From Erysipelotrichaceae bacterium (GTDB lineage: Bacteria > Bacillota_I > Bacilli_A > Erysipelotrichales > Erysipelotrichaceae): a stretch of 64,000 bases of DNA. The stretch is taken from assembly GCA_017404205.1 (NCBI GenBank), contig JAFRCV010000021.1:62001-126000 (forward strand). The letters run 5' to 3'. The position numbers were made by a program, and so were the translations under genes. Below the pieces are notes generated by a model. That model did not search any database, was not told the DNA's origin, and was given only the letters and a program-made list of their open reading frames with translations. Below are positions 1 through 64,000 of the stretch, one piece after another (position 1 is the stretch's first letter; the number at the start of each line of letters is the position of its first letter).

Positions 1-328
1 TATTAAATACTAATTTACCTGTGGCGGTTGTAGTGTCTATATCGCCTTCCTTTAGTGATTTGAAATGTACACCCTTTTCATCTAATTTATTCATTAGTTC
101 TATTAGATCTGGTAAAGATCTACCGAATCTAGAGATAGATTCTACTATAACTGTATCTCCTTCTCTTACATAATCCATCATCTTATTTAATTCTGGTCTA
201 TCTTTTATATTCTTGCCTGATACTTTTTCTTCAAAGTACTTATCTATTTTTAAATCTTTAAAAGCTTCTCTTTGGCGAGCCGTGTTTTGTTCTAGTGTTG
301 ATACTCGAATATATGCTATTCTAGCCAT
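1..328 (-). CDS. Serine recombinase (resolvase/invertase family), 3' end cut by window edge
   Basis: The minus-strand frame from the ATG at 328 reads MARIAYIRVSTLEQN and continues to the window edge (109 codons visible). The IRVST motif carries the nucleophilic Ser of the resolvase N-terminal domain. Later motifs such as ESISRFGRS and a LxxL.E..GV.F segment are also typical of the family. A Shine-Dalgarno GGAGGTTAAC lies just before the ATG and overlaps the stop of the upstream gene at 340, so the two form an operon. The C-terminal DNA-binding part is outside the window, so a small resolvase/invertase cannot be separated from a large serine integrase. A tRNA-Leu gene about 1.2 kb away and the orphan neighbour suggest a mobile element (inference). 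Confidence 0.9.
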   Translation of the reverse strand, partial: MARIAYIRVSTLEQNTARQREAFKDLKIDKYFEEKVSGKNIKDRPELNKMMDYVREGDTVIVESISRFGRSLPDLIELMNKLDEKGVHFKSLKEGDIDTTTATGKLVFN

Positions 329-339
329 TGTTAACCTCC

Positions 340-1074
340 TTACATCTTGGACAATTCGTCTTGTGTATTTTTATTAATTTGATCTAACACATCTTTGCTA
401 ATAGTATGTTTTTCGAATTCTAAAGAAGCCACATTAACCTTTAGCAAACAATCCATGAATAAAATAAAGATTTCATCATAGTATTTTTCTACACTTTGTT
501 CTTTTGTTGTTTCTATTTTTTTGATTATTGAATCAACAATAGCGTTATTTATTTCTTCATACACATAACTTAATTGCTGATTATAGATAATTCCTAAAGT
601 ATTGATTTTCCTTGTTAAATAATGTTTGTTCAATTTATCAATTTTTACATCAATAGCTTCTTTAACCACTTGATCTTGATCGTTAAACAAACTATGATCA
701 TACACAGCAAACAATATTAACTTTTTATTCTTTAATTTAATATATTCAATTAAAGAATAATCATTCTTTCTTCTTTGATAATATATATACTCGTTTTCTT
801 GACTCTGTATAGGCTCATTCTCAAATCCTAAGCTTTTTAATAGTTTAGTTGGTATTGTGTTGTAATCTTTTCCCAAATAGGTATCTATAAAACTTTTTAA
901 TTTTCCTCCTTCAACATATAAAGCTTTTCTAATTTCTAAACATATATCTTCACTGATAAAATCTGGTGATTCATATTTACTGAAATTTGTATAATCACAA
1001 TAATAATTTGCAATAACATTTTTACAAAAACATTCATCAAATGTCTTTTTATACTCGTGATTTGTTTTTTCCAT
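340..1074 (-). CDS. Unknown protein in operon with serine recombinase
   Basis: A 244-residue, lysine- and asparagine-rich soluble protein that I do not recognise. It has no signal peptide or membrane segment. Cysteines cluster near the N-terminus (Cys15, Cys17, Cys26). The middle contains an aromatic stretch (YIYYQRRKNDYSLIEYIKLK) followed by a beta-rich segment, and the C-terminal half looks helical. The ATG at 1074 has a strong GGAGG Shine-Dalgarno 5-6 nt upstream. The stop is 11 bp before the recombinase ATG, so the two genes are probably co-expressed and may belong to the same mobile element. No function is claimed. Confidence 0.7.
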   Translation of the reverse strand: MEKTNHEYKKTFDECFCKNVIANYYCDYTNFSKYESPDFISEDICLEIRKALYVEGGKLKSFIDTYLGKDYNTIPTKLLKSLGFENEPIQSQENEYIYYQRRKNDYSLIEYIKLKNKKLILFAVYDHSLFNDQDQVVKEAIDVKIDKLNKHYLTRKINTLGIIYNQQLSYVYEEINNAIVDSIIKKIETTKEQSVEKYYDEIFILFMDCLLKVNVASLEFEKHTISKDVLDQINKNTQDELSKM

Positions 1075-1469
1075 ATTACCTCCATATCTTTAGAGCGTAC
1101 TCATATGATATATAAAAAACATATCACATAAGTCTATATCTTTATTATATGATATATTTCCATATCTTTTAAATATTTTGGACTATATGATACGTTTTAT
1201 TTTGAATTTAAAAGCTGATATATGATGTTTCGTTAATTAAACTATATATGTACCTATTGTTGCTCATTCTGCTCCTATATGTAAAGCTGTGCCATTATTT
1301 CCTTCAATACTAGTTAAAAACGCATTTTTTAAATGCAATCTCCCTTTAAATTTTACTCTTTGAAAATGTAACCACCATAACAATTCCTTATCAAGTAAAA
1401 ACATACAATTTTGATACAAAACTAATGATTTTAAGGGGGTTGCAGGGACTTAAACTCCGGTTTTTGACA
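1075..1469. other. Gene-free AT-rich stretch with repeated ATATGATA-like boxes
   Basis: No coding frame of note. The 150 bp upstream of the 1074 start contains four copies of ATATGATA or a close variant (1103-1110, 1147-1154, 1185-1192, 1220-1227), spaced 44, 38 and 35 bp. They could be operator boxes for the recombinase operon or simply low-complexity AT-rich sequence. A short stretch at 1435-1462 faintly resembles a tRNA T-arm but does not fold convincingly. Confidence 0.35.
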
Positions 1470-1470
1470 C

Positions 1471-1500
1471 AAAAAAAGTGATACATCTTGTCGTATCACT
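1471..1500 (-). terminator. Intrinsic terminator of tRNA-Leu
   Basis: An 8-bp perfect stem (1477-1484 with 1493-1500, loop of 8) is followed on the minus strand by a run of T (the A run at 1471-1477). It lies 15 bp beyond the tRNA 3' end. Confidence 0.85.
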
Positions 1501-1514
1501 ATATTTTTAAATAT

Positions 1515-1597
1515 TGGTCCGGGTGAAGGGACTCGAACCCCCACGGTCACCCACTAGATCCTAAGTCTAGCGCGTCTGCCAATTTCGCCACACCCGG
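1515..1597 (-). tRNA. tRNA-Leu (anticodon TAG)
   Basis: Read on the minus strand, an 83-nt cloverleaf can be drawn: acceptor CCGGGTG with CACCCGG, discriminator A and encoded CCA. The D arm is GCG/CGC, and the anticodon stem CTAGA/TCTAG encloses loop CTTAGGA, giving anticodon TAG. The long variable arm is typical of class II tRNA-Leu, and the T arm contains GGTTCGAGTCC. It has its own promoter and terminator. Confidence 0.95.
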
Positions 1598-1608
1598 AGT
1601 GCTTATTT

Positions 1609-1659
1609 ATGATACAAAAAAACTATTAAAATTGCAATAAATTATGAATAATTTATAAT
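1609..1659. promoter_or_regulatory. Divergent promoters sharing one palindromic -35 box (tRNA-Leu / coaX)
   Basis: TTGCAA at 1632-1637 is its own reverse complement. Rightwards it is followed after 16 bp by TATAAT (1654-1659), placing the start site on the A of the coaX ATG. Leftwards it is followed after 17 bp by TATCAT on the minus strand (1609-1614), placing the start about 5 nt before tRNA-Leu. One hexamer can thus serve as the -35 element of both promoters. Confidence 0.7.
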
Positions 1660-1665
1660 TTAATT

Positions 1666-2442
1666 ATGTTATTAACAATTGATTTAGGCAATACAAGTGC
1701 CAAATTTGCCATCTTTGATGGTAATCAACAAATATGTTTTCTAAACATAGACTCTAAACAAGATGATTATACTGCTATAATCAAAAACTTTTTGTATCGC
1801 AACAATCTAAAGGAAGATTTAATTGAAGATGTTATTATTTCTAGTGTTGTTCCAAACATTAGTAAAGTATTAGAAAAAGTGATATTAAATGTTTTTAATA
1901 AAGAAGCTATCTTTATAAGCCCAAGCAACGATTATGGAATTAAAATTGAAACAGAAAATATTGAAGAAGTAGGAAGTGATTTATTAGTGATGTGTGCTTA
2001 TGCATATCATTTATTTAAACAAGAATTATTAGTTGTATCTTTGGGTACAGCTAGTGTCATATGTCATGTTGATAATGAAGGCTCTTTTAAACACTGCATT
2101 ATTTCTCCAGGATATGGCAAAATTGCGGAAACATTATGGGGAAATGCAGCTAAACTACCAGAATTTGAATTAAAAAGAACGTTGACTTTCTTAGCCAACA
2201 ATACTGTTGATGCTATGAATGTTGGCATCTATCAAGGATATATAGGAACTATTAGATATTTATTAACTGGTATTAAAGCTGAATTAAATAAAGAACCTAA
2301 AATAGTTGCCTGTGGTGGCTTTGGTAAAGAAATAGTAAAAGATATAAAGGAAATAGAATATTATGAGGCCGACATGGTAACAAGCGGTCTTCATTATATC
2401 TATAATAGGTATATTAAAAATGAAATTAATACTGGCATCTAA
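1666..2442 (+). CDS. coaX: Type III pantothenate kinase
   Basis: Phosphorylates pantothenate with ATP, the first step of coenzyme A synthesis, in the cytoplasm. The 258 residues match the family length. The N-terminus MLLTIDLGNTSAKFAIFDG is the ASKHA phosphate-1 motif (D-x-G-N-T), and further family motifs are ISSVVPN and a glycine-rich SLGTAS and CGGFG. There is no Shine-Dalgarno sequence: TATAAT ends 6 nt before the ATG, so the mRNA is predicted leaderless. The 3' end overlaps maf by 23 bp, so the two genes form a small operon ending at the terminator at 2978-3010. Confidence 0.95.
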   Translation: MLLTIDLGNTSAKFAIFDGNQQICFLNIDSKQDDYTAIIKNFLYRNNLKEDLIEDVIISSVVPNISKVLEKVILNVFNKEAIFISPSNDYGIKIETENIEEVGSDLLVMCAYAYHLFKQELLVVSLGTASVICHVDNEGSFKHCIISPGYGKIAETLWGNAAKLPEFELKRTLTFLANNTVDAMNVGIYQGYIGTIRYLLTGIKAELNKEPKIVACGGFGKEIVKDIKEIEYYEADMVTSGLHYIYNRYIKNEINTGI

Positions 2443-2977
2443 ATCTCCTAGAAGAAAACAAATTCTTTCTACATTAAACATTCCTTTTGATGTTGAAGTT
2501 TCGGATATTGTAGAAACAATTGATGAATCTAAGCCTTTAAGAAAAGAAATAGAAAAACTATCCTTTTTAAAAGCAAATGAAGTTTTTAAGAAACACGAAA
2601 ATGATGTTGTAGTAGGTTCTGATACAATTGTTACCTTAAATGATATCGTTTTAGGAAAACCAAAAGATAGAAGCGATGCTTATCGTATGTTAAATCTTCT
2701 ACAAGGCAATAAGCATACAGTAATAACAGCTGTATCTATCATAAGCAAAAATATGTCAGAAACTTTCTCAGTTATTTCTGATGTATATTTCTATCCATTA
2801 AGTGATGAAGAGATAAATAAATATCTTGATAGCGATGAACCATACGATAAAGCTGGCGCTTATGCGATTCAAGGATTAAGTGCAAAATTTATTAAAAAAA
2901 TAGATGGTGACTATTACGCCATTATGGGACTTCCAATTGGTGAACTCTATCATCGTTTAATTAAATATCTAAAATAA
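2420..2977 (+). CDS. maf: Maf-like nucleotide pyrophosphatase (dTTP/UTP type)
   Basis: House-cleaning NTP pyrophosphatase that hydrolyses dTTP, UTP or modified nucleotides to monophosphates; members also affect septum formation. The 185 residues are full length. Visible motifs are LASKSPRRKQIL at the N-terminus, GSDTIV in the middle, GKPKD, and DKAGAYAIQG near residue 150, all characteristic of Maf/YhdE. The start overlaps the 3' end of coaX, implying translational coupling, and the gene ends right at a strong hairpin terminator. The exact nucleotide preference cannot be decided by eye. Confidence 0.95.
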   Translation: MKLILASKSPRRKQILSTLNIPFDVEVSDIVETIDESKPLRKEIEKLSFLKANEVFKKHENDVVVGSDTIVTLNDIVLGKPKDRSDAYRMLNLLQGNKHTVITAVSIISKNMSETFSVISDVYFYPLSDEEINKYLDSDEPYDKAGAYAIQGLSAKFIKKIDGDYYAIMGLPIGELYHRLIKYLK

Positions 2978-3010
2978 AAAATGGTAGATATCATTGATAT
3001 CTACCATTTT
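2978..3010. terminator. Bidirectional intrinsic terminator between maf and the Cthe_2159-like gene
   Basis: A perfect 15-bp inverted repeat with a 3-nt loop; AAAA and TTTT at its ends give U-tracts on both strands. It serves maf (+) and the convergent gene at 3012 (-). Confidence 0.9.
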
Positions 3011-3011
3011 A

Positions 3012-4409
3012 TTATCTTCTGCCAGCAAAGCCACCTGGCATATTTCCTGATGGTGCACTAGGTTGACCACCCGTTTGTTGGCCACCCATTTGGCCACCCA
3101 TTTGGCCGCCCATCATTTGGTTTGTGATTGTATTAACTTGTGTTCCGTTAACAATAATAGTTCCACCATTATATTCAGCGCCGCTATCATAATCAAATGC
3201 AGATTGAGCAGTTATATCAATTGTTCCACCATTTACATAAATATAGCCATTTGAATCAATTGCATCTGTATCACCTTGACCCATCACAATAGTGATTGTT
3301 CCACCATTAATTTCAATTGTTGGTGTATAAGTATATACTTTTTGACCAGCGTTAATTCCATCATCATTAGCTGCTATATATATTACACCATCATTAATAG
3401 TAATATATGTACCTTCAATTCCTTCATATGCTGAAATATTGAAATTACCGCCATCAATTGTCACTTTGCCATCACCATGGATTGCATCATCGCTTGATAC
3501 GATAGTGAATTCACCATCACTAATATAAATATCACCATCACTATGTATGCCATCATCAGCTACATTAATATCAAATGTGCCACTTGAAATAGTTATACTT
3601 AGATCTGATTTAATCCCCTTAAATGATGAATTAGTTGAATTCTTTGTTGTCTTGATATTAAATGTACCACCTTCAATATTCACAAGATTAATACCATAAA
3701 TGCCATCACCTAGTGAATTAATGTTGAAAGTACCACCAGTAATGTAGATAAATCCTTTACTTGTATCTTCATCATTATTTGACTTTAAAGCATCTCCACT
3801 TGATGTAATATTGAATTGTCCATCAGATATTTTTAAACAATCTTTACCACAAATTCCTTGTCCAACTGAGTCAATGTTGTATGTGCCAGAAGTTATAATA
3901 AGATCATCTTTTGAAACAATGCCGTGCTTGTAATTGGCATTTATATTTAGAGTTCCACTTCCATTAATAACTAAATCAGCTTTAGAGAAGATTGTTGCAT
4001 CTACATCGTTATCATCGATCATTGTATATGTTGATGTATCAGTTAAAGTATTAACACTGCCATCAGCTAAAGTGATTGTCACTTTATCAGCTTCTTTAAT
4101 ATAGATACAATTGAAACCATCGTTATTAATAGTTACATTATCCAATACTAATTGAACTTCTTCATCTTTAGATACCTCAACAATTACAGCTCCATTTAAT
4201 TCACCTGTTAAAGTATAAGTACCAGCACTTGTGATATATATATCATCATCACCTACTTCAAGACTTTTCGCATTATTATATGAAGCATCTTTATCTTCAT
4301 CTTTGATAGTTAAATCACTTTGGCCATCTGTTACACTTCCTTCATAAATAACGCTGCTACATCCACACAGTAAGAACAAACATATTAGAGTTATTATAAT
4401 CTTTTTCAT
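3012..4409 (-). CDS. Cthe_2159-type carbohydrate-binding beta-helix lipoprotein
   Basis: A 465-residue secreted lipoprotein: signal peptide MKKIIITLICLFLLCGCSS with lipidated Cys17. The rest is a regular series of short repeats of the type GxYNIxSxxxGI, GTFNINSxGDGI and GEFTIVSSDDAIHGDG. This pattern is that of the Cthe_2159 family of right-handed beta-helix proteins, which in the founding member binds acidic polysaccharide and calcium. The many DDGI/DDAIH motifs are the expected calcium-binding turns. The C-terminus is a low-complexity tail of MGGQ repeats ending GGFAGRR. It is the last gene of an operon with DUF4956 and VTC-domain genes and shares its last bases with the DUF4956 stop. A role at the surface, possibly polymer or metal binding, is inferred. 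Confidence 0.85.
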   Translation of the reverse strand: MKKIIITLICLFLLCGCSSVIYEGSVTDGQSDLTIKDEDKDASYNNAKSLEVGDDDIYITSAGTYTLTGELNGAVIVEVSKDEEVQLVLDNVTINNDGFNCIYIKEADKVTITLADGSVNTLTDTSTYTMIDDNDVDATIFSKADLVINGSGTLNINANYKHGIVSKDDLIITSGTYNIDSVGQGICGKDCLKISDGQFNITSSGDALKSNNDEDTSKGFIYITGGTFNINSLGDGIYGINLVNIEGGTFNIKTTKNSTNSSFKGIKSDLSITISSGTFDINVADDGIHSDGDIYISDGEFTIVSSDDAIHGDGKVTIDGGNFNISAYEGIEGTYITINDGVIYIAANDDGINAGQKVYTYTPTIEINGGTITIVMGQGDTDAIDSNGYIYVNGGTIDITAQSAFDYDSGAEYNGGTIIVNGTQVNTITNQMMGGQMGGQMGGQQTGGQPSAPSGNMPGGFAGRR

Positions 4410-5080
4410 TATAATTCCTCCTTTTCACCAGCCTTTGCACCACACATAATTTCTAAATTACCATTTCTAGTTCTTAATTCATCAATCATTGTTTTTGTTT
4501 GTTTTAAATCTTTTAGATTAACATTATATTCAACTCTATATAGACTACCAAGATTTAGTGTTTTTACACTAACCAATTCATGATCACTTGTATATTTATT
4601 TAAGATTTCTTCAAATGCTTCGTCATAATCTAATGATTCAGGTACAGTTATTTTTAAATATTTTTCATTGATGCCATCTTTACCAAAGCCAATTAGTCCT
4701 AACAAGAATGCTACAAGTAATATAGCTATTGTAAATAATGCTGCTAAGGCAACATAGCCAGTACCACAAATGATACCAATTGCCATTACAATAAAGATAC
4801 ATGTTAGTTCTTTGGCGCTACCTTTAACGCTTCTGAATCTAATTAGTGAGAATGAACCAGCTACTGCTATGCCAGCTCCTAAATTGCCATTAACCATCAC
4901 GATTACTACAGCTTCAATAGCTGGTATTAGCACTAATGATGCCGCAAGCGATTTAGTGTGTTGTGATTTATACATGTAATAGAAAGATACAAGTAGTCCA
5001 AGTACTAAGCTTGTACCTACTGCTATCATAAATTGTGCAACTGTAAATGTTCCAGTAAAAATTGATTTAAATAATTCCAT
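4409..5080 (-). CDS. DUF4956 membrane protein
   Basis: A 223-residue protein with four likely membrane helices in residues 10-130: a first helix at 15-35, a TKSLAASLVLIPAIEAVVIV helix, a glycine-rich GIAVAGSFSLIRFRSV loop-helix, and two later helices. A soluble domain of about 85 residues follows. The conserved FSLIRFRS segment is the hallmark of DUF4956. The family is recurrently encoded beside VTC-domain (polyphosphate polymerase-like) and CotH or Cthe_2159 proteins, as here. Its biochemical role is not established. The start overlaps the upstream VTC gene by 14 bp and has a GGAGA Shine-Dalgarno. Confidence 0.85.
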   Translation of the reverse strand: MELFKSIFTGTFTVAQFMIAVGTSLVLGLLVSFYYMYKSQHTKSLAASLVLIPAIEAVVIVMVNGNLGAGIAVAGSFSLIRFRSVKGSAKELTCIFIVMAIGIICGTGYVALAALFTIAILLVAFLLGLIGFGKDGINEKYLKITVPESLDYDEAFEEILNKYTSDHELVSVKTLNLGSLYRVEYNVNLKDLKQTKTMIDELRTRNGNLEIMCGAKAGEKEEL

Positions 5081-5759
5081 TGTTATTCTCCATTTCTTTT
5101 AAATATGCATTCCCTACTTTTGAGAATGATTTAGGATAAGCTTTAGCTTCATCCAATATTTTTGTTAACCATAGTGGCATACTTTCATTTACTTTTATTT
5201 CCATGATTACGCCATCATTTATTGACTTATCATTTTCTCTGTCTTCTTTTAAACAGATATTCTTAAATCGATAAGTCATGTTTTCATCAAAAGTTATTCT
5301 TAAACTTTCATCTTCTTTTCCTTTATAGCTTCTTCTTTTACAAGCTATATAGATTTTTGGTTTTAATTGTCCATAATAATCTAAGAAATAATTAATCTCT
5401 TTTCCAACTTGTAAATCTTTAAATTCACAAGTATAAATATTATTTAAGACATCTTCATATTGTCCTTGAGTTCTTCTTTTATAGACAATGCCATCAAATT
5501 TCTTTTTAAGTTCTACCTGGATATAATCATCTTTATTAGGAGGATTATAAGCACGGATTCTTAATTTTTCTTTATATTTTGGTTTTTCAATTGATCTTCT
5601 TATTAATTCATAATTATCATTGTCATAATAGATAGACATCAGATTATATTCCTTATAGACATCATCTACAACATAATCTTTAATAAAGTCTTTTATAAGT
5701 GAGTATTGTCTATTATCAAGGAGATATTTCTTTTCGTATCTTTTAAAACTCTCACTCAT
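5067..5759 (-). CDS. VTC-domain protein (polyphosphate polymerase-like)
   Basis: A 230-residue protein consisting of a VTC tunnel domain, the catalytic fold of eukaryotic polyphosphate polymerase Vtc4 and relative of the CYTH/triphosphate tunnel enzymes. Basic residues expected inside the tunnel are visible: RYEKKY (residues 7-12), KEKLRIRAY, VELKKKFDGIVYKRR, CKRRSY and LRITFDENM. A late glutamate, VIMEIKV, fits metal binding, and SKVGNAYL ends the domain. It lacks the membrane and SPX parts of yeast Vtc4; the membrane part may be supplied by the adjacent DUF4956 protein (inference). It is the first gene of the operon, with a GGAGG Shine-Dalgarno before the ATG. Whether it makes polyphosphate or another anionic polymer is unproven. 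Confidence 0.85.
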   Translation of the reverse strand: MSESFKRYEKKYLLDNRQYSLIKDFIKDYVVDDVYKEYNLMSIYYDNDNYELIRRSIEKPKYKEKLRIRAYNPPNKDDYIQVELKKKFDGIVYKRRTQGQYEDVLNNIYTCEFKDLQVGKEINYFLDYYGQLKPKIYIACKRRSYKGKEDESLRITFDENMTYRFKNICLKEDRENDKSINDGVIMEIKVNESMPLWLTKILDEAKAYPKSFSKVGNAYLKEMENNNGII

Positions 5760-5841
5760 TTTTTTGTCCTCCTTTGTCTATATAATAAAAAATGAATGTG
5801 AATTTAATTTGAACTAAAATGAAAAAGAATATGAAATATTC

Positions 5842-5870
5842 TTGTATATAAAAAACGCATATTTTACAAT
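5842..5870 (+). promoter_or_regulatory. Promoter of tRNA-Thr(GGT)
   Basis: TTGTAT at 5842-5847, 17-bp spacer, TACAAT at 5865-5870. The predicted start lies 1-2 nt before the tRNA 5' end. Confidence 0.7.
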
Positions 5871-5878
5871 ATAAGCAT

Positions 5879-5952
5879 GCCGACATAGTATAGTGGTAAT
5901 ACGCATCCATGGTAAGGATGAATCCCGTGTTCAATTCACGGTGTCGGCACCA
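5879..5952 (+). tRNA. tRNA-Thr (anticodon GGT)
   Basis: A 74-nt cloverleaf: acceptor GCCGACA/TGTCGGC, D stem GTAT/ATAC, anticodon stem CATCC/GGATG with loop ATGGTAA (anticodon GGT), T stem CCGTG/CACGG with loop TTCAATT, discriminator A, encoded CCA. The T-loop is slightly atypical but acceptable. Confidence 0.93.
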
Positions 5953-5962
5953 TTATTAAAAT

Positions 5963-5987
5963 AATGCCTATTTAAAGGCGTTTTATT
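5963..5987 (+). terminator. Intrinsic terminator after tRNA-Thr(GGT)
   Basis: A 7-bp stem (5963-5969 with 5976-5982, one G-T pair) is followed by TTTTATTT. It is nearly identical to hairpins at 55970 and, on the other strand, 57675. Confidence 0.8.
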
Positions 5988-6225
5988 TATGTGTGGTCAC
6001 ATTTTGGCCACATTTTATCTATTATTATTAAAAAAGAGGAATTTTCTTCCCCCTTAAGCATATTTCTTTTGTATATCTTTTATTTTGTTTTTTTACATCG
6101 TTAATCGATATTGAATTTAATAAACATTCTTAAAAAAGAAATCTTTTGTATATAAAGAAAATAGGCAAAGAGAAATATAATATGTTAAATATTAGTGAAA
6201 TAAAGATTTGCTTAATCTTTATGAA
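5988..6225. other. Gene-free stretch with a short tandem repeat after the tRNA
   Basis: Immediately after the terminator, a tandem pair of similar units occurs: GTGGTCACATTTT then GGCCACATTTT (about 5992-6015). Read on the minus strand it would encode KMWPKCDHT followed by a stop, resembling C-terminal tails of tRNA-site-specific integrases; it may be an attachment-site scar (inference). A stem at 6201-6208 with 6214-6221 just beyond the DUF3990 stop could be that gene's terminator, although its T tract is weak. Nothing else was recognised. Confidence 0.35.
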
Positions 6226-6771
6226 TTACAAGCTTAATGATTTAGCTAATAATATTTGATAATTTTCTTCTTCTTTTTGAACAATTGAACGATATTTCTT
6301 AATATCTTCTTCTTTTTGGATATGAACAGTCATATATTTTAATTGTTCAAGTGCTTTATTTGATTTGATTACTATTTGTTTATAAGTTGGACCAATAGAT
6401 AATAATTCAAAACATTTATCATCATCAAAAACACCACTAGTTAATATACCATATGTATTATAAAGAATATCATTGGCAACAGGACCAACAATAAGATCAT
6501 ATTCTGAATATATATCTTCATGGCCATTACGATTGGAAAAGATATAATTAAACCAATCTTTATCACGATTAAAATATTTTATTTTTAATGATTCATCATC
6601 TAATTCATATTCGTTAATATAAATATTTTTGTCATATGCCCATCTTTTAGAGAATTCTATGTCATCGGATAAATAAAAGCCCTGTCCAAAATCAGCATTC
6701 TTTCGACCATATTTAATATCAGGCTGTTCAATTGTTGTATAACTTGTATGAAATAGTTGATGTTTTGTCAT
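6226..6771 (-). CDS. DUF3990-family protein
   Basis: A 181-residue protein matching the DUF3990 pattern: an N-terminal LFHTSYTTIEQPDIKYGR strand, then NADFGQGFYLSDD, a KRWA helix start, and YDLIVGPVAND. The family is considered related to the ADP-ribosyltransferase fold and often sits in small two-gene toxin-antitoxin-like cassettes. Here no small antitoxin-like gene (such as DUF3791) is visible on either side, so it is an orphan. There is no Shine-Dalgarno sequence; the promoter TTGTAT-17-TATTAT ends 6 nt before the ATG, predicting a leaderless mRNA. Biochemical activity is not proven for this member. Confidence 0.8.
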   Translation of the reverse strand: MTKHQLFHTSYTTIEQPDIKYGRKNADFGQGFYLSDDIEFSKRWAYDKNIYINEYELDDESLKIKYFNRDKDWFNYIFSNRNGHEDIYSEYDLIVGPVANDILYNTYGILTSGVFDDDKCFELLSIGPTYKQIVIKSNKALEQLKYMTVHIQKEEDIKKYRSIVQKEEENYQILLAKSLSL

Positions 6772-6777
6772 ACAAAA

Positions 6778-6806
6778 ATAATATCGTTATATATGCATTT
6801 ATACAA
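6778..6806 (-). promoter_or_regulatory. Promoter of the DUF3990 gene, predicted leaderless start
   Basis: On the minus strand TTGTAT (6801-6806), 17-bp spacer, TATTAT (6778-6783), then exactly 6 nt to the ATG at 6771, so transcription should start on the start codon. Confidence 0.65.
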
Positions 6807-6816
6807 TGAATATAAT

Positions 6817-7221
6817 CTATAAGTTTCTTAATATATATTCAACTTCCCAAATAGTCTTTTCAACTTTTCTTAATGCTTCATCTATACGCCTTTGCATAAA
6901 GATATCAGTAAAAATATTATCAAACAAGACATCAGCAAAACCTAAAAAATCGCCTGTTTCTAAATCAATATTATTTATATCTCTTAGGTCTCTTAATTCC
7001 TTTTGGAAAACCATTAAATCTCTTTTAGCATCTTCAATATATAATTTAGCATCTTTCATACGATTGTGTTTAATCATTGAAGATATAAAACCACCAGCAA
7101 AGATATCATAAATGCCCCAGCTTTTAGCTTTATCTAAATAATCTCTAGCAATATATAAACTGTCTAATGCTTTATTGCCGGCTTCAATAGCTTCTTGTCT
7201 TTCATCTGTTATATTGATCAT
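6817..7221 (-). CDS. Conserved helical protein of unknown function
   Basis: A 134-residue, probably all-helical soluble protein. It has the distinctive central sequence WGIYDIFAGGFISSMIKHNRM (residues about 35-55) flanked by charged amphipathic helices, and a C-terminal helical pair (IDEALRKVEKTIWEVEYIL). I have the impression of a widespread Bacillota family with this pattern but cannot name it. The start at 7221 has an AAGGA Shine-Dalgarno-like sequence. It is a stand-alone gene between the DUF3990 gene and the DUF6591 lipoprotein. Confidence 0.7.
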   Translation of the reverse strand: MINITDERQEAIEAGNKALDSLYIARDYLDKAKSWGIYDIFAGGFISSMIKHNRMKDAKLYIEDAKRDLMVFQKELRDLRDINNIDLETGDFLGFADVLFDNIFTDIFMQRRIDEALRKVEKTIWEVEYILRNL

Positions 7222-7347
7222 TTTGTTTTCCTTTTAAATAATGTTTTGAAACAACACTAATCTAGTTACTGACAAATTTTTAAGACTATATTTGCCCTAT
7301 TTGCCAGTCGGTTATCATTTATTATTTATATTTTATCATTTAAATTC
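7222..7347. promoter_or_regulatory. Short intergenic region upstream of the helical protein
   Basis: 126 bp between the 7221 start and the 7348 stop, presumably the promoter of the 6817-7221 gene. A tandem ATTTGCC pair occurs near 7289-7303. No clear terminator was seen. Confidence 0.3.
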
Positions 7348-8145
7348 TTAGCTAGCTGCATTTAATAGTTTTTGGCTGCATCTTAACATTACTTCTGTAT
7401 AATATAATATTTCTGCATCATTTAAATCATCTTCCATTTTATCCATCTTATCTTCTAAATCAGATAACTTTTCAATATATTTTGCGTAATCTGCTAATAA
7501 TGTAAGACTAGATGAACCTGAATTTGAAAATCTATTCATGAATTCTATATATTCATCTATAAATCTTTCATATGCATCAATTGCTTCCTTTACATTAGCT
7601 CTTATAGTACTATTGTTTGTGACATTTTCAATAACTTCTTCAACTTTTTCTTCTACTTCTTCTTTAGCTTTTTCTACTATATCTTCTTGTTTAACTTCTT
7701 CTTTTATTTCTTCTTCATTTTTTTGTTTAGGAAGTCTTGTTATATCTTGGAATCTTGAATATTTTTTAAAATAAACAATTCCTTCACTTTCTTCCATTAT
7801 TAGATATGTGCCATCATATTGTGCAGTTGAATTATTAAAAATGACTTCATTATTCTCTTTGTCATATCTCCATTTATCATTTTCACCTTTGTCTTCTATT
7901 CCTGAATATGCATAAGCAGCACCACCTTCTTTAAGCACCAAATATATTTCAGATAAAGAATTATTATCCATTGCTTCTAATTCTTCTACTGAATAATCGG
8001 ATCCATTATAGTTAACTTTTGATAGTTTCCATGTTCCATATAAATATTCAAGAGGATCTTTTTCTGCTTTTCTTGAAGATGAACTACTTGTTGAACATGC
8101 TCCTAGTAATAATAAACATAATACAAACACAATAATTTTTTTCAT
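7348..8145 (-). CDS. Lipoprotein with C-terminal DUF6591-like domain
   Basis: A 265-residue secreted lipoprotein: signal MKKIIVFVLCLLLLGACST with lipidated Cys17, then a serine linker. Residues about 30-130 look like a small beta-barrel (GTWKLSKV..., typical of lipocalin-like stress lipoproteins). A highly charged Glu/Lys linker (about 140-175, probable coiled coil) follows. The helical C-terminal domain (VKEAIDAYERFIDEYIEFMNR ... DLNDAEILYYTEVMLR) corresponds to DUF6591 as I know it. A Shine-Dalgarno AAAGGAG precedes the ATG. Function is unknown; it is probably an envelope-associated structural protein. Confidence 0.75.
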   Translation of the reverse strand: MKKIIVFVLCLLLLGACSTSSSSSRKAEKDPLEYLYGTWKLSKVNYNGSDYSVEELEAMDNNSLSEIYLVLKEGGAAYAYSGIEDKGENDKWRYDKENNEVIFNNSTAQYDGTYLIMEESEGIVYFKKYSRFQDITRLPKQKNEEEIKEEVKQEDIVEKAKEEVEEKVEEVIENVTNNSTIRANVKEAIDAYERFIDEYIEFMNRFSNSGSSSLTLLADYAKYIEKLSDLEDKMDKMEDDLNDAEILYYTEVMLRCSQKLLNAAS

Positions 8146-8205
8146 TATTTAAAACTCCTTTATCTATTATTTGTATTATGAAACTGCACATAATGAGCAC
8201 GCAAA

Positions 8206-8230
8206 TAAAAACAAGATTTTTAATCTTGTT
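8206..8230 (-). terminator. Intrinsic terminator of the small membrane protein gene
   Basis: A 9-bp stem AACAAGATT/AATCTTGTT (8210-8218, 8222-8230) with a 3-nt loop, then T-rich sequence on the minus strand. It overlaps the stop codon of the 55-residue ORF. Confidence 0.75.
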
Positions 8231-8387
8231 TATTAGAATTATACTTTTTATTTGCTATTCTTATTTGAATACTTGTGCCAGCTATAATACCAATTGTGAC
8301 CAATATCATTAGCCAAAATGGTATATTATTTGTTAACAACCCAACTATTAAACCTAAAACCGCACCAGCTATTGCACCTATTATCAT
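8220..8387 (-). CDS. Small two-helix membrane protein (55 aa)
   Basis: The frame from the ATG at 8387 to TAA at 8220 gives 55 residues starting MIIGAIAGAVLGLIVGLL and ending KKYNSNKQD. Two hydrophobic helices (about 3-19 and 24-41) are separated by TNNIPFW; the first is glycine/alanine-rich. A GAGGA Shine-Dalgarno lies 7 nt upstream, and a strong terminator overlaps the stop, supporting a real gene. It is glycine-zipper-like, but no assigned function. Confidence 0.7.
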   Translation of the reverse strand: MIIGAIAGAVLGLIVGLLTNNIPFWLMILVTIGIIAGTSIQIRIANKKYNSNKQD

Positions 8388-8407
8388 GTTTTTTTCCTCA
8401 CATTTAA

Positions 8408-8683
8408 TTATACGCCAACAACATAGATTTCTTTAATTATTTTCTCAAGACATTTGATTATATCGTCAATATTAATCCCCTTTTTTTGCATATTCATAAT
8501 TTTTTGATAGCTTTTCCATCTTTCTTTTAAAATAAGGCTATGTTTAATTGTTTCAGTTTTCTCTAAAATATTGCCTTTATGTTCTCTATGCTTAAATGTA
8601 TTGTTTATTGCTAAATTAAGATGACGTGAACTTATTCTTCTTCCTAAGTCATTATTACTAAAAAATTGTAATTTTTCGTTTTT
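8408..8683 (-). pseudogene. Decayed 3' fragment, possibly an AbiEii/AbiGii-type nucleotidyltransferase
   Basis: An open frame of 91 codons ends at TAA (8408-8410) but is closed upstream by an in-frame TAA at 8684-8686, and has no ATG until very late. Codon usage looks coding: the translation contains GRRISSRHLNLAINNTFKHR, a RWKSYQKIMN segment and a final IDDIIKCLEKIIKEI helix. This order resembles the C-terminal part of AbiEii/AbiGii nucleotidyltransferase toxins, but the match is from memory and weak. The missing N-terminal catalytic domain makes it a pseudogene remnant. Confidence 0.45.
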
Positions 8684-8744
8684 TTAAGTCAAAAGTATTG
8701 ATTATTTTATATTAATAATGTTTTAATAGAAAAGTAAAAATTAT

Positions 8745-8940
8745 ATAGAGGTAGCGATGTAGAAGAGTAATTTCAGGAGCGGGCACGCTATGAATGAAAT
8801 GAAAGGCAATCATCGCCGAATGAATTGTTTGGCAAAATAATTCATGGGGTATAAGGAAATACCTTATACACTCCCACATATGTGGAGGCGCTATGACTAT
8901 GAAAGAATTTGAATCATATGTTGTAGCATATGATTTTTTA
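8745..8940 (+). ncRNA. Lysine riboswitch (L box) with terminator
   Basis: The 156-nt aptamer is closed by P1 strands ATAG-TAGCG (8745-8756) and CGCTA-CTAT (8889-8900). Internal landmarks match the L box: GAGGTAGCG, AGAGTAA, GAAAGGCAATCATCGCCGAA, TTTGGCA, a GGGGTATAAGG hairpin and the final CTCCCACATATGTGGAG stem. The expression platform is an intrinsic terminator (8912-8920 with 8927-8935, loop of 6) followed by TTTTTTA. An upstream promoter TTGATT (8698-8703) with TTTAAT (8722-8727) is plausible. Lysine binding should favour termination ahead of the ABC transporter genes. Confidence 0.82.
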
Positions 8941-8956
8941 TTTGAAAGGTAAAAGT

Positions 8957-9763
8957 ATGAAAAAATTATTAGGATTATTGTTAGTATTATTTATTCTTTG
9001 TGGATGTAGTGCAAACGAAAAGAATGATAATACATTTGTTGTAGGAATGGAAGTTAATTATGCTCCATTTAATTATGAATTAGCTAACTCAATTGATGGT
9101 GCTGTAGAAATTGATGGTGGCTATGCTTATGGATATGATGTTTTAATAGCTAAAGATATAGCTTCTAGTCTAGGAAAAGAATTAGTTATTAAGAAGATAT
9201 CTTGGGAAGGTTTAGGTCCAGCACTTGAAGCTGGTGATATCGATGCCATTATTGCGGGAATGACAGCCAATGAACAAAGAGAACAAGGCATTGATTTTAC
9301 AACACCTTATTATGATTCTCATGGAATGATTATCATTGTAAGAAAAGGTTCACAAATGGAAACATATACATCTATTCAAGATTTTGGTGGTTTGAATATT
9401 GTTGGCCAAAGAAATACAACTTATGATGATGTAATCGATCAAATTGAAAATGTAAATCATGTTACCCCAAAAGCTACATATCCAGAAATGGTTTTTGCTT
9501 TACAAAACAACGATGTTGATGGCATCACTGCTGAAATGGCTGTAGCTAAGGGCATCTTGGCTTCTAATCCTGATTTAACTTATGTATCTTTTGAAGATGG
9601 TAAAGGTTTTGATGTCGATACAACTGTTTCAATAGGATTAAAAGAAGGAAGCAGAGGAAGCGAATTCTTTAATGCTGTTCAATCTGCTTTAGATTCAATA
9701 AGTGAAGAAACAAGAGAAAACTATATGGTTTTAGCTGTAGAAAATCAACCAGCGGAGAATTAA
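8957..9763 (+). CDS. Amino-acid ABC transporter substrate-binding lipoprotein (probable lysine)
   Basis: A 268-residue lipoprotein with signal MKKLLGLLLVLFILCGCSA (lipidated Cys17), followed by a family-3 solute-binding domain: VGMEVNYAPFNY, GYDVLIAKDIA, LEAGDIDAIIAGMTAN, FTTPYYDSHGMIIIV. The start is placed at 8957, not at the ATG at 8930, because the latter lies inside the riboswitch terminator and gives a signal peptide with an unlikely extension; a GAAAGG Shine-Dalgarno precedes 8957. First gene of a three-gene importer operon under a lysine riboswitch, so lysine is the most likely substrate (inference). Confidence 0.92.
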   Translation: MKKLLGLLLVLFILCGCSANEKNDNTFVVGMEVNYAPFNYELANSIDGAVEIDGGYAYGYDVLIAKDIASSLGKELVIKKISWEGLGPALEAGDIDAIIAGMTANEQREQGIDFTTPYYDSHGMIIIVRKGSQMETYTSIQDFGGLNIVGQRNTTYDDVIDQIENVNHVTPKATYPEMVFALQNNDVDGITAEMAVAKGILASNPDLTYVSFEDGKGFDVDTTVSIGLKEGSRGSEFFNAVQSALDSISEETRENYMVLAVENQPAEN

Positions 9764-9764
9764 G

Positions 9765-10493
9765 ATGAAAATTGATTTTTCAATTCTAATAAACATCTTC
9801 AATCGTAATATATCTTTATTTATCCATGGCATTAAAATAACTTGTTTATTTGCCATAGTAGGAACTGTTGGTGGACTTATATTAGGCTTGTTGCTTGGTG
9901 GTATAAGAGCTTTAAAAGTTGAAAAGAATGATAGAGGCATTTCCAAGTTTTTTAAAGTTATTGGTTTAGCCTTCACAAGATTTTATATTTGGGTCTTTAG
10001 AGGAACACCAATGATGGTTCAAGCTATTTTCCTTTATTATTTCTTAAAACCTGTATTTCATTGGAATAGTTTTACAGCGGGTTTAATTATTATTTCAATT
10101 AATACAGCTGCTTATATGGCCGAAATAGTTCGTTCTGGTATTCAATCTATAGATAATGGCCAATTTGAAGCGTGTCGTAGTATTGGTCTAACTTTTTTTC
10201 AAAGCCTAAGATATGTTATCTTACCTCAGGCAATTAAAAACAGTTTCCCTTCAATTGGCAATCAATTGATTGTTAATATTAAAGATAGTTCAATGCTTAA
10301 TGTTTTATCAGTAACTGAATTGTTTTTCCAAACATCTTCAATTGCTGGATCAAATTATCGTTATATTGAAACTTATTTAATTGCCGCAATCATTTACTTA
10401 TTATTAACTTCATTAGCATCAGCTATTTTAAATGCTATTGAAAGAAAAATGAATGGTGGCAAAAAAGTCAAAACAAGTATGGAGTTTTCATAA
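9765..10493 (+). CDS. Amino-acid ABC transporter permease
   Basis: A 242-residue integral membrane protein of the HisM/GlnP type with about five helices. The conserved cytoplasmic EAA-like loop is seen as [22 protein letters not shown] (about residues 135-156), which docks to the ATPase. FRGTPMMVQ at about 83-91 is another family hallmark. The start is 1 bp after the SBP stop, and the stop overlaps the ATPase start. It forms the membrane channel of the probable lysine importer. Confidence 0.93.
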
Positions 10494-11227
10494 TGGAAGA
10501 AATATTTAAAATCGAAAATCTAACAAAGAATTTTAAATCATTAGAAGTTTTAAAAGGCATTGACTTAAGCATTTATAAAAATGAAGTCTTAACTATTATT
10601 GGCTCTTCAGGTTGTGGAAAATCAACTCTACTTAGATGTTTAAATCTATTAGAATATCCAGATAGTGGAAAGATTTATTATCATGGTCTAGATATTATGG
10701 ATCCAAATATGAATGTCAATAAATATCGTTCAAAAGTTGGTATGGTTTTTCAAAATTTTAATTTGTTTAATAATATGTCTATTTTGGACAATTGTGTTAT
10801 AGGACAAATTAATGTATTAAAAAGAAATAAGGAAGAAGCTACTAAAATTGCAATTGAACGTTTAAAAGATGTTGGCATGTTAGATTTTAAAGATGCTAGA
10901 AGTACAACATTATCTGGTGGCCAGAAACAAAGAGCAGCCATCGCCAGAACATTATGTATGGATCCCGAGGTAATCCTTTTAGATGAGCCTACTTCAGCAC
11001 TTGACCCTGAAATGGTTGGTGAAGTATTAGATGTTATTTTAAAACTTGTTAAAAAAGGTATACCAATGGTCATTGTGACTCATGAAATGTTATTTGCTAA
11101 AGAAGTCTCTAATCGAATTATCTTCATGGATGAGGGAAGAATTGTTGAACAAGGAAGTCCTTTAGATGTTCTTGAAAATCCAAAACAAGAAAGGACAAAA
11201 CAATTCTTAAGTCGTTATCTTGTTTAA
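10493..11227 (+). CDS. Amino-acid ABC transporter ATP-binding protein
   Basis: A 244-residue ATPase: Walker [10 protein letters not shown] (about 37-45), Q loop VFQNFNLF, signature [15 protein letters not shown], Walker [15 protein letters not shown], and the H-loop His in IVTHEML. Length and motifs match GlnQ/HisP-type polar amino acid transporters. Its start overlaps the permease stop, so the three genes are co-translated. The operon ends at the bidirectional terminator at 11251-11274. Confidence 0.95.
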
Positions 11228-11250
11228 TGTTCTATTAAGAGCTTTGTTAT

Positions 11251-11276
11251 AAAAAGGCCTTTTTAGGCCTTTTTTG
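11251..11276. terminator. Bidirectional terminator between ABC operon and GT4 operon
   Basis: A 10-bp stem AAAAAGGCCT/AGGCCTTTTT with a 4-T loop. The T run follows on the plus strand and the A run gives a T tract on the minus strand. It overlaps the stop of the convergent gene at 11263. Confidence 0.9.
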
Positions 11277-12441
11277 AATTATTTTTAATTAGATTTTTAT
11301 ATCTTTCTAATGCTTGGTCCATTATGACATCCCAAGAAACAGGAATGCTTTCTTTTGCTTTTATACCCATTTCTTTTAATTTATCACGATCTTTTAAAGC
11401 ATCTTTTAATACTTTATATAGGCTTAAATCATTATCAAGACACAATAAGCCATTAATACCATCTTCAATGCATTCAGCTGGTGCTGAATCTTTAACAACA
11501 ACTGATGCTGTTTTCGCATTTGCTGCTTCTCTTACGACCATTGAATATGTATCGTATTGTGATGGGAATACAAATAAATCCGCTAATGAATAAAGACCAT
11601 ATAATAATTCTTCATCTAAGATGTGGCCAGTCATTGTAAAATTATCGCTAAGATTTAAATCTTGAGCCCTTTTCTTAACTTCCTTTTCATGTGGTCCTTT
11701 ACCCGCAAAGACTAATTGAAACTTAATTTTATCTTTTTTTAATAATGCACAAGCATTTAAAATTCTTTCAAGATTCTTTTTCCAATTAATTTGTCCAACA
11801 TATAATAATACTATTTCATCATTTAATTGGTAATGTTTTTTAGCTTTGACAGCTAAAGATTCATCAATGTCTTTGACTTCCATACCATTTTCAATGACAA
11901 TTATTTCTTTCTTGAAGCCATATGATCTTAAAGTATCAGCTGAGTTTTTAGAAACTGTCCATACTTCATCACAATGATCATAGAATTTAAGTAAAGCATC
12001 AGTGCCGATTTTAGCTAAATGTTTTGATTTAGTTATTTGATAAAAATCATCATAATATTTTGAATGGAACGAACCAACAACAGGCACATGGTGTTTTTCA
12101 GCATATTTAAGTCCTTCAAAACCAGCAATAAAAGGTGTATGAACATGAACAATATCAAACTTATTCATTTCAAGTCTTTTTTTAAAATGAGTATCTAAAT
12201 CAGGTACGCCAGCATTATAAGCAGTTGTTGGAACTGTGGCACTATAATAATCAATTATTTCAAAAGGAAAATTCCCACGATAGCCCATATCTTCCATAGG
12301 ACATATCGCTACTACTTCCTGTCCTTTTTTACCAAGTGTATTACAATAATTGAAAGCTACCCTTCCTACGCCATCAACAATTGGAAGAAACGAATCAGAG
12401 AATTGTCCAATTTTCATTTTTTTATTCATAGATGTATTCAT
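11263..12441 (-). CDS. GT4 glycosyltransferase, probably diacylglycerol glucosyltransferase-like
   Basis: A 392-residue GT-B enzyme. The N-terminal half begins KIGQFSDSFLPIVDGVGRVAFN, with the DGV loop typical of monoglucosyl-diacylglycerol synthases, followed by HVHTPFIAGFEGLKYA and GSFHSKYYDDFY. The C-terminal half has LYVGQINWKKNLERIL and a VFPSQYDTYSMVVREAANA segment holding the EX7E-like donor site. These features suggest glycolipid synthesis at the membrane, but the acceptor is not certain. The start at 12441 has GAGG upstream and overlaps the DUF885 gene by 20 bp; ATGs at 12429 and 12417 are alternatives. Last gene of the hslO operon. Confidence 0.85.
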   Translation of the reverse strand: MNTSMNKKMKIGQFSDSFLPIVDGVGRVAFNYCNTLGKKGQEVVAICPMEDMGYRGNFPFEIIDYYSATVPTTAYNAGVPDLDTHFKKRLEMNKFDIVHVHTPFIAGFEGLKYAEKHHVPVVGSFHSKYYDDFYQITKSKHLAKIGTDALLKFYDHCDEVWTVSKNSADTLRSYGFKKEIIVIENGMEVKDIDESLAVKAKKHYQLNDEIVLLYVGQINWKKNLERILNACALLKKDKIKFQLVFAGKGPHEKEVKKRAQDLNLSDNFTMTGHILDEELLYGLYSLADLFVFPSQYDTYSMVVREAANAKTASVVVKDSAPAECIEDGINGLLCLDNDLSLYKVLKDALKDRDKLKEMGIKAKESIPVSWDVIMDQALERYKNLIKNNSKKA

Positions 12442-14281
12442 TTACAGCCTCTTTCAAAATACTAAATGGCATTGGTCCATTTTTAGTAATTGCTTCATTG
12501 AATTTAATTTCATCAAAACTATCGCCAAGTTCTTCAATTGCATAAGCTCTTAATGTTTCAAAACTTAAACAGCCTATTCCATATCTATCTAAAACACCTG
12601 CTCTATCTATGCAATCTTCAACAATATTTGCTGCATAAGCGCCATTAAAGCCAGATTCATTCATAAATTCAGCTACATCATCAACAGTCCAGCCAAAATA
12701 ATTGACACCCATATCAATTATCGATTGTAGAATATAGCCACCAAATTCAAATACATAAGCTAAATCTTTAGCTCCTTGATCATTAGTAATGTAATCAAGA
12801 GCGTTATTTTGTGAATAACAAGCATATCCTTCTGTATAACCAATAAAACTTTGTGTAATTCTAAAATTAGCAGGATTAGTTAAATAAAAGTGTACATGTT
12901 CATATAAGTGTCCAGGAATTCCTTCATGAGCTAATGTTTGATATGTGTTTATAGGATCTTCACTAACTAAATTAGGATTCATTCTTATAACATTTTGATT
13001 TAAATCATCAAGTGGTGAAGGCATATAATAAGCAATTACAGAATCAGATGCGCTAGATTCATCTAAATAAGAAATATTGTACTTAATTTCACCAATATTT
13101 GGATAATTCTTCATATAATTGTTAGCTAAAAATTCTAATATTTCTTCATTACTTTTGCCTAATGGCTCAACATTACCAGATGCAAGATTTTGAAATTCAT
13201 TTACAGATTTTTGATTATAATAAGCTGTATTAAATGCCGCTAAGTGTTCATCAAATAAATCCTTTGAATTTTCAAATATTTCATCTATAGACATATTATT
13301 TGAAGTATTCAACAAATAAACAAGTTCGGCATAATCTTTATCAATATTGCTTAAGCGATTTGTTTCTACACTTGCATGACCATAATATTGGCTTAATTCA
13401 TCAACACCTTTTTCAAATACTGGTATGATTTCTTCTTTAACAATTTTTTCATTCTTTTCTTTATATTCATTCTTTTGATTATCATCTAAGAAATTGACTG
13501 AATCAATACGATCATTAAAAGATGTAATTAGTGTATTGTCATCTACTTTCGAACAATATGAATTAATATAATCTAATGTATAATCAAGTGAATAATCAGT
13601 TAGATAAAGCCCATTTTGCGCTTGTTTAGAAGTATAAATATAGGCATCATTGACATAACGATCAACATCACTTAATAAAACTAAATAATCTTCAACTTCT
13701 TCTTGATTATGAAAAACAAATTCATCAAAATTAGTCACAAGATTTGATAAAATATCTGTTCCACCAGTAAATAATTGATCATATTTTGAATACATTGTTG
13801 AAGCTAATGATTCAATCAAACTATATTCCAATATTTCATAATCATATTGTTGTCTATATGATAATGAATCAAAGTCAAAGGCTTGTAATCTATATATTTG
13901 GTCTAATAAATCAGAAATATCAGGATCATCACTATATTCTATTTCGCCTATTGTAAGTTCGGGCTTTTCAACTCCATAAGCCTTATAGTCTATCAGCGTA
14001 TAATGCATATTTAGATAATCATTTTCCATTGTTTCTACAAAGATATCATCTAAAAAACTATCAAATTCTTCATTATCATCTACATTTTCTGATGTTTTAT
14101 AGCGAACAGTATAATTCTTCAATAAATTAATAAAATCTTTACCACTTAAGTTTTCGCCATCAACAATGCGATTGACATTGTTATTATCGATTGTTTCTTT
14201 ATTTCTTGTAAGAGTCTTATTATTTGTGCAAGCACTCAATAACAGAAATAAAGACAACAAAACAACTAATAATTTTTTCAT
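12422..14281 (-). CDS. DUF885 family metallopeptidase-like lipoprotein
   Basis: A 619-residue lipoprotein: signal MKKLLVVLLSLFLLLSACT (Cys18), then a long helical region. The zinc motif of DUF885 is complete: TLAHEGIPGHLYEHV (HEGxPGH, about residue 452 onward), with a downstream YTEGYACY that supplies the third ligand Glu. This is an M32-like helical metallopeptidase family whose substrates are mostly unknown; extracellular peptide degradation is likely. ATGA overlap (4 bp) with dusB and 20-bp overlap with the glycosyltransferase place it inside the operon. Confidence 0.88.
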   Translation of the reverse strand: MKKLLVVLLSLFLLLSACTNNKTLTRNKETIDNNNVNRIVDGENLSGKDFINLLKNYTVRYKTSENVDDNEEFDSFLDDIFVETMENDYLNMHYTLIDYKAYGVEKPELTIGEIEYSDDPDISDLLDQIYRLQAFDFDSLSYRQQYDYEILEYSLIESLASTMYSKYDQLFTGGTDILSNLVTNFDEFVFHNQEEVEDYLVLLSDVDRYVNDAYIYTSKQAQNGLYLTDYSLDYTLDYINSYCSKVDDNTLITSFNDRIDSVNFLDDNQKNEYKEKNEKIVKEEIIPVFEKGVDELSQYYGHASVETNRLSNIDKDYAELVYLLNTSNNMSIDEIFENSKDLFDEHLAAFNTAYYNQKSVNEFQNLASGNVEPLGKSNEEILEFLANNYMKNYPNIGEIKYNISYLDESSASDSVIAYYMPSPLDDLNQNVIRMNPNLVSEDPINTYQTLAHEGIPGHLYEHVHFYLTNPANFRITQSFIGYTEGYACYSQNNALDYITNDQGAKDLAYVFEFGGYILQSIIDMGVNYFGWTVDDVAEFMNESGFNGAYAANIVEDCIDRAGVLDRYGIGCLSFETLRAYAIEELGDSFDEIKFNEAITKNGPMPFSILKEAVNEYIYE

Positions 14282-15240
14282 ACAACCCCCAAAGATTTTT
14301 CATATTCTTTTAATATTTTTTCGGCTTCCTTTAATGTGTTAGCTCTAGACAATCTTGTCTTATAGATAGAGCTATTATATAAGCCATTTAAATAATGAGG
14401 AGCAATGCCTCGCATTTCTTTGATGGCAACTTCCTCGCCTTTTAATTCTACTAGTTTTTTAATGTGTTTCAAGCATGCCCTTATTTTATCTTTATAAGTT
14501 ATTTCTTTATATATTTTTCCTTGTTCATAGGCATTTATCTGTTTAATTAAGAAGGGATTCCCTACTAGACCTCTACCAATCATGATGGCATCACAATCAT
14601 TTTTATGAGCAATATAATCATCAAGTGATTTAATATCACCATTTCCAATAACAGGTATCTTTAAAGAATTATGTAATATTCTTATATGATCCCAATTAGC
14701 TTTACCTTCATACATTTGTGAGCGTGTTCTTGCGTGTAAAGTGATAGCACTAACACCAATATCTTCTAGTTTTTTAGCTAAAGAAAGATAATTTAGATGT
14801 TTACTGTCAAAACCTAAACGCATTTTTACAGTTACGGGCTTATTAGATGCTTTAATTACAGCTTTGCATATTTCGACAGCTAGTTCTTCATCCTTCATCA
14901 AGGCACTTCCAGCACCTGTTTTAATGACTTTGTTCACAGGACAACCCATATTAATATCAATAATGTCGCAATTAACATTATTAACTACTTTTGCGGCATT
15001 TTCCATTGTTTTAACATCGCTTCCAAAAAGTTGTAAGCTAGATGGATGTATATCGCCATAATCAATCATGTCAAAAGTCTTCGCATTATTATAATAAATG
15101 GCTTTATCGGAAATCATTTCGCCACACACTAGTCCTGCGCCATATTCTAAACAAAGTGAACGATAGGCATCATTACTGATGCCTGCAAGTGGTGCTACTA
15201 TTACGGGTTTTTTAATCTTTACATTACCTATCTTTAACAT
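14278..15240 (-). CDS. dusB: tRNA-dihydrouridine synthase (DusB-like)
   Basis: A 320-residue FMN enzyme reducing uridine in the tRNA D-loop. Motifs: APLAGISNDAYRSLC at the FMN-phosphate end, LQLFGSD, INMGCPVNKV with the catalytic Cys, AGSALMKD, VKMRLGFD, LHARTRSQMYEGKANW, IGNGDI and MIGRGLVGNPF. The length matches DusB. It overlaps hslO by 17 bp and DUF885 by 4 bp, showing a tightly packed operon. Confidence 0.95.
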   Translation of the reverse strand: MLKIGNVKIKKPVIVAPLAGISNDAYRSLCLEYGAGLVCGEMISDKAIYYNNAKTFDMIDYGDIHPSSLQLFGSDVKTMENAAKVVNNVNCDIIDINMGCPVNKVIKTGAGSALMKDEELAVEICKAVIKASNKPVTVKMRLGFDSKHLNYLSLAKKLEDIGVSAITLHARTRSQMYEGKANWDHIRILHNSLKIPVIGNGDIKSLDDYIAHKNDCDAIMIGRGLVGNPFLIKQINAYEQGKIYKEITYKDKIRACLKHIKKLVELKGEEVAIKEMRGIAPHYLNGLYNSSIYKTRLSRANTLKEAEKILKEYEKSLGVV

Positions 15241-16099
15241 ACTTCATTAATAAATTTATATCGTTTTCATCATATGTATAAACTTTTTCACAAAATTCAC
15301 ATTTGATTTCAACACTAGGATCTTTACTTAAATCTATTAGATCTTTTTTTGGAAGCGTTAATAGATTAGCTAAGAATTTTTCTTTTGAACAATTACAATA
15401 ATATTTAACTTCTCTACTTTCTAATACTTCAGCATCCACAAACAGCGATTTAATATATTTTTCTAAATCATTATCTTTATCAATTACTGAAGATATTGGT
15501 TCTAAATTATTAGCTAATTTTTCAACATATTTGATATCTTCTTCTGTGTGATCTGGTAAAAGTTCTAATAATAATACACCTGCTGATTTACAAGAATAAT
15601 CAACATCCACAAGAACACCAACAGATACTACTGTGGGGATTTGTTCAGATACACTAAAATAATAGGCAAAATCATCACCAATTTCACCACTTCTCAGTTT
15701 TACTTGGCTTGTATAATTGTTCTTTAATTTTAAATTCTTTAATACTTTTAAATAACCATTATTGCCAACAGCTAGACCAACAGCTAATTTGTTAGAGCTG
15801 TTATATTTTAAATAAATGTGATTGTCACCAACAAAGCCTTTAACATTTCCCTTACTATCTGCACTAACCATAATTGTGCCAATCGCACCACCACCATTAA
15901 TAGTTGTTGTTAAAGATTCACCTTCTTCTTTTTGTCTTAAGCCCATACAAGCAGTTACAGACATCACTCTGCCCAAAGCTGCTAAAGATGTCGGATAACA
16001 ATCATGTATCTTTCTAGCTTCTTCAACCATTTCGGTTGTATCACCTAAATAAAAACGTAAATGTCTATTTAGAGCTGTTCCTATAATTATTCTACTCAT
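15224..16099 (-). CDS. hslO: Redox-regulated chaperone Hsp33
   Basis: A 291-residue cytoplasmic holdase activated by oxidation. The N-terminal fold is recognised by GRVMSVTACMG and the glycine-rich TINGGGAIGTIMVSADSKG. The C-terminal zinc site is complete: CNC (about 238-240) and CEFC (about 271-274), the four redox cysteines. There is no Shine-Dalgarno sequence: the extended -10 TGTTAAAAT ends 6 nt before the ATG, so a leaderless mRNA is predicted. First gene of the hslO-dusB-DUF885-GT4 operon. Confidence 0.95.
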   Translation of the reverse strand: MSRIIIGTALNRHLRFYLGDTTEMVEEARKIHDCYPTSLAALGRVMSVTACMGLRQKEEGESLTTTINGGGAIGTIMVSADSKGNVKGFVGDNHIYLKYNSSNKLAVGLAVGNNGYLKVLKNLKLKNNYTSQVKLRSGEIGDDFAYYFSVSEQIPTVVSVGVLVDVDYSCKSAGVLLLELLPDHTEEDIKYVEKLANNLEPISSVIDKDNDLEKYIKSLFVDAEVLESREVKYYCNCSKEKFLANLLTLPKKDLIDLSKDPSVEIKCEFCEKVYTYDENDINLLMKYVKDR

Positions 16100-16105
16100 G
16101 TATCT

Positions 16106-16114
16106 ATTTTAACA
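16106..16114 (-). promoter_or_regulatory. Extended -10 promoter of hslO (leaderless)
   Basis: TG-T-TAAAAT on the minus strand, 6 nt before the ATG at 16099. A weaker TATAAT lies a few bases further upstream and could give a short leader instead. Confidence 0.55.
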
Positions 16115-16126
16115 AATTATAGCTAC

Positions 16127-16150
16127 AAAAAAGACTAGTTTAAACTAGTC
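16127..16150 (-). terminator. Intrinsic terminator of ftsH
   Basis: An 18-nt perfect palindrome (16133-16150) follows the ftsH stop by 4 bp and is followed by six T on the minus strand. Confidence 0.8.
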
Positions 16151-16154
16151 CTTC

Positions 16155-18107
<1,953 letters not shown>

Positions 18108-18116
18108 GTATCCTCC

Positions 18117-18644
18117 TTAAATTGCTTCTTTTTTTATTACTCCTACATAAGGTAAATTGCGATATTTTTGGTTATAATCTAGTCCATAGCCAATGACAAA
18201 TTTGTTTGGAACTTTAAAGCCCACAAAGTCGGCATTCATATTTACTGTTCTTCCTTCAGGCTTATCTAATAAAGTCACTATTTTAACATTTCTTGCGCCT
18301 TTAGAATACAGCAATTGCACAACAGCTTCAAGCGTTTTACCTGTATCAATGATATCTTCAACAATCAAAACATCTCTATCAGTTATACTACATTCAACAT
18401 CTTTTAATATTCTTACTTCTTGTGAATCAGTTCCACTATAACTAGAAACATCCATGAAATCTATTTGTAAATCAAGGTCTATGCATTTCATCAAGTCAAC
18501 CATAAATGGTACCGAACCCTTCAATAAGCCAATAAGAGTTAAGTTTTTGTCCTTGTAATAATCAGTTAATTCTTTTCCTAATTCCTTACAACGAGCTTGA
18601 ATTTGTTCTTCAGAAATCAAGATTTCAGCTACATCCTTATGCAT
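18117..18644 (-). CDS. hpt: Hypoxanthine phosphoribosyltransferase
   Basis: Salvages hypoxanthine/guanine with PRPP to IMP/GMP. The PRPP-binding motif is VLIVEDIIDTGKTL, and other family features are IGLLKGSVPFMVDLM and the C-terminal YGLDYNQKYRNLPYVG. I place the start at 18644 (MHKDVAEI, 175 aa) rather than the longer frame from 18662, because the GGAGGT Shine-Dalgarno (about 18653-18658) sits correctly for 18644 and inside the longer frame. It is in the usual tilS-hpt-ftsH neighbourhood. Confidence 0.95.
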   Translation of the reverse strand: MHKDVAEILISEEQIQARCKELGKELTDYYKDKNLTLIGLLKGSVPFMVDLMKCIDLDLQIDFMDVSSYSGTDSQEVRILKDVECSITDRDVLIVEDIIDTGKTLEAVVQLLYSKGARNVKIVTLLDKPEGRTVNMNADFVGFKVPNKFVIGYGLDYNQKYRNLPYVGVIKKEAI

Positions 18645-18667
18645 AAATAAACACCTCCGCAATAATA

Positions 18668-19864
18668 TTATAATTTTATCATATAAAGATTGTGTTTTTT
18701 TGAATAATGAAATAAATCACAACCAATTCCTGGTACCAAAACAATATCACCATCACTATTTAATAAAACAGGCCAAGTCTTACGCATTTTAGAAGGAATT
18801 TTATTATCAATAAAGAAACGATTTAGTTTCTTTTTTCCATATTTCATTGTAATAAAATCACCATTTTGATAATTTCTTATTGTCAAAGGAAAGTCTTCTT
18901 TCTTAATGCTAACACCCTCCTTATTTCCACCTATTTTGCTAGTTTTAAAATGTTTTGTTTTGAAGTATTTAAGATTATTCAAAGTATATTGATAATCATC
19001 ATCTTTTTTATAAACTTCAATATAGTCATATTCTTTAACTAAATAATAATCATCCATTAGTATTTCAAAGCTCTTGGCTTCTTTAATTTGTCTTATTATT
19101 TCTTTTACTTCTTTATTTGATAATTGTTTATTTAATAATAAAGACAACAATAATTCTTTATTGTCGTAATCATTAAACTCTTTTATAGACACTTTATTGC
19201 GCTTGTTTAAAAAAACTTTTGCCTTTTTTAGTTCATTAGCATTTTCTTTATTCTTTCGATTTATTTCTTTAATGATGTATTGTTTATCTTTATTTGACAT
19301 CTTTTCTACTATTTGATGTCTAATCTTATTGCGAGTGTAATCATCTGTTAAATTAGATTCATCAATACCATAAGGAATTAGGTTTTTATCGCAATAATCT
19401 AATAAATCTTGTTTACTATATTTTAATAACGGACGGTATACTTTAACACCACTTATCTTGACGCTTCTTTTTAAGCCATAGTGATTAGGCTTACTACCAC
19501 GCCTTTCTTGTAAAAAGTAAGTTTCAATTAAATCATCTTTATGATGGGCAACAAGAACCATATCTAGATTAAGTTCTTTTATTAATTTTGAAAAATATCC
19601 GTATCTAAATACACGTGCCTTATCTTGAAAATTACCACCAGCTTTATCTTTATAATCAATTGAATAAAAAGGGATTTTGTTTTTTAGACAATAGTCTTTA
19701 ACAATTCTTTCATCACGATTAGCACTTTTTCTTTTATGGTAGTTGACATGTGCACAATAGACATCATATTTATCTTTAGACATATCTAAAAGGGCCATTG
19801 AATCAGGGCCCCCACTACAGCCAATTAATACTTTTTTCTTCTTATTGGTCATATTATTAAACAT
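18668..19864 (-). CDS. tilS: tRNA(Ile)-lysidine synthase
   Basis: Converts C34 of the tRNA-Ile CAU anticodon to lysidine. The PP-loop SGGPDSMALLD is near residue 20, and further motifs are AHHKDDLIETYFLQ and the RPLL-KYSK segment with NLIPYGIDESNLTDDYTRNKIRH. The C-terminal TilS domain is present (IRNYQNGDFITMKYG). The start is uncertain: ATG 19864 overlaps the ychF stop by 8 bp and ATG 19852 begins just after it. Neither has a Shine-Dalgarno sequence, so translational coupling with ychF is likely. Confidence 0.93.
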   Translation of the reverse strand: MFNNMTNKKKKVLIGCSGGPDSMALLDMSKDKYDVYCAHVNYHKRKSANRDERIVKDYCLKNKIPFYSIDYKDKAGGNFQDKARVFRYGYFSKLIKELNLDMVLVAHHKDDLIETYFLQERRGSKPNHYGLKRSVKISGVKVYRPLLKYSKQDLLDYCDKNLIPYGIDESNLTDDYTRNKIRHQIVEKMSNKDKQYIIKEINRKNKENANELKKAKVFLNKRNKVSIKEFNDYDNKELLLSLLLNKQLSNKEVKEIIRQIKEAKSFEILMDDYYLVKEYDYIEVYKKDDDYQYTLNNLKYFKTKHFKTSKIGGNKEGVSIKKEDFPLTIRNYQNGDFITMKYGKKKLNRFFIDNKIPSKMRKTWPVLLNSDGDIVLVPGIGCDLFHYSKKHNLYMIKL

Positions 19865-20960
19865 TAAATTTAAAGAAGATAACATCGCCATCTTTTACAA
19901 GATATTCTTTACCTTCTTGACGAATTTTACCTGCTTCTTTTAGTTTAACTTCACTTTTATATTCCATCATATCATCATAATTGTAAACTTCAGCTTTAAT
20001 AAAACCTCGTTTAAAATCTGTATGTATGATTCCTGCACAATCTGGTGCTTTATAACCATCCTTAAATGTCCAACCACGACATTCATCTTTTCCAACAGTA
20101 AAGAATGTTTTAAGTCCTAATGTTTTATAAGCTTTTAATATTAATTCATCAAGACCTGATTTCTTAATTCCCAAATCATCTAAGAATAATTGTTTTTCTT
20201 CTTTATCTAAATCAGATAATTCTTCTTCAATACGAGCAGAAATAGGAACAACTTCACTATTTTCTTTTTTTGCGTATTCTAGAAGTTCTAGATAATGAGG
20301 ATTTATTTCAGGATTATTAATCTCTTCTTCTTTTATATTGGCAATATAAATAACAGGTTTAGAAGTTAAAAACTCAAATCCTTTAATATAGTCTAATTCA
20401 CTTTCATTAAATGATAATGATCTAACTAGTTCGCCTTTACCTAACGCTTCATGAATTCTTTTTAAAATATTATATTCAAAAACAGCATCTTTATCTTTAG
20501 ATGTTAAGGCCTTTTTTTCAACTTTAGAAATACGATTTTCACAAGTTGTCATATCGGCCATGATTAATTCATAATTGATAATTTCAATATCGTCAACAGG
20601 ATCAATACGATTATAAACATGCCCAATATCATTGTCTTCAAAGCATCTCACGACATGACACAAGGCATCAACTTGGCGAATATTCGCTAAGAATTTATTG
20701 CCTAGGCCCTCACCACTACTAGCGCCTTTCACAAGTCCTGCTATATCAGTAAATTCAAAGGTTGTGAAAATAGTGCGTTCTGGCTCAAATAATTTTGATA
20801 GATTAATTAATCTTTCATCTTTTACTTCAACGATACCAACATTTGGTTCAATTGTCGCAAAAGGATAATTCGCTGCTTCTACACGCGAATTTGTAATTGC
20901 GTTAAATAATGTTGATTTACCTACATTTGGTAATCCAATAATACCTGCTGTTAAACTCAT
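19857..20960 (-). CDS. ychF: Redox-regulated ATPase YchF
   Basis: A 367-residue Obg-family P-loop ATPase associated with ribosomes. G1 is GLPNVGKSTLFNAIT, G3 DIAGLVKGAS, and the altered G4 (NIKEEE instead of NKxD) explains the ATP preference. The C-terminal TGS domain includes FTVGKDECRGWTF and GIIHTDFKRGFI. There is no Shine-Dalgarno sequence: extended -10 TGATAAACT ends 6 nt before the ATG, predicting a leaderless mRNA. It is divergent from the VTT gene at 21000 and leads the ychF-tilS-hpt-ftsH run. Confidence 0.97.
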   Translation of the reverse strand: MSLTAGIIGLPNVGKSTLFNAITNSRVEAANYPFATIEPNVGIVEVKDERLINLSKLFEPERTIFTTFEFTDIAGLVKGASSGEGLGNKFLANIRQVDALCHVVRCFEDNDIGHVYNRIDPVDDIEIINYELIMADMTTCENRISKVEKKALTSKDKDAVFEYNILKRIHEALGKGELVRSLSFNESELDYIKGFEFLTSKPVIYIANIKEEEINNPEINPHYLELLEYAKKENSEVVPISARIEEELSDLDKEEKQLFLDDLGIKKSGLDELILKAYKTLGLKTFFTVGKDECRGWTFKDGYKAPDCAGIIHTDFKRGFIKAEVYNYDDMMEYKSEVKLKEAGKIRQEGKEYLVKDGDVIFFKFNV

Positions 20961-20966
20961 ATTATT

Positions 20967-20991
20967 AGTTTATCACTTTGAATGTTAAAAT
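20967..20991. promoter_or_regulatory. Back-to-back extended -10 promoters of ychF and the VTT gene
   Basis: Within a 39-bp intergenic space, TGATAAACT on the minus strand (-10 hexamer at 20967-20972) serves ychF, and TGTTAAAAT on the plus strand (-10 at 20986-20991) serves the gene at 21000. Each -10 lies 6-8 nt before its ATG, and neither has a clear -35 or Shine-Dalgarno sequence. Confidence 0.5.
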
Positions 20992-20999
20992 ATTAAATA

Positions 21000-21680
21000 A
21001 TGAAGCTAAATAAGAAAAAAGTTTTTAAAATATTAATTATATTGTTGATTATTCTTGTGATAATTGGATCAATTTATATTTCTATTCCATTAATTCAAAA
21101 TATTAAAAATCCTGATGTTTTTATCGCTTGGATTGATTCTTTTGGTATATTTTCACCATTGGTATATATTCTTGTGACAATGCTTTCGATTATTGTTTCT
21201 GTTATACCTGGTGAAGTATTAGAATTATCAGCAGGATATGCTTTTGGGCTATTAAGAGGCACTTTGTTCTGTTTAATTGCCGAAAGCTTAGGAAGTTTCC
21301 TTGTCATCTTATTATCAAGAAAATATGGCATTAAATTAGTTGATTATCTATTTGATACTAGTAAGTTAAAAGAAGTTAAATTCTTTAAATCAGCTAAATC
21401 AAAAATTGCATTGTTTGCGATAATTTTCATAGCTCCTGGTACACCAAAAGATATATTGTGCTATTATGCAGGTCTAAGTTCGATGGATTTAGGAACGGTG
21501 CTATTAATTGCCTCACTTGGTAGACTTCCATCCATTATCACTTCAACAATGGTTGGTGCTCATCTAAGTGAAAAGAATTATAAATTAGCTATTATTGTCT
21601 TTGTGATAACAGCTATCATATCTTTAGTAAGTATACTTATTTACAATAACTTCAAAGCTAAAAAAGAAAAACAAAATTAA
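21000..21680 (+). CDS. TVP38/TMEM64 (VTT/DedA-like) membrane protein
   Basis: A 226-residue polytopic protein. It has an N-terminal helix (about 10-30), then the VTT domain with re-entrant elements SVIPGEVLELSAGYAFGLLRG and the second hallmark FIAPGTPKDILCYYAGLSSM, and a C-terminal helix with a lysine-rich tail. Members act in lipid or undecaprenyl-phosphate flipping or related membrane functions; this member's substrate is unknown. Leader of 0-2 nt predicted, no Shine-Dalgarno. Confidence 0.9.
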   Translation: MKLNKKKVFKILIILLIILVIIGSIYISIPLIQNIKNPDVFIAWIDSFGIFSPLVYILVTMLSIIVSVIPGEVLELSAGYAFGLLRGTLFCLIAESLGSFLVILLSRKYGIKLVDYLFDTSKLKEVKFFKSAKSKIALFAIIFIAPGTPKDILCYYAGLSSMDLGTVLLIASLGRLPSIITSTMVGAHLSEKNYKLAIIVFVITAIISLVSILIYNNFKAKKEKQN

Positions 21681-21682
21681 AT

Positions 21683-21702
21683 ACATCCAAACGGATGTTT
21701 TA
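21683..21702 (+). terminator. Intrinsic terminator of the VTT gene
   Basis: A 6-bp stem ACATCC/GGATGT with an AAAC loop, then TTTATA. It partly overlaps the convergent degV 3' end. Confidence 0.65.
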
Positions 21703-22569
21703 TAATGCTCTTTTCTTTCCTACATAGAATAAGGCAACAGTACCAGGCCCTGAATGAGAACCAATTATTGTGCCAATGTCGCACAATTTAATGTCTTTAA
21801 CTTTTGGGAAAGCTTCTTTGACCATTTCTCCTACAGCTTCAACATCTTCAATACAATCAGAACCGCTAATGAAGCAATAATCATCGTAATTAGATCCAAC
21901 TTCTTCTTGCATAAGTTCAATGATGCGTTTCATAGCTTTTTTCTTTGTTCTTGTTTTTTCTATTACTTCAAGTTTTCCTTCATCACTTACACACATTACA
22001 GGGCAGATTTGTAAAGCAGTGCCAAAGAAACCAGCTGCCTTAGAGATTCTTCCACCTCTTACATAAGAACTTAAATCGCTTGAGAAAAACCAGTGAATAA
22101 TTTTTCTTTTATTGTCTTCAATCCAATTAATGTTGTCTTCAATAGACATTCCTTCTTTTTGATTATCAATCGCTTTATATACTAATAATCCATGTCCACT
22201 AGATGCCGCTAAAGAATCAACTACATAAACTTTGTTTTCACTATTTTCATTTACTTCATCAGCTGCTAAACAAGCCGAATTATATGAACCAGATAGTCCA
22301 CTTGAAAAACTTACATGAAGAACATCTTTTCCACTTTTTAAATTTTCATTAAAGAAATCAATATAAGTTTGAACACTTGGTTGTGATGTCTTAAAAATCT
22401 TGCCATCTCTAATTAAATTAAAGAAATCTTTATATGGAAGTGATTTTCCTAAATCATCCACAAACGTTTTACCATTACATTCATATGGGAAAGCCACATA
22501 AGGAATGTCTTTTAAAGCTTCTTGGCTTAAATCAACTGTTGAATCACATGTAATAATATAGTCTTTCAT
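21700..22569 (-). CDS. DegV family fatty-acid-binding protein
   Basis: A 289-residue DegV protein; members (FakB) present acyl chains to the kinase FakA. Recognised by ITCDSTVDLS at the start, FKTSQPSVQTYIDFF, HVSFSSGLSGSYNSA, VVDSLAASSGHGLL, YVRGGRISKAAGF and the C-terminal GTIIGSHSGPGTVALFYVGKKR. A GAGGT Shine-Dalgarno precedes the ATG. No fakA is visible here. Monocistronic. Confidence 0.93.
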   Translation of the reverse strand: MKDYIITCDSTVDLSQEALKDIPYVAFPYECNGKTFVDDLGKSLPYKDFFNLIRDGKIFKTSQPSVQTYIDFFNENLKSGKDVLHVSFSSGLSGSYNSACLAADEVNENSENKVYVVDSLAASSGHGLLVYKAIDNQKEGMSIEDNINWIEDNKRKIIHWFFSSDLSSYVRGGRISKAAGFFGTALQICPVMCVSDEGKLEVIEKTRTKKKAMKRIIELMQEEVGSNYDDYCFISGSDCIEDVEAVGEMVKEAFPKVKDIKLCDIGTIIGSHSGPGTVALFYVGKKRAL

Positions 22570-22623
22570 AATTAAACCTCACTTATTTATTATACAAATA
22601 ATAAGTAATAAATAAAAATAGTG

Positions 22624-23322
22624 CTATTCATATAAATAAGTTTCTAAATGGGTTGTTTTTTTAAAATCTTTATTGCCTATACCAACGCCCTTTTTAAATA
22701 ATTTCATATTTATATTATCTTTAAATTCATCAACATAATATTTTAATATTGCGACAGCTGTTGGTGTGGCCAATTCCCCTTCAATATCATTACAAAAATA
22801 TGGTATATCCTTTAATATTTCTTTTGTAGCAGGAGTTGGTATATCTAATAAGCCATGGGCACATTCAACCTTCCCTTTTCCTATATTTATTTTTGAAGCA
22901 AAAATATTATCAACATTTAATTTGTTTATTAAATAAGCACTTGCGATTACATTCGCTATTGCTTTTATTGAACCAACTTCATGAAAATGAACATTATAAA
23001 CCGTTTCATTATGAACGTTACTTTCAGCATTTGCGATTATCTTATAAATGTTTTTGGCATCTTCTTTAACCTTTTCATTTATATTTAAATTATTGATTAT
23101 TTTAAATACTTCATCTAAATGGCGATGACCGTGATTGTCAACTGCTTGGATTATTAATCTTGTTCCTGATTGATTATATTTATTAACTTTTTCTTTATTG
23201 AATGTAGCTATTTGTATATTATTTAATTCCTTTATTAGATCTTCATCAAATAACTCCAATAAAGAAGATACAATCATATCTCCAGATATTCCTCTATTAC
23301 AATCAAAATAAAGAATTTTCAT
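22624..23322 (-). CDS. larC: LarC1-like protein (nickel-pincer cofactor biosynthesis family), C-terminal half missing
   Basis: A 232-residue protein that aligns in order with the first half of LarC: MKILYFDCNRGISGDMIVSSLLEL, the histidine-rich NHGHRHLDEVF, HFHEVGSIKAIANVIA, and GELATPTAVAILKYYVDEF. It ends at LETYLYE, the point where LarC1 usually stops before the LarC2 part that cyclometallates the nickel cofactor with CTP. No LarC2, LarB or LarE gene lies nearby, so the canonical activity is doubtful. The start is set at 23322 (not 23370) because MKIL is the family N-terminus and a TATAAT ends 6 nt before it. Confidence 0.8.
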   Translation of the reverse strand: MKILYFDCNRGISGDMIVSSLLELFDEDLIKELNNIQIATFNKEKVNKYNQSGTRLIIQAVDNHGHRHLDEVFKIINNLNINEKVKEDAKNIYKIIANAESNVHNETVYNVHFHEVGSIKAIANVIASAYLINKLNVDNIFASKINIGKGKVECAHGLLDIPTPATKEILKDIPYFCNDIEGELATPTAVAILKYYVDEFKDNINMKLFKKGVGIGNKDFKKTTHLETYLYE

Positions 23323-23328
23323 ATTTAA

Positions 23329-23334
23329 ATTATA
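23329..23334 (-). promoter_or_regulatory. -10 box of larC (leaderless)
   Basis: TATAAT on the minus strand, then 6 nt to the ATG at 23322; no convincing -35 and no Shine-Dalgarno. It straddles the stop region of the upstream hydrolase gene. Confidence 0.4.
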
Positions 23335-23335
23335 T

Positions 23336-24124
23336 CTATTTGTGAATAAAATTAATAATCTCCTTAGCACTAATATCTATTTGTGCATCATTGGAAATAT
23401 TTGCTTCATTATCACCTTTTTGAAAGCCATAATAGGCAAAGCCACTATGGTTTCCACCTTCAATTACATATTCTTGACTATCTTTTGGCCAATTGAGCTT
23501 ATTCTTATCATATTCTTCAATATTTAAAACTCCATCATTTGAACCATATATTGATAATAAAGAGATGTTTTCGATCTTTTTATTTGGATAAGAAGCTAAA
23601 AGAATTAAGCCGACAATCTTATTATTTTTTATAGAACTTGCGACAACCCCGCCAAGTGAATGGCCACCTAAATAAATTTCTTGATAATTATTATTTTCAA
23701 TTATTCGTTTTGCACCAGCACTATTAAATATAGCCATATGAAAAGGTAGTTTTAATACATATACATCAATATTAGCTTTTGCGATTTTATTCATTAGCGG
23801 ACTATAAGCATATTCACTAACTTTTGCACCACTATAAAATATTAAGGCTTTATCAGTAGCTTTATTAATAAACGCATAATAATCATCATTATCAACATAA
23901 GCTAAATCATTATCAGATACACAATAATCATAAACAATAGTTTCTTCTTTTTGATATGGCAATAGATAGCCAAATGTTGCTCCTAAAATAAACATAAAAG
24001 AAAATAAAATATTTAATATAATTTTTATACTTCTTTTTTTATTTTTAAATAATAGATTAGTTAAGAAGATGCCAAGAGCTATACTTATTCCAAGTATTAA
24101 TAAAGTTAATAATAAATATTTCAT
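23336..24124 (-). CDS. Membrane-anchored alpha/beta hydrolase
   Basis: A 262-residue protein with two N-terminal helices (about 1-22 and 32-54), then an extracytoplasmic alpha/beta-hydrolase. The nucleophile elbow is GGHSLGGVVAS, the acid is probably in SIYGSNDGVL, and the His in IEGGNHSGFAYYG. It resembles the short Abhydrolase_5/6 group of unknown substrate. An extended -10 TGTTATATT lies 9 nt before the ATG with no Shine-Dalgarno, so a leader of only a couple of bases is expected. It precedes larC by 13 bp. Confidence 0.82.
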   Translation of the reverse strand: MKYLLLTLLILGISIALGIFLTNLLFKNKKRSIKIILNILFSFMFILGATFGYLLPYQKEETIVYDYCVSDNDLAYVDNDDYYAFINKATDKALIFYSGAKVSEYAYSPLMNKIAKANIDVYVLKLPFHMAIFNSAGAKRIIENNNYQEIYLGGHSLGGVVASSIKNNKIVGLILLASYPNKKIENISLLSIYGSNDGVLNIEEYDKNKLNWPKDSQEYVIEGGNHSGFAYYGFQKGDNEANISNDAQIDISAKEIINFIHK

Positions 24125-24172
24125 AACATTATTAATATAACACTTAATTATGCTTTTTATAATAGCGTATAT

Positions 24173-24195
24173 AAAAAAGCCTTTAAGGCTTTTTT
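24173..24195 (-). terminator. Intrinsic terminator downstream of prmC
   Basis: An 11-bp stem with single-base loop (AAAAAAGCCTT / AAGGCTTTTTT), lying 77 bp beyond the prmC stop on the minus strand. The 77-bp interval contains no gene I can support. Confidence 0.75.
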
Positions 24196-24272
24196 ATCTA
24201 TTATTAGAAGGTTTAATGAAAAAATTATTTACATCTTATTTATAGCATTTGTGTGTGAAAGTTATGTGAAAC

Positions 24273-25109
24273 TTATAATTTAATCACTAACATTCTATCT
24301 TTTTTATTAATATCTTTTAAAACACTAATATCAGCATCTTTAAAATATTGTCTTGCTAAAGATGATAAATGTTCTTTTTGATCATAACCAATCTCAAAAA
24401 ATAGGAAGCCTTTATCTTTCATGACTTTTGAAGCATTCTCAAAAATAATTCGATAAAACTTCAAACCATCATCACCACCAAATAAGGCAATATTTGGTTC
24501 ATAATCTTTGACACTTTTTTCTAACACTTCGTCCTCTTTAATGTAAGGTGGATTGGAAACTAAGATGTCTAGTTTTATGTTGTTTTCAATTATTGGATCA
24601 AGCATTGAACCAATTAAAAATTTGATATCAACATTATTTTCTTTAGCATTTGTTTTAGCTACTTCAATAGCTTCTTTTGATATGTCGCTAGCATAAACAT
24701 CAAGTTTATCTTCCTCTTTTTTTAAGGCAATTGCGATAGCTCCCGAGCCTGTTCCAATATCTGCCAAAACAATATGTGTATCATTTTTGTAATATTCATC
24801 TACATAAGATAAGATATTTCCTACAAGTTCTTCTGTTTCATAACGAGGAATTAAAACATCTTTGTTTACTTTTAATTTATATCCATAAAAATAAGAGTAA
24901 CCAAGAATATAATTCATTGGTTCATTATTAGCTAAACGATGAACGCCTTCAATAAAGCGCTTTTCTACACGCTCATCAGCAATATTGTCCTTTTTTAAAT
25001 AAAGATTGATATTATACTCATTACAAAGTTCAAAAAGAAAAGCCCTTAATGTTTCCTTTTCATTAAAGACTTTCTTATATTCAATTAATAAATCGTTATA
25101 CGTTCTCAT
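24273..25109 (-). CDS. prmC: Peptide chain release factor N5-glutamine methyltransferase
   Basis: Methylates the GGQ glutamine of release factors using SAM. Motifs: N-terminal helical domain, IPRYETEELV, SAM-binding DIGTGSGAIAIAL, VYASDISKEAI and the substrate motif SNPPYI. The length of 278 is typical. It overlaps prfA by 14 bp, so enzyme and substrate are co-translated, the usual arrangement. Confidence 0.96.
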   Translation of the reverse strand: MRTYNDLLIEYKKVFNEKETLRAFLFELCNEYNINLYLKKDNIADERVEKRFIEGVHRLANNEPMNYILGYSYFYGYKLKVNKDVLIPRYETEELVGNILSYVDEYYKNDTHIVLADIGTGSGAIAIALKKEEDKLDVYASDISKEAIEVAKTNAKENNVDIKFLIGSMLDPIIENNIKLDILVSNPPYIKEDEVLEKSVKDYEPNIALFGGDDGLKFYRIIFENASKVMKDKGFLFFEIGYDQKEHLSSLARQYFKDADISVLKDINKKDRMLVIKL

Positions 25110-26172
25110 TTAATAGTTTTTCTTGTTCTTCATTCTTTATTAGAGCATCAATAATGTCATCTAATTTGCCTTCCATAATTCTATCTAATTGATTTAATGT
25201 TAAACCAATTCGATGATCAGTTACTCTATTTTGTGGATAGTTATAAGTTCTAATCTTTTCACTACGGTCACCAGTTCCAATCTTAGACTTTCTAATTGCC
25301 CCTTCTTCTTCCATCTTCTTTTCTTTGTAATACGCATAAACTCGAGCTCTAATAATCTTTAAAGCAGTTTCTTTATTGGCAATTTGGTTACGACCATCTT
25401 GACAGTTAACTGTAATACCAGTAGGTTTATGAACAATTCTTACAGCACTATCGGTTTTATTTATATGCTGACCACCAGCACCACTTGCACGATGGGTTTC
25501 GATTTCTAAATCTGAATCAGGAATTTCAACATCTTCTTCTTCAACATCAGGAAAAACAATTACGGTTGCTGTTGATGTATGAACTCTTCCTTGGGTTTCT
25601 GTTTTAGGAACTCTTTGAACACGATGGGCACCAGATTCAAATTTAAAATGGCGGTAAGCATCAAGACCTTTAACTGAAAAACTAATTAAAGCATAACCAC
25701 CAGCTTCTGATTCACTAGCTTCCATAACTTCTGTCTTATAGCCCATATTAGCTGCATAATAGCTATACATTCTAAATAAATCCCCTGCAAAGATGTTGCC
25801 TTCATCACCTCCAGCAGCTCCTCTAATTTCAACAAGACAATCATAAGCATCTTCTGGATCTCTAGGCAACAACAATTGTTCAATATGGACATTTAGTTTT
25901 TCTAATTTATTAGTTGCTTCTTCTAGTTCAATATTGGCCATTTCTTTAATTTCTGGATCATCATCGTTAATCATTTCTTTAGCGCCTTCAATATCATTAT
26001 TCAATTTTTTTAATTCTTGATATGCTTCATATGCGGCTCTTAAAGTAGCTTGTTCTTTTGAAAGTTTAGTAAAAAGTTTGACATTGCTGGCAACTTCTTC
26101 TTTTAACATTTCATCATTTATTTCTAAATAACGCTTTTCAATACTTTCTAATTTAACTATTCTAGCATCCAT
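25096..26172 (-). CDS. prfA: Peptide chain release factor 1
   Basis: A 358-residue RF1 that terminates at UAA/UAG. The GGQ motif is RASGAGGQHINKTDSAVRI, and the PxT anticodon tripeptide is PKT within RVQRVPKTETQGRVHTS. The N-terminal coiled coil is present. An AGGTAGGT Shine-Dalgarno-like sequence precedes the start. Order rpmE-prfA-prmC is classical for Bacillota. Confidence 0.97.
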   Translation of the reverse strand: MDARIVKLESIEKRYLEINDEMLKEEVASNVKLFTKLSKEQATLRAAYEAYQELKKLNNDIEGAKEMINDDDPEIKEMANIELEEATNKLEKLNVHIEQLLLPRDPEDAYDCLVEIRGAAGGDEGNIFAGDLFRMYSYYAANMGYKTEVMEASESEAGGYALISFSVKGLDAYRHFKFESGAHRVQRVPKTETQGRVHTSTATVIVFPDVEEEDVEIPDSDLEIETHRASGAGGQHINKTDSAVRIVHKPTGITVNCQDGRNQIANKETALKIIRARVYAYYKEKKMEEEGAIRKSKIGTGDRSEKIRTYNYPQNRVTDHRIGLTLNQLDRIMEGKLDDIIDALIKNEEQEKLLNENV

Positions 26173-26198
26173 ATTAGTACCTACCTATATTATTTTAC

Positions 26199-26227
26199 AA
26201 AAATAGTAAGGTTTTCACCTCACTATT
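26199..26227 (-). terminator. Intrinsic terminator of rpmE
   Basis: A 10-bp stem with one mismatch (26202-26211 with 26218-26227) followed by a T run on the minus strand, between rpmE and prfA. Partial read-through to prfA is possible. Confidence 0.75.
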
Positions 26228-26432
26228 TCTTACCATATTTCTTATTGAATTTTTCGATTCTACCTTGTGCAGCTGTAAATCTTTGTCTTCCAGTATAGAA
26301 TGGATGACATTGTGAGCAAGTATCAACCTTGATAGTATCGCCTGCAATTGTAGAACTTGATTCAAATTCAGCACCACAACCAGCACAAACTACCTTTACT
26401 TTATGGTAATTTGGATGAATTCCTTCTTTCAT
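26223..26432 (-). CDS. rpmE: 50S ribosomal protein L31 (zinc-binding type)
   Basis: A 69-residue L31 with the zinc ribbon CAGC ... [12 protein letters not shown], so it is the C+ form that can serve as a zinc reserve. KEGIHPNYH at the N-terminus is standard. A GGAGG Shine-Dalgarno sits 5-6 nt before the ATG. It is followed by a terminator and then prfA. Confidence 0.97.
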
Positions 26433-26518
26433 ATTTCCTCCTTCCGCCTTGGATATCTTATCAATCCAAAGAAAGTTAAACGCTTATTTATAATATCATA
26501 TTTACCTAAAAAAGCAAA
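26433..26518 (-). promoter_or_regulatory. rpmE promoter and leader with small hairpin
   Basis: Contains a TATTATAAAT -10-like region, then a hairpin TTTGGAT/ATATCCAA with a short loop just upstream of the GGAGG. It could be an L31 autoregulatory leader, but I cannot confirm the conserved structure by eye. Confidence 0.4.
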
Positions 26519-27763
26519 TTATTCAACTTGAGCGCCTAGTCCTCTTAACTTTTCAATAATATCTGCATATCCTCTATAAATATGATATGCATCTTCAATA
26601 ATTGTTTCGCCATCAGCCATCAGTCCAGCTATTATTAATGCTGCACCACATCTTAAATCAGTAGCTCTAACTTTAGCTCCACTTAGTTTTCTTGGCCCAT
26701 AAATTGATGATTTGGCTTCACCAACATCAATACATGCCCCCATTTTAGATAGTTCTTTACAATGTTTAAATCTTTCTGGATAGATAGTTTCAACAATATG
26801 CGATTCCCCATCAGCCTTACATAATAGTGGTGTAATCGGCTGTTGAAGATCAGTAGCAAAGCCTGGAAATGTTTGGGTTTGTATATCGATAGCTTTTAAG
26901 TTGTTAGATTCAAAGACTCTTACATAATCAACACCAACTTCCATCTTTACACCAGCTTCTTCAAGTTTTGATAATAAAGCTTCAATATGTTGAGGAATGA
27001 CATTATTAACTAAAACATCTTTTCCGATTGCGGCAGCCATACAGATATATGTTCCTGCTTCTATGCGATCTGGGATAATATCATGAATACATCCCTTTAA
27101 TCTATTGACGCCAACTATCGTAATGTCACTTGTTCCAGCGCCACGAATATTAGCGCCCATCTTATTAAGCATACTAGATAAATCAATGATCTCTGGCTCT
27201 TTAGCAGCATTTCGTATAATAGTTTTTCCTTCAGCAAATACAGCTGCCAACATTATATTAATCGTAGCACCAACAGAGGCAATATCTAAATATATTTCAT
27301 CGCCAACTAGCTTATCGGCATGTATTTCAATCATGTCATTATCTGTTGTGATATGAGCACCTAATGATTCAAATCCTTTTAAATGTAAATCAATAGGACG
27401 AGGTCCCAAATTGCAACCACCTGGATACAACATTCTTACATGTTTAAATCTTCCAAGTAAAGCTCCCATAAAATAATATGATGCACGTAGTTTTCTTACT
27501 TCATCGCAATCCAAAACAACATTCTTAACATCTGTTGGATCAATTGTAAAATTATCATCATTTTCAATAATATTGATGTTTAATTTCTTTAATAAAACAA
27601 TTAAAGCATTAATATCTTCGATATCAGGAACATCATAAAGTTTTACTATTTCACTAGCTAATACTACTGCAGGCAAAATCGCAACAGTTGCGTTTTTACT
27701 GCTAGATATCCTTACTTCACCACTTAAAGTGTTCCCACCTTTAATCTTTATATAATCATTCAT
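26519..27763 (-). CDS. murA: UDP-N-acetylglucosamine 1-carboxyvinyltransferase
   Basis: First committed step of peptidoglycan synthesis: enolpyruvyl transfer from PEP to UDP-GlcNAc. A 414-residue EPSP-synthase-like fold with SSSKNATVAILPA, RKLRASYYFMGALLGR and LYPGGCNLGPRPIDLH. The Cys in PGGC is the fosfomycin target, so the enzyme should be sensitive. C-terminal DLRCGAALIIAGLMADGET is conserved. It overlaps the HAD gene by 8 bp. Confidence 0.96.
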   Translation of the reverse strand: MNDYIKIKGGNTLSGEVRISSSKNATVAILPAVVLASEIVKLYDVPDIEDINALIVLLKKLNINIIENDDNFTIDPTDVKNVVLDCDEVRKLRASYYFMGALLGRFKHVRMLYPGGCNLGPRPIDLHLKGFESLGAHITTDNDMIEIHADKLVGDEIYLDIASVGATINIMLAAVFAEGKTIIRNAAKEPEIIDLSSMLNKMGANIRGAGTSDITIVGVNRLKGCIHDIIPDRIEAGTYICMAAAIGKDVLVNNVIPQHIEALLSKLEEAGVKMEVGVDYVRVFESNNLKAIDIQTQTFPGFATDLQQPITPLLCKADGESHIVETIYPERFKHCKELSKMGACIDVGEAKSSIYGPRKLSGAKVRATDLRCGAALIIAGLMADGETIIEDAYHIYRGYADIIEKLRGLGAQVE

Positions 27764-28385
27764 AATCTAATAACTCTTTTATGTTTTCAATTATTTTATC
27801 AGCTTCACTTAAATCGAAATTAAGCTTAGCTTCGTTTGTCGCAATAACATATATTCCAGCATTCTTGCCAGCCCTTATTCCACTTAATGAATCTTCAACA
27901 ACAATAGCTTCATTTGGATTAAGTTTTAATATTTCTAGTGCTTTTAAATAAATATCTGGATATGGTTTTTCTCTTATCTTATCGTTATAGCTTAGAATAC
28001 AATCAAAGATTTTTTCAAAGCCGTTACTTAAAAAACTATCAACATTTTCTTTTTCATTCATTGTACATAAAGCTAATTTATATCCTTTTTGTTTAAGTGT
28101 TTTTAACACATTTAAACTATCTTCATATAAATAATCTTTATAATTCAAGGGATGTTGTTTAAAATAATCATCATATATTATTTTGGCATTATAATAGTCA
28201 ACATCTAAAACTTTTGAAGCATATTTGTAAGTAGCATCCATTGTTACACCAACAATGTTGTCTTTAATATCGTCTATACTTACATCTTTTCCTTCTTGTT
28301 TAAAACATGCTTTTGTGCCATCAATATAATATTTTTCAGAATTGGCCAAAGTGCCATCCATGTCAAAGAGAAAAGCCTTAATCAT
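27756..28385 (-). CDS. HAD hydrolase, beta-phosphoglucomutase-like
   Basis: A 209-residue HAD subfamily IA protein: motif I FLFDMDGTLANSE, motif II LCTMNEK, motif III REKPYPDIYLKAL, motif IV VVEDSLSGIRAGKNAG. Start moved to 28385 (MIKAFLFD) from 28403. The helical cap is the small type found in phosphatases and beta-phosphoglucomutases; the substrate cannot be read from sequence. It overlaps murA and follows the terminator of the SH3-like gene. Confidence 0.9.
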   Translation of the reverse strand: MIKAFLFDMDGTLANSEKYYIDGTKACFKQEGKDVSIDDIKDNIVGVTMDATYKYASKVLDVDYYNAKIIYDDYFKQHPLNYKDYLYEDSLNVLKTLKQKGYKLALCTMNEKENVDSFLSNGFEKIFDCILSYNDKIREKPYPDIYLKALEILKLNPNEAIVVEDSLSGIRAGKNAGIYVIATNEAKLNFDLSEADKIIENIKELLDYE

Positions 28386-28394
28386 TTTTAAACG

Positions 28395-28422
28395 AAAAAA
28401 CAATAGAACTAAGTTCTATTGT
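28395..28422 (-). terminator. Intrinsic terminator of the SH3-like gene
   Basis: A 10-bp stem (28400-28409 with 28413-28422), loop TAA, followed by six T on the minus strand. It overlaps the last codons of the 28416 gene and lies 10 bp before the HAD start. Confidence 0.85.
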
Positions 28423-29102
28423 TTAACAGCCCAATCTTCATCACCGTTCTTTAAGCATATCCAGGCATTGTCAGCAATCCTGCCCCAAACATCTGAACCA
28501 TTATTAGCTGTTTCTAAGACAGTTACAACTTTACCGCCTTCAATTGTTACATTTCCACCATTGTTAGCACATAATGTCTTAACATTATCTGGCAACAAGT
28601 CATAATTAGCAAATGTGCTAGATGCTACAGCATTACGCACATTAATACCAGCAGTAGCAACTATCTTATAGCTAGAACCATTTACAGGGTCAACAACAGC
28701 AGGATCTTTCTTAGTTAGCTCTTCAACTTGTTTCTTTAAATCAGCAATTTGATTATTTAAAGCTGTTTCGCTTGCTGTCGTTTTGCTTACATATGCTTCA
28801 TAATCAGCTTTTAAATTGTTATAATTCTTATTCTTAGAGAAACCATATATAAGAGAAACAATTGATAAGACTAATAATAAAACAATTAGGCAACAAGATA
28901 CAATAATAATCTCTTTTCTAACACGACGATATTCAGGAACTCTTTCTTCTTCCTCTTCTTCATCTTCTTCTAATGATTCATCATCATCTTCATCATCGAT
29001 ATTGAAAAAAGAGTGTTTTTTCTTTTTTTCTTCTTCTGTTTCAGCAGCAAAATCTTCAATATCTACAGAATCTTGATTTTCATAAGGATTTTTATCAGTC
29101 AT
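28416..29102 (-). CDS. Single-pass membrane protein with acidic cytoplasmic tail and SH3-like exterior domain
   Basis: A 228-residue protein. Residues 1-60 are very acidic (an EEDEEEEEE run and DDEDDDESLEED). One helix lies at about 67-90 (IIIVSCCLIVLLLVLSIVSL). A short coiled coil follows (NNLKADYEAYVSKTTASETA ... KKQVEELTKK). The last 80 residues (YKIVATAGINVRNAVASS ... WGRIADNAWICLKN) look like a bacterial SH3 domain, which often binds peptidoglycan. It lies 21 bp after the large acidic repeat protein gene; a joint role at the envelope or division site is only an inference. Confidence 0.75.
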   Translation of the reverse strand: MTDKNPYENQDSVDIEDFAAETEEEKKKKHSFFNIDDEDDDESLEEDEEEEEERVPEYRRVRKEIIIVSCCLIVLLLVLSIVSLIYGFSKNKNYNNLKADYEAYVSKTTASETALNNQIADLKKQVEELTKKDPAVVDPVNGSSYKIVATAGINVRNAVASSTFANYDLLPDNVKTLCANNGGNVTIEGGKVVTVLETANNGSDVWGRIADNAWICLKNGDEDWAVKQ

Positions 29103-29123
29103 ATTTTTTCCTCCTTTGATATT

Positions 29124-30884
29124 TTATTCTTCTTCTAATATAACTCTATAGCCTTCATATTCACCATCAAGCATTCTTGCTTGATTAGCTACTTCAAATA
29201 CTTCTGTCAAAATTAAACCGTCTTTATTAACATAACCCTTGATAACATCGACAATCATTTTATTTTCATCGACATTAACAACATAATTATGTTCCATAAT
29301 AACTTCTACAAATCTTCTAAGTTCTTCAACATCTTTGAATTTTATTCGATGTAAAATAACAATTCTCTTATCTTCAGGATAATCAAAAGCCAATTGAGCT
29401 TTTTGATCATATATAGATTTAATAAAGATTTCATCTAAGCTTGGATAAATAGCTTTAATTAAATCATAAGTTTTATCCTTTTCACTTTCTTCTTCTTCAA
29501 AGACTTCTTCAATGTTCTCTTTTACATCAGATTCTTCTAATTCTTTTAGAAGTTCTCTTAAGTATTCGCTATCATCAATTTTTTGAACTTCTTCAGGTTC
29601 TTTAGTTGCCTCTTTTAATTCGTTTATTAAATCTTTTCTAAATTGTTCTTCATCTTCATCTACATAATCGCTACCAGGATTTTGAATAAAGATTTGTTCA
29701 ATTGGACGATCATCAGTAATGATACCATCATTGACAAATGTGTTATCTGATTTTTCTTCAACTTGTATAGGCTTTACATCACCAATAATTTCTTGTAAAT
29801 TATCGACTACTTCATTACTATCAATACTTTCAATATTGTTGTTGATTGTTGGATTTATAGTAAATGAATTATTATGTTTAGTTTCAGTTACTTTCAAATC
29901 ATCTAATGGTCCAACAATATCTAATAGATTATTTACAACATCGTTTTCTTCGATAGCCTTAATGTTGTTATTGATTGTTGGATTAATAGTAAATTGATTT
30001 AATTGTTCAAAACTCTTTCTATTTGCTTTTAAATCATCTAATGGTCCGACAATATCTAATAGATTATTTACAACATCGTTTTCATTAATGAATTCAATAT
30101 TGTTATCAACCTTTGGTTTAATGATTAATTCTTTTTCTTCATTGATTAAATCAATAATTCCAAGTAAATCATCTAGCGCTTCTTCATTTGGTTTATATTC
30201 TTCTTTAGGTGCAAATTTCTTATATTTAACAACATAAGGTTCACGACCTCTATTCTTCTCAATAATAGTTATAAGATTATTGACAACTAAATCGGCATTA
30301 ACTTCTTTATAATCATTTAAATGAAATTCAATTTCTTTTTTAACAGGTTCAACAGTTTCTTCAACTTTTGTTTCTTCCTTTGGCAGTGGTGCAATAGCAT
30401 CATCAATAGAAATTTCTAATTCATTATTATTTTCTTCTTTGCCGTTTTCAGAATTAACAATTTCATTAAAAATGTCATCTAATTTGTCATCTTCGCCAAC
30501 AACTTTTTTAATTGTTTCATTTTCTTTAATCTCTTCTTGATTGTCAGATGCAGCTTTGGCAATCATTTCAAATTCTTTATCTTCAAAGGCTTCATCTTTG
30601 TTTTTCAATAAATCTAAAAGATGTCTTTGAATCTTTTCATCTTTTTTATTATTTCCAAAATCAACATTAAAAATATCAGCAAATTCATCAATTAGTTTAT
30701 TGTTTTCTTCTTTAGGCTTTTCTTGAACATTAAAAAGAGAACTAATTTTATTACTTAGTTCATTTTTTATTTTTTCTAAATCAATCTCTGCCACTTCTTT
30801 ATTTACTTCAGTATTTAATCTTTTTAATTGATCAGCAACTGTTGAAGAAATAAAGTCTAAAATTGTGGTATTATTCTCTTCCAC
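29124..30884 (-). CDS. Large acidic repeat protein of unknown function
   Basis: A 586-residue, strongly acidic cytoplasmic protein without signal or membrane segments; I do not recognise a family. After a helical N-terminal region there is a central block of about three 45-residue repeats containing DVVNNLLDIVGPLDDLK (the last copy diverged), each joined by NPTINNNI-type linkers. The region before it holds a related VVNNLITIIEKN unit. After another acidic stretch the last 100 residues form a probable folded domain (LIKAIYPSLDEIFIKSIYD ... EGYRVILEEE). The longest frame begins at a TTG (30902); I prefer GTG 30884 because AGGAG sits 5 nt before it. It overlaps the methyltransferase gene. Confidence 0.75.
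   Translation of the reverse strand: MEENNTTILDFISSTVADQLKRLNTEVNKEVAEIDLEKIKNELSNKISSLFNVQEKPKEENNKLIDEFADIFNVDFGNNKKDEKIQRHLLDLLKNKDEAFEDKEFEMIAKAASDNQEEIKENETIKKVVGEDDKLDDIFNEIVNSENGKEENNNELEISIDDAIAPLPKEETKVEETVEPVKKEIEFHLNDYKEVNADLVVNNLITIIEKNRGREPYVVKYKKFAPKEEYKPNEEALDDLLGIIDLINEEKELIIKPKVDNNIEFINENDVVNNLLDIVGPLDDLKANRKSFEQLNQFTINPTINNNIKAIEENDVVNNLLDIVGPLDDLKVTETKHNNSFTINPTINNNIESIDSNEVVDNLQEIIGDVKPIQVEEKSDNTFVNDGIITDDRPIEQIFIQNPGSDYVDEDEEQFRKDLINELKEATKEPEEVQKIDDSEYLRELLKELEESDVKENIEEVFEEEESEKDKTYDLIKAIYPSLDEIFIKSIYDQKAQLAFDYPEDKRIVILHRIKFKDVEELRRFVEVIMEHNYVVNVDENKMIVDVIKGYVNKDGLILTEVFEVANQARMLDGEYEGYRVILEEE
29831..30083 (-). repeat. 135-bp tandem coding repeat
   Basis: 53-nt segments at 29896-29948 and 30031-30083 are identical except for one base, exactly 135 bp (45 codons) apart. 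Neighbouring segments (about 29831-29870 and 29967-30000) repeat with the same period. This indicates recent intragenic duplication. Confidence 0.85.
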
Positions 30885-31461
30885 CTTTTCTCCTAGAGGC
30901 AACTAAAAGACCGTCGCCAACGTCTTCATAAAACATTATATCAAAACGTTTGTCATTTCGCATTATTTCCCTAAAATTAATTATTTTTTTTACAAGACTT
31001 CTAGTATTTCGATTCTTTATCTTATCCACATCATAAATCATGCCATGGAAGACAAGATTATCATAGATAAAAATACCATTTTCTTTAAGATTGTTTAAAA
31101 ACTGCTCTGTATATTTTAAATACTGGGCTTTAGCTGCATCAACAAATATAAGGTCATATTTTTTATTTGTCTTATAATCTTCAATTGGACAAAAATGGAC
31201 AGTAATTTGTTTATCTAAACCTTCATTTTTGATATTAGTTATGGCCTGTTTATACATTTCTTCGTTTTTTTCAATTGTATCAATCTTTATGCCCTCATCT
31301 AATAAGGCCATATTGATACTTGAATAGCCAACTGCTGTCCCAAGTTCTAAAATATCTTTTATTTTTCTTTCCTTTATTGTTTTTAAAAGGAATTCAAGTC
31401 CTCCATCCTTGATGATGGGAACTTTTTCTTCTTGTGCTTTATTTTTAATATTTTCAATCAT
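30871..31461 (-). CDS. trmR: O-methyltransferase, TrmR-like (tRNA 5-hydroxyuridine)
   Basis: A 196-residue SAM-dependent methyltransferase of the COMT-like group: IIKDGGLEFLLKTI, SAM loop LELGTAVGYSSINMA, DTIEKNEEMYKQA, DLIFVDAAKAQYLKY and YDNLVFHGMI. It matches B. subtilis YrrM/TrmR, which methylates ho5U34 of tRNA to mo5U. Its ATG shares one base with the pgcA stop. Confidence 0.85.
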   Translation of the reverse strand: MIENIKNKAQEEKVPIIKDGGLEFLLKTIKERKIKDILELGTAVGYSSINMALLDEGIKIDTIEKNEEMYKQAITNIKNEGLDKQITVHFCPIEDYKTNKKYDLIFVDAAKAQYLKYTEQFLNNLKENGIFIYDNLVFHGMIYDVDKIKNRNTRSLVKKIINFREIMRNDKRFDIMFYEDVGDGLLVASRRKGGRE

Positions 31462-33137
31462 TATTTAACAATTTCACTTAAAACTTCTTTAAAGCTATCA
31501 GCCTTTTGTTTAGCATTTTCATAAGAATCAGCCTTAGTAGATAGATAAAACTTACATTTAGGCTCTGTGCCAGAAGGTCTAATTGCGATAAATGAGCCAT
31601 CTTCTAGATAATATTTTAAAGCATCAGTTACATCATAACCTTCAAGTTTTTCATCATGTCCATCTGCATAACTAATTTTTCTTAATTTATAATCTTCTAT
31701 TTTTAATGTCTTGTAGCCTACAACTTCAAATGGTTTTTCTCTTAAATTTGACATAATCTGTTGAAGTTTGATTGCGCCATCAGCTCCTGGAAGTTGAATA
31801 GAAAACTGTCTATCATAGAAATAACCAACATGATTAAATATATCATTTAGTACATCAAATAAATCTTTTCCTAGTTGATGATAATAATTGGCTGCCTCAG
31901 CCAGCATTAAACAAGCTTGTGTAGCATCCTTATCTCTTACAAAAGGTTTAATTAATGACCCATATGATTCTTCATAGCCAAAGACATATGTTTTTTCATT
32001 ATTCTTCTCATATTGTTTAACTTTGTTGCCAATATATTTAAAACCTGTCAATGTTTTTTCACATTCAACACCATAATAATTAGCTACAGCTTCACCGATA
32101 TCACTTGTAACAATTGTATTAAACATAACGGGATTCTTAAAAGTGATACCTAAATCTTTATATGTGCTTAAAATATATTCAAGTAAAACGGCACCTGTTT
32201 GATTTCCGTTTAAGATAATATATTCGCCATTATGCTTAACGCCAACACCCATTCGATCACCATCTGGATCACAAACTAACAATAAATCACAATCTTCTTT
32301 TCTAGCTAAATCTAAAACACCTTCATAAGCAGCTAATTCTTCAGGATTTGGAGATTTTGTGTTTGAAAAATTGCCATCAGGATTAGCTTGGTTTTCAACA
32401 ACAAATACATTATATCCAGCAAGTTTCAAAGTCTTTGTCACAGGGACAAAACTTGCACCATGTTCTGGCGAATAAGCGATTTTAATATCCTTTTTTAAGT
32501 CTTTTCTTAAAGAGATACCTAATACTTCTGAATAGTATGCTGCATCAACTTCATCATTAACAATTTGTATTAATGATTCATCATAATCATCAATGCTTAT
32601 TGATAATAAATCTTCAATCTTATTAACTTCATCAGTAACTTGTTTAGCTAATTCAGGTATTAATTGGCAACCTGTTTCATCATATAATTTATAGCCATTA
32701 TATTCTTTTGGATTATGAGAAGCGGTAATCATAATACCACCATCGCATTTATAATAACGCACCGTAAATGATAGCTCAGGTGTAGGTCTTAATGAATCAA
32801 ATAGATAAGTCTTAATTCCTTTGCTGGCCAATAATTTAGCACAATCGTAAGCATATTCTTTAGAATGATTACGATTATCATAGGCAATCGCAACACTTTT
32901 CTTTCCCTTTGAATTTAAATAATTCGCAAAACCTAATGTAGCTTTTCTAATGGTATGAATATTTATACGATTACTACCAGCTCCCATGATTCCACGCATA
33001 CCTGCTGTTCCAAATTCAATATTTGTATAAAAAGCATTTTCAATATCTTTTTCAGACATGCTTAATAATTCTGTTTTTAAATCTTTGTCTAGTTTTGGAT
33101 GGTTTAACCATTCATTGTATTTTTCTTTATATGTCAT
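31461..33137 (-). CDS. pgcA: Alpha-phosphoglucomutase (phospho-sugar mutase)
   Basis: A 558-residue enzyme interconverting glucose-1-P and glucose-6-P for glycolipid and polysaccharide precursors. The N-terminus contains GTAGMRGIMGAGSNRIN, the phosphoserine loop ITASHNPKEYNGYKLYD, the metal loop CDPDGDRMGVGV, the sugar loop FGYEESYGS and the C-terminal RPSGTEPKCKFYL. A GGAGA Shine-Dalgarno precedes the ATG. Precursors could feed the GT4 glycolipid and the polysaccharide locus at the right end. Confidence 0.95.
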   Translation of the reverse strand: MTYKEKYNEWLNHPKLDKDLKTELLSMSEKDIENAFYTNIEFGTAGMRGIMGAGSNRINIHTIRKATLGFANYLNSKGKKSVAIAYDNRNHSKEYAYDCAKLLASKGIKTYLFDSLRPTPELSFTVRYYKCDGGIMITASHNPKEYNGYKLYDETGCQLIPELAKQVTDEVNKIEDLLSISIDDYDESLIQIVNDEVDAAYYSEVLGISLRKDLKKDIKIAYSPEHGASFVPVTKTLKLAGYNVFVVENQANPDGNFSNTKSPNPEELAAYEGVLDLARKEDCDLLLVCDPDGDRMGVGVKHNGEYIILNGNQTGAVLLEYILSTYKDLGITFKNPVMFNTIVTSDIGEAVANYYGVECEKTLTGFKYIGNKVKQYEKNNEKTYVFGYEESYGSLIKPFVRDKDATQACLMLAEAANYYHQLGKDLFDVLNDIFNHVGYFYDRQFSIQLPGADGAIKLQQIMSNLREKPFEVVGYKTLKIEDYKLRKISYADGHDEKLEGYDVTDALKYYLEDGSFIAIRPSGTEPKCKFYLSTKADSYENAKQKADSFKEVLSEIVK

Positions 33138-33148
33138 GTTTTCTCCTT

Positions 33149-33173
33149 AAAAAACAGGAGATGTATCTCCTGT
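33149..33173 (-). terminator. Intrinsic terminator of ptsH
   Basis: A 9-bp stem ACAGGAGAT/ATCTCCTGT with a 2-nt spacer, followed by six T on the minus strand, between ptsH and pgcA. Confidence 0.85.
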
Positions 33174-33189
33174 AAATGAATTAATCGAC

Positions 33190-33456
33190 TTAAGCAATAA
33201 CTTTTTGAGCTTTCAAAGTTTCAACAATTTGTGCTACAGCTTCTTCTTCATCTTCGCCTTCACAACAAATAGTTATTTCTGATTGTGTAGGAATGCCAAG
33301 CGACATAACACCCATTATTGATTTCATATTAACAGCTTTGTCTTTATATGAAACCTTAACATCACTTTTGAATTTGCTAGCAGCATTAACAGCTACAGTT
33401 GCAGGGCGAGCATGAAGTCCTACTGGATCTACAACTAAAACAGTTACTTCTTTCAT
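33190..33456 (-). CDS. ptsH: Phosphocarrier protein HPr
   Basis: An 88-residue PTS phosphocarrier. The active His is in VGLHARPAT (His15 equivalent), and the regulatory Ser46 equivalent in MKSIMGVMSLG, the site of HPr kinase/phosphorylase. Implies a functional sugar PTS and CcpA-type control, although neither ptsI nor hprK is in the window. Good AGGAG Shine-Dalgarno; monocistronic with a terminator. Confidence 0.96.
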   Translation of the reverse strand: MKEVTVLVVDPVGLHARPATVAVNAASKFKSDVKVSYKDKAVNMKSIMGVMSLGIPTQSEITICCEGEDEEEAVAQIVETLKAQKVIA

Positions 33457-33524
33457 TATTAATTCTCCTTTATTTACTATTTTATTTTAATCTTATGTAA
33501 GCGTTTTTACAAGTAAATAAACCA

Positions 33525-33983
33525 CTATTTATGGTAGTTTTCGTTATTTAAAATCTTAAAACAGCGATAAATTTGTTCAAGGATTATAAGTCTTGTCATT
33601 TGATGCAAAAATGTTAAATCAGATAATTTTATTCTTTCGTTTGCCCTTTGCCTTATATTTTCACCAAAACCAAGAGAGCCACCTATCACAAAAGTTATTT
33701 TTGAATGTTCAATAAATAACTTATCTATTTTATTGGCTAATGAAATAGAATCGATATTTTTACCATGTAAATCAATTAAAATAACATATTCATCATCTTT
33801 AATTCTGCTTAAAAGCCTTTCGGCTTCTATCTTTAAAACATCATTTTGATTGTCTTTAATTGGTTCATCCTTAACTTCAACAATTTCTATTTTATGATAC
33901 TTGTTTATCTTTTTTAAATAATCATTTATTAAAGCTTCAAGATTTGCATCTTTTATTTTACCTACACAAAGCAATTTAATCAT
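33525..33983 (-). CDS. rlmH: 23S rRNA pseudouridine-1915 N3-methyltransferase
   Basis: A 152-residue SPOUT methyltransferase. The knot region is visible as TFVIGGSLGFGENIRQRAN and LSDLTFLHQMTRLIILEQIYR, with the conserved C-terminal NENYHK. It overlaps the upstream trypsin-like protease gene by 8 bp, matching the common Bacillota order with an HtrA-like gene. Confidence 0.96.
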   Translation of the reverse strand: MIKLLCVGKIKDANLEALINDYLKKINKYHKIEIVEVKDEPIKDNQNDVLKIEAERLLSRIKDDEYVILIDLHGKNIDSISLANKIDKLFIEHSKITFVIGGSLGFGENIRQRANERIKLSDLTFLHQMTRLIILEQIYRCFKILNNENYHK

Positions 33984-35025
33984 TATTATTTAAATCGTTC
34001 CTTAATGTCAATTCTTCGCCATTTCTAATAATGATAATTTCAATTGCATCTAAATCTGCATACTTGATATCAAGCATATTATCACTATCGATTATTTGAA
34101 TATTATTAATTGAAATAACGATATCTCCTTTTTGAATGCCCAAATTATAAGCTATTGAATTGTTTAATATATTTTCAACATAATATCCATCTAATGTATT
34201 TAATGGGATATCTAAACTAGCGATTTCATAATTTTCTAAATCTTTTATAAAATAGCCCTTTATTCCTAAGTCGTTTCGCTTATATTCTTGATTTTCAATC
34301 ATTTTATTAGCTAATATTTTAATCTCATTAATTGGAAGTGCAAAGACAACATCATCATCTTTCATATTCACAAGTCCCACAACTTCACCAGCCATATTAA
34401 ACACCGGACAGCCACTATAACCATTATCAAAATCGCCAGCTAATTGAATTAAGCCGATGTAATAACGGTGATTTGTACCACCATAAACAATATTATTCTC
34501 AATTTCTCGATACCTATTAGATACTAATGCAAACTGACTTGAAAAGTCATATTCTAAATCTTTTTTACAGCCAATCGCCAAAACAAATTCACCAGTTTTA
34601 ATTAATGAACTATTGCCTAAAGTAACTGTTTTTACATCATAATCAAATTCACACTCTAAAACAGCCATGTCACTATAAATGTCATAAGCCTTTAATATAG
34701 CTTTATTTTTGATTCCATTATTAAAATGAACGCTAATTTGACCACCATCACTTACACCATGATAACTTGTGATAATATAGACATAATCATCTTTCTTGCT
34801 ATAGATAAAGCCAGAAGAAATATTGCCACTTTCTTCAATAGTTACAATTGAAGACTTATTCATATCATAAATGCGGCTTAAGTCAGTAGAAAAGCCTGAT
34901 ACATTATATTGAGATATTTCATTTATTTCTTCAGTATTCTTTTTATTAGCAACAACAATGCTTAAGACTAATAGCCAAACAAACAAAACCGATAATAATA
35001 TATATAATAAACGATTATTCTTCAT
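33976..35025 (-). CDS. HtrA-like membrane serine protease with PDZ domain
   Basis: A 349-residue S1C-type protease: N-terminal anchor helix (about 5-26), trypsin-like domain with catalytic His in ITSYHGVSDG, Asp in IYSDMAVLE and Ser in GYSGCPVFN. The Ser motif deviates from the usual GNSGGP, but Ser is retained. A C-terminal PDZ domain follows (LGIQKGDIVISINNIQI). Start moved to 35025 because GGAGGTG is correctly spaced there and it just overlaps the stop of the M23 gene. Expected role: quality control of envelope proteins. Confidence 0.88.
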   Translation of the reverse strand: MKNNRLLYILLSVLFVWLLVLSIVVANKKNTEEINEISQYNVSGFSTDLSRIYDMNKSSIVTIEESGNISSGFIYSKKDDYVYIITSYHGVSDGGQISVHFNNGIKNKAILKAYDIYSDMAVLECEFDYDVKTVTLGNSSLIKTGEFVLAIGCKKDLEYDFSSQFALVSNRYREIENNIVYGGTNHRYYIGLIQLAGDFDNGYSGCPVFNMAGEVVGLVNMKDDDVVFALPINEIKILANKMIENQEYKRNDLGIKGYFIKDLENYEIASLDIPLNTLDGYYVENILNNSIAYNLGIQKGDIVISINNIQIIDSDNMLDIKYADLDAIEIIIIRNGEELTLRNDLNNND

Positions 35026-36548
35026 TAATAAGCACCTCCAGGAAGTGATCCACAATCCATATAATTACAAGCATTAGTTACAACACCATCAACTATAAAA
35101 TGTAGATGAACATGTGGTCCAGTAGCTACTCCTGTATAGCCAATTTGACCAATCACCTCACCTCTTTGTACAGTTTGACCTGGTTCAACATAGAATTGAG
35201 TCATATGTCCATAATATGATTTAATGCCATCGCCATGATCAATGACAACATAATTACCATTGATATAATGGAAACTTGCAGTCTCAACTACACCTGAATC
35301 AATTGCATAAATTGGTCCATATTTATTATATTGGTTAACAATATCGGTACCTGTATGTCCATAATAGCATCCCCAGTTACATGTGATAGCTGGATTATCA
35401 ACAGGCCAAATATAATTTCCTGAACCCATACCAGATATTCTTTGTGTTCCCACTCTTATTAAGCCTCTAACTGGTTCTCTAACAACAACACTTGATTTTT
35501 CTTTACCAGATTGTAAAACCCCATTGATCCAAGTCTCTTCATATAATACATTTTTTAATCCACTAACTTCTTCAACATCAACAACCCTTGAACCACTTGG
35601 CAAATTAACATCAGTTTTATATTCAGGGTTTTCAGGATTTATTGTTTCTTGAGCCAAACGATCTTTAACAACAACAACCGTTATAGGACTTGAGAAATAA
35701 GTAACATTTAATACGGTTCCTGGACTTAAAATTTGATTTTCTGAAAGAATGATATCAGGATTTAACATCATTATTTGTCTTGGAGACATATTTAAGAAAC
35801 GATAGCCAACACCACTAAGTGTATCGCCTTCAACAGTTTCATAATACTGACGATCAACATTTCTTCCATAACACAAATATTGATATATTTCTTCAACGCT
35901 TGTATATATTTTATCTGGTGAAACAAAAGCATCAGATATATTCATTGTCTCTTCAATTCTTAATGACATTTCATTAGTACCAAAATCACTTGGTTCATCA
36001 ATAGTTTCATTATTTCTTAAAGCATTTAAAGTATCTTCAGAAACAAAATTCAATAGAAATTGATTTCTAGCATTATAAAAATCATCAACATTATTAACAT
36101 ATATAATGTCATAAACACCTGAAGAAGTTGAGAATTCTATGGCTTTAGTCTTTATACCAAGCAATGAATTATCTACAAGATATCTCATTATTTCATCATC
36201 TTTATTCTCAAAAACATTAAATGTATCTTCTTTAACAATATATAAATTATCAGATAATCCTAAAGAAGTATCTGGAAATAATTCTTCATAGTTCTCATAT
36301 TCTGAATCAATTAAACTATTTAAATAATCTAAATCAGTAATAATGCCAACCAATTGGCCATTGTTATATAGCTTATTGTAAGTTGTTTTTAAATCAGAAT
36401 ATTCAATTACTTTTTGATTAATTAGTGCGTTAGTTTTATGGTCTAAAGCTAAAACTTCCTTTTTAGGGAATAATAAAGGCAAAGCATAGACAATTCCTAT
36501 GCTTAATAATAAACAAATAATAATTGATATCCAATTCTTTTTATTCAT
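35025..36548 (-). CDS. LysM-G5-M23 peptidoglycan peptidase
   Basis: A 507-residue secreted or membrane-anchored protein with an N-terminal helix (about 6-27). After an extended N-terminal region comes a LysM domain (YETVEGDTLSGVGYRFLNMS ... ILSPGTVLNV), a G5 domain (DVEEVSGLKNVLYEE ... RGLIRVGT), and a C-terminal M23 domain. Zinc ligands are visible in YYGHTGTDI and GPHVHLHF, with the YGHM motif. It likely cleaves cross-bridges or stem peptides outside the cell. It sits 1 bp after dnaB and overlaps the HtrA-like gene. Confidence 0.92.
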   Translation of the reverse strand: MNKKNWISIIICLLLSIGIVYALPLLFPKKEVLALDHKTNALINQKVIEYSDLKTTYNKLYNNGQLVGIITDLDYLNSLIDSEYENYEELFPDTSLGLSDNLYIVKEDTFNVFENKDDEIMRYLVDNSLLGIKTKAIEFSTSSGVYDIIYVNNVDDFYNARNQFLLNFVSEDTLNALRNNETIDEPSDFGTNEMSLRIEETMNISDAFVSPDKIYTSVEEIYQYLCYGRNVDRQYYETVEGDTLSGVGYRFLNMSPRQIMMLNPDIILSENQILSPGTVLNVTYFSSPITVVVVKDRLAQETINPENPEYKTDVNLPSGSRVVDVEEVSGLKNVLYEETWINGVLQSGKEKSSVVVREPVRGLIRVGTQRISGMGSGNYIWPVDNPAITCNWGCYYGHTGTDIVNQYNKYGPIYAIDSGVVETASFHYINGNYVVIDHGDGIKSYYGHMTQFYVEPGQTVQRGEVIGQIGYTGVATGPHVHLHFIVDGVVTNACNYMDCGSLPGGAY

Positions 36549-36549
36549 C

Positions 36550-37905
36550 TTACATTTTATTATTACTTATTGAAAAGAAAGCACTGATATCTTTTTGGAA
36601 GGCCAAATTGATATCGGCAATTGGACCATTACGGTGTTTAGCTACGACAATTTGAACATCAACTCTTTGATTAGGGGAATTTATATCATGTTCTTCATCA
36701 TTATTGATGTTTTTTTGATGGATAAACATTACAATATCGGCATCTTGTTCCAAAGATCCTGATTCTCTTAAATCAGATAATAAAGGACGAGCATCGCCTT
36801 TTTTATTTCTTGTTTCAATATCTCTGGATAATTGCGATAAGGCAATTACTGGAACATCTAAATCTCTAGCTAAAGCTTTAAGTTTTCTAGAAATATCACT
36901 TACTTCTTGTTGTCTTGATTCATAGTGTCCACTACTTTGAATTAATTGAATATAGTCGACAATCACTAAATAAAGCCCATGATCATTTTTTAATTTACGA
37001 CATTTAGCATAAATATCATTCATGGTAATTCCTGGAGTATCGTTGATAAATATTTTTTGATTTGATAATTCTTGAGATGCTTCTTTAATCTTGCCCCATT
37101 CATTTTCATTAAGTTGGCCTTTTTTAATATGTTGTCCATCTACTTTAGCTTTGGCAGCTAACATACGCATAGCAAGTTCAGTTGATGACATTTCAAGAGA
37201 AAAGATAGCACACGCTCCTTGTGAAACAGCAGCTGAATTAATGGCGATATTTAATGCGAAAGCTGTCTTACCAACACCAGGTCTAGCTGCAAGAATGATT
37301 AAAGCACCTTTTTGAAAACCAGCTGTTAGATTATCTAAATCAGCATAACGGCTTTTTACACCCGTGATTGCACTACCATTTGCTTCTGCAGCTTCAATTC
37401 TTTTAATTGCTTCGGCAAATACTTCCTTCGAACTTGCGATACCACTATCAGTTCTGCTTCTGGTAATATCTAATATTTTCTTTTCAGCATCATCTAGCAA
37501 TATGTCGGTATCTTTAGAACCAGAATAGCCATCACTAGCTATTTCTTCACCGGCTCTAATTATTCTTCTAGCAATTGATTTATTCTTAATTATCTTAATA
37601 TATTCTTTAGTATTGGCATTTGATACGGTTTTATCTGCGAGTTGTACCAAATAATCCATTCCACCAACTTTGTCGAAATAATCGAAATCAATTAATTTGG
37701 AGCTTAAAGAAACAGTATCAACTTTTTCTTTATTTTCATACATTGAAGACATTACTGTAAATATTTTCTTATTTTTATCAATATAAAAATCATCACTTAC
37801 AAGCGAAGCTTCAATACTTTCTTGCATAGCATCTTTATATACAAGAATATTTCCTAATAATGCTTCTTCTGCTTCAATGCTATAAGGAATTGTCTTTTGA
37901 CTCAT
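36550..37905 (-). CDS. dnaB: Replicative DNA helicase
   Basis: A 451-residue DnaB family hexameric helicase (called dnaC in B. subtilis). The N-terminal primase-interacting domain starts IPYSIEAEEALLGNILV; the RecA-like domain has Walker A ARPGVGKTAFALN, VDYIQLI, and SDLRESGSLEQDADIVMFIH with the arginine finger region. Located directly after rplI, as in most Bacillota. Confidence 0.97.
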   Translation of the reverse strand: MSQKTIPYSIEAEEALLGNILVYKDAMQESIEASLVSDDFYIDKNKKIFTVMSSMYENKEKVDTVSLSSKLIDFDYFDKVGGMDYLVQLADKTVSNANTKEYIKIIKNKSIARRIIRAGEEIASDGYSGSKDTDILLDDAEKKILDITRSRTDSGIASSKEVFAEAIKRIEAAEANGSAITGVKSRYADLDNLTAGFQKGALIILAARPGVGKTAFALNIAINSAAVSQGACAIFSLEMSSTELAMRMLAAKAKVDGQHIKKGQLNENEWGKIKEASQELSNQKIFINDTPGITMNDIYAKCRKLKNDHGLYLVIVDYIQLIQSSGHYESRQQEVSDISRKLKALARDLDVPVIALSQLSRDIETRNKKGDARPLLSDLRESGSLEQDADIVMFIHQKNINNDEEHDINSPNQRVDVQIVVAKHRNGPIADINLAFQKDISAFFSISNNKM

Positions 37906-37913
37906 GTTGGCTC

Positions 37914-38354
37914 CTATTCTTCAACTAATACTACTTTAATTTTACCAATTACACCTTTATATAGTTCTACTTTTACTTCACTTTCTCCAAGCACAGATAT
38001 AGCTTCATAATCAACTAGTTTTTTCTTATCAATAGTAATGCCCTTTTTGCCTAGTTCTTCAGCAATTTTGGCGTTGGTGATAGCTCCTGAAACCTTGCCA
38101 TCTTTAGCTTTAACTTTAAATTCTAAAGTTATTTTTTCTAATTCTTCTTTGGTTTCTAAAGCTTTTTGTTTATTTTGTTCATCTTGTTTTGCTTTTGCGT
38201 CTTTTTCTTTTTCTAAAACTTTAAAAGCCGTTTCACTAGCTTGAACAGCTAACTTTTGCGGAAATAAGAAGTTTTTAGCGTAACCATCAGCTACATTTTT
38301 AACTTCACCCTTTTTTCCAACTTTTTTAACATCACTCAACAATATTACTTTCAT
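37914..38354 (-). CDS. rplI: 50S ribosomal protein L9
   Basis: A 146-residue L9: N-terminal domain [26 protein letters not shown] with the conserved GKKGE, long charged connecting helix (about 45-80), and C-terminal domain. Start set at 38354 (family N-terminus) rather than an upstream GTG. It overlaps the gdpP stop by 23 bp. Confidence 0.96.
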
Positions 38355-40305
38355 CTTTTTCCACACTTTCTAAATATTCATTTAATGCTTCAATTAATTT
38401 ATCATATAGCTCATCTTGATTATATTCCTTTGTTTGTAAACCGGCAGCAGCCAAATGTCCGCCACCTCCAAGTTTTTCAATAATAACTTGAACATTGATC
38501 TTGCCATTACTTCTAGCTGATATAGCAACCTCATTATTGCTAAGCTTCCATATTACAAAGGCACAGTCAATTTCTTTAATATCAACCATAATATTTACAG
38601 CTTGCGAAGCAATTGATCTTGGATAAATATTGTTGACATTAGCAATCATGATATTATCTTTATAGCGTTTAGCTTCAGATAATATTTCATAACGTTTACG
38701 AGTCATCTCATATGGCTCTTCAATTAATTCTTCACATGCATTTGTATCGGCACCATATTGTTTAATTGTTTTAGCTACATCAAATGTTCTACTGTTTGTA
38801 CGTGCTTTAAAATGATTTGTATCAATCAATAAACCAATGTACATGATGTTTGCCTCTTCCTTAGTAACATCAAAATTTCTAGAAAAGTAAGAGAACATTT
38901 CAACAACCATTTCCGTTGCACTACTAGCACCAGCTTCAACATACATAAATGTAGCATTGACATCTAAATCAGCTTTACGACGATGATGGTCAATAATAAT
39001 AATCTTGTTTGCTTCTTGTAATAACTCCTTACAATTAGAATTAACAATTGAATGATGGTCAACCATAATTACTAAAGTATCATCACTTAATATATCTAAA
39101 GCTTCATTTTCACTAATAAAGTTATGTCTTGAATTAATAATATCTTCATATTTATTTAAGGCATCTTTAACCATTGGTTCAATGCTTCCTGATTTCATTA
39201 CAATATAGGCATCTTTCTTTAAAGCTTTACATATAAGTGAAACAGCTAAAGCTGAGCCAACACAATCACTATCAGCATCTTCATGTCCAACAATTAAGAC
39301 ATTTTTAGCTTCATCAATTGATCTTTTAATTGTATTAGCAATTACTCTTACTTTAACTTTGCTAGCTCTTTCTTTTGCCTCACTTGAACCACCATAGAAA
39401 ATAGCTTCGTGGCCAACTTTCCTTGTAACAACTTGATCACCACCTCTATTTATCGCAAGCTCTAGCAGATCTGATGCTAAAGAATCTAATTCCGTTAAAT
39501 CATCACTTCCTAGTGCAAATGCTAGTGATAGTGTTGTGTCTAAATCTTTTCCTTTAGCTTCTCTTCTTACTCTTGTAAGAATTGAAAAACGATCATCTAA
39601 TAGTTTTTGATAGATTTCATTATTTAAAAGCAATTGAATACGATTATTTTTAAGAGCATTATATACTACATTATAATTTTTTAAATACTCTGTTACTGGT
39701 GTGCGAATATTAGAATTAAAGAAAGCTAATTCATCTTCCTTTAATGATGATTCATCAAAATTATCAAAATTTAATAAGCCAATTACATAAGCTTTATTAT
39801 TTAATTCTTTTTCTAAATCATAAGCTTTAGAAATATCTTTAAACAATAATGCATAAGATTCTTCCTTTTTTGTAACTTCATATTTATCATCATTTATTAC
39901 AACAGTCGCTTTATCAGCTTTGCCGCTTAATAAATCTTGAAGCTCTGGTAACCAAACTAATAATTTTTCACCTTTTCGATTAATGTCCTTTTCAATAAAG
40001 ATACTAGATAGCCAAGTAATTACATAATCTTCATCATAGGTAATAGCGCCAATTATTCCTTCCTTTAACGCATCATCAGCTAAAGTATCTAGTTTTTCTT
40101 CTATATCATTAGCTAATAGATTGTGATAATTGGTTAATGTGAAATATAGAATCACAAAAGAAATAATTGATACAGCCAATATAATAATAGCTAAATAATT
40201 AGTTTCTTCTGTAATAAAAAAGTCAACTAAAACAAACAAAATAGCTAACGCATAGACGATAGCTGTAATAATCATAACTGTTTTTGGTGATTTAATCTTT
40301 TTCAT
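38332..40305 (-). CDS. gdpP: Cyclic-di-AMP phosphodiesterase GdpP
   Basis: A 657-residue membrane enzyme that hydrolyses c-di-AMP. Two helices (about 9-29 and 36-58), a PAS-like domain, a degenerate GGDEF domain (canonical GG(D/E)EF absent), then the DHH domain ([35 protein letters not shown]) and the DHHA1 motif [10 protein letters not shown]. The metal-binding motifs are intact, so activity is expected. It pairs functionally with cdaA at 53512. Stops with TGA. Confidence 0.95.
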
Positions 40306-41248
40306 TTTCGTTTTTTGTTATTTTAAATTTATCTAAATAGGCTCTTAATGGACCAGCTCCATATAAGAATCCGATTATAATCAATATTATATATGATGTT
40401 GGGAACAAGAAAATAACTGCTAATAAAGAAATAAAAAATGATCTTTTTCCAAACATGATTCTAAAATAAATCGTTATAAAGATATATCCATAATAGAATA
40501 AAGCAACTGATGAAAGTAAAGATAAAATAATTATAATATATGACAATAATTCATATTTTTCCATTAATGTTTGAAAACGAACAACGACAAACATTAAGCC
40601 TGTATTAATAAATAATATATAAGCAAGTGTAGGAGACATAATCAATTGGTCACTTCCGGATATTCCTACATCTTTAATTTTCAATCTTTTTAATAGAATA
40701 ATTGATAAAAAGTATGTGAAAAAGCCTTCCATGATGCCTGTGATAATAATTGAAGCAAAGAAGATAGCTGTAATAAACATGTTGATATTACTGATAAATT
40801 GTTTTAAGACATCAAGTAAGCCCATTTCTGATATAAAGGTAGTTCCTTCAGCAATCTGTGTTGATATATCGATGCCCAATAATGGCATAACGATTAATGT
40901 ATATACTATTTCACCAATTACAAAAGAAAGCATACAAATAATCATAAATATACTTCTTTTTGTATTCTTTTTTAAAGCAACACTGCTTGATAGGCCTACA
41001 ACAATACCTAAAGGAATATAAAAATATGCCAACGTTGATCCAAATAATAGACCAATAGCCAATAAGCCAAAGCTTAATATGCCACCATCTTTTAAATCAT
41101 ACATACTCGTATAGATGATGATTATTACTGGTGCCGCCATAAAGACAAAATATTCAAACGCAAAAGATAGCTGACGATCAATCAGCATAACAGCACCAAC
41201 AATGGCTAAAAGCATAGCTCCCTGTGTTAATTTCTTAGTCTTATTCAT
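40292..41248 (-). CDS. DUF2232 membrane protein (YybS-like)
   Basis: A 318-residue protein with about eight helices; the N-terminus GAMLLAIVGAVMLIDRQLSF is typical of YybS/DUF2232. The family is normally found next to gdpP and rpsR, as here; function unknown. Start placed at 41248 (MNKTKKLTQGA) instead of 41266. It overlaps gdpP by 14 bp and is separated from rpsR by a hairpin at 41259-41282. Confidence 0.88.
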   Translation of the reverse strand: MNKTKKLTQGAMLLAIVGAVMLIDRQLSFAFEYFVFMAAPVIIIIYTSMYDLKDGGILSFGLLAIGLLFGSTLAYFYIPLGIVVGLSSSVALKKNTKRSIFMIICMLSFVIGEIVYTLIVMPLLGIDISTQIAEGTTFISEMGLLDVLKQFISNINMFITAIFFASIIITGIMEGFFTYFLSIILLKRLKIKDVGISGSDQLIMSPTLAYILFINTGLMFVVVRFQTLMEKYELLSYIIIILSLLSSVALFYYGYIFITIYFRIMFGKRSFFISLLAVIFLFPTSYIILIIIGFLYGAGPLRAYLDKFKITKNENEKD

Positions 41249-41258
41249 AATAATCAAA

Positions 41259-41282
41259 GCCCCCATAAAAATATATGGAGGC
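41259..41282 (-). terminator. Hairpin between rpsR and DUF2232 gene
   Basis: A 9-bp stem (one G-T pair) with a 6-nt AT loop 13 bp after the rpsR stop. The following T tract is weak (TTTGATTATT), so it may attenuate rather than stop transcription, lowering expression of the membrane/gdpP part relative to ribosomal genes (inference). Confidence 0.5.
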
Positions 41283-41295
41283 TTATTAATTTTAA

Positions 41296-41526
41296 TTAGT
41301 CAGCGATATAAGGTAGAAGAGCCATTTGTCTAGCTCTTTTAATAGCTGTTGTTAACATTCTTTGATATTTAGCACTTGTGCCAGTAACTCTTCTTGGAGT
41401 AATCTTGCCATTAGCGCTAATGAATTTCTTTAATAATTCAACATCTTTATAATCGATATAAGCGATTTTATTCTTTGTGAAGTAACAAACTTTCTTATAT
41501 CCAACTCTTTGTTTTCTAAAAGCCAT
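41296..41526 (-). CDS. rpsR: 30S ribosomal protein S18
   Basis: A 76-residue S18 with [27 protein letters not shown] and the conserved C-terminal core [31 protein letters not shown]. Third gene of the rpsF-ssb-rpsR operon; partner of S6 in autoregulation. Confidence 0.97.
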
Positions 41527-41543
41527 AACTTCCTTCCTCTCTA

Positions 41544-42005
41544 TTAATAAAATGGTAGATCATCACTAGAAATATCAAGTGATGGTGTGTTTGAGAATTC
41601 TTCATCGAAATCATTCTCTGAATAAGTAGGCTCGCTACTTGGTGTAAATGTTTGATTGTTTGAAGTATTAACAGTGTTGTTACTTCTATTTGAACCAATC
41701 AATGTAACATTATCACATGTAACTTCTGTAACATATACTTTACCATTTTGGCCTTCATAATTTCTTGTAGTAATTCTTCCCTCAACGCCAACAATTGAAC
41801 CCTTACTAGCATATTGTGCTAGATAATCTGCAGATTGCCTCCAAGCAACGCAATTAATGAAATCAGCAGTTGGGCCGTTTTGTTGGTTAGATGAATAACG
41901 ACGATTACAAGCCAAAGTAAAAGTGCATGTCGATAAGTTAGAACTAGTTTTTCTAAGATCAATATCTTTTGTAAGTCTACCAACTAGAACAACTTTATTA
42001 ATCAT
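41544..42005 (-). CDS. ssb: Single-stranded DNA-binding protein
   Basis: A 153-residue SSB: OB fold [18 protein letters not shown] ... [21 protein letters not shown] ... [22 protein letters not shown], a Ser/Asn-rich linker, and an acidic C-terminal tip DDLPFY. The tip has one Tyr after the usual Pro-Phe end. Between rpsF and rpsR as is standard. Confidence 0.97.
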
Positions 42006-42007
42006 TA

Positions 42008-42307
42008 TTACTTACCAGCCTTTTCTTCAGTATTGATTGTCATGCTACGAACAACATCAGCATTGATGCCAAGTAAACGTTTGAATTCATTTAAACCATC
42101 AGTATCAATAGTGTAAGTTGTTACAACATAATAACCCTTTGTCATACCATCAATTTCATACGCAAATTCACGTAATCCCCAGTCTTCAACATTATCAATC
42201 TTACCGCCATGGTTAGTGATAATAGCATGAAGTTCTTCAACTAATGCAGCTTTAGCAGCATCATCTAAAGAAGACTTGATGATATACATAGTCTCATATT
42301 GTTTCAT
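42008..42307 (-). CDS. rpsF: 30S ribosomal protein S6
   Basis: A 99-residue S6, recognised by MKQYETMYIIKSSLDD, VEDWGLREFAYEIDGMTKGYY and FKRLLGINADVVRSM. A GGAGGTAAAAC Shine-Dalgarno precedes the ATG, and a structured leader lies upstream. First gene of the operon running towards gdpP. Confidence 0.97.
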   Translation of the reverse strand: MKQYETMYIIKSSLDDAAKAALVEELHAIITNHGGKIDNVEDWGLREFAYEIDGMTKGYYVVTTYTIDTDGLNEFKRLLGINADVVRSMTINTEEKAGK

Positions 42308-42324
42308 TGTTTTACCTCCTTCTG

Positions 42325-42371
42325 GACTAACGGCCTATTTCTAGGCAAGGAATAGTATATTTTCTATTCGC
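42325..42371 (-). ncRNA. S6:S18-type autoregulatory leader of rpsF
   Basis: On the minus strand a 6-bp hairpin GAATAG/CTATTC (42350-42369) is followed by GCCTA-GAAA-TAGGC, capped by a GNRA tetraloop, then immediately CCG and GTTAG ahead of the Shine-Dalgarno. A CCG next to such a stem in rpsF leaders is the recognised binding site for the S6:S18 heterodimer. Detailed covariation cannot be checked here. Confidence 0.6.
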
Positions 42372-42377
42372 TAAAAT

Positions 42378-42405
42378 ATTATACCACAAGACTATACAAA
42401 GTCTA
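42378..42405 (-). promoter_or_regulatory. Promoter of the rpsF operon
   Basis: TAGACT (42400-42405), 16-bp spacer, TATAAT (42378-42383) with TGG just upstream (extended -10). The leader would be about 64 nt. Confidence 0.65.
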
Positions 42406-42556
42406 TAAAAACTCATTATTAGTAAAAAATAAAACGATATACATTAGATTAATTATATTTTTTAGGATTTTTGTCTTTTTCTCACAATTATATATTGTAG
42501 GCAATCTTGTAACATCAATAAGACACTACATATTTTGATATAATAAAGGAGGATAA

Positions 42557-43408
42557 ATGGCTTATTTATCAAATGAGAATCGAAAGAAAAATATTGAAGA
42601 AATCATTAAAAACTTTCGCCCCATTGATGATACATTTCTATCACTGTTAATTCAAAGCAATTATAAAGTTGCTGAATACATATTAAGAGTAATAATGGAA
42701 ATGCCATCATTAAAAGTATTAGAAGTACATTCCCAAGACTTCACTCAAAATATCTTTGGAAGATCGGCAAGATTTGATATTCTCGCTAAAGATGATGAAG
42801 GAAAAATATATAACATCGAAATTCAAAGATCAGATGCTGGAGCAACGCTTAAAAGAGCAAGATTCAATAGTTCAATCCTTGATATAAAAGGAATAAACTC
42901 TGGTGATAGTTGGGATAAGTTAAATGAAACTTATGTAATATTTATAACTGAGAATGATGTATTAAAAGATGGCTTACCAATCTATCATATTGAAAGAACT
43001 ATTATAGAGACTTGTAAGCAATTTAAAGATGGAGAACATATTATTTATGTCAATTCATCACATCAAGATTTGACAACCGATTTAGGAAGATTGATGCACG
43101 ACTTTTATTGTAGTGAGGCAAGTAAGATGCTTTCACCAATCAAGGAGGTTGTTCAAAAAATCAAAAGTAGCAAGGAGGGAATCGCAAATATGTGTGAAGC
43201 TATGGAACAATTTGAAAAAGAAGCAATAAGCAAAGGCAAAGCTGAAGGCTTAGCAATAGGAATAAAAAAAGGAGTTGAACAAGGTCTTGAGCAAGGCATG
43301 AGTAATGCTAAAAATCTTTTTATTGATATGCTTCAAAAAGATTTTGGTTTTTCATATGAAGATGCTGTAAAGAAAGCAAATGAAGTAATTAATAGAAAAA
43401 ATGATTAA
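42557..43408 (+). CDS. Rpn/PDDEXK-family transposase-like nuclease
   Basis: A 283-residue protein with the Rpn/PDDEXK_2 layout: FRPIDDTFLSLLIQS at the N-terminus, then the catalytic block ARFDILAKDDEGKIYNIEIQ (Asp, then E-I-Q) and RARFNSSILDI. The C-terminal half has a coiled region with repeated GxEQGLEQG-like sequence, common in this family. Rpn proteins are nucleases thought to promote RecA-independent recombination and are often called transposases, but no inverted repeats were seen here. A perfect AAAGGAGG precedes the ATG. Convergent with the Cas9 remnant. Confidence 0.85.
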   Translation: MAYLSNENRKKNIEEIIKNFRPIDDTFLSLLIQSNYKVAEYILRVIMEMPSLKVLEVHSQDFTQNIFGRSARFDILAKDDEGKIYNIEIQRSDAGATLKRARFNSSILDIKGINSGDSWDKLNETYVIFITENDVLKDGLPIYHIERTIIETCKQFKDGEHIIYVNSSHQDLTTDLGRLMHDFYCSEASKMLSPIKEVVQKIKSSKEGIANMCEAMEQFEKEAISKGKAEGLAIGIKKGVEQGLEQGMSNAKNLFIDMLQKDFGFSYEDAVKKANEVINRKND

Positions 43409-43424
43409 CATATTTTAATTACTA

Positions 43425-43619
43425 TTAAACAAACACAAGAATAGCATTAGTATTTACTCTTTTAAGTCTAGCAAAATTAATTAGAGTAGCAAAACTATTG
43501 GTTTTATCGCCTTCAGGAAACAATCTTACTCCTGCATCTATTACATCGCCCTTATCAGTATCAATGATTCCCCACCCAACTGTTGTTATGCCTTGATCTA
43601 TGCCAAGTATTTTTCCCAT
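43425..43619 (-). pseudogene. Cas9 N-terminal remnant (RuvC-I)
   Basis: The 64-codon frame begins MGKILGIDQGITTVGWGIID, followed by GDVIDAGVRLFPEGDKTN. This is the RuvC-I start of Cas9, including the catalytic Asp of GIDQG and the IDAGVRLFPEG element typical of type II-C-like Cas9s. After that the sequence loses similarity: the expected arginine-rich bridge helix is replaced by FATLINFARLKRVNTNAIL and a stop. No cas1, cas2, tracrRNA or repeat array is visible in the window, so this is a decayed fragment. Confidence 0.75.
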
Positions 43620-43674
43620 TTTTTATACCATCTATATAAATTATAAAAAATGTATTTGGAACATTTTATGACAC

Positions 43675-44820
43675 TTATTCTGTTCCTTGTTTTAATATGT
43701 TCATGTATTCTTCATATACAAATAGTCTATTCCTACTATTGTTATCTATTTGAACTAATACATTTATACTGATTAATTTTTCAATTGCTTTTGACACTGT
43801 GTTAAAAGAAAGGTTTAAAGCTTTAGCTGTTTTCCCTATTTCAATTATTGGATGAGCCTGTAAATAATCAAATAAAATAACAATACTCTTGTTTGCTTTA
43901 AATGATTTATTAATCTTGCTAATATTGTTATCACGAACAACGATTAGTCTTTTTATTGTTTTTATTGCATCATCACATGATTCTATAATGGCAGTTAGAA
44001 AAAACTTTATCCATTGTTCATAGTTTCCTTGTTTTCTTACTTCTGATATACGATCATAGTATTCGATACGATTGTTTTTTAAATAATAAGAAATATACAA
44101 AGATGGCGATTCCAAAACATTATTTTCTATTAAATAGAGAATTATTAAAAGCCTTCCTACTCTACCGTTGCCATCTAAAAATGGATGTATTGTCTCAAAT
44201 TGGTAATGAATTAAAGCAACTTTGATTAAATGGTCTATTTCTTCGTTATTGTTGATATAGTTTTCGAGGTTATTCATAGCTTTCAACATATCTTCAACAT
44301 TAGGAGGCACATATACAGCGTTCTTTAAAGTTGATCCTCTTCCACCAATCCAATTTTGTGTTTTTCTAAATTCACCTGGATTTTTTTCTTGTCCTCTTGT
44401 ATTGTCTAATAGAATCTTATGAATCTCTTTCATAAATCTGCAACATATAGGGAGTGTTTTTAGTCTATCTATGCCATATTCATAAGCTTTAATATAATTA
44501 ATGACATCATCTACATCTAGGTTGGTATTTGTTTCAATTGAAGGATCTAGGATATCATTCAAACTAGCTTGAGTTCCTTCTATTTGTGAAGATAATAAAG
44601 CTTCTTTTCTCAAATACATTGAAATAAAAAGATTTAAATCAGGTATTTGTGTAGTTATATCATTTAAACTAGCAATGTTTTTATTTGCGTTTATTAATAA
44701 TTTATAAATTTCATCATCTAAATTGAGTTCAAAGTTCAGTGGCAAAAAAGTTGGCACGAAAGATTCGTATGCCAATTCTCCTTCTAAATTCTTTATATAT
44801 GTCCCAGCTTTACTATTCAT
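43675..44820 (-). CDS. Fic family protein with C-terminal winged helix
   Basis: A 381-residue Fic protein, expected to AMPylate a target Tyr/Thr/Ser using ATP. The class II inhibitory motif S-x-x-x-E-G is SSQIEG (Ser77-Gly82), the active site HPFLDGNGRVGR (His212-Arg223) is intact, and a GEFRKTQNWIGGRG flap precedes it. The last 80 residues form a winged helix-turn-helix (IIEIGKTAKALNLSFNTVSKAIEKL). The promoter TTGAAA-17-TATAAT ends 6 nt before the ATG, so a leaderless mRNA is predicted. Inverted repeats overlap this promoter, suggesting autoregulation by the HTH. Confidence 0.93.
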   Translation of the reverse strand: MNSKAGTYIKNLEGELAYESFVPTFLPLNFELNLDDEIYKLLINANKNIASLNDITTQIPDLNLFISMYLRKEALLSSQIEGTQASLNDILDPSIETNTNLDVDDVINYIKAYEYGIDRLKTLPICCRFMKEIHKILLDNTRGQEKNPGEFRKTQNWIGGRGSTLKNAVYVPPNVEDMLKAMNNLENYINNNEEIDHLIKVALIHYQFETIHPFLDGNGRVGRLLIILYLIENNVLESPSLYISYYLKNNRIEYYDRISEVRKQGNYEQWIKFFLTAIIESCDDAIKTIKRLIVVRDNNISKINKSFKANKSIVILFDYLQAHPIIEIGKTAKALNLSFNTVSKAIEKLISINVLVQIDNNSRNRLFVYEEYMNILKQGTE

Positions 44821-44826
44821 ATGAAA

Positions 44827-44938
44827 ATTATATCGTCTTTATTTCAGTTTTTCAATAAATATTGAAATAAGAATGTTCCTTATTTCATTTTTTTATAAAA
44901 AAATGAAATAAGGAAATATTTTTTTGCTTCTTATTTCA
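44827..44938 (-). promoter_or_regulatory. Fic promoter and operator array
   Basis: Promoter: -35 TTGAAA (44850-44855), 17-bp spacer, TATAAT (44827-44832), ATG at 44820. Operators: TTATTTCA-N16-TGAAATAA occurs twice with identical geometry (44839-44870 and 44880-44911), and a fifth half-site TTATTTCA lies at 44931-44938. The second pair sits inside a perfect 36-bp palindrome (44878-44913). The first pair encloses the -35 box, so a bound repressor would block RNA polymerase. Confidence 0.75.
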
Positions 44939-45257
44939 TTTTTTTATTAAGTGTTAGTGATTGGTATTCTTAATATTTTTAATTATTTATTTTAGGTTTT
45001 TATTATTCCATCAAATTCAAAAATTTCCTAAATAATAGCTAGTCTTTCTAATAATAAATCTTTTTTATTTATCAAAAATCTAAATTATTCATGGTTTCCT
45101 TGTTTCCGATGGTATATTTATATATACAAAAACATTTCATTAGTAGAATTTCCCTTTTTCGCTATAATTAAATATTTTTGTAGCGAAATAGTTAATTTTA
45201 TAACTTAAGATTATCTCTTTAATCTATTATTGCTGGAATAATAAAAAAATCCTTAAA
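44939..45257. other. Gene-free AT-rich stretch with a second N16 inverted repeat
   Basis: About 320 bp without a supported gene. It contains TTTCGCTA-N16-TAGCGAAA at 45157-45188, with the same half-site length and spacer as the Fic operators but different half-site sequence. A TATAAT-like box lies inside it. This may be the promoter/operator of a lost or moved gene. The rest shows nothing recognisable. Confidence 0.45.
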
Positions 45258-45259
45258 AA

Positions 45260-45281
45260 AATAAGGCATATGCCTTATTTT
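45260..45281 (-). terminator. Intrinsic terminator of the VanY-type gene
   Basis: An AT-flanked palindrome AAATAAGGCAT/ATGCCTTATTT overlapping the stop codon, with a T-rich tract on the minus strand. Confidence 0.75.
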
Positions 45282-46399
45282 ATATATTTCTCAAAATATT
45301 CATCATAGGTTAATCCGCTATCATATATATCTTTTGCGATTTTGCCTACATAGCGATAATGCCATGGCTCAAATTTATAACCAGTGATATCAACTTTATC
45401 TTCAGGATACCTGAAGATAAAGCCATATTTATAGGCATTTTCTTTTAACCATTCAGCTTCTTTCGTTTGATAGAAATTGCCAAAATCATAGCCCGGGCTC
45501 AAAATATCAACTGCTAATCCTAACTGATGTTCAGAATTGCCAGGTCTAGCAGAATATGTATCAACTATATCTTGAGGATCAATTGATAAATAATAATTAT
45601 AGAGTTTATATTGTGTATCATATGATCGATATGGACTTGTGATATACATTGATAAGCCTTCTTTTTCAGCATCATCTTGCATCTTTTTATATGCCTCATA
45701 TGCTTCTTTTCTTAAAAAGCCTCGTCCATAGTTACTTTCAACTTCTACTAAATCATCTGGCTTGTAGTCTTCAGCTAATTTATAATATTTATTAACTAGT
45801 ACTAAATAACCATATTTATCTGTATCAGCTTTTTCTTCATTTTCGTATGGAGGAAGATAAGCTTTTGAATTAATATATTCAATAAGTTCACGAATTGTTT
45901 CTTTTTCTTCGATATGTTTTAAATAAATATCTACATTGTCTTCCACAAAACCTTTATCACTAGCTAATTTAGCTATTAATGGATACTCATCCATGCGATC
46001 ATTATTAATTAGTTTAATTAATAATGATTCACTTGTTCGAGGATAATATTTTAAATATTCTTCTAAATGATTTTCATCATAGTTTTGATCATTGATAATT
46101 TCATTAATCCTATTTAGATTAAACTCTCCTAGTGTCTTATTATTGACAAGTCTTATTACTGTGTCACAATCTAATAGATCAACAAATAAAACATAAGTCT
46201 TCAAATTATCTTCAATAAAATCTTCATTATTAATAATATTTGTTAAATTTTCATTATACTCACTAAAAAAGACTTGGTTATTATCTTTTAATGACTCAAT
46301 CTTTTTTACAGTCTTAGAATCATAACCAAGTTCTTTATAATAGTTTTTTGTACATCCTAATAGGATAAAACACAATAATAAAACAACAACTTTTTTCAT
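45275..46399 (-). CDS. D-alanyl-D-alanine carboxypeptidase, VanY-type (M15B) lipoprotein
   Basis: A 374-residue lipoprotein: signal MKKVVVLLLCFILLGCT (Cys16), a long helical N-terminal region (about 20-200) of unknown role, then an M15B domain. Zinc ligands are in SEHQLGLAVDIL and EPWHYRYVG, with a YRSYDTQ motif upstream. It trims pentapeptide stems of peptidoglycan; it is normal cell-wall remodelling, not by itself vancomycin resistance. Its ATG overlaps by one base the stop of a 30-codon ORF behind deoD. Confidence 0.9.
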   Translation of the reverse strand: MKKVVVLLLCFILLGCTKNYYKELGYDSKTVKKIESLKDNNQVFFSEYNENLTNIINNEDFIEDNLKTYVLFVDLLDCDTVIRLVNNKTLGEFNLNRINEIINDQNYDENHLEEYLKYYPRTSESLLIKLINNDRMDEYPLIAKLASDKGFVEDNVDIYLKHIEEKETIRELIEYINSKAYLPPYENEEKADTDKYGYLVLVNKYYKLAEDYKPDDLVEVESNYGRGFLRKEAYEAYKKMQDDAEKEGLSMYITSPYRSYDTQYKLYNYYLSIDPQDIVDTYSARPGNSEHQLGLAVDILSPGYDFGNFYQTKEAEWLKENAYKYGFIFRYPEDKVDITGYKFEPWHYRYVGKIAKDIYDSGLTYDEYFEKYIK

Positions 46400-46491
46400 T
46401 ATTTAAATAAATAAGAAGCAAAAGGCAATACTGAAATTAACGCAAGAAAAATAACTAAAATTATTACTAATATTTTTTTACCACTATTCAT
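46399..46491 (-). CDS. Small single-helix membrane protein (30 aa)
   Basis: The frame from ATG 46491 to TAA 46399 encodes 30 residues: MNSGKKILVIILVIF as the start, a hydrophobic helix to about residue 25 and a Lys C-terminus. It starts inside the deoD stop region (8-bp overlap) and its TAA shares a base with the ATG of the VanY-type gene, so it exactly bridges the two genes. That fit supports translation, but no homology is known to me. Confidence 0.55.
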   Translation of the reverse strand: MNSGKKILVIILVIFLALISVLPFASYLFK

Positions 46492-47200
46492 AAGCTATAG
46501 CTGCATCTAACGCAATCTTCATCATATTAGTGAAAGCGGTTTGTCTTTCTTCAGCAGTTGTTTCTTGATGTGTAACAAGTGAGTCAGAAATTGTACAAAT
46601 TGAAGCAGCTTTCTTACCAGTAACTTTTGCGACTTGGAATAAGCCAAAACTTTCCATTTCAGCTAAGATACAATTATTAGCTTCTACTTCTTTCATATAA
46701 TCTGAAGTTTCTACATGATAGAAACAATCTCCTGAATGGAATCTACCTACATGAACTGGAATATTTAATTCTTTTGCAGCTTTGAAAATTAATTCATTGA
46801 ATTCTTCACTTGGATATTGAACATGTGATTCATCGTTTGACATTGTTTTAGCGAATGATGATTCTGAATAAGAACTATCTGCTACACAAACATCATAGAT
46901 GCATACATCTTCTTTGTAAGAACCTGCTGTTCCAATTCTAATAATAGCTTCTACACCATAGAATTTAAATAATTCATAAGAGTAGATGCCAATAGATGGA
47001 ATACCCATACCTGAACCCATAACAGATACTTTTTTGCCTTTATAAGTGCCAGTAAAGCCAAACATATTTCTTGTTGAATTAAATTGTACAGGATTCTCTA
47101 AAAATGTTTCAGCAATAAATTTAGCTCTTAAAGGATCTCCAGGCATTAAAACAACTTTGGCGATATCGCCCATATTCGCTTGATTGTGCGGTGTAGACAT
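46484..47200 (-). CDS. deoD: Purine-nucleoside phosphorylase (hexameric, DeoD-type)
   Basis: A 238-residue enzyme of nucleoside salvage that phosphorolyses inosine/guanosine/adenosine. Motifs: STPHNQANMGDIAKVVLMPGDPLRAKFI, FNSTRNMFGFTG, GSGMGIPSIGIYSYEL, IRIGTAGSY, and the base-binding EMESFGLF; the acid Asp of ISDSLVTH is present. An AAGGGGGG Shine-Dalgarno-like run precedes the ATG. Confidence 0.96.
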   Translation of the reverse strand: MSTPHNQANMGDIAKVVLMPGDPLRAKFIAETFLENPVQFNSTRNMFGFTGTYKGKKVSVMGSGMGIPSIGIYSYELFKFYGVEAIIRIGTAGSYKEDVCIYDVCVADSSYSESSFAKTMSNDESHVQYPSEEFNELIFKAAKELNIPVHVGRFHSGDCFYHVETSDYMKEVEANNCILAEMESFGLFQVAKVTGKKAASICTISDSLVTHQETTAEERQTAFTNMMKIALDAAIAYE

Positions 47201-47202
47201 AA

Positions 47203-48375
47203 TTAACCCCCCTTGTAGTTGCTTAAGATATTGGTATCAAATGATCTTGTCATCTTCTTTTTTTCACGATACGTCTTAAGTGCATTGTCTATCATATTTT
47301 CACATTCTTGTTTAAAATCTATTCCAACTTCCTTCCATAAATAGAAAGCAAGTGAACCAGGAATAGAATTAATCTCATTTACATAAATCTTTGAATCATC
47401 TTTATCAATAATAAAGTCGATTCTTACAACACCATTAGCATTCAAAGCTTTAAAAGTTTTTGAAGCTAATTCTTTTATTCTTTCTTCTTGTTTCTTAGTT
47501 AATTCAGCAGGTATTTTTCTGGAAGTAGAAGCCATGCCCTTAGATGCGCCACCTTTTAATTTTGGGCCTAGCTTCTTACCGCCATTTTCATATTTATCTT
47601 TAAATGATAATAATTCATCATTTTTCATTACTTCTTCAATTGCGCTTAATTTAAAATCATAAATATTGCCCATAACAGAAATATTAACTTCTTTTAAATT
47701 TGTGACCATCTTTTCAATAACTAATTTATTGTCATAAATAGCACAGGCCTTTAATTTCTTTAACAATTCAGATTTTTTATGAGCTATTTCAATACCGATA
47801 CTTGATCCTAAATTAGCTGGTTTAATAATTAATGGATAGCCAATTTTATCAGCTTTAATTTCAATTTCTTTAATATTATTTTCAATATCTTTACTGAAAC
47901 AATAAAACCATGGAAGTATAGATATCTTTTCATATTCAAAGACTTCTTTCATTATGACTTTATCTTGGCCAATAGCACTTCCTAATACATTGCTAGATGT
48001 ATAAGGTATATCCAACAACTCTAGATAGCCTTGTAATGAACCATCTTCACCACCTGTTCCATGCATAACTAAAAACGCAACATCTACTCTAATGGCTTTT
48101 TTAAATAAGGAATTAATAGGCTTAAAGTAAGATGTACTGCCATCTTTAAATAGACATATTTTTGTTAAGTCGTTACATAAAGCATCAAGGTTGTAATAAT
48201 TCTTTAATTCAAACAATTTATCACCTGTATATAATTCATTATTTTTAGAAACATAAACAGGTATTATATTATTATCACTATCGCTTAATGCTTTTAATAC
48301 TTGGTTGGCTGATATACATGATATTTCGTGCTCACATGATTCCCCACCAAAAAAGACTAACACATTTAATTTCAT
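47203..48375 (-). CDS. ddl: D-alanine--D-alanine ligase
   Basis: A 390-residue ATP-grasp ligase joining two D-Ala for the peptidoglycan stem. Motifs: FFGGESCEHEISCISA, HGTGGEDGSLQGYLELLDIPYTSSNVLGSAIGQDKVIMK, KPANLGSSIGI, and RIDFIIDKD ... NEINSIPGSLAFYLW. Slightly longer than usual, with a C-terminal extension. It has its own -10 (TATAAT, 48382-48387) 6 nt before the ATG and no Shine-Dalgarno, predicting a leaderless mRNA despite lying 26 bp behind murF. Confidence 0.95.
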   Translation of the reverse strand: MKLNVLVFFGGESCEHEISCISANQVLKALSDSDNNIIPVYVSKNNELYTGDKLFELKNYYNLDALCNDLTKICLFKDGSTSYFKPINSLFKKAIRVDVAFLVMHGTGGEDGSLQGYLELLDIPYTSSNVLGSAIGQDKVIMKEVFEYEKISILPWFYCFSKDIENNIKEIEIKADKIGYPLIIKPANLGSSIGIEIAHKKSELLKKLKACAIYDNKLVIEKMVTNLKEVNISVMGNIYDFKLSAIEEVMKNDELLSFKDKYENGGKKLGPKLKGGASKGMASTSRKIPAELTKKQEERIKELASKTFKALNANGVVRIDFIIDKDDSKIYVNEINSIPGSLAFYLWKEVGIDFKQECENMIDNALKTYREKKKMTRSFDTNILSNYKGG

Positions 48376-48401
48376 AATCTAATTATACTCCATATATATC
48401 T

Positions 48402-49976
48402 TTAATGTAAGAATGCATCAGGAAGGTCATTTTCAAGTAAAATAGTATCCTTTTTTGTGAAATGGGTATAAATATAATTAAATGCTTCCTTTACATTATT
48501 CACAACTAAGATGTTTTCTTTTTCAAAGCCAGCAGCAAGTGCGCCTTTATATACATAAGCACTATTCTTTTCACCTACTAAAATCACAAAATCAGCTTTA
48601 TCTTTCATATATTTTCCAAATTCATAATTATAATCATTTTCTTTTGATCCTAAATCAATTAAGCCAGGAGTAACAATAATCTTTTTTCCATCCATCATAC
48701 TTAATACATCTAAAGCATATTTACATCCTACAGGATTTGAATTAAAGGCATTATCAATAAATGTAAAGCCTCCTAAATCTTTTAATTGTAAACGATGTTC
48801 TACTTGTTTGATGTTTTCTACACCTTTAACAATATCTTTAGGTTCTATACCAAAATAATCAGCCAACGCAATACCACATAAAACATTAACTATATTATGT
48901 GCACCTAATAGTATTGTATTAAATTTATAAGTTCTTCCATGAAGTTTAACTTTAAAACTAGAACCATTTTTAGAATATTTTAAATCATATGCTAAATAGT
49001 CAGCATTCTCATTTTCTATTCCAACAGTTAAAATCTTACAATTGTTTCTGATTTTATAATTCTTAATATATTGATTATCAATATTGATTATTCCAAGTCC
49101 ATCACTTGGCAATAATTCAATTTCTTGCATTTTCTCATTAATAATGTTGTCTAAAGAGCCAAATGTATTTAAATGTTGAGGACCAATACTAGTAACAATT
49201 CCTATCTGTGGCCTTACAAATTTCATTAAATTAGTTATTTCGCCTACATGATCTGCACCCATTTCACAAATAAAAACTTCATGACTTGGTTTCAAATACT
49301 CTCTAATTGTTCTAGTTATGCCCATTGGCGTATTAAAAGAAGCTGGAGTAATCAAAGTAAAATATTTATCTTCAATGATGTCTTTGATAACATTCTTTGT
49401 TGTTGTCTTGCCATAAGAACCAGTAACACCCACGATTTTTAAATCGTCATATGTTCTTAAAACCTTCATTGCTTCATTTTTATATTTAGCTTTTATAGCT
49501 TCTTCAATAGGCCAAGTTAAAAGTGCAACTAAATAAATGATTAAATAAGGCATGATTACAGCTAAAACAAATGTTAAATAAGGATTAACAAATCTCGCCA
49601 ACAAATAATCACATATAATCATTAATAAAGTATAAAAAACAACTTGTCTTTTTACTCTTCCTGTATAAACAAGAGGTTTTATATATTGAACTTTATCTTC
49701 TTTATAAATGGTATATATTGCATAAATAATAGTTATTATAATAACGACAATAACATTTATTTTTGTTCTTAATAAAAATGCAATCAAAATAAAAATAAAA
49801 TAAACAACAAGCAAATCTAATTTAAAACGTTTTAAATCAAAAAGCCAATTAGTATAACGTTTAAATTCATAACGATTTTGTTGAAACATATGCAAAGCAT
49901 TTTTACAATAAACAAAGCTTAAAGCTAATAAACTAACAAACAAAAGAATGGCATCACTTTTAAATAAATCTTTCAT
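48402..49976 (-). CDS. murF: MurF-type Mur ligase with N-terminal membrane domain
   Basis: A 524-residue protein. The first about 150 residues carry several helices (at about 9-25, 50-70, 75-93, 113-150), then a complete Mur ligase: P-loop VTGSYGKTTTKNVI, SFNTPMGITRTI, EMGADHVGEI, NIDNQY, the Mur-specific HNIVNVL and IDNAFNSNP. The central and C-terminal sequence matches UDP-MurNAc-tripeptide:D-Ala-D-Ala ligase (MurF). Fusion to a membrane domain is unusual for textbook MurF and may tether it to the envelope machinery. Ddl follows, supplying the dipeptide. Confidence 0.88.
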   Translation of the reverse strand: MKDLFKSDAILLFVSLLALSFVYCKNALHMFQQNRYEFKRYTNWLFDLKRFKLDLLVVYFIFILIAFLLRTKINVIVVIIITIIYAIYTIYKEDKVQYIKPLVYTGRVKRQVVFYTLLMIICDYLLARFVNPYLTFVLAVIMPYLIIYLVALLTWPIEEAIKAKYKNEAMKVLRTYDDLKIVGVTGSYGKTTTKNVIKDIIEDKYFTLITPASFNTPMGITRTIREYLKPSHEVFICEMGADHVGEITNLMKFVRPQIGIVTSIGPQHLNTFGSLDNIINEKMQEIELLPSDGLGIINIDNQYIKNYKIRNNCKILTVGIENENADYLAYDLKYSKNGSSFKVKLHGRTYKFNTILLGAHNIVNVLCGIALADYFGIEPKDIVKGVENIKQVEHRLQLKDLGGFTFIDNAFNSNPVGCKYALDVLSMMDGKKIIVTPGLIDLGSKENDYNYEFGKYMKDKADFVILVGEKNSAYVYKGALAAGFEKENILVVNNVKEAFNYIYTHFTKKDTILLENDLPDAFLH

Positions 49977-49977
49977 A

Positions 49978-50730
49978 TTAATCTTCCTTTAGATATGCAT
50001 CTAATACTCTATTAAATCGATCTGCTTGATGAAAATAAGCATAATGATCATCGTTTTCGAATATTACTAAACAAGCATCTTTCATTTCTTTTTCCATGAT
50101 TCTACCATCACTTAGTGGTACAGCATCATCATTTTCACCCCAAACCAATAAAGTTGGCGTATCAATATCTTTTAAGATTGGTCTTAAATCTTCATTGACA
50201 ATTTTCACAAAAGAAGCACGCATAATTCCACTTGTGTTTTGATAATCTGAGCTACCTGCATTCTTTTCTAATTTATCTTTATATTTATTTAAAAATTTAA
50301 GACTTAAGATTTTCTTCATTAATTTATATGAATAAACTTTTATATAATAGTCAACTCCTCTTTTTGGTCTAATGCCAGCAGCTCCAGTTAAAACCATCTT
50401 ATAGACATCATAATCATGAGCGTATTTTAAGGCAACTCTACATCCAAAAGAATGGCCAATAATAATCGGATTATCAATTTTCTTTTTTATACAAAAATTT
50501 CTTATTAATTCTTTATACTCATTTACTCCCCATGGTTTCTTTGGTTCATCACTTTGTCCAAAACCTGGAAAATCAATATTGTAAACAATAAATTTTTTCT
50601 TTAAATGTTCGCCAATATAAGCCATCATGCTAGTGTTTTGTCCCCAGCCATGTAAAAGAAGAACTTTTCTTCCTTTAGTTCCACTTTTTTCATAATAAAC
50701 ATTTAAATCATCAATATTAATAAAACTCAT
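49978..50730 (-). CDS. Alpha/beta hydrolase
   Basis: A 250-residue cytoplasmic hydrolase: LLHGWGQNTSMMAYIGEHL oxyanion loop, DFPGFGQSDEP, nucleophile elbow GHSFGCRVAL, acid in WGENDDAVPL and His in NDDHYAYFHQ. Start moved to 50730 (MSFINIDD), where a TATAAT (50737-50742) ends 6 nt upstream, predicting a leaderless mRNA. It leads the operon into murF, with 1 bp between them; substrate unknown. Confidence 0.88.
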   Translation of the reverse strand: MSFINIDDLNVYYEKSGTKGRKVLLLHGWGQNTSMMAYIGEHLKKKFIVYNIDFPGFGQSDEPKKPWGVNEYKELIRNFCIKKKIDNPIIIGHSFGCRVALKYAHDYDVYKMVLTGAAGIRPKRGVDYYIKVYSYKLMKKILSLKFLNKYKDKLEKNAGSSDYQNTSGIMRASFVKIVNEDLRPILKDIDTPTLLVWGENDDAVPLSDGRIMEKEMKDACLVIFENDDHYAYFHQADRFNRVLDAYLKED

Positions 50731-50795
50731 AATGTAATTATATCGCAATCCCCATTTTTATAATCTATTGTTATTTGTTGTGAAATATGGATTAT

Positions 50796-50822
50796 AAAAA
50801 ATCCTGATTATTAATCAGGATT
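50796..50822 (-). terminator. Intrinsic terminator of glmM
   Basis: A 10-bp stem AATCCTGATT/AATCAGGATT with a 3-nt loop, followed by a T run on the minus strand; overlaps the glmM stop. Confidence 0.88.
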
Positions 50823-52158
50823 AAATAGCTAAACCTTTTTCTTTAATTAAATCTATGACTTCATAGACATATTGTTTACAAAGCTCATCGCTTTCAGCTT
50901 CTACCATAACGCGAACTAAATTTTCGGTTCCTGATGCTCTTACTAATATTTGACCATTGCCATTAAGTTTATTTCTAATTTCTTCAACTTTGGCTAAGAT
51001 ATCTGCATCTTTCATGGTTAGATGCTTATCGGATACTTTTTGATTGACTTGTAGTTGAGGATAGATTTTTAATTCTTTATAAGCATCAATCAATGAACAA
51101 TCAAAATATATTAAAGCATTTAATAGACACAAAGCTGTCTTTAAGCCATCACCGAAATTACAATCTTTCTTAATTATGATGTGGCCAGACTGTTCCCCAC
51201 CTAATCCAAAATTATTTTTAAGCATTGATTCAAGAACATATTTATCGCCATTATCGACAACATCAGTTTTTAATCCAATAGCTTTTAAAGCTTTGTGTAA
51301 GCCAATATTTGAATAGCCAGTGACAACAAGTGTATCATTTTCCATAATATTTAAAGCTTTTAAATATTTTGAAAGAATAAACATGATGACATCGCCATTC
51401 ACTTCTTCGCCTTTACTATTTACTGCCAATACTCTATCAGCATCACCATCAAAGGCAAAGCCTAAATCATATTGGCCTTTCATTATTTCTTCTTTCAACA
51501 TCTCTAAATGAGTTGAACCGCATCCTCTATTAATATTGATACCGTTTGGTTCGTCATTTATGGCAGTTACATTACATCCAAGATCTTCTAATACTTCTTT
51601 TGCTCCATAAGTATTTGATCCATTAGCACAATCAATCAACACAGAAAATCTATCTAAAGAATTTGGATATAAAGATTTTAGCCATCTATGATATTTATCT
51701 AGTCCATCATGATAATCAATAATCTTTCCAATATCATCTTTAGTGGCATATTCAATGCCTTTTCTAGAATCGATATATTCCTCAATTAATAACTCAAAGG
51801 AATCTTGCGATTTAATACCATCATTGCCAAAAATCTTAATACCATTATCTGTATATGGATTATGTGAAGCCGAAATCATTACACCGCAATCAAATTTGTC
51901 TGCCATTGTGATATATGCTAGACAAGGTGTAGAAACATAACCTAGTTCATAGACATCACAACCCTCTGAACTAATACCAGCAGCTAATAGGCTTTCAAAC
52001 ATTGATGAAGATAATCTTGTATCTTTACCAATAACAATCTTTCTACCTTGTGAAGAATAATAATGACCAATAAAACGACCTACACTATATGCGATTTCAT
52101 TTGTCAAAGTGACATTAGCTTCACCTCTAATGCCATCTGTTCCAAAATATTTTCCCAT
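50821..52158 (-). CDS. glmM: Phosphoglucosamine mutase
   Basis: A 445-residue mutase making glucosamine-1-P for UDP-GlcNAc. Motifs: KYFGTDGIRGEAN, catalytic Ser loop MISASHNPYTDNGIKIFG, metal loop FDGDADRVLAV, GGEQSGHII, and RASGTENLVRVMVEA. An AGGAG Shine-Dalgarno precedes the ATG. Third gene of the cdaA-cdaR-glmM operon; GlmM is known to interact with CdaA in this arrangement. Confidence 0.97.
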   Translation of the reverse strand: MGKYFGTDGIRGEANVTLTNEIAYSVGRFIGHYYSSQGRKIVIGKDTRLSSSMFESLLAAGISSEGCDVYELGYVSTPCLAYITMADKFDCGVMISASHNPYTDNGIKIFGNDGIKSQDSFELLIEEYIDSRKGIEYATKDDIGKIIDYHDGLDKYHRWLKSLYPNSLDRFSVLIDCANGSNTYGAKEVLEDLGCNVTAINDEPNGININRGCGSTHLEMLKEEIMKGQYDLGFAFDGDADRVLAVNSKGEEVNGDVIMFILSKYLKALNIMENDTLVVTGYSNIGLHKALKAIGLKTDVVDNGDKYVLESMLKNNFGLGGEQSGHIIIKKDCNFGDGLKTALCLLNALIYFDCSLIDAYKELKIYPQLQVNQKVSDKHLTMKDADILAKVEEIRNKLNGNGQILVRASGTENLVRVMVEAESDELCKQYVYEVIDLIKEKGLAI

Positions 52159-52163
52159 GATTT

Positions 52164-53519
52164 TTACTCCTGACTAACTAAGGTTATATTCAAATTCTTA
52201 GGTTCTACTTCAACAACTACATAGGCATTAGAATTATTTGTAACTTGAACAGGTAAGTCATAAGTTCCAGGTTCTAAGCCTTTAAAATCTACGTATACAT
52301 AGAAATCATTAGCGCTTAATGAATCAATTGCGCTTTGTGAACCAGTAATATTTAATGAAACATATAAGGTGTCAGTTGAACTTACACCATAGTTATTGTC
52401 ATTGTTGATTGAATTGATAACTACACCCGTAATAGTCTTTGAAACAGATGGAGCTAATACAACTTTTAAATTAACCATTGTTACATCACTTGAATTAACG
52501 CCAGTTGGCAAAACTACTGGTTGAATAATCTCTGAATCAGCTGATACAGTTGATAAATCTAAATTAACAACAACTTCTTGAATATTAGCTAATACAGATT
52601 CACTAGCATATATTTCAGTTGTTTGGTGATCCATACTAACGCTTTCCAAAGAGAAGCCAATTGGTGCATCACCTGTAATATTTAATTTAATAGGAACTGA
52701 TTTATGAGGAGAAGTAATTGTAACTTTAACATTTAATGAAGAAGGCACAATTTCAGCATCAACCATTCTTCCTAAACTATCATATGCCACAAGCGGTGCT
52801 TCTACTTCAAAATCACTTGTTTGCCCACTAACATCAATTAAAGCCTTTACTAGCGCAATAGAATTTAAAGTATCTTGTGAAGCTCTAATATTTACTTTAG
52901 ATGAACCAGTAGAAAATTCTGGAACGCCTAAAATGTATTTTGAATCAAGTGAATTTTGATTTATAAAATCATATGATAAATCAAATTGAGCTGTAGTCTT
53001 TCTCTTTAATGTAACTTGAACTTGGCTAGGACTTGTAATGATATTGACATTATCGCCATAACCAGTAGCTACAACATCAACCAGATGGCTTCCTTCGCTA
53101 TAGCCTTCAAGATTGATTAAGCAATATCCAGATTTACTAGCTGCATTATTAACATTGACCGCTTCACCAGTAAAAGTGATATTACAACTACTAGGCAAAC
53201 CACTAACCTCAAAAGACTCCGAATTATATCTACTAGTTACATTGACATTGGTTATTGTCTTAGAACTAGATAAACTTGGTGAAAATGATTCATCATTAAA
53301 GTTGACAACAAAATATAATAAGCAAGCCAATAATAACGCAAAAATTACTGAATATGCTTTTGTAAAAAATATCTTATCAATAAATGAAGATACCCAACGG
53401 AATATTTTTACAACAAACTCTTCGATATTATCAAAAAAGTTGTTTTTAGTCTTATTCGCAATCTTTTTTGCCGCAACTAATTTTTCTTGAGGATTCTTAA
53501 CATCTTTTTTCTCACTCAT
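52164..53519 (-). CDS. cdaR: YbbR-domain protein CdaR, regulator of c-di-AMP synthase
   Basis: A 451-residue protein with one N-terminal helix (after a basic cytoplasmic stretch) and extracytoplasmic YbbR repeats rich in beta strands and Ser/Val/Thr, such as GSHLVDVVATGYGDNV and EVEPKNLNITL. Start at 53519 (MSEKKD), with GGAGG upstream; the longer frame from 53543 is less likely. It overlaps cdaA by 8 bp. CdaR modulates CdaA activity. Confidence 0.9.
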   Translation of the reverse strand: MSEKKDVKNPQEKLVAAKKIANKTKNNFFDNIEEFVVKIFRWVSSFIDKIFFTKAYSVIFALLLACLLYFVVNFNDESFSPSLSSSKTITNVNVTSRYNSESFEVSGLPSSCNITFTGEAVNVNNAASKSGYCLINLEGYSEGSHLVDVVATGYGDNVNIITSPSQVQVTLKRKTTAQFDLSYDFINQNSLDSKYILGVPEFSTGSSKVNIRASQDTLNSIALVKALIDVSGQTSDFEVEAPLVAYDSLGRMVDAEIVPSSLNVKVTITSPHKSVPIKLNITGDAPIGFSLESVSMDHQTTEIYASESVLANIQEVVVNLDLSTVSADSEIIQPVVLPTGVNSSDVTMVNLKVVLAPSVSKTITGVVINSINNDNNYGVSSTDTLYVSLNITGSQSAIDSLSANDFYVYVDFKGLEPGTYDLPVQVTNNSNAYVVVEVEPKNLNITLVSQE

Positions 53520-54510
53520 GTTTATCATCCTCCTTAACTTCATTATTAACAGTTATTGATTCAACCTTAAAACTTTCTTCTTGTTCTTTTGTTTCTTTTA
53601 CATCATCCTTTTTTCTTTCATTTTTTAAACGATTATTAAAAGGGTTTTTCATATTTTTGATTAACACTTCAGGATCATCTTCGATTTTTAAAGAATTACG
53701 ATTCTTAGATGATTTATTAATCTCAATTTCATCATTACAAATAACTTTTCGCAAATAGTCTTTTAATTGTTGGTTAGTTACTGTAAAAATACGACCATCT
53801 TCAGCAATTGATATTTGGCTTGTTTCTTCAGATACAACAATTGTCAAAGCATCACTAACTTCGGAAATGCCTAGTCCAGCTCTATGTCTAGCACCATATC
53901 TATTTGATAAATTTACACTTGTTGGTGGAAAATAAGCACTGGCACAAGCTACTTTGTCACCTTGAATAATTACAGCACCATCATGAAGCGGCGTTGTAGT
54001 CATAAATATTGAACATAAAAGTTCTGCTGTAACAGTAGCGTTTAATGCTGTACCAGTCTTGATATAGTCTTGCAAAGAAGAAGATTGTTCAATAGTGATT
54101 AATGCACCAACTTTTTCGTTAGATAAAGCGATCGTTGCATTGTATATTTGTGTAACTAATTCTTCTTTTTCATTAGCTAACAAAGTTGTAATTTTTGAGA
54201 AAACATTTGTCTTGCCTATTCTTTCAAGCATATTTCTAATTTCAGGCTGGAAGATAATGATAATAGCTAAAAAACCCCAGCTTATCAATGTATTAGAAAA
54301 ATATGTGACTGTTGTCAAACCCAAAAGTCTCGCTAAACCGTTAAATATTAAAACAGCTACAATACCTTTAAAGATTTGAATTGTTCTATTATTGTTTCTA
54401 ACAAATTTAATTGCATAGTAAAGGATGAGCCATGTTATGCCAATATCTAACACGATTCTGAATGCAAACCAAATATTTTGAATGATTTGATTTATATTAT
54501 AATCAGGCAT
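53512..54510 (-). CDS. cdaA: Diadenylate cyclase CdaA
   Basis: A 332-residue membrane c-di-AMP synthase. Three helices in about 20-85, then the DAC domain with ALITIEQS, the DGA motif LHDGAVIIQG and RHR motif ARHRAGLGIS, both intact. The C-terminal tail is long and Lys/Glu-rich. Start at 54510 (MPDYNI) with GGAGG; the upstream in-frame extension lies in the intergenic region. Divergent from traB. Pairs with GdpP at 38332 for c-di-AMP turnover. Confidence 0.95.
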   Translation of the reverse strand: MPDYNINQIIQNIWFAFRIVLDIGITWLILYYAIKFVRNNNRTIQIFKGIVAVLIFNGLARLLGLTTVTYFSNTLISWGFLAIIIIFQPEIRNMLERIGKTNVFSKITTLLANEKEELVTQIYNATIALSNEKVGALITIEQSSSLQDYIKTGTALNATVTAELLCSIFMTTTPLHDGAVIIQGDKVACASAYFPPTSVNLSNRYGARHRAGLGISEVSDALTIVVSEETSQISIAEDGRIFTVTNQQLKDYLRKVICNDEIEINKSSKNRNSLKIEDDPEVLIKNMKNPFNNRLKNERKKDDVKETKEQEESFKVESITVNNEVKEDDKHE

Positions 54511-54548
54511 TTTGTCCTCCTTTTTAATCCTAATAATTATAACATACA

Positions 54549-54578
54549 TTGCTTATTTTTAAATTAATAGAGTAGAAT
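54549..54578 (+). promoter_or_regulatory. Promoter of traB, leaderless
   Basis: TTGCTT (54549-54554), 18-bp spacer, TAGAAT (54573-54578), then 6 nt to the ATG at 54585, so transcription should begin on the start codon. Confidence 0.65.
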
Positions 54579-54584
54579 GAATTC

Positions 54585-55751
54585 ATGAACGAAAATATTG
54601 AAAAAATTATCTACCAGGATAAAGAAATATATCTTGTGAAAACGGCACACGTTTCTAAAAACTCCGTAGAAGATGTAAAAAAATGTGTTGAAGAAGTTAA
54701 ACCTGATGCTATATGCATAGAGCTTGATGAAGACCGCTACAAAAAACTTCAAGATGAAGATTCTTATCGTGAGCAAGATATTGTAAAAATTATTAAAGAT
54801 AAAAAAGTTGGTTTTTTATTAGTTAATATCATCTTATCTTCTTTTCAAAGAAGAATAGCTAAATCATTAAATAGTGAAAATGGTGGTGAAATGATTGAAG
54901 GAATTAACCAAGCTAAAGCATTAAACATTCCTTTAGTATTGGCTGATAGACCGATTAAGACAACTTTTTCAAGAATATGGAACAATTTAGGTTTTAAAGA
55001 AAAGATTAAATTGTTGGTAACGATTATTTCATCTATTTTTGATAATGAAGAAATTTCTGAAGAAGATTTAGCATCTTTAAAACAAGGTGATGCTCTAGAA
55101 AGTGCTTTAAATGATGTAGGCAAACAATTTCCAATAATGAAAAGAATTCTAATTGATGAAAGAGATCAATATTTAGCCATGAAAATTAAGAATGCTCCTG
55201 GTAATAAAATAGTAGCAATAATTGGTGCAGGACACGCTAATGGCATAAAGAACAATATAGATAAAGATATTGATTTAAATGCTTTAGAAGATTTAACAAA
55301 GAAGAAAAGCTTTTTATCATTATTTAAATGGTTAATACCTGCATTAATTATTTTTATGATTGTCTATACTCTTTTAACAAATAAAGAAGTAGGTATTGAT
55401 CAAATAAAAACTTGGATTTTATGGAACGGCAGTTTGAGTGCAATCGGTACATTATTAGCATTAGGACACCCATTAAGTATTATTACTGCTTTCATAATGG
55501 CACCAATTACTTCTTTGAATCCGCTACTTGCAGCAGGATGGTTCGCAGGTATTGTAGAAGCAATGTTAAGAAAGCCAAAAGTTAAAGACTTTGAAGATTT
55601 AGGCATTGATACAGCTAATCTAAAAGGTTTTTGGAAAAATGGTGTAACAAGAATCTTACTAGTCGTAGTATTTGCGAATATCTTTTCTTCTATTGCGACA
55701 TTTATATCGGGTGCTGATATCCTTGCGTCATTTATAAATCTTTTTAAATAA
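54585..55751 (+). CDS. TraB/PrgY family membrane protein
   Basis: A 388-residue protein: an N-terminal TraB domain with VKTAHVSKNSVEDV and IELDEDRYKKL, IADRPIKTTFSRIW and the GAGH motif IIGAGHANGI, then about four helices in the C-terminal part (residues about 245-385) with GHPLSIITAFIMAPITSLNPL. The family relates to Tiki/EreA-like metal hydrolases and to PrgY, which limits peptide pheromone; the substrate here is unknown. No Shine-Dalgarno; predicted leaderless. Confidence 0.9.
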   Translation: MNENIEKIIYQDKEIYLVKTAHVSKNSVEDVKKCVEEVKPDAICIELDEDRYKKLQDEDSYREQDIVKIIKDKKVGFLLVNIILSSFQRRIAKSLNSENGGEMIEGINQAKALNIPLVLADRPIKTTFSRIWNNLGFKEKIKLLVTIISSIFDNEEISEEDLASLKQGDALESALNDVGKQFPIMKRILIDERDQYLAMKIKNAPGNKIVAIIGAGHANGIKNNIDKDIDLNALEDLTKKKSFLSLFKWLIPALIIFMIVYTLLTNKEVGIDQIKTWILWNGSLSAIGTLLALGHPLSIITAFIMAPITSLNPLLAAGWFAGIVEAMLRKPKVKDFEDLGIDTANLKGFWKNGVTRILLVVVFANIFSSIATFISGADILASFINLFK

Positions 55752-55756
55752 TTCTA

Positions 55757-55786
55757 TTGCAAAAGGATTTTAAATTATGCTATACT
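55757..55786 (+). promoter_or_regulatory. Promoter of the tRNA-Val/tRNA-Thr pair
   Basis: TTGCAA (55757-55762), 18-bp spacer ending TGC, TATACT (55781-55786), an extended -10. Predicted start about 8 nt before tRNA-Val. Confidence 0.7.
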
Positions 55787-55800
55787 AATTTAGCACACGT

Positions 55801-55876
55801 GGAGGCTTAGCTCAGTTGGGAGAGCATCTGCCTTACAAGCAGAGGGTCACAGGTTCGAGTCCTGTAGCCTCCACCA
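55801..55876 (+). tRNA. tRNA-Val (anticodon TAC)
   Basis: 76 nt: acceptor GGAGGCT/AGCCTCC, D arm with AGTTGGGAGAGC, anticodon stem CTGC/GCAG with loop CTTACAA (anticodon TAC), T arm CAGGTTCGAGTCCTG, discriminator A, encoded CCA. Confidence 0.96.
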
Positions 55877-55883
55877 TTTATTT

Positions 55884-55959
55884 GCCGACTTAGCTCAATT
55901 GGTAGAGCAACTGATTTGTAATCAGTAGGTTACGGGTTCAATTCCTGTAGTCGGCACCA
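55884..55959 (+). tRNA. tRNA-Thr (anticodon TGT)
   Basis: 76 nt: acceptor GCCGACT/AGTCGGC, D arm with AATTGGTAGAGC, anticodon arm CTGATTTGTAATCAG (anticodon TGT), T arm ACGGGTTCAATTCCTGT, discriminator A, CCA. Seven bases after tRNA-Val, one transcript. Confidence 0.96.
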
Positions 55960-55969
55960 CTATAAGAAT

Positions 55970-55996
55970 AACGCCTATTTAAAGGCGTTTTAATTT
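55970..55996 (+). terminator. Intrinsic terminator after the tRNA pair
   Basis: A 7-bp stem AACGCCT/AGGCGTT with a 6-nt loop, then TTTTAATTTT. Sequence nearly identical to the hairpin after tRNA-Thr(GGT). It is followed by a tandem ACGAACATTTT pair (about 56002-56024). Confidence 0.85.
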
Positions 55997-56011
55997 TATA
56001 TACGAACATTT

Positions 56012-56788
56012 TTACGAACATTTTGTCTTATTTTTCTTTTTAATAAGCGGCAAATAAAATAGATATAACAACAATGCTGCTAGTAACGCTAATATTAATA
56101 AATACAAATACCATTGCCATATTTGGGTTATTTTAATACCAACAGGATTTTGATATGTAAAGAAGAAATTTGTCCAGAAATCAACACTTACAAGTTTTCC
56201 ATCTACATATGTTGGGCTGGCAAATATTGAGTTTAGATAAATCGATATGATTCCAAATAAATACACAATCAAAAGTGTGTTTTTAAAATGTTTCATACTC
56301 CATTCAACAGAATCAGATTTAATTATGATTAGCCCAAGCGAAATAATCATTGTATGGAAGATAAAGAATTGATAAGAAACTAAGCTTGTGAAAGCTTGTT
56401 CAACTGATATCGTAGTAGAAAAAATCGAAGGTAGTATTAGTGCTGCAGTCCCACCAAGTACACAGGTTGGTGCCATAAAAGCCAGCAGCTTTTCACGTCG
56501 CTTTTCGTTTTTTATAAATTTTGCGGCAATAATTAATATTATCTGTATCGAACAAAAATGCAAAGGAAGATGATTAAGTGGAAGATACGGCAATAAAAGT
56601 TCAGCATTTTCTGATGGTACCAATTGTATTACGCTAGTCATTTTTGCGGCCTCTGAAAATGCCACGACAATTATAGCAGTAGTAAGAACGCGATCTAGAC
56701 TAGGACGTTTCTTATTATAAGAGTGTGTTAACGCCAAGATTAGGCCAGAGCATATCGCTAGCCATAAAAAATGTCTCCAGGTAAACAT
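56012..56788 (-). CDS. YwaF/TIGR02206-type membrane protein
   Basis: A 258-residue protein with about seven helices. The signature LPLNHLPLHFCSIQIILI, and later FFTYQNPVGIKITQIWQWYLY, match the TIGR02206 (YwaF) family of integral membrane proteins with unknown function. Its C-terminal codons (KNKTKCS) extend into the tandem repeat that follows the tRNA terminator. 3 bp downstream of the other membrane gene, so one operon. Confidence 0.75.
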   Translation of the reverse strand: MFTWRHFLWLAICSGLILALTHSYNKKRPSLDRVLTTAIIVVAFSEAAKMTSVIQLVPSENAELLLPYLPLNHLPLHFCSIQIILIIAAKFIKNEKRREKLLAFMAPTCVLGGTAALILPSIFSTTISVEQAFTSLVSYQFFIFHTMIISLGLIIIKSDSVEWSMKHFKNTLLIVYLFGIISIYLNSIFASPTYVDGKLVSVDFWTNFFFTYQNPVGIKITQIWQWYLYLLILALLAALLLYLFYLPLIKKKNKTKCS

Positions 56789-56791
56789 TAC

Positions 56792-57538
56792 TTATCCTTT
56801 CTTTTTTAGCCTTTTTATATCGTAAAACCAAATCCACGACAGTTTCATATTAAGTCTCATCAACAACCAAGATACAGCATATCCCACCACAAAGATTCCT
56901 ACCAAACATGCGAATTTGAAAAAAAGAGATGTATTTTCAAAATCCAAAAACGAATATGGAGCTTTTTCACTAGGAAGAATTCCTGATCCAAAAAACGCTA
57001 TCATTACTGCAGCATATAAAATAATAATTAACAGCCCTTTAAAAGGTTCTTGCGGCTTTGGCTTTCCAACTGGCGCATCATTTAAAATAAAGCTCAAAAC
57101 TGTTGAAATTGGAATCACAAGATGCATCATAACTCCTGGATATGAGCTTATATCTGGCTGATCTGGTACTAGGGATGTTAAGCCAAACATTACGACAACA
57201 AATATAATTAGTTCTGTTGTTGCAGAAGATAGTCTTAAGAAATATGCATTTTTATTGGTTACTTCAATCTCTTTTATTGCTTCGTTAATGCATATAATTC
57301 CAAACACAAGTGAAACAATTGATGTGAAGATTGTACCCCAGAAAGTCATATAGCGTAATCTGTCTAATAAAGGATTTTTAAAAATAAATCTAGAATATAA
57401 TACTGCAGATATTCCGCAAAGAGAGATGAAAAAACATAGAAGCGCATTTATTTTTTTCTTAAATATGTAGCGCTTAGAAAACTGCTTTGTGAATTCATCA
57501 ATATCTTTTTCTGATAACTTCAAATCTTGTTTTATCAT
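56792..57538 (-). CDS. Multi-pass membrane protein, possibly Pr6Pr-like
   Basis: A 248-residue protein with about six helices. The layout RYMTFWGTIFTSIVSLVFGI, LRLSSATTELIIFVVVMFGL, PGVMMHLVIPISTVLSFIL and APYSFLDFEN resembles the Pr6Pr/FAR-17a-like membrane family, but this is a loose resemblance. Start with an AAGGA Shine-Dalgarno. Operon with the YwaF-like gene; both are of unknown function. Confidence 0.65.
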   Translation of the reverse strand: MIKQDLKLSEKDIDEFTKQFSKRYIFKKKINALLCFFISLCGISAVLYSRFIFKNPLLDRLRYMTFWGTIFTSIVSLVFGIICINEAIKEIEVTNKNAYFLRLSSATTELIIFVVVMFGLTSLVPDQPDISSYPGVMMHLVIPISTVLSFILNDAPVGKPKPQEPFKGLLIIILYAAVMIAFFGSGILPSEKAPYSFLDFENTSLFFKFACLVGIFVVGYAVSWLLMRLNMKLSWIWFYDIKRLKKKG

Positions 57539-57674
57539 TTATCTTCCTTTTTTATTAACCAGTAATATCGTTATGTAATGCTATTGATGTTAAGCTATTT
57601 ATTATTACATATCTAAATAAATTATATTACATACCTATAATCATATCGCGGTTGTCTTTTATTCTATAACTTTA

Positions 57675-57702
57675 ATATAACGCCCTTAAATAGGCGTTAT
57701 AT
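57675..57702 (-). terminator. Intrinsic terminator of the PAP2 gene
   Basis: A 10-bp stem ATATAACGCC/GGCGTTATAT with an 8-nt loop, directly after the stop at 57704. On the minus strand it contains AACGCCTATTTAAGGGCGTT, one base different from the hairpin after the tRNAs. Confidence 0.75.
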
Positions 57703-57703
57703 T

Positions 57704-58351
57704 TTATTCATCAATATTTTTAGAACAATTTGCTTTATTATCAATATACTTCGCAATTAAATAACTTATTTCAGCCAATAGTATTCCGGCAATGATATCC
57801 ACAAATAAATGTTGTTTTACAGTGAGCGTACTAACGCATACCAAGATGGCAGAAATAAATGATACCCATTTATACCAGGTTGGTATCTTATCATTCTTTA
57901 CTATTCCTCTAAAACATAACCAGCTCACAAAACAATGTATAGATGGAAGTAGATTATTTGGCTCATCTACTATATATTGCATTTTTACAATATTTGATAA
58001 TAAATCATTTCCAATTATCTCAGGACGCTTCATTACTGTTGGAAAGAAAATGAAAACAATAAAGGCAATAATATCGCCAATATAATGAGCTTTTATGAAA
58101 CGATAATTATCTTCTTTGCCATCTCTTACACCTATATAATAATTTATTATCCAAATGATTGATAAGCCCCAATAAAAAATAACTGTCCAAGGCATAAATG
58201 GTATTTTATCTTCAAATAAAGTTGGTAAAGAATAATGATAATTATTTCTTACTAAAAACCTTGCACCATAATAGATTAAAAAATTAAATGGCATTGCCAG
58301 TAATAATAAACATATTTCTTTTTTTGTTAATGATTTAATAATCTTTTTCAT
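57704..58351 (-). CDS. PAP2-superfamily membrane phosphatase
   Basis: A 215-residue protein with about six helices. PAP2 motifs: FFPTVMKRPEI (K...RP), LLPSIHCFVSWLCF (PSxH) and TLTVKQHLFVDIIAGILL (KQH...D). This is the inositolphosphotransferase-like PAP2 group; it probably dephosphorylates a lipid (undecaprenyl-PP or PA). Start at 58351 (MKKIIKSL), 1 bp after the tex stop, rather than the longer overlapping frame. Confidence 0.85.
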   Translation of the reverse strand: MKKIIKSLTKKEICLLLLAMPFNFLIYYGARFLVRNNYHYSLPTLFEDKIPFMPWTVIFYWGLSIIWIINYYIGVRDGKEDNYRFIKAHYIGDIIAFIVFIFFPTVMKRPEIIGNDLLSNIVKMQYIVDEPNNLLPSIHCFVSWLCFRGIVKNDKIPTWYKWVSFISAILVCVSTLTVKQHLFVDIIAGILLAEISYLIAKYIDNKANCSKNIDE

Positions 58352-58352
58352 T

Positions 58353-60620
58353 TTAATGTTTTTGTCCAAATCTTTCCAACAATCTTTTATAGGCTTCATC
58401 TTCATCAAGGACTTCTTCTTTTTTCTTATAGACATTGTTACGAGCCTTTTTAAGATTCTTGAATTCATTTTTTTGTTGATCTCTTCTAATTAAGTCTTTG
58501 CTAGAAAGAAGTGATAGTTGAACTCTGCCTTTAATTTCATCTACCTCTACTACATATACTTTAACAATATCACCTACGCTAACTACTTCACTTGGATGAT
58601 TTACTCTTTTCATTGACATTCTTGAAATATGAACAAGCCCATCTTCATGCAAGCCAATATCCACAAAGGCTCCAAAATCAACAACATTTCTTACAGTTCC
58701 CATTAATTCATCATCAACTTTTAAATCTTTTAATTCTAATACATTACTTTTTAAAATGGCTCCATCAAAATTATCACGATAATCTCTAAGTGGCATTCTA
58801 ATAGAATCTTTAATGTCATTTAATGTATATTCATCAATATTTAATTCAGCGATTTTCTCATCATTAAAGACAATATCTTTATTTCCTAACTCTTTAATAT
58901 TAGATATTTCCATTATTTTTCTTGTGATTTCATAAGATTCAGGGTGAATATTGGTCTTATCTAGTGGCTCATTTCCATCGACAATTCTTAAGAAACCAGC
59001 ACATTGTTCAAACGCTTTAGCACCAAGTTTTTTAACTTTTAATAAATCTTGACGATTAATAAACTTGCCATTAGTTTCACGGTAATTTACTATTTCTTTG
59101 GCGATTGCCTTATTTAGTCCAGAGATATGTTCAAGTAAAGCACTAGAAGCCGTATTTAAGTCAGCACCAACTCTATTGACAACTTTCATGATAGCTTCAT
59201 CTAATCTTTCATTTAAATCTTTTTCAGGCAAATCATGTTGATATTGGCCAACGCCAATTGATTTAGGATCAATCTTGATTAATTCAGCAAGAGGATCAAG
59301 TAGTCTTCTAGCAATTGATACAGCTGATCTTTCTTCTACGGCTAAATCAGGGAATTCTTTTCTTGCATCTTCTTGTGCTGACCAAACAGATGCTCCAGCT
59401 TCTGATACGATGGCATAAGATACATCTAAAGCATTTTCTTTAATCAATTCAGCAACTAATTTTTCTGATTCTCTACTTGCTGTTCCATTGCCAATGGCAA
59501 TTATTTTTACATTATAATCTTTAATTAATTTTAATAGTTTAATTTTCGAGCTTTCAATTTCGCCTTCTTTTCTAAAAGGATAAATCTTTTGAACAGTAAG
59601 CATCTTACCAGTTTCATCAACTACTGCAAGTTTGCATCCATTATAAAACCCTGGATCAAAACCAAGCACTATTCTTCCTTTTAAAGGGGCTTGTGATAAT
59701 AATTTTTCTAAATTAAGTGAGAACACTTCTATAGATGATTTATGCGCCCTATCTGATAAATCTGATCTTATTTCATTTTCAATTGAAGGAAGCAATAATC
59801 TATCAATTCCATCATCAATAGCTTCAATCAAAACATCATCAACATAAGAATTCTGTCCTTTTAAATAATGGTTATGAGCCTCTGTTTTGATTGTTTCTAA
59901 GTCATATTCAAATGAAACATTAATAATCTTTTCTTTCTCACTGCGATTAATGGCCATTATTCTATGATCTGCAATCTTGTTTACTTTTTCAGCATAATCA
60001 TAATACATTTCATAGACTTTCTTTTCATCAACAGCATCTTTTTTAATCTTAGTTACTATTGTTCCGCTTTCAACAATTAAGTCTTTAAATGACCATCTTA
60101 ATTTAGCATCATCAGAAACTACTTCAGCAATAATATCTTGTCCGCCTTTAATTGCCTCATTAATACTTTTAACATTTTCATTTAAATATTTACTTGCTTC
60201 TTCTTCTAGGTTGCCACTTTCTGGTAAAGATAATAGATAATCAGCTAGAGGTTGTAAACCATTTTTGATTGCCACAGCAGCTCTAGTTTTCTTCTTTTGT
60301 TTATATGGCTTATACAAGTCTTCAACTTCAGATAATTTCTTACAAGCTTCAATTTCATTTCTAAGTTCATCAGTTAGTTTACCTTGAACTTCTATTAAAT
60401 TGATAACTGCTTCTTTTCTTTCTTTTAGGTTAATTTCATAGTTATATTGTTTTTCAATAAATAAAATCTTTTCTTCATCAAGACCGCCTGTCGCTTCTTT
60501 ACGATATCTGGCAATAAAAGGAACAGTGTCCTTTTCTTCTAACATCTTTAAAACAGATTCAACTTGGCTTGTTTTAATTTCTAATTGTTTAGCTATTTCT
60601 TTAATAATCTCAATATTCAT
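58353..60620 (-). CDS. tex: RNA-binding transcriptional accessory protein Tex
   Basis: A 755-residue Tex: N-terminal helical region, VPFIARYRKEATGGLDEE, a YqgF-like RNase-H fold domain (GFDPGFYNGCKLAVVD), helix-hairpin-helix motifs (NTASSALLEHISGLNKAIAKEI and FINRQDLLKVKKLGAKAFEQ), and a C-terminal S1 domain (GTVRNVVDFGAFVDIGLHEDGLVH). Start moved to ATG 60620, with GGAG 5-8 nt upstream; the longer frame uses a TTG at 60632. Confidence 0.95.
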   Translation of the reverse strand: MNIEIIKEIAKQLEIKTSQVESVLKMLEEKDTVPFIARYRKEATGGLDEEKILFIEKQYNYEINLKERKEAVINLIEVQGKLTDELRNEIEACKKLSEVEDLYKPYKQKKKTRAAVAIKNGLQPLADYLLSLPESGNLEEEASKYLNENVKSINEAIKGGQDIIAEVVSDDAKLRWSFKDLIVESGTIVTKIKKDAVDEKKVYEMYYDYAEKVNKIADHRIMAINRSEKEKIINVSFEYDLETIKTEAHNHYLKGQNSYVDDVLIEAIDDGIDRLLLPSIENEIRSDLSDRAHKSSIEVFSLNLEKLLSQAPLKGRIVLGFDPGFYNGCKLAVVDETGKMLTVQKIYPFRKEGEIESSKIKLLKLIKDYNVKIIAIGNGTASRESEKLVAELIKENALDVSYAIVSEAGASVWSAQEDARKEFPDLAVEERSAVSIARRLLDPLAELIKIDPKSIGVGQYQHDLPEKDLNERLDEAIMKVVNRVGADLNTASSALLEHISGLNKAIAKEIVNYRETNGKFINRQDLLKVKKLGAKAFEQCAGFLRIVDGNEPLDKTNIHPESYEITRKIMEISNIKELGNKDIVFNDEKIAELNIDEYTLNDIKDSIRMPLRDYRDNFDGAILKSNVLELKDLKVDDELMGTVRNVVDFGAFVDIGLHEDGLVHISRMSMKRVNHPSEVVSVGDIVKVYVVEVDEIKGRVQLSLLSSKDLIRRDQQKNEFKNLKKARNNVYKKKEEVLDEDEAYKRLLERFGQKH

Positions 60621-60715
60621 ATAATTCTCCAATCTTATTAATTATATATGAAATTAAAAGAGGATTTTATTATTAAAGTGCTAATATTTTAAAAACAATT
60701 ATCGAATCGTTAAGT

Positions 60716-60741
60716 AAAAAGGCTTTATCCGGATAAAGCCT
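60716..60741 (-). terminator. Intrinsic terminator of the polysaccharide operon
   Basis: A perfect 22-nt palindrome AGGCTTTATCC/GGATAAAGCCT followed by a T run on the minus strand, 30 bp after the GT2 stop. Confidence 0.85.
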
Positions 60742-60771
60742 ATAAGCCATATAAATGAAAATTATTTTTAA

Positions 60772-61809
60772 TCAAAGCTTTTCAATAAAATTGTTAATCT
60801 TTTTAGTCTTTAATTTATTATATGTTTTAGCTTCTTTTTTAATATTCAATAATTTTAAATCATTAATTTTTTCTAAAATGGGACGATGTGAATACTCTTT
60901 ATAAAGAGGTATTATTTTTTTAGAATAATTATCAATACTTATTAAAAATGTCTCTAAACGATTAAGTACATCACTAAATTCTTCTTTATTGGCTTTTGTT
61001 CGATCTGCAATTGACCACAAATATTTAAAACTTTCAAACATTCGGTAATAAAACATATCTGGTACATTTTCACATTTTTTTGATTCTTCAATTATCGAAC
61101 CAAAAACAAATATTTGTTTTTGCATAGCACCTAAAGATAAATCAGTCATCGTATTACCTGAACGATTTATTAAATAATTAGCTAATGCTTCATTAGTATA
61201 GATAACTGAATTGCTATTGTTTAGACAAATATAAAACAGTAAATTATCTGTATAACTAACCTTCTTAGGGAAAACAATATTAAGCGCTAATGAACGTTTA
61301 TATAGTTTTGAATGAGGACTAGGATCTAAGAAATATAAATCGTTAAAATCTTTGTTGCCTTTTAAATAAACATGTTCGTTTTTTAAAGACACAAATTTTG
61401 AATTAAAAGATTGATCATAATTTCTTTCATCACTATCTTCATAAAATAACGTTTTAGCTCCAACAGCAATATCACAATCATTTTCTTTAATAAGTTTGTA
61501 TAAAACACTTAAGGCATTTTTATTTAGTGTGTCATCAGGATCACAGATGATGAAATATGGACTTTCAATTTCTTTAATTGCCCTTTCAAGAACACTACCA
61601 TAACCGCCATTTTCTTTATCGATAATTTTTATTAATTCAGGATATTTTTTTTGATACTCCTTCATAATTTCAATCGAGTTGTCAGGCGAACCATCGTTGA
61701 TCGCCAACACTTCATAACTATCAAAATCAATATTTATAAGTGATTCAAAACATGTTCTTAAATATTTTTCAACATTATAAATTGGCACAATTATACTAAT
61801 TTCTTTCAT
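60772..61809 (-). CDS. Family 2 glycosyltransferase
   Basis: A 345-residue GT-A enzyme: SIIVPIYNVEKYLRTCFESL, DXD-type INDGSPDNS, ENGGYGSVLERAI, ICDPDDTL, and NRSGNTMTDLS. It transfers a sugar to a growing surface polysaccharide or lipid; donor and acceptor are unknown. 1 bp after the flippase gene and last in the glf-flippase-GT2 operon. AGGAA Shine-Dalgarno. Confidence 0.9.
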   Translation of the reverse strand: MKEISIIVPIYNVEKYLRTCFESLINIDFDSYEVLAINDGSPDNSIEIMKEYQKKYPELIKIIDKENGGYGSVLERAIKEIESPYFIICDPDDTLNKNALSVLYKLIKENDCDIAVGAKTLFYEDSDERNYDQSFNSKFVSLKNEHVYLKGNKDFNDLYFLDPSPHSKLYKRSLALNIVFPKKVSYTDNLLFYICLNNSNSVIYTNEALANYLINRSGNTMTDLSLGAMQKQIFVFGSIIEESKKCENVPDMFYYRMFESFKYLWSIADRTKANKEEFSDVLNRLETFLISIDNYSKKIIPLYKEYSHRPILEKINDLKLLNIKKEAKTYNKLKTKKINNFIEKL

Positions 61810-61810
61810 A

Positions 61811-63247
61811 TCAATTCCTGCTTCTAATTTTATTCAATAGATTAAATAGTATTTCTTCTTTACAAATTAATAATACTAAACCATAAATAGCGATGCCAAC
61901 AAACACTTCAATAAAGGTGTTAAGCATACTTACACTTAATAGTTTTGTTAAGGCAAAAACACCAAGAGACATCAATATAGTTCCAATTATATAAATGAGA
62001 TAAGAACGATTCTTTAAGTTAAATTTTGTTTCATTTTTTATCATTAAATATTGAACTAAAGTCACTGTGAATTCCGCAATTAAGCTACCAACAACAGCTC
62101 CATATGCACCATATTTTGGTATTAGTAATAAATTAATAATTAAATTAATAGTTGCTCCGGCAATGACACTTTTTGAATATTTATCATACATTCCAGTTGG
62201 CACCATATATTGAATGCCAGTTACATTTGACATAGATATAAATATAATAATTGGACAAGCAAAAATGATTAAATCAGAAATAATTGGTGTATCTGGCAAA
62301 TACCAACTAATGAAATTTTTAGAAATCATCATCATGCCAAAACACATCGGTAGTGCCAATAGCATAGCGATACGCATGGTGTTATTTAATAATTGTGAAG
62401 TGTTGTTTTTCCAGTTTTCATCATTATAAAAACTATTTGTAACTCTTGGTAAAACAACAGCACCAATACTTGTTATAAAATACAAAAACATCTTAACTAT
62501 ATTCATTGATGACAAATAATAAGAGACATGTTCATCACTATATAAATAGCCAATCATTGTTTGATCTAGCATCGTATATATTGATATCGCAATTGTCGGC
62601 ACAAATAAGGCAAATGTGGCTTTAAAATGATTATGATAAGCTTCTTTTAAGGATATTTTTTGAATTTTTATGTATTTGCCCAGTTCAAAAAACATAATAC
62701 CTTGACCAATTAATTCGCTAGATATATTGATAATTATATATTTATAAATATCTTCTGGGTTTTTGCATATAAGCATTATCAAAGAAACGCCCAAAATCTT
62801 TACAATAACATTTCTTATACTTACTTTTTTAAAATCTTCAACACCATAAAAAAACCAAGTTACATCAAGCATTGAGGCAAACATTGTTATACCAGTAATT
62901 AAGAATATTAATTTATTATCATGAACTGTTAAATTAATATATAAATAATATGCCGCCATAGCTATTAGCATATTGCTTATTTGCATAAAAAAGATTTCAA
63001 AAAAAGTTTTGTTTAATTTATCTTTGTTATCTCTTACTTTTGCGATCTCTCTATTGCCGTATGTATTTATTCCCAAAATGCCAAATAGAATAAACCACTG
63101 CATTATTGATCCAGCAAAATTATATGTCCCTAACACTTTTGGAGTAATGTGTTTATATGTATAAGGAACTAAAATAAATGGCAAAATAATTTTTACCATT
63201 TGATACAAAATATTATAAATATAGTTCTTTATTAATTTTTTATCCAT
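61811..63247 (-). CDS. Oligosaccharide (Wzx-type) flippase
   Basis: A 478-residue MOP-superfamily membrane protein with about 13-14 helices. LIKNYIYNILYQMVKIILPFILVPY at the start and LGTYNFAGSIMQWFILFGILGINTYGNREIAK are typical of polysaccharide flippases. It exports lipid-linked repeat units. Overlaps glf by 8 bp. Confidence 0.92.
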   Translation of the reverse strand: MDKKLIKNYIYNILYQMVKIILPFILVPYTYKHITPKVLGTYNFAGSIMQWFILFGILGINTYGNREIAKVRDNKDKLNKTFFEIFFMQISNMLIAMAAYYLYINLTVHDNKLIFLITGITMFASMLDVTWFFYGVEDFKKVSIRNVIVKILGVSLIMLICKNPEDIYKYIIINISSELIGQGIMFFELGKYIKIQKISLKEAYHNHFKATFALFVPTIAISIYTMLDQTMIGYLYSDEHVSYYLSSMNIVKMFLYFITSIGAVVLPRVTNSFYNDENWKNNTSQLLNNTMRIAMLLALPMCFGMMMISKNFISWYLPDTPIISDLIIFACPIIIFISMSNVTGIQYMVPTGMYDKYSKSVIAGATINLIINLLLIPKYGAYGAVVGSLIAEFTVTLVQYLMIKNETKFNLKNRSYLIYIIGTILMSLGVFALTKLLSVSMLNTFIEVFVGIAIYGLVLLICKEEILFNLLNKIRSRN

Positions 63248-64000
63248 TTATAATCTCTTTAACAAATTCCATAGCTCTTAAAGTAATTGCGTCCATATCA
63301 TAGTATTTGTATTCAGCAAGTCTTCCTAAAGCATATAAATTATCTATTTCATTTAATAATTTTAAATATTCATTATATTTATTTTTAGATTCATCAGTAA
63401 AAACAGGATAATAAGGAATATTGCCCTTTATAGCTTTTGGATCATAATCATATGGATATTCAATCGCAATTGTTGATTTATCAATTGGAGGATTAGCCAT
63501 AAATTTTTTATATTCACTGATGCGTGTAAAAGGATGTCTTTGTTTAGGAGTAGGATAATTAACCGTCGCACTATCCTGATAGTCACCTTCAACTGTCTTA
63601 TATTCAAAATCTAAACTACGATATGATAAAGCGCCTAAAGAATAATCAAAAAGTTCATCCAAAATACCCGTATAAACAACAATTCCTTTATATTCTTCAT
63701 TATCAAAATAAATCTTCTTATCTTTTATCTTTAAATGTTCCTTACAATCAGTATTCAACAGCACTTTTATATTCTTGTGATCTAAGATCTTTTCAAACAT
63801 CTTCGTATAGCCATTTAAAGGTATTGCTTGATACGTATTAGTAAAATAATAATTATCATAAGTAATGCTTACTGGGACTCTTGATATTACTTTTGGATCT
63901 AATTGTTCAACATTTAAATTCCATTGTTTCATCGTGTAATACTTAAATACATTTTCAAAAATAAATTCAGCTAATTTCTTTATAGTTGGATCTTCGTCTT
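63240..64000 (-). CDS. glf: UDP-galactopyranose mutase, 5' part outside the window
   Basis: Converts UDP-Galp to UDP-Galf for galactofuranose-containing polysaccharide, using FAD. The frame is open to the window edge: before the internal Met at 63932 it reads KKLAEFIFENVFKYYT, so the gene continues. Visible C-terminal motifs: NEEYKGIVVYTGILDELFDYSLGALSYRSL, YPTPKQRHPFTRISEYKKF, and the flavin end YALGRLAEYKYYDMDAITLRA. The N-terminal Rossmann motif lies beyond the edge. Confidence 0.93.
   Translation of the reverse strand, partial: DEDPTIKKLAEFIFENVFKYYTMKQWNLNVEQLDPKVISRVPVSITYDNYYFTNTYQAIPLNGYTKMFEKILDHKNIKVLLNTDCKEHLKIKDKKIYFDNEEYKGIVVYTGILDELFDYSLGALSYRSLDFEYKTVEGDYQDSATVNYPTPKQRHPFTRISEYKKFMANPPIDKSTIAIEYPYDYDPKAIKGNIPYYPVFTDESKNKYNEYLKLLNEIDNLYALGRLAEYKYYDMDAITLRAMEFVKEIING

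Follow-up and report, generated by a model that had tools for sequence, protein, structure and literature searches.

The fic gene of the window (the whole 64,000-nucleotide stretch of Erysipelotrichaceae DNA that was analysed) very probably encodes a Fic protein that forms a dimer and acts as an autorepressor. Direct autorepression through a C-terminal winged helix had been proposed in an earlier sequence-only reading of this DNA. Comparative analysis now supports the proposal well, through a predicted winged helix in the protein, operators that recur before orthologous genes, and covariation of the operator bases with the recognition helix and wing.

The fic product (43675–44820, minus strand) is a protein of 381 amino acids, which consists of a Fic_N domain, a Fic domain and a C-terminal winged helix, as judged by Pfam, PADLOC and structural matches. 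The Pfam matches have E-values of 2.9e-23 for Fic_N and 3.7e-22 for Fic. The catalytic motif HPFLDGNGRVGR (residues 212–223; 44152–44187, minus strand) is invariant at almost every position in 35 orthologues and agrees with the pattern HPFx[D/E]GN[G/K]R of class II Fic AMP-transferases. An inhibitory helix motif, SSQIEG, occurs at residues 77–82 (44575–44592, minus strand) as S77-SQI-E81-G82, which is the N-terminal position typical of class II; residues 77, 78, 79, 81 and 82 are invariant in the 35 orthologues and I80 is conserved in at least 90%. The two motifs together therefore place the protein in class II, as a predicted AMP-transferase.

The best defence profile for the fic product is PADLOC SoFic (9.2e-118). 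The NCBIfam equivalog model for SoFic (NF046030) is matched with 189 bits against a cut-off of 550, and on its sequence the protein belongs to the wider SoFic family rather than to the Shewanella equivalog. An AlphaFold model built on the 35 orthologues has a mean pLDDT of 86.7, and both SoFic and a Fic protein of Mycobacterium marinum align with its entire length (Z scores of 35–36). The SoFic structure (3zcn) aligns with residues 6–379 of the model (Z 35.7, rmsd 2.8 over 349 residues). The profile match and the full-length fold with a C-terminal winged helix, both features of the anti-phage SoFic system, are found here. The winged-helix region comprises residues 311–376 (43693–43890, minus strand), where pLDDT is mostly 80–95; it is modelled with helices at 311–322 and 328–334, a recognition helix at 339–351 and a wing at about 356–368. 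The C-terminal winged helix that had been read from the sequence is thus predicted with confidence.

Upstream of fic, the inverted repeat TTATTTCA-N16-TGAAATAA occurs twice. The promoter-proximal copy, O1 (44839–44870), is the counterpart of the core operator conserved in orthologues. The second copy (44880–44911) forms the core of O2, and a fifth half-site, TTATTTCA, is present at 44931–44938, where it resembles the flanking half-sites of orthologues. The sequence-only reading had described both copies with exact coordinates and 16-bp spacers, and also the fifth half-site; it had correctly placed the second copy within a larger perfect palindrome, but this palindrome is 40 bp long (44876–44915) rather than 36. 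By chance 0.01 TTATTTCA/TGAAATAA pairs with spacers of 10–22 would be expected in 64 kb. The exact repeat is found in the 1.62-Mb genome only at O1 and O2. A search of the whole genome allowing up to three mismatches gave 135 matches compared with 116 for a reversed control pattern, a small excess on which we do not claim other targets.

The fic promoter lies on the minus strand (TTGAAA-17-TATAAT, 44855–44827), matches the consensus at 11 of 12 positions and is the sole strong promoter-like match in the region. Its -35 box, TTGAAA (44850–44855), falls within the spacer of O1, so the first palindrome does enclose the -35 box as had been suggested. Just 6 nt separate the -10 box, TATAAT (44827–44832), from the ATG, and the fic transcript is therefore probably leaderless, with its start at or beside the start codon. 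The arrangement TATAAT-TTTCAT-ATG (44818–44832, minus strand) differs from that of most orthologues, which retain a leader containing both a ribosome-binding site and a half-site.

If these sites are operators of fic, the same motif should recur before homologous genes, and it does. Relatives were collected from genome contigs (78 loci), with the remainder from whole genomes and plasmids. Of the 89 upstream regions examined first, 57 contain a perfect inverted repeat of 8 bp with 16 bp between the arms, against 1.2 expected. In an enlarged set, reduced to one member per group of 85% identity, it was found in 43 of 92, against 1.0 expected from shuffled sequences. Elsewhere in these loci such a repeat was present in 25 of 2961 windows of 130 nt, and in 18 of 875 that were AT-rich. 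The operator accompanies the gene across several phyla, as given by record titles that are mostly those of metagenome bins, and on plasmids. About half of the 92 relatives (less than 85% identical to each other), mainly the more distant ones, have no perfect N16 repeat. Many distant homologues, which include Thermus, haloarchaeal, several rhizobial and cyanobacterial sequences, have other repeats or none, and we therefore do not claim N16 for the entire SoFic family.

The core N16 repeat usually encloses the -35 box in relatives. A good -10 box was present in 41 N16 cases, and in 37 of these it begins 5–6 bp past the right arm. An additional half-site lies downstream of the -10 box in 30 of the 41, with a gap that is nearly always 19–20, and upstream of the core in 33, with a gap of mostly 18–20. 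From these counts and gaps the usual layout is an alternating array of half-sites: a gap of 19, the N16 core over the -35 box, and a gap of 19 over the -10 box. The window departs from this layout in two ways. There is no half-site past the -10 box, where there is no room for one. Upstream, a second full palindrome lies 9 bp from O1, which is 10 bp, or about one helical turn, nearer than 19, and the fifth half-site then follows O2 at the 19 bp seen in relatives. One orthologue (L111) also has two N16 palindromes before fic; this gene and a second orthologue (L112) come from genomes of the same class and contain in-gene TGA codons, as expected for code 4.

Autorepression by a protein with a Fic domain and a winged helix is already known. 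CccR of Yersinia pseudotuberculosis is such an autorepressor, as demonstrated by reporter, footprint and gel shift experiments, and its operator is AGATAATCAT-N26-ATGATAATCT, with 10-bp arms near the -35 and -10 boxes (PMC9755527). Judged by the published description of CccR, the window protein shares with it the Fic domain and C-terminal HTH, the class II inhibitory helix, the dimer (proposed here) and the inverted repeat at its own promoter, which in both cases covers the -35/-10 region. The arms, however, are separated by 16 bp rather than 26, both here and in the 43 of 92 relatives, and fic of the window has two full palindromes with 8-bp arms plus the fifth half-site, where CccR has a single repeat. 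A T6SS delivers CccR as a toxin, whereas the window protein has no sign of secretion. It is the covariation described below that points to sequence-specific binding and repression of the CccR type here.

CbFic2 of Coxiella burnetii binds DNA through its winged helix, which leads to dimerization and changed activity (PMC10628234). It has the same domain order as the window protein, but the DNA that it bound was random, it modifies histone H3, no operator is described for it (PMC10628234), and its fold matches the model less well (Z 24.0, rmsd 7.7). Fic might, by comparison with CbFic2, act on its array as an activator or switch instead of a plain repressor, repressing when inactive and being released or activating when it AMPylates. 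The alteration of CbFic2 activity and dimerization on DNA would fit this possibility, as would the several half-sites that flank the promoter in the arrays. We consider it unlikely all the same: in most cases the -35 box lies inside the core site, which favours exclusion of polymerase, and CccR is a repressor whose toxic and regulatory activities are reported to be independent.

In relatives the arm pairs TTATTTTG/CAAAATAA, TTATTTTA/TAAAATAA, AAAACGCA/TGCGTTTT, AAATTTCA/TGAAATTT, TTATTATA/TATAATAA and ATATTTCC/GGAAATAT all keep 16 bp between them, as does the pair TTAATAAA/TTTATTAA in Cupriavidus. Both arms change symmetrically between relatives at N16, and the arms are therefore more than inherited AT-rich sequence. 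A two-fold symmetric protein would be their natural reader.

For 56 representatives, each of 318 variable protein columns was compared with the arm bases by mutual information, with correction by shuffling. Residue 340 ranks first of the 318 columns for arm position 7 and for the inner positions 7–8 together. At these positions N340 occurs with CA (31 cases), S with TG, K and A with TA, and P mostly with AA or AG. The top column for arm positions 1–4 is N364, and residues 363–365 are among the best columns for the outer arm bases. Six of the ten best columns for arm position 5 (R365, F339, T341, R363, Q357 and N364) are at the start of the recognition helix or in the wing. This enrichment has a hypergeometric p-value of 1.7e-05, uncorrected for the number of positions tried and calculated for a set of DNA-facing columns that was chosen after an earlier, smaller ranking, and such p-values are indicative only. 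In the model, residue 340 lies at the beginning of the recognition helix and residues 363–365 lie in the wing. For arm positions 3, 6 and 8 the DNA-facing columns are not prominent among the 318. Since every column shares the common ancestry, the ranking serves as a fair internal control. Few independent evolutionary events lie behind the covariation: residue 340 changes seven times on the tree, and the well-supported branches give one independent pair, so that a sign test is without power.

Conserved neighbours, co-encoded regulators and antitoxins were also looked for. No family, not even the best one (type I restriction-like genes), occurs in over 4 of 56 loci, and no small antitoxin gene like AS1 was recognised at fic of the window. 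With no conserved neighbour family and no other exact site in the genome, the Fic protein is the sole candidate regulator that travels with the operator. The sites could belong to a different host regulator, unlinked to fic but controlling it, in which case the Fic winged helix would not be their reader. Binding by the Fic protein is deduced from comparison of sequences, and the C-terminal domain of EcSofic is reported to be important for toxicity by contacting the AMPylase domain (PMC12249575), a role which needs no DNA. This explanation is nevertheless very improbable, since the operator accompanies fic in many lineages and on plasmids, and the arm sequence follows the recognition helix and wing of Fic itself. 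That the palindromes are an AT-rich hairpin, a transcription terminator or a mobile repeat that binds no protein can be given almost no weight: the 40-bp palindrome scores as terminator-like on both strands in a scan, but it has just 3 G-C pairs, there are no further copies in the genome, no Rfam match was found, vanY apparently has its own terminator at 45258–45281, and relatives conserve both the spacing and the symmetry of arm changes. A terminator and a structured RNA were both rejected.

Several genes around fic and elsewhere were recorded. Directly 3' of fic, an open reading frame of 64 amino acids (43425–43619, minus strand) matches the N-terminus of Cas9 (TIGR01865, 3.1e-9) and is apparently the remnant of a truncated cas9. 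A gene for a nuclease-transposase of the Rpn/PDDEXK_2 family (42557–43408, plus strand) lies between fic and an apparent rpsF-ssb, and fic therefore appears to be within a small accessory insertion. The same genome contains a second Fic gene (G000:C1:56175-57173) with weak similarity and three in-frame TAA codons, which is probably a pseudogene. SoFic-type genes at three loci (L123, L126 and L135) and at loci among the 56 adjoin type I restriction-modification or DUF1156/helicase genes, which is consistent with defence islands.

In the mechanism that we infer, from binding and dimer stoichiometry through repression rather than activation and cooperativity between palindromes to its purpose, each C-terminal winged helix of a Fic dimer would grip one TTATTTCA half-site of the N16 repeat. 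The recognition helix, through residue 340, would read the inner bases and the wing, through residues 363–365, the outer ones. A dimer bound at O1 over the -35 box would exclude RNA polymerase, and O2 and the fifth half-site would allow further dimers to line up side by side, making repression stronger. Such repression would probably serve to hold a potentially self-toxic AMPylating defence protein of the SoFic type at a low level.

Among the closest known systems are also SoFic of Shewanella oneidensis (SO_4266) and the anti-phage proteins SoFic and EcSofic. The window protein is like them in full-length fold, Fic motif, N-terminal inhibitory helix and PADLOC profile, but it is 24% identical to the SoFic structure. 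DNA binding by SoFic had not been demonstrated (PMC10628234). EcSofic is thought to be toxic when expression is leaky, and how it is restrained before phage infection has been stated as an open question (PMC12249575). We infer that autorepression would help to restrain this SoFic-type protein.

Control by the Fic protein's own modification (AMPylation) state, which the sequence-only reading had also raised, is put forward as a hypothesis, and CbFic2 lends it some support by analogy. A doubtful extension, although one with some chance of being right, is that binding to the array at its own promoter keeps the dimer inactive, or in a deAMPylating state, and that activation on phage infection also frees it, so that expression and toxicity rise jointly. 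If this were true, a self-read array of half-sites would be a sensor-amplifier common to a large part of the SoFic-type family, and operator binding would belong to the safety catch of these proteins.

The literature searched, which consisted of open-licence papers, gave no description of the N16/N19 array, of its occurrence in several phyla and on plasmids, or of the arm-recognition code. The code appears to be visible in the correspondence of residue 340 and the wing with the arm bases. Autorepression has so far been described for one Fic protein, and these results suggest that it is common. The conserved self-operator may provide a transcriptional answer to the question of SoFic restraint, for a large and widely transferred group of genes.
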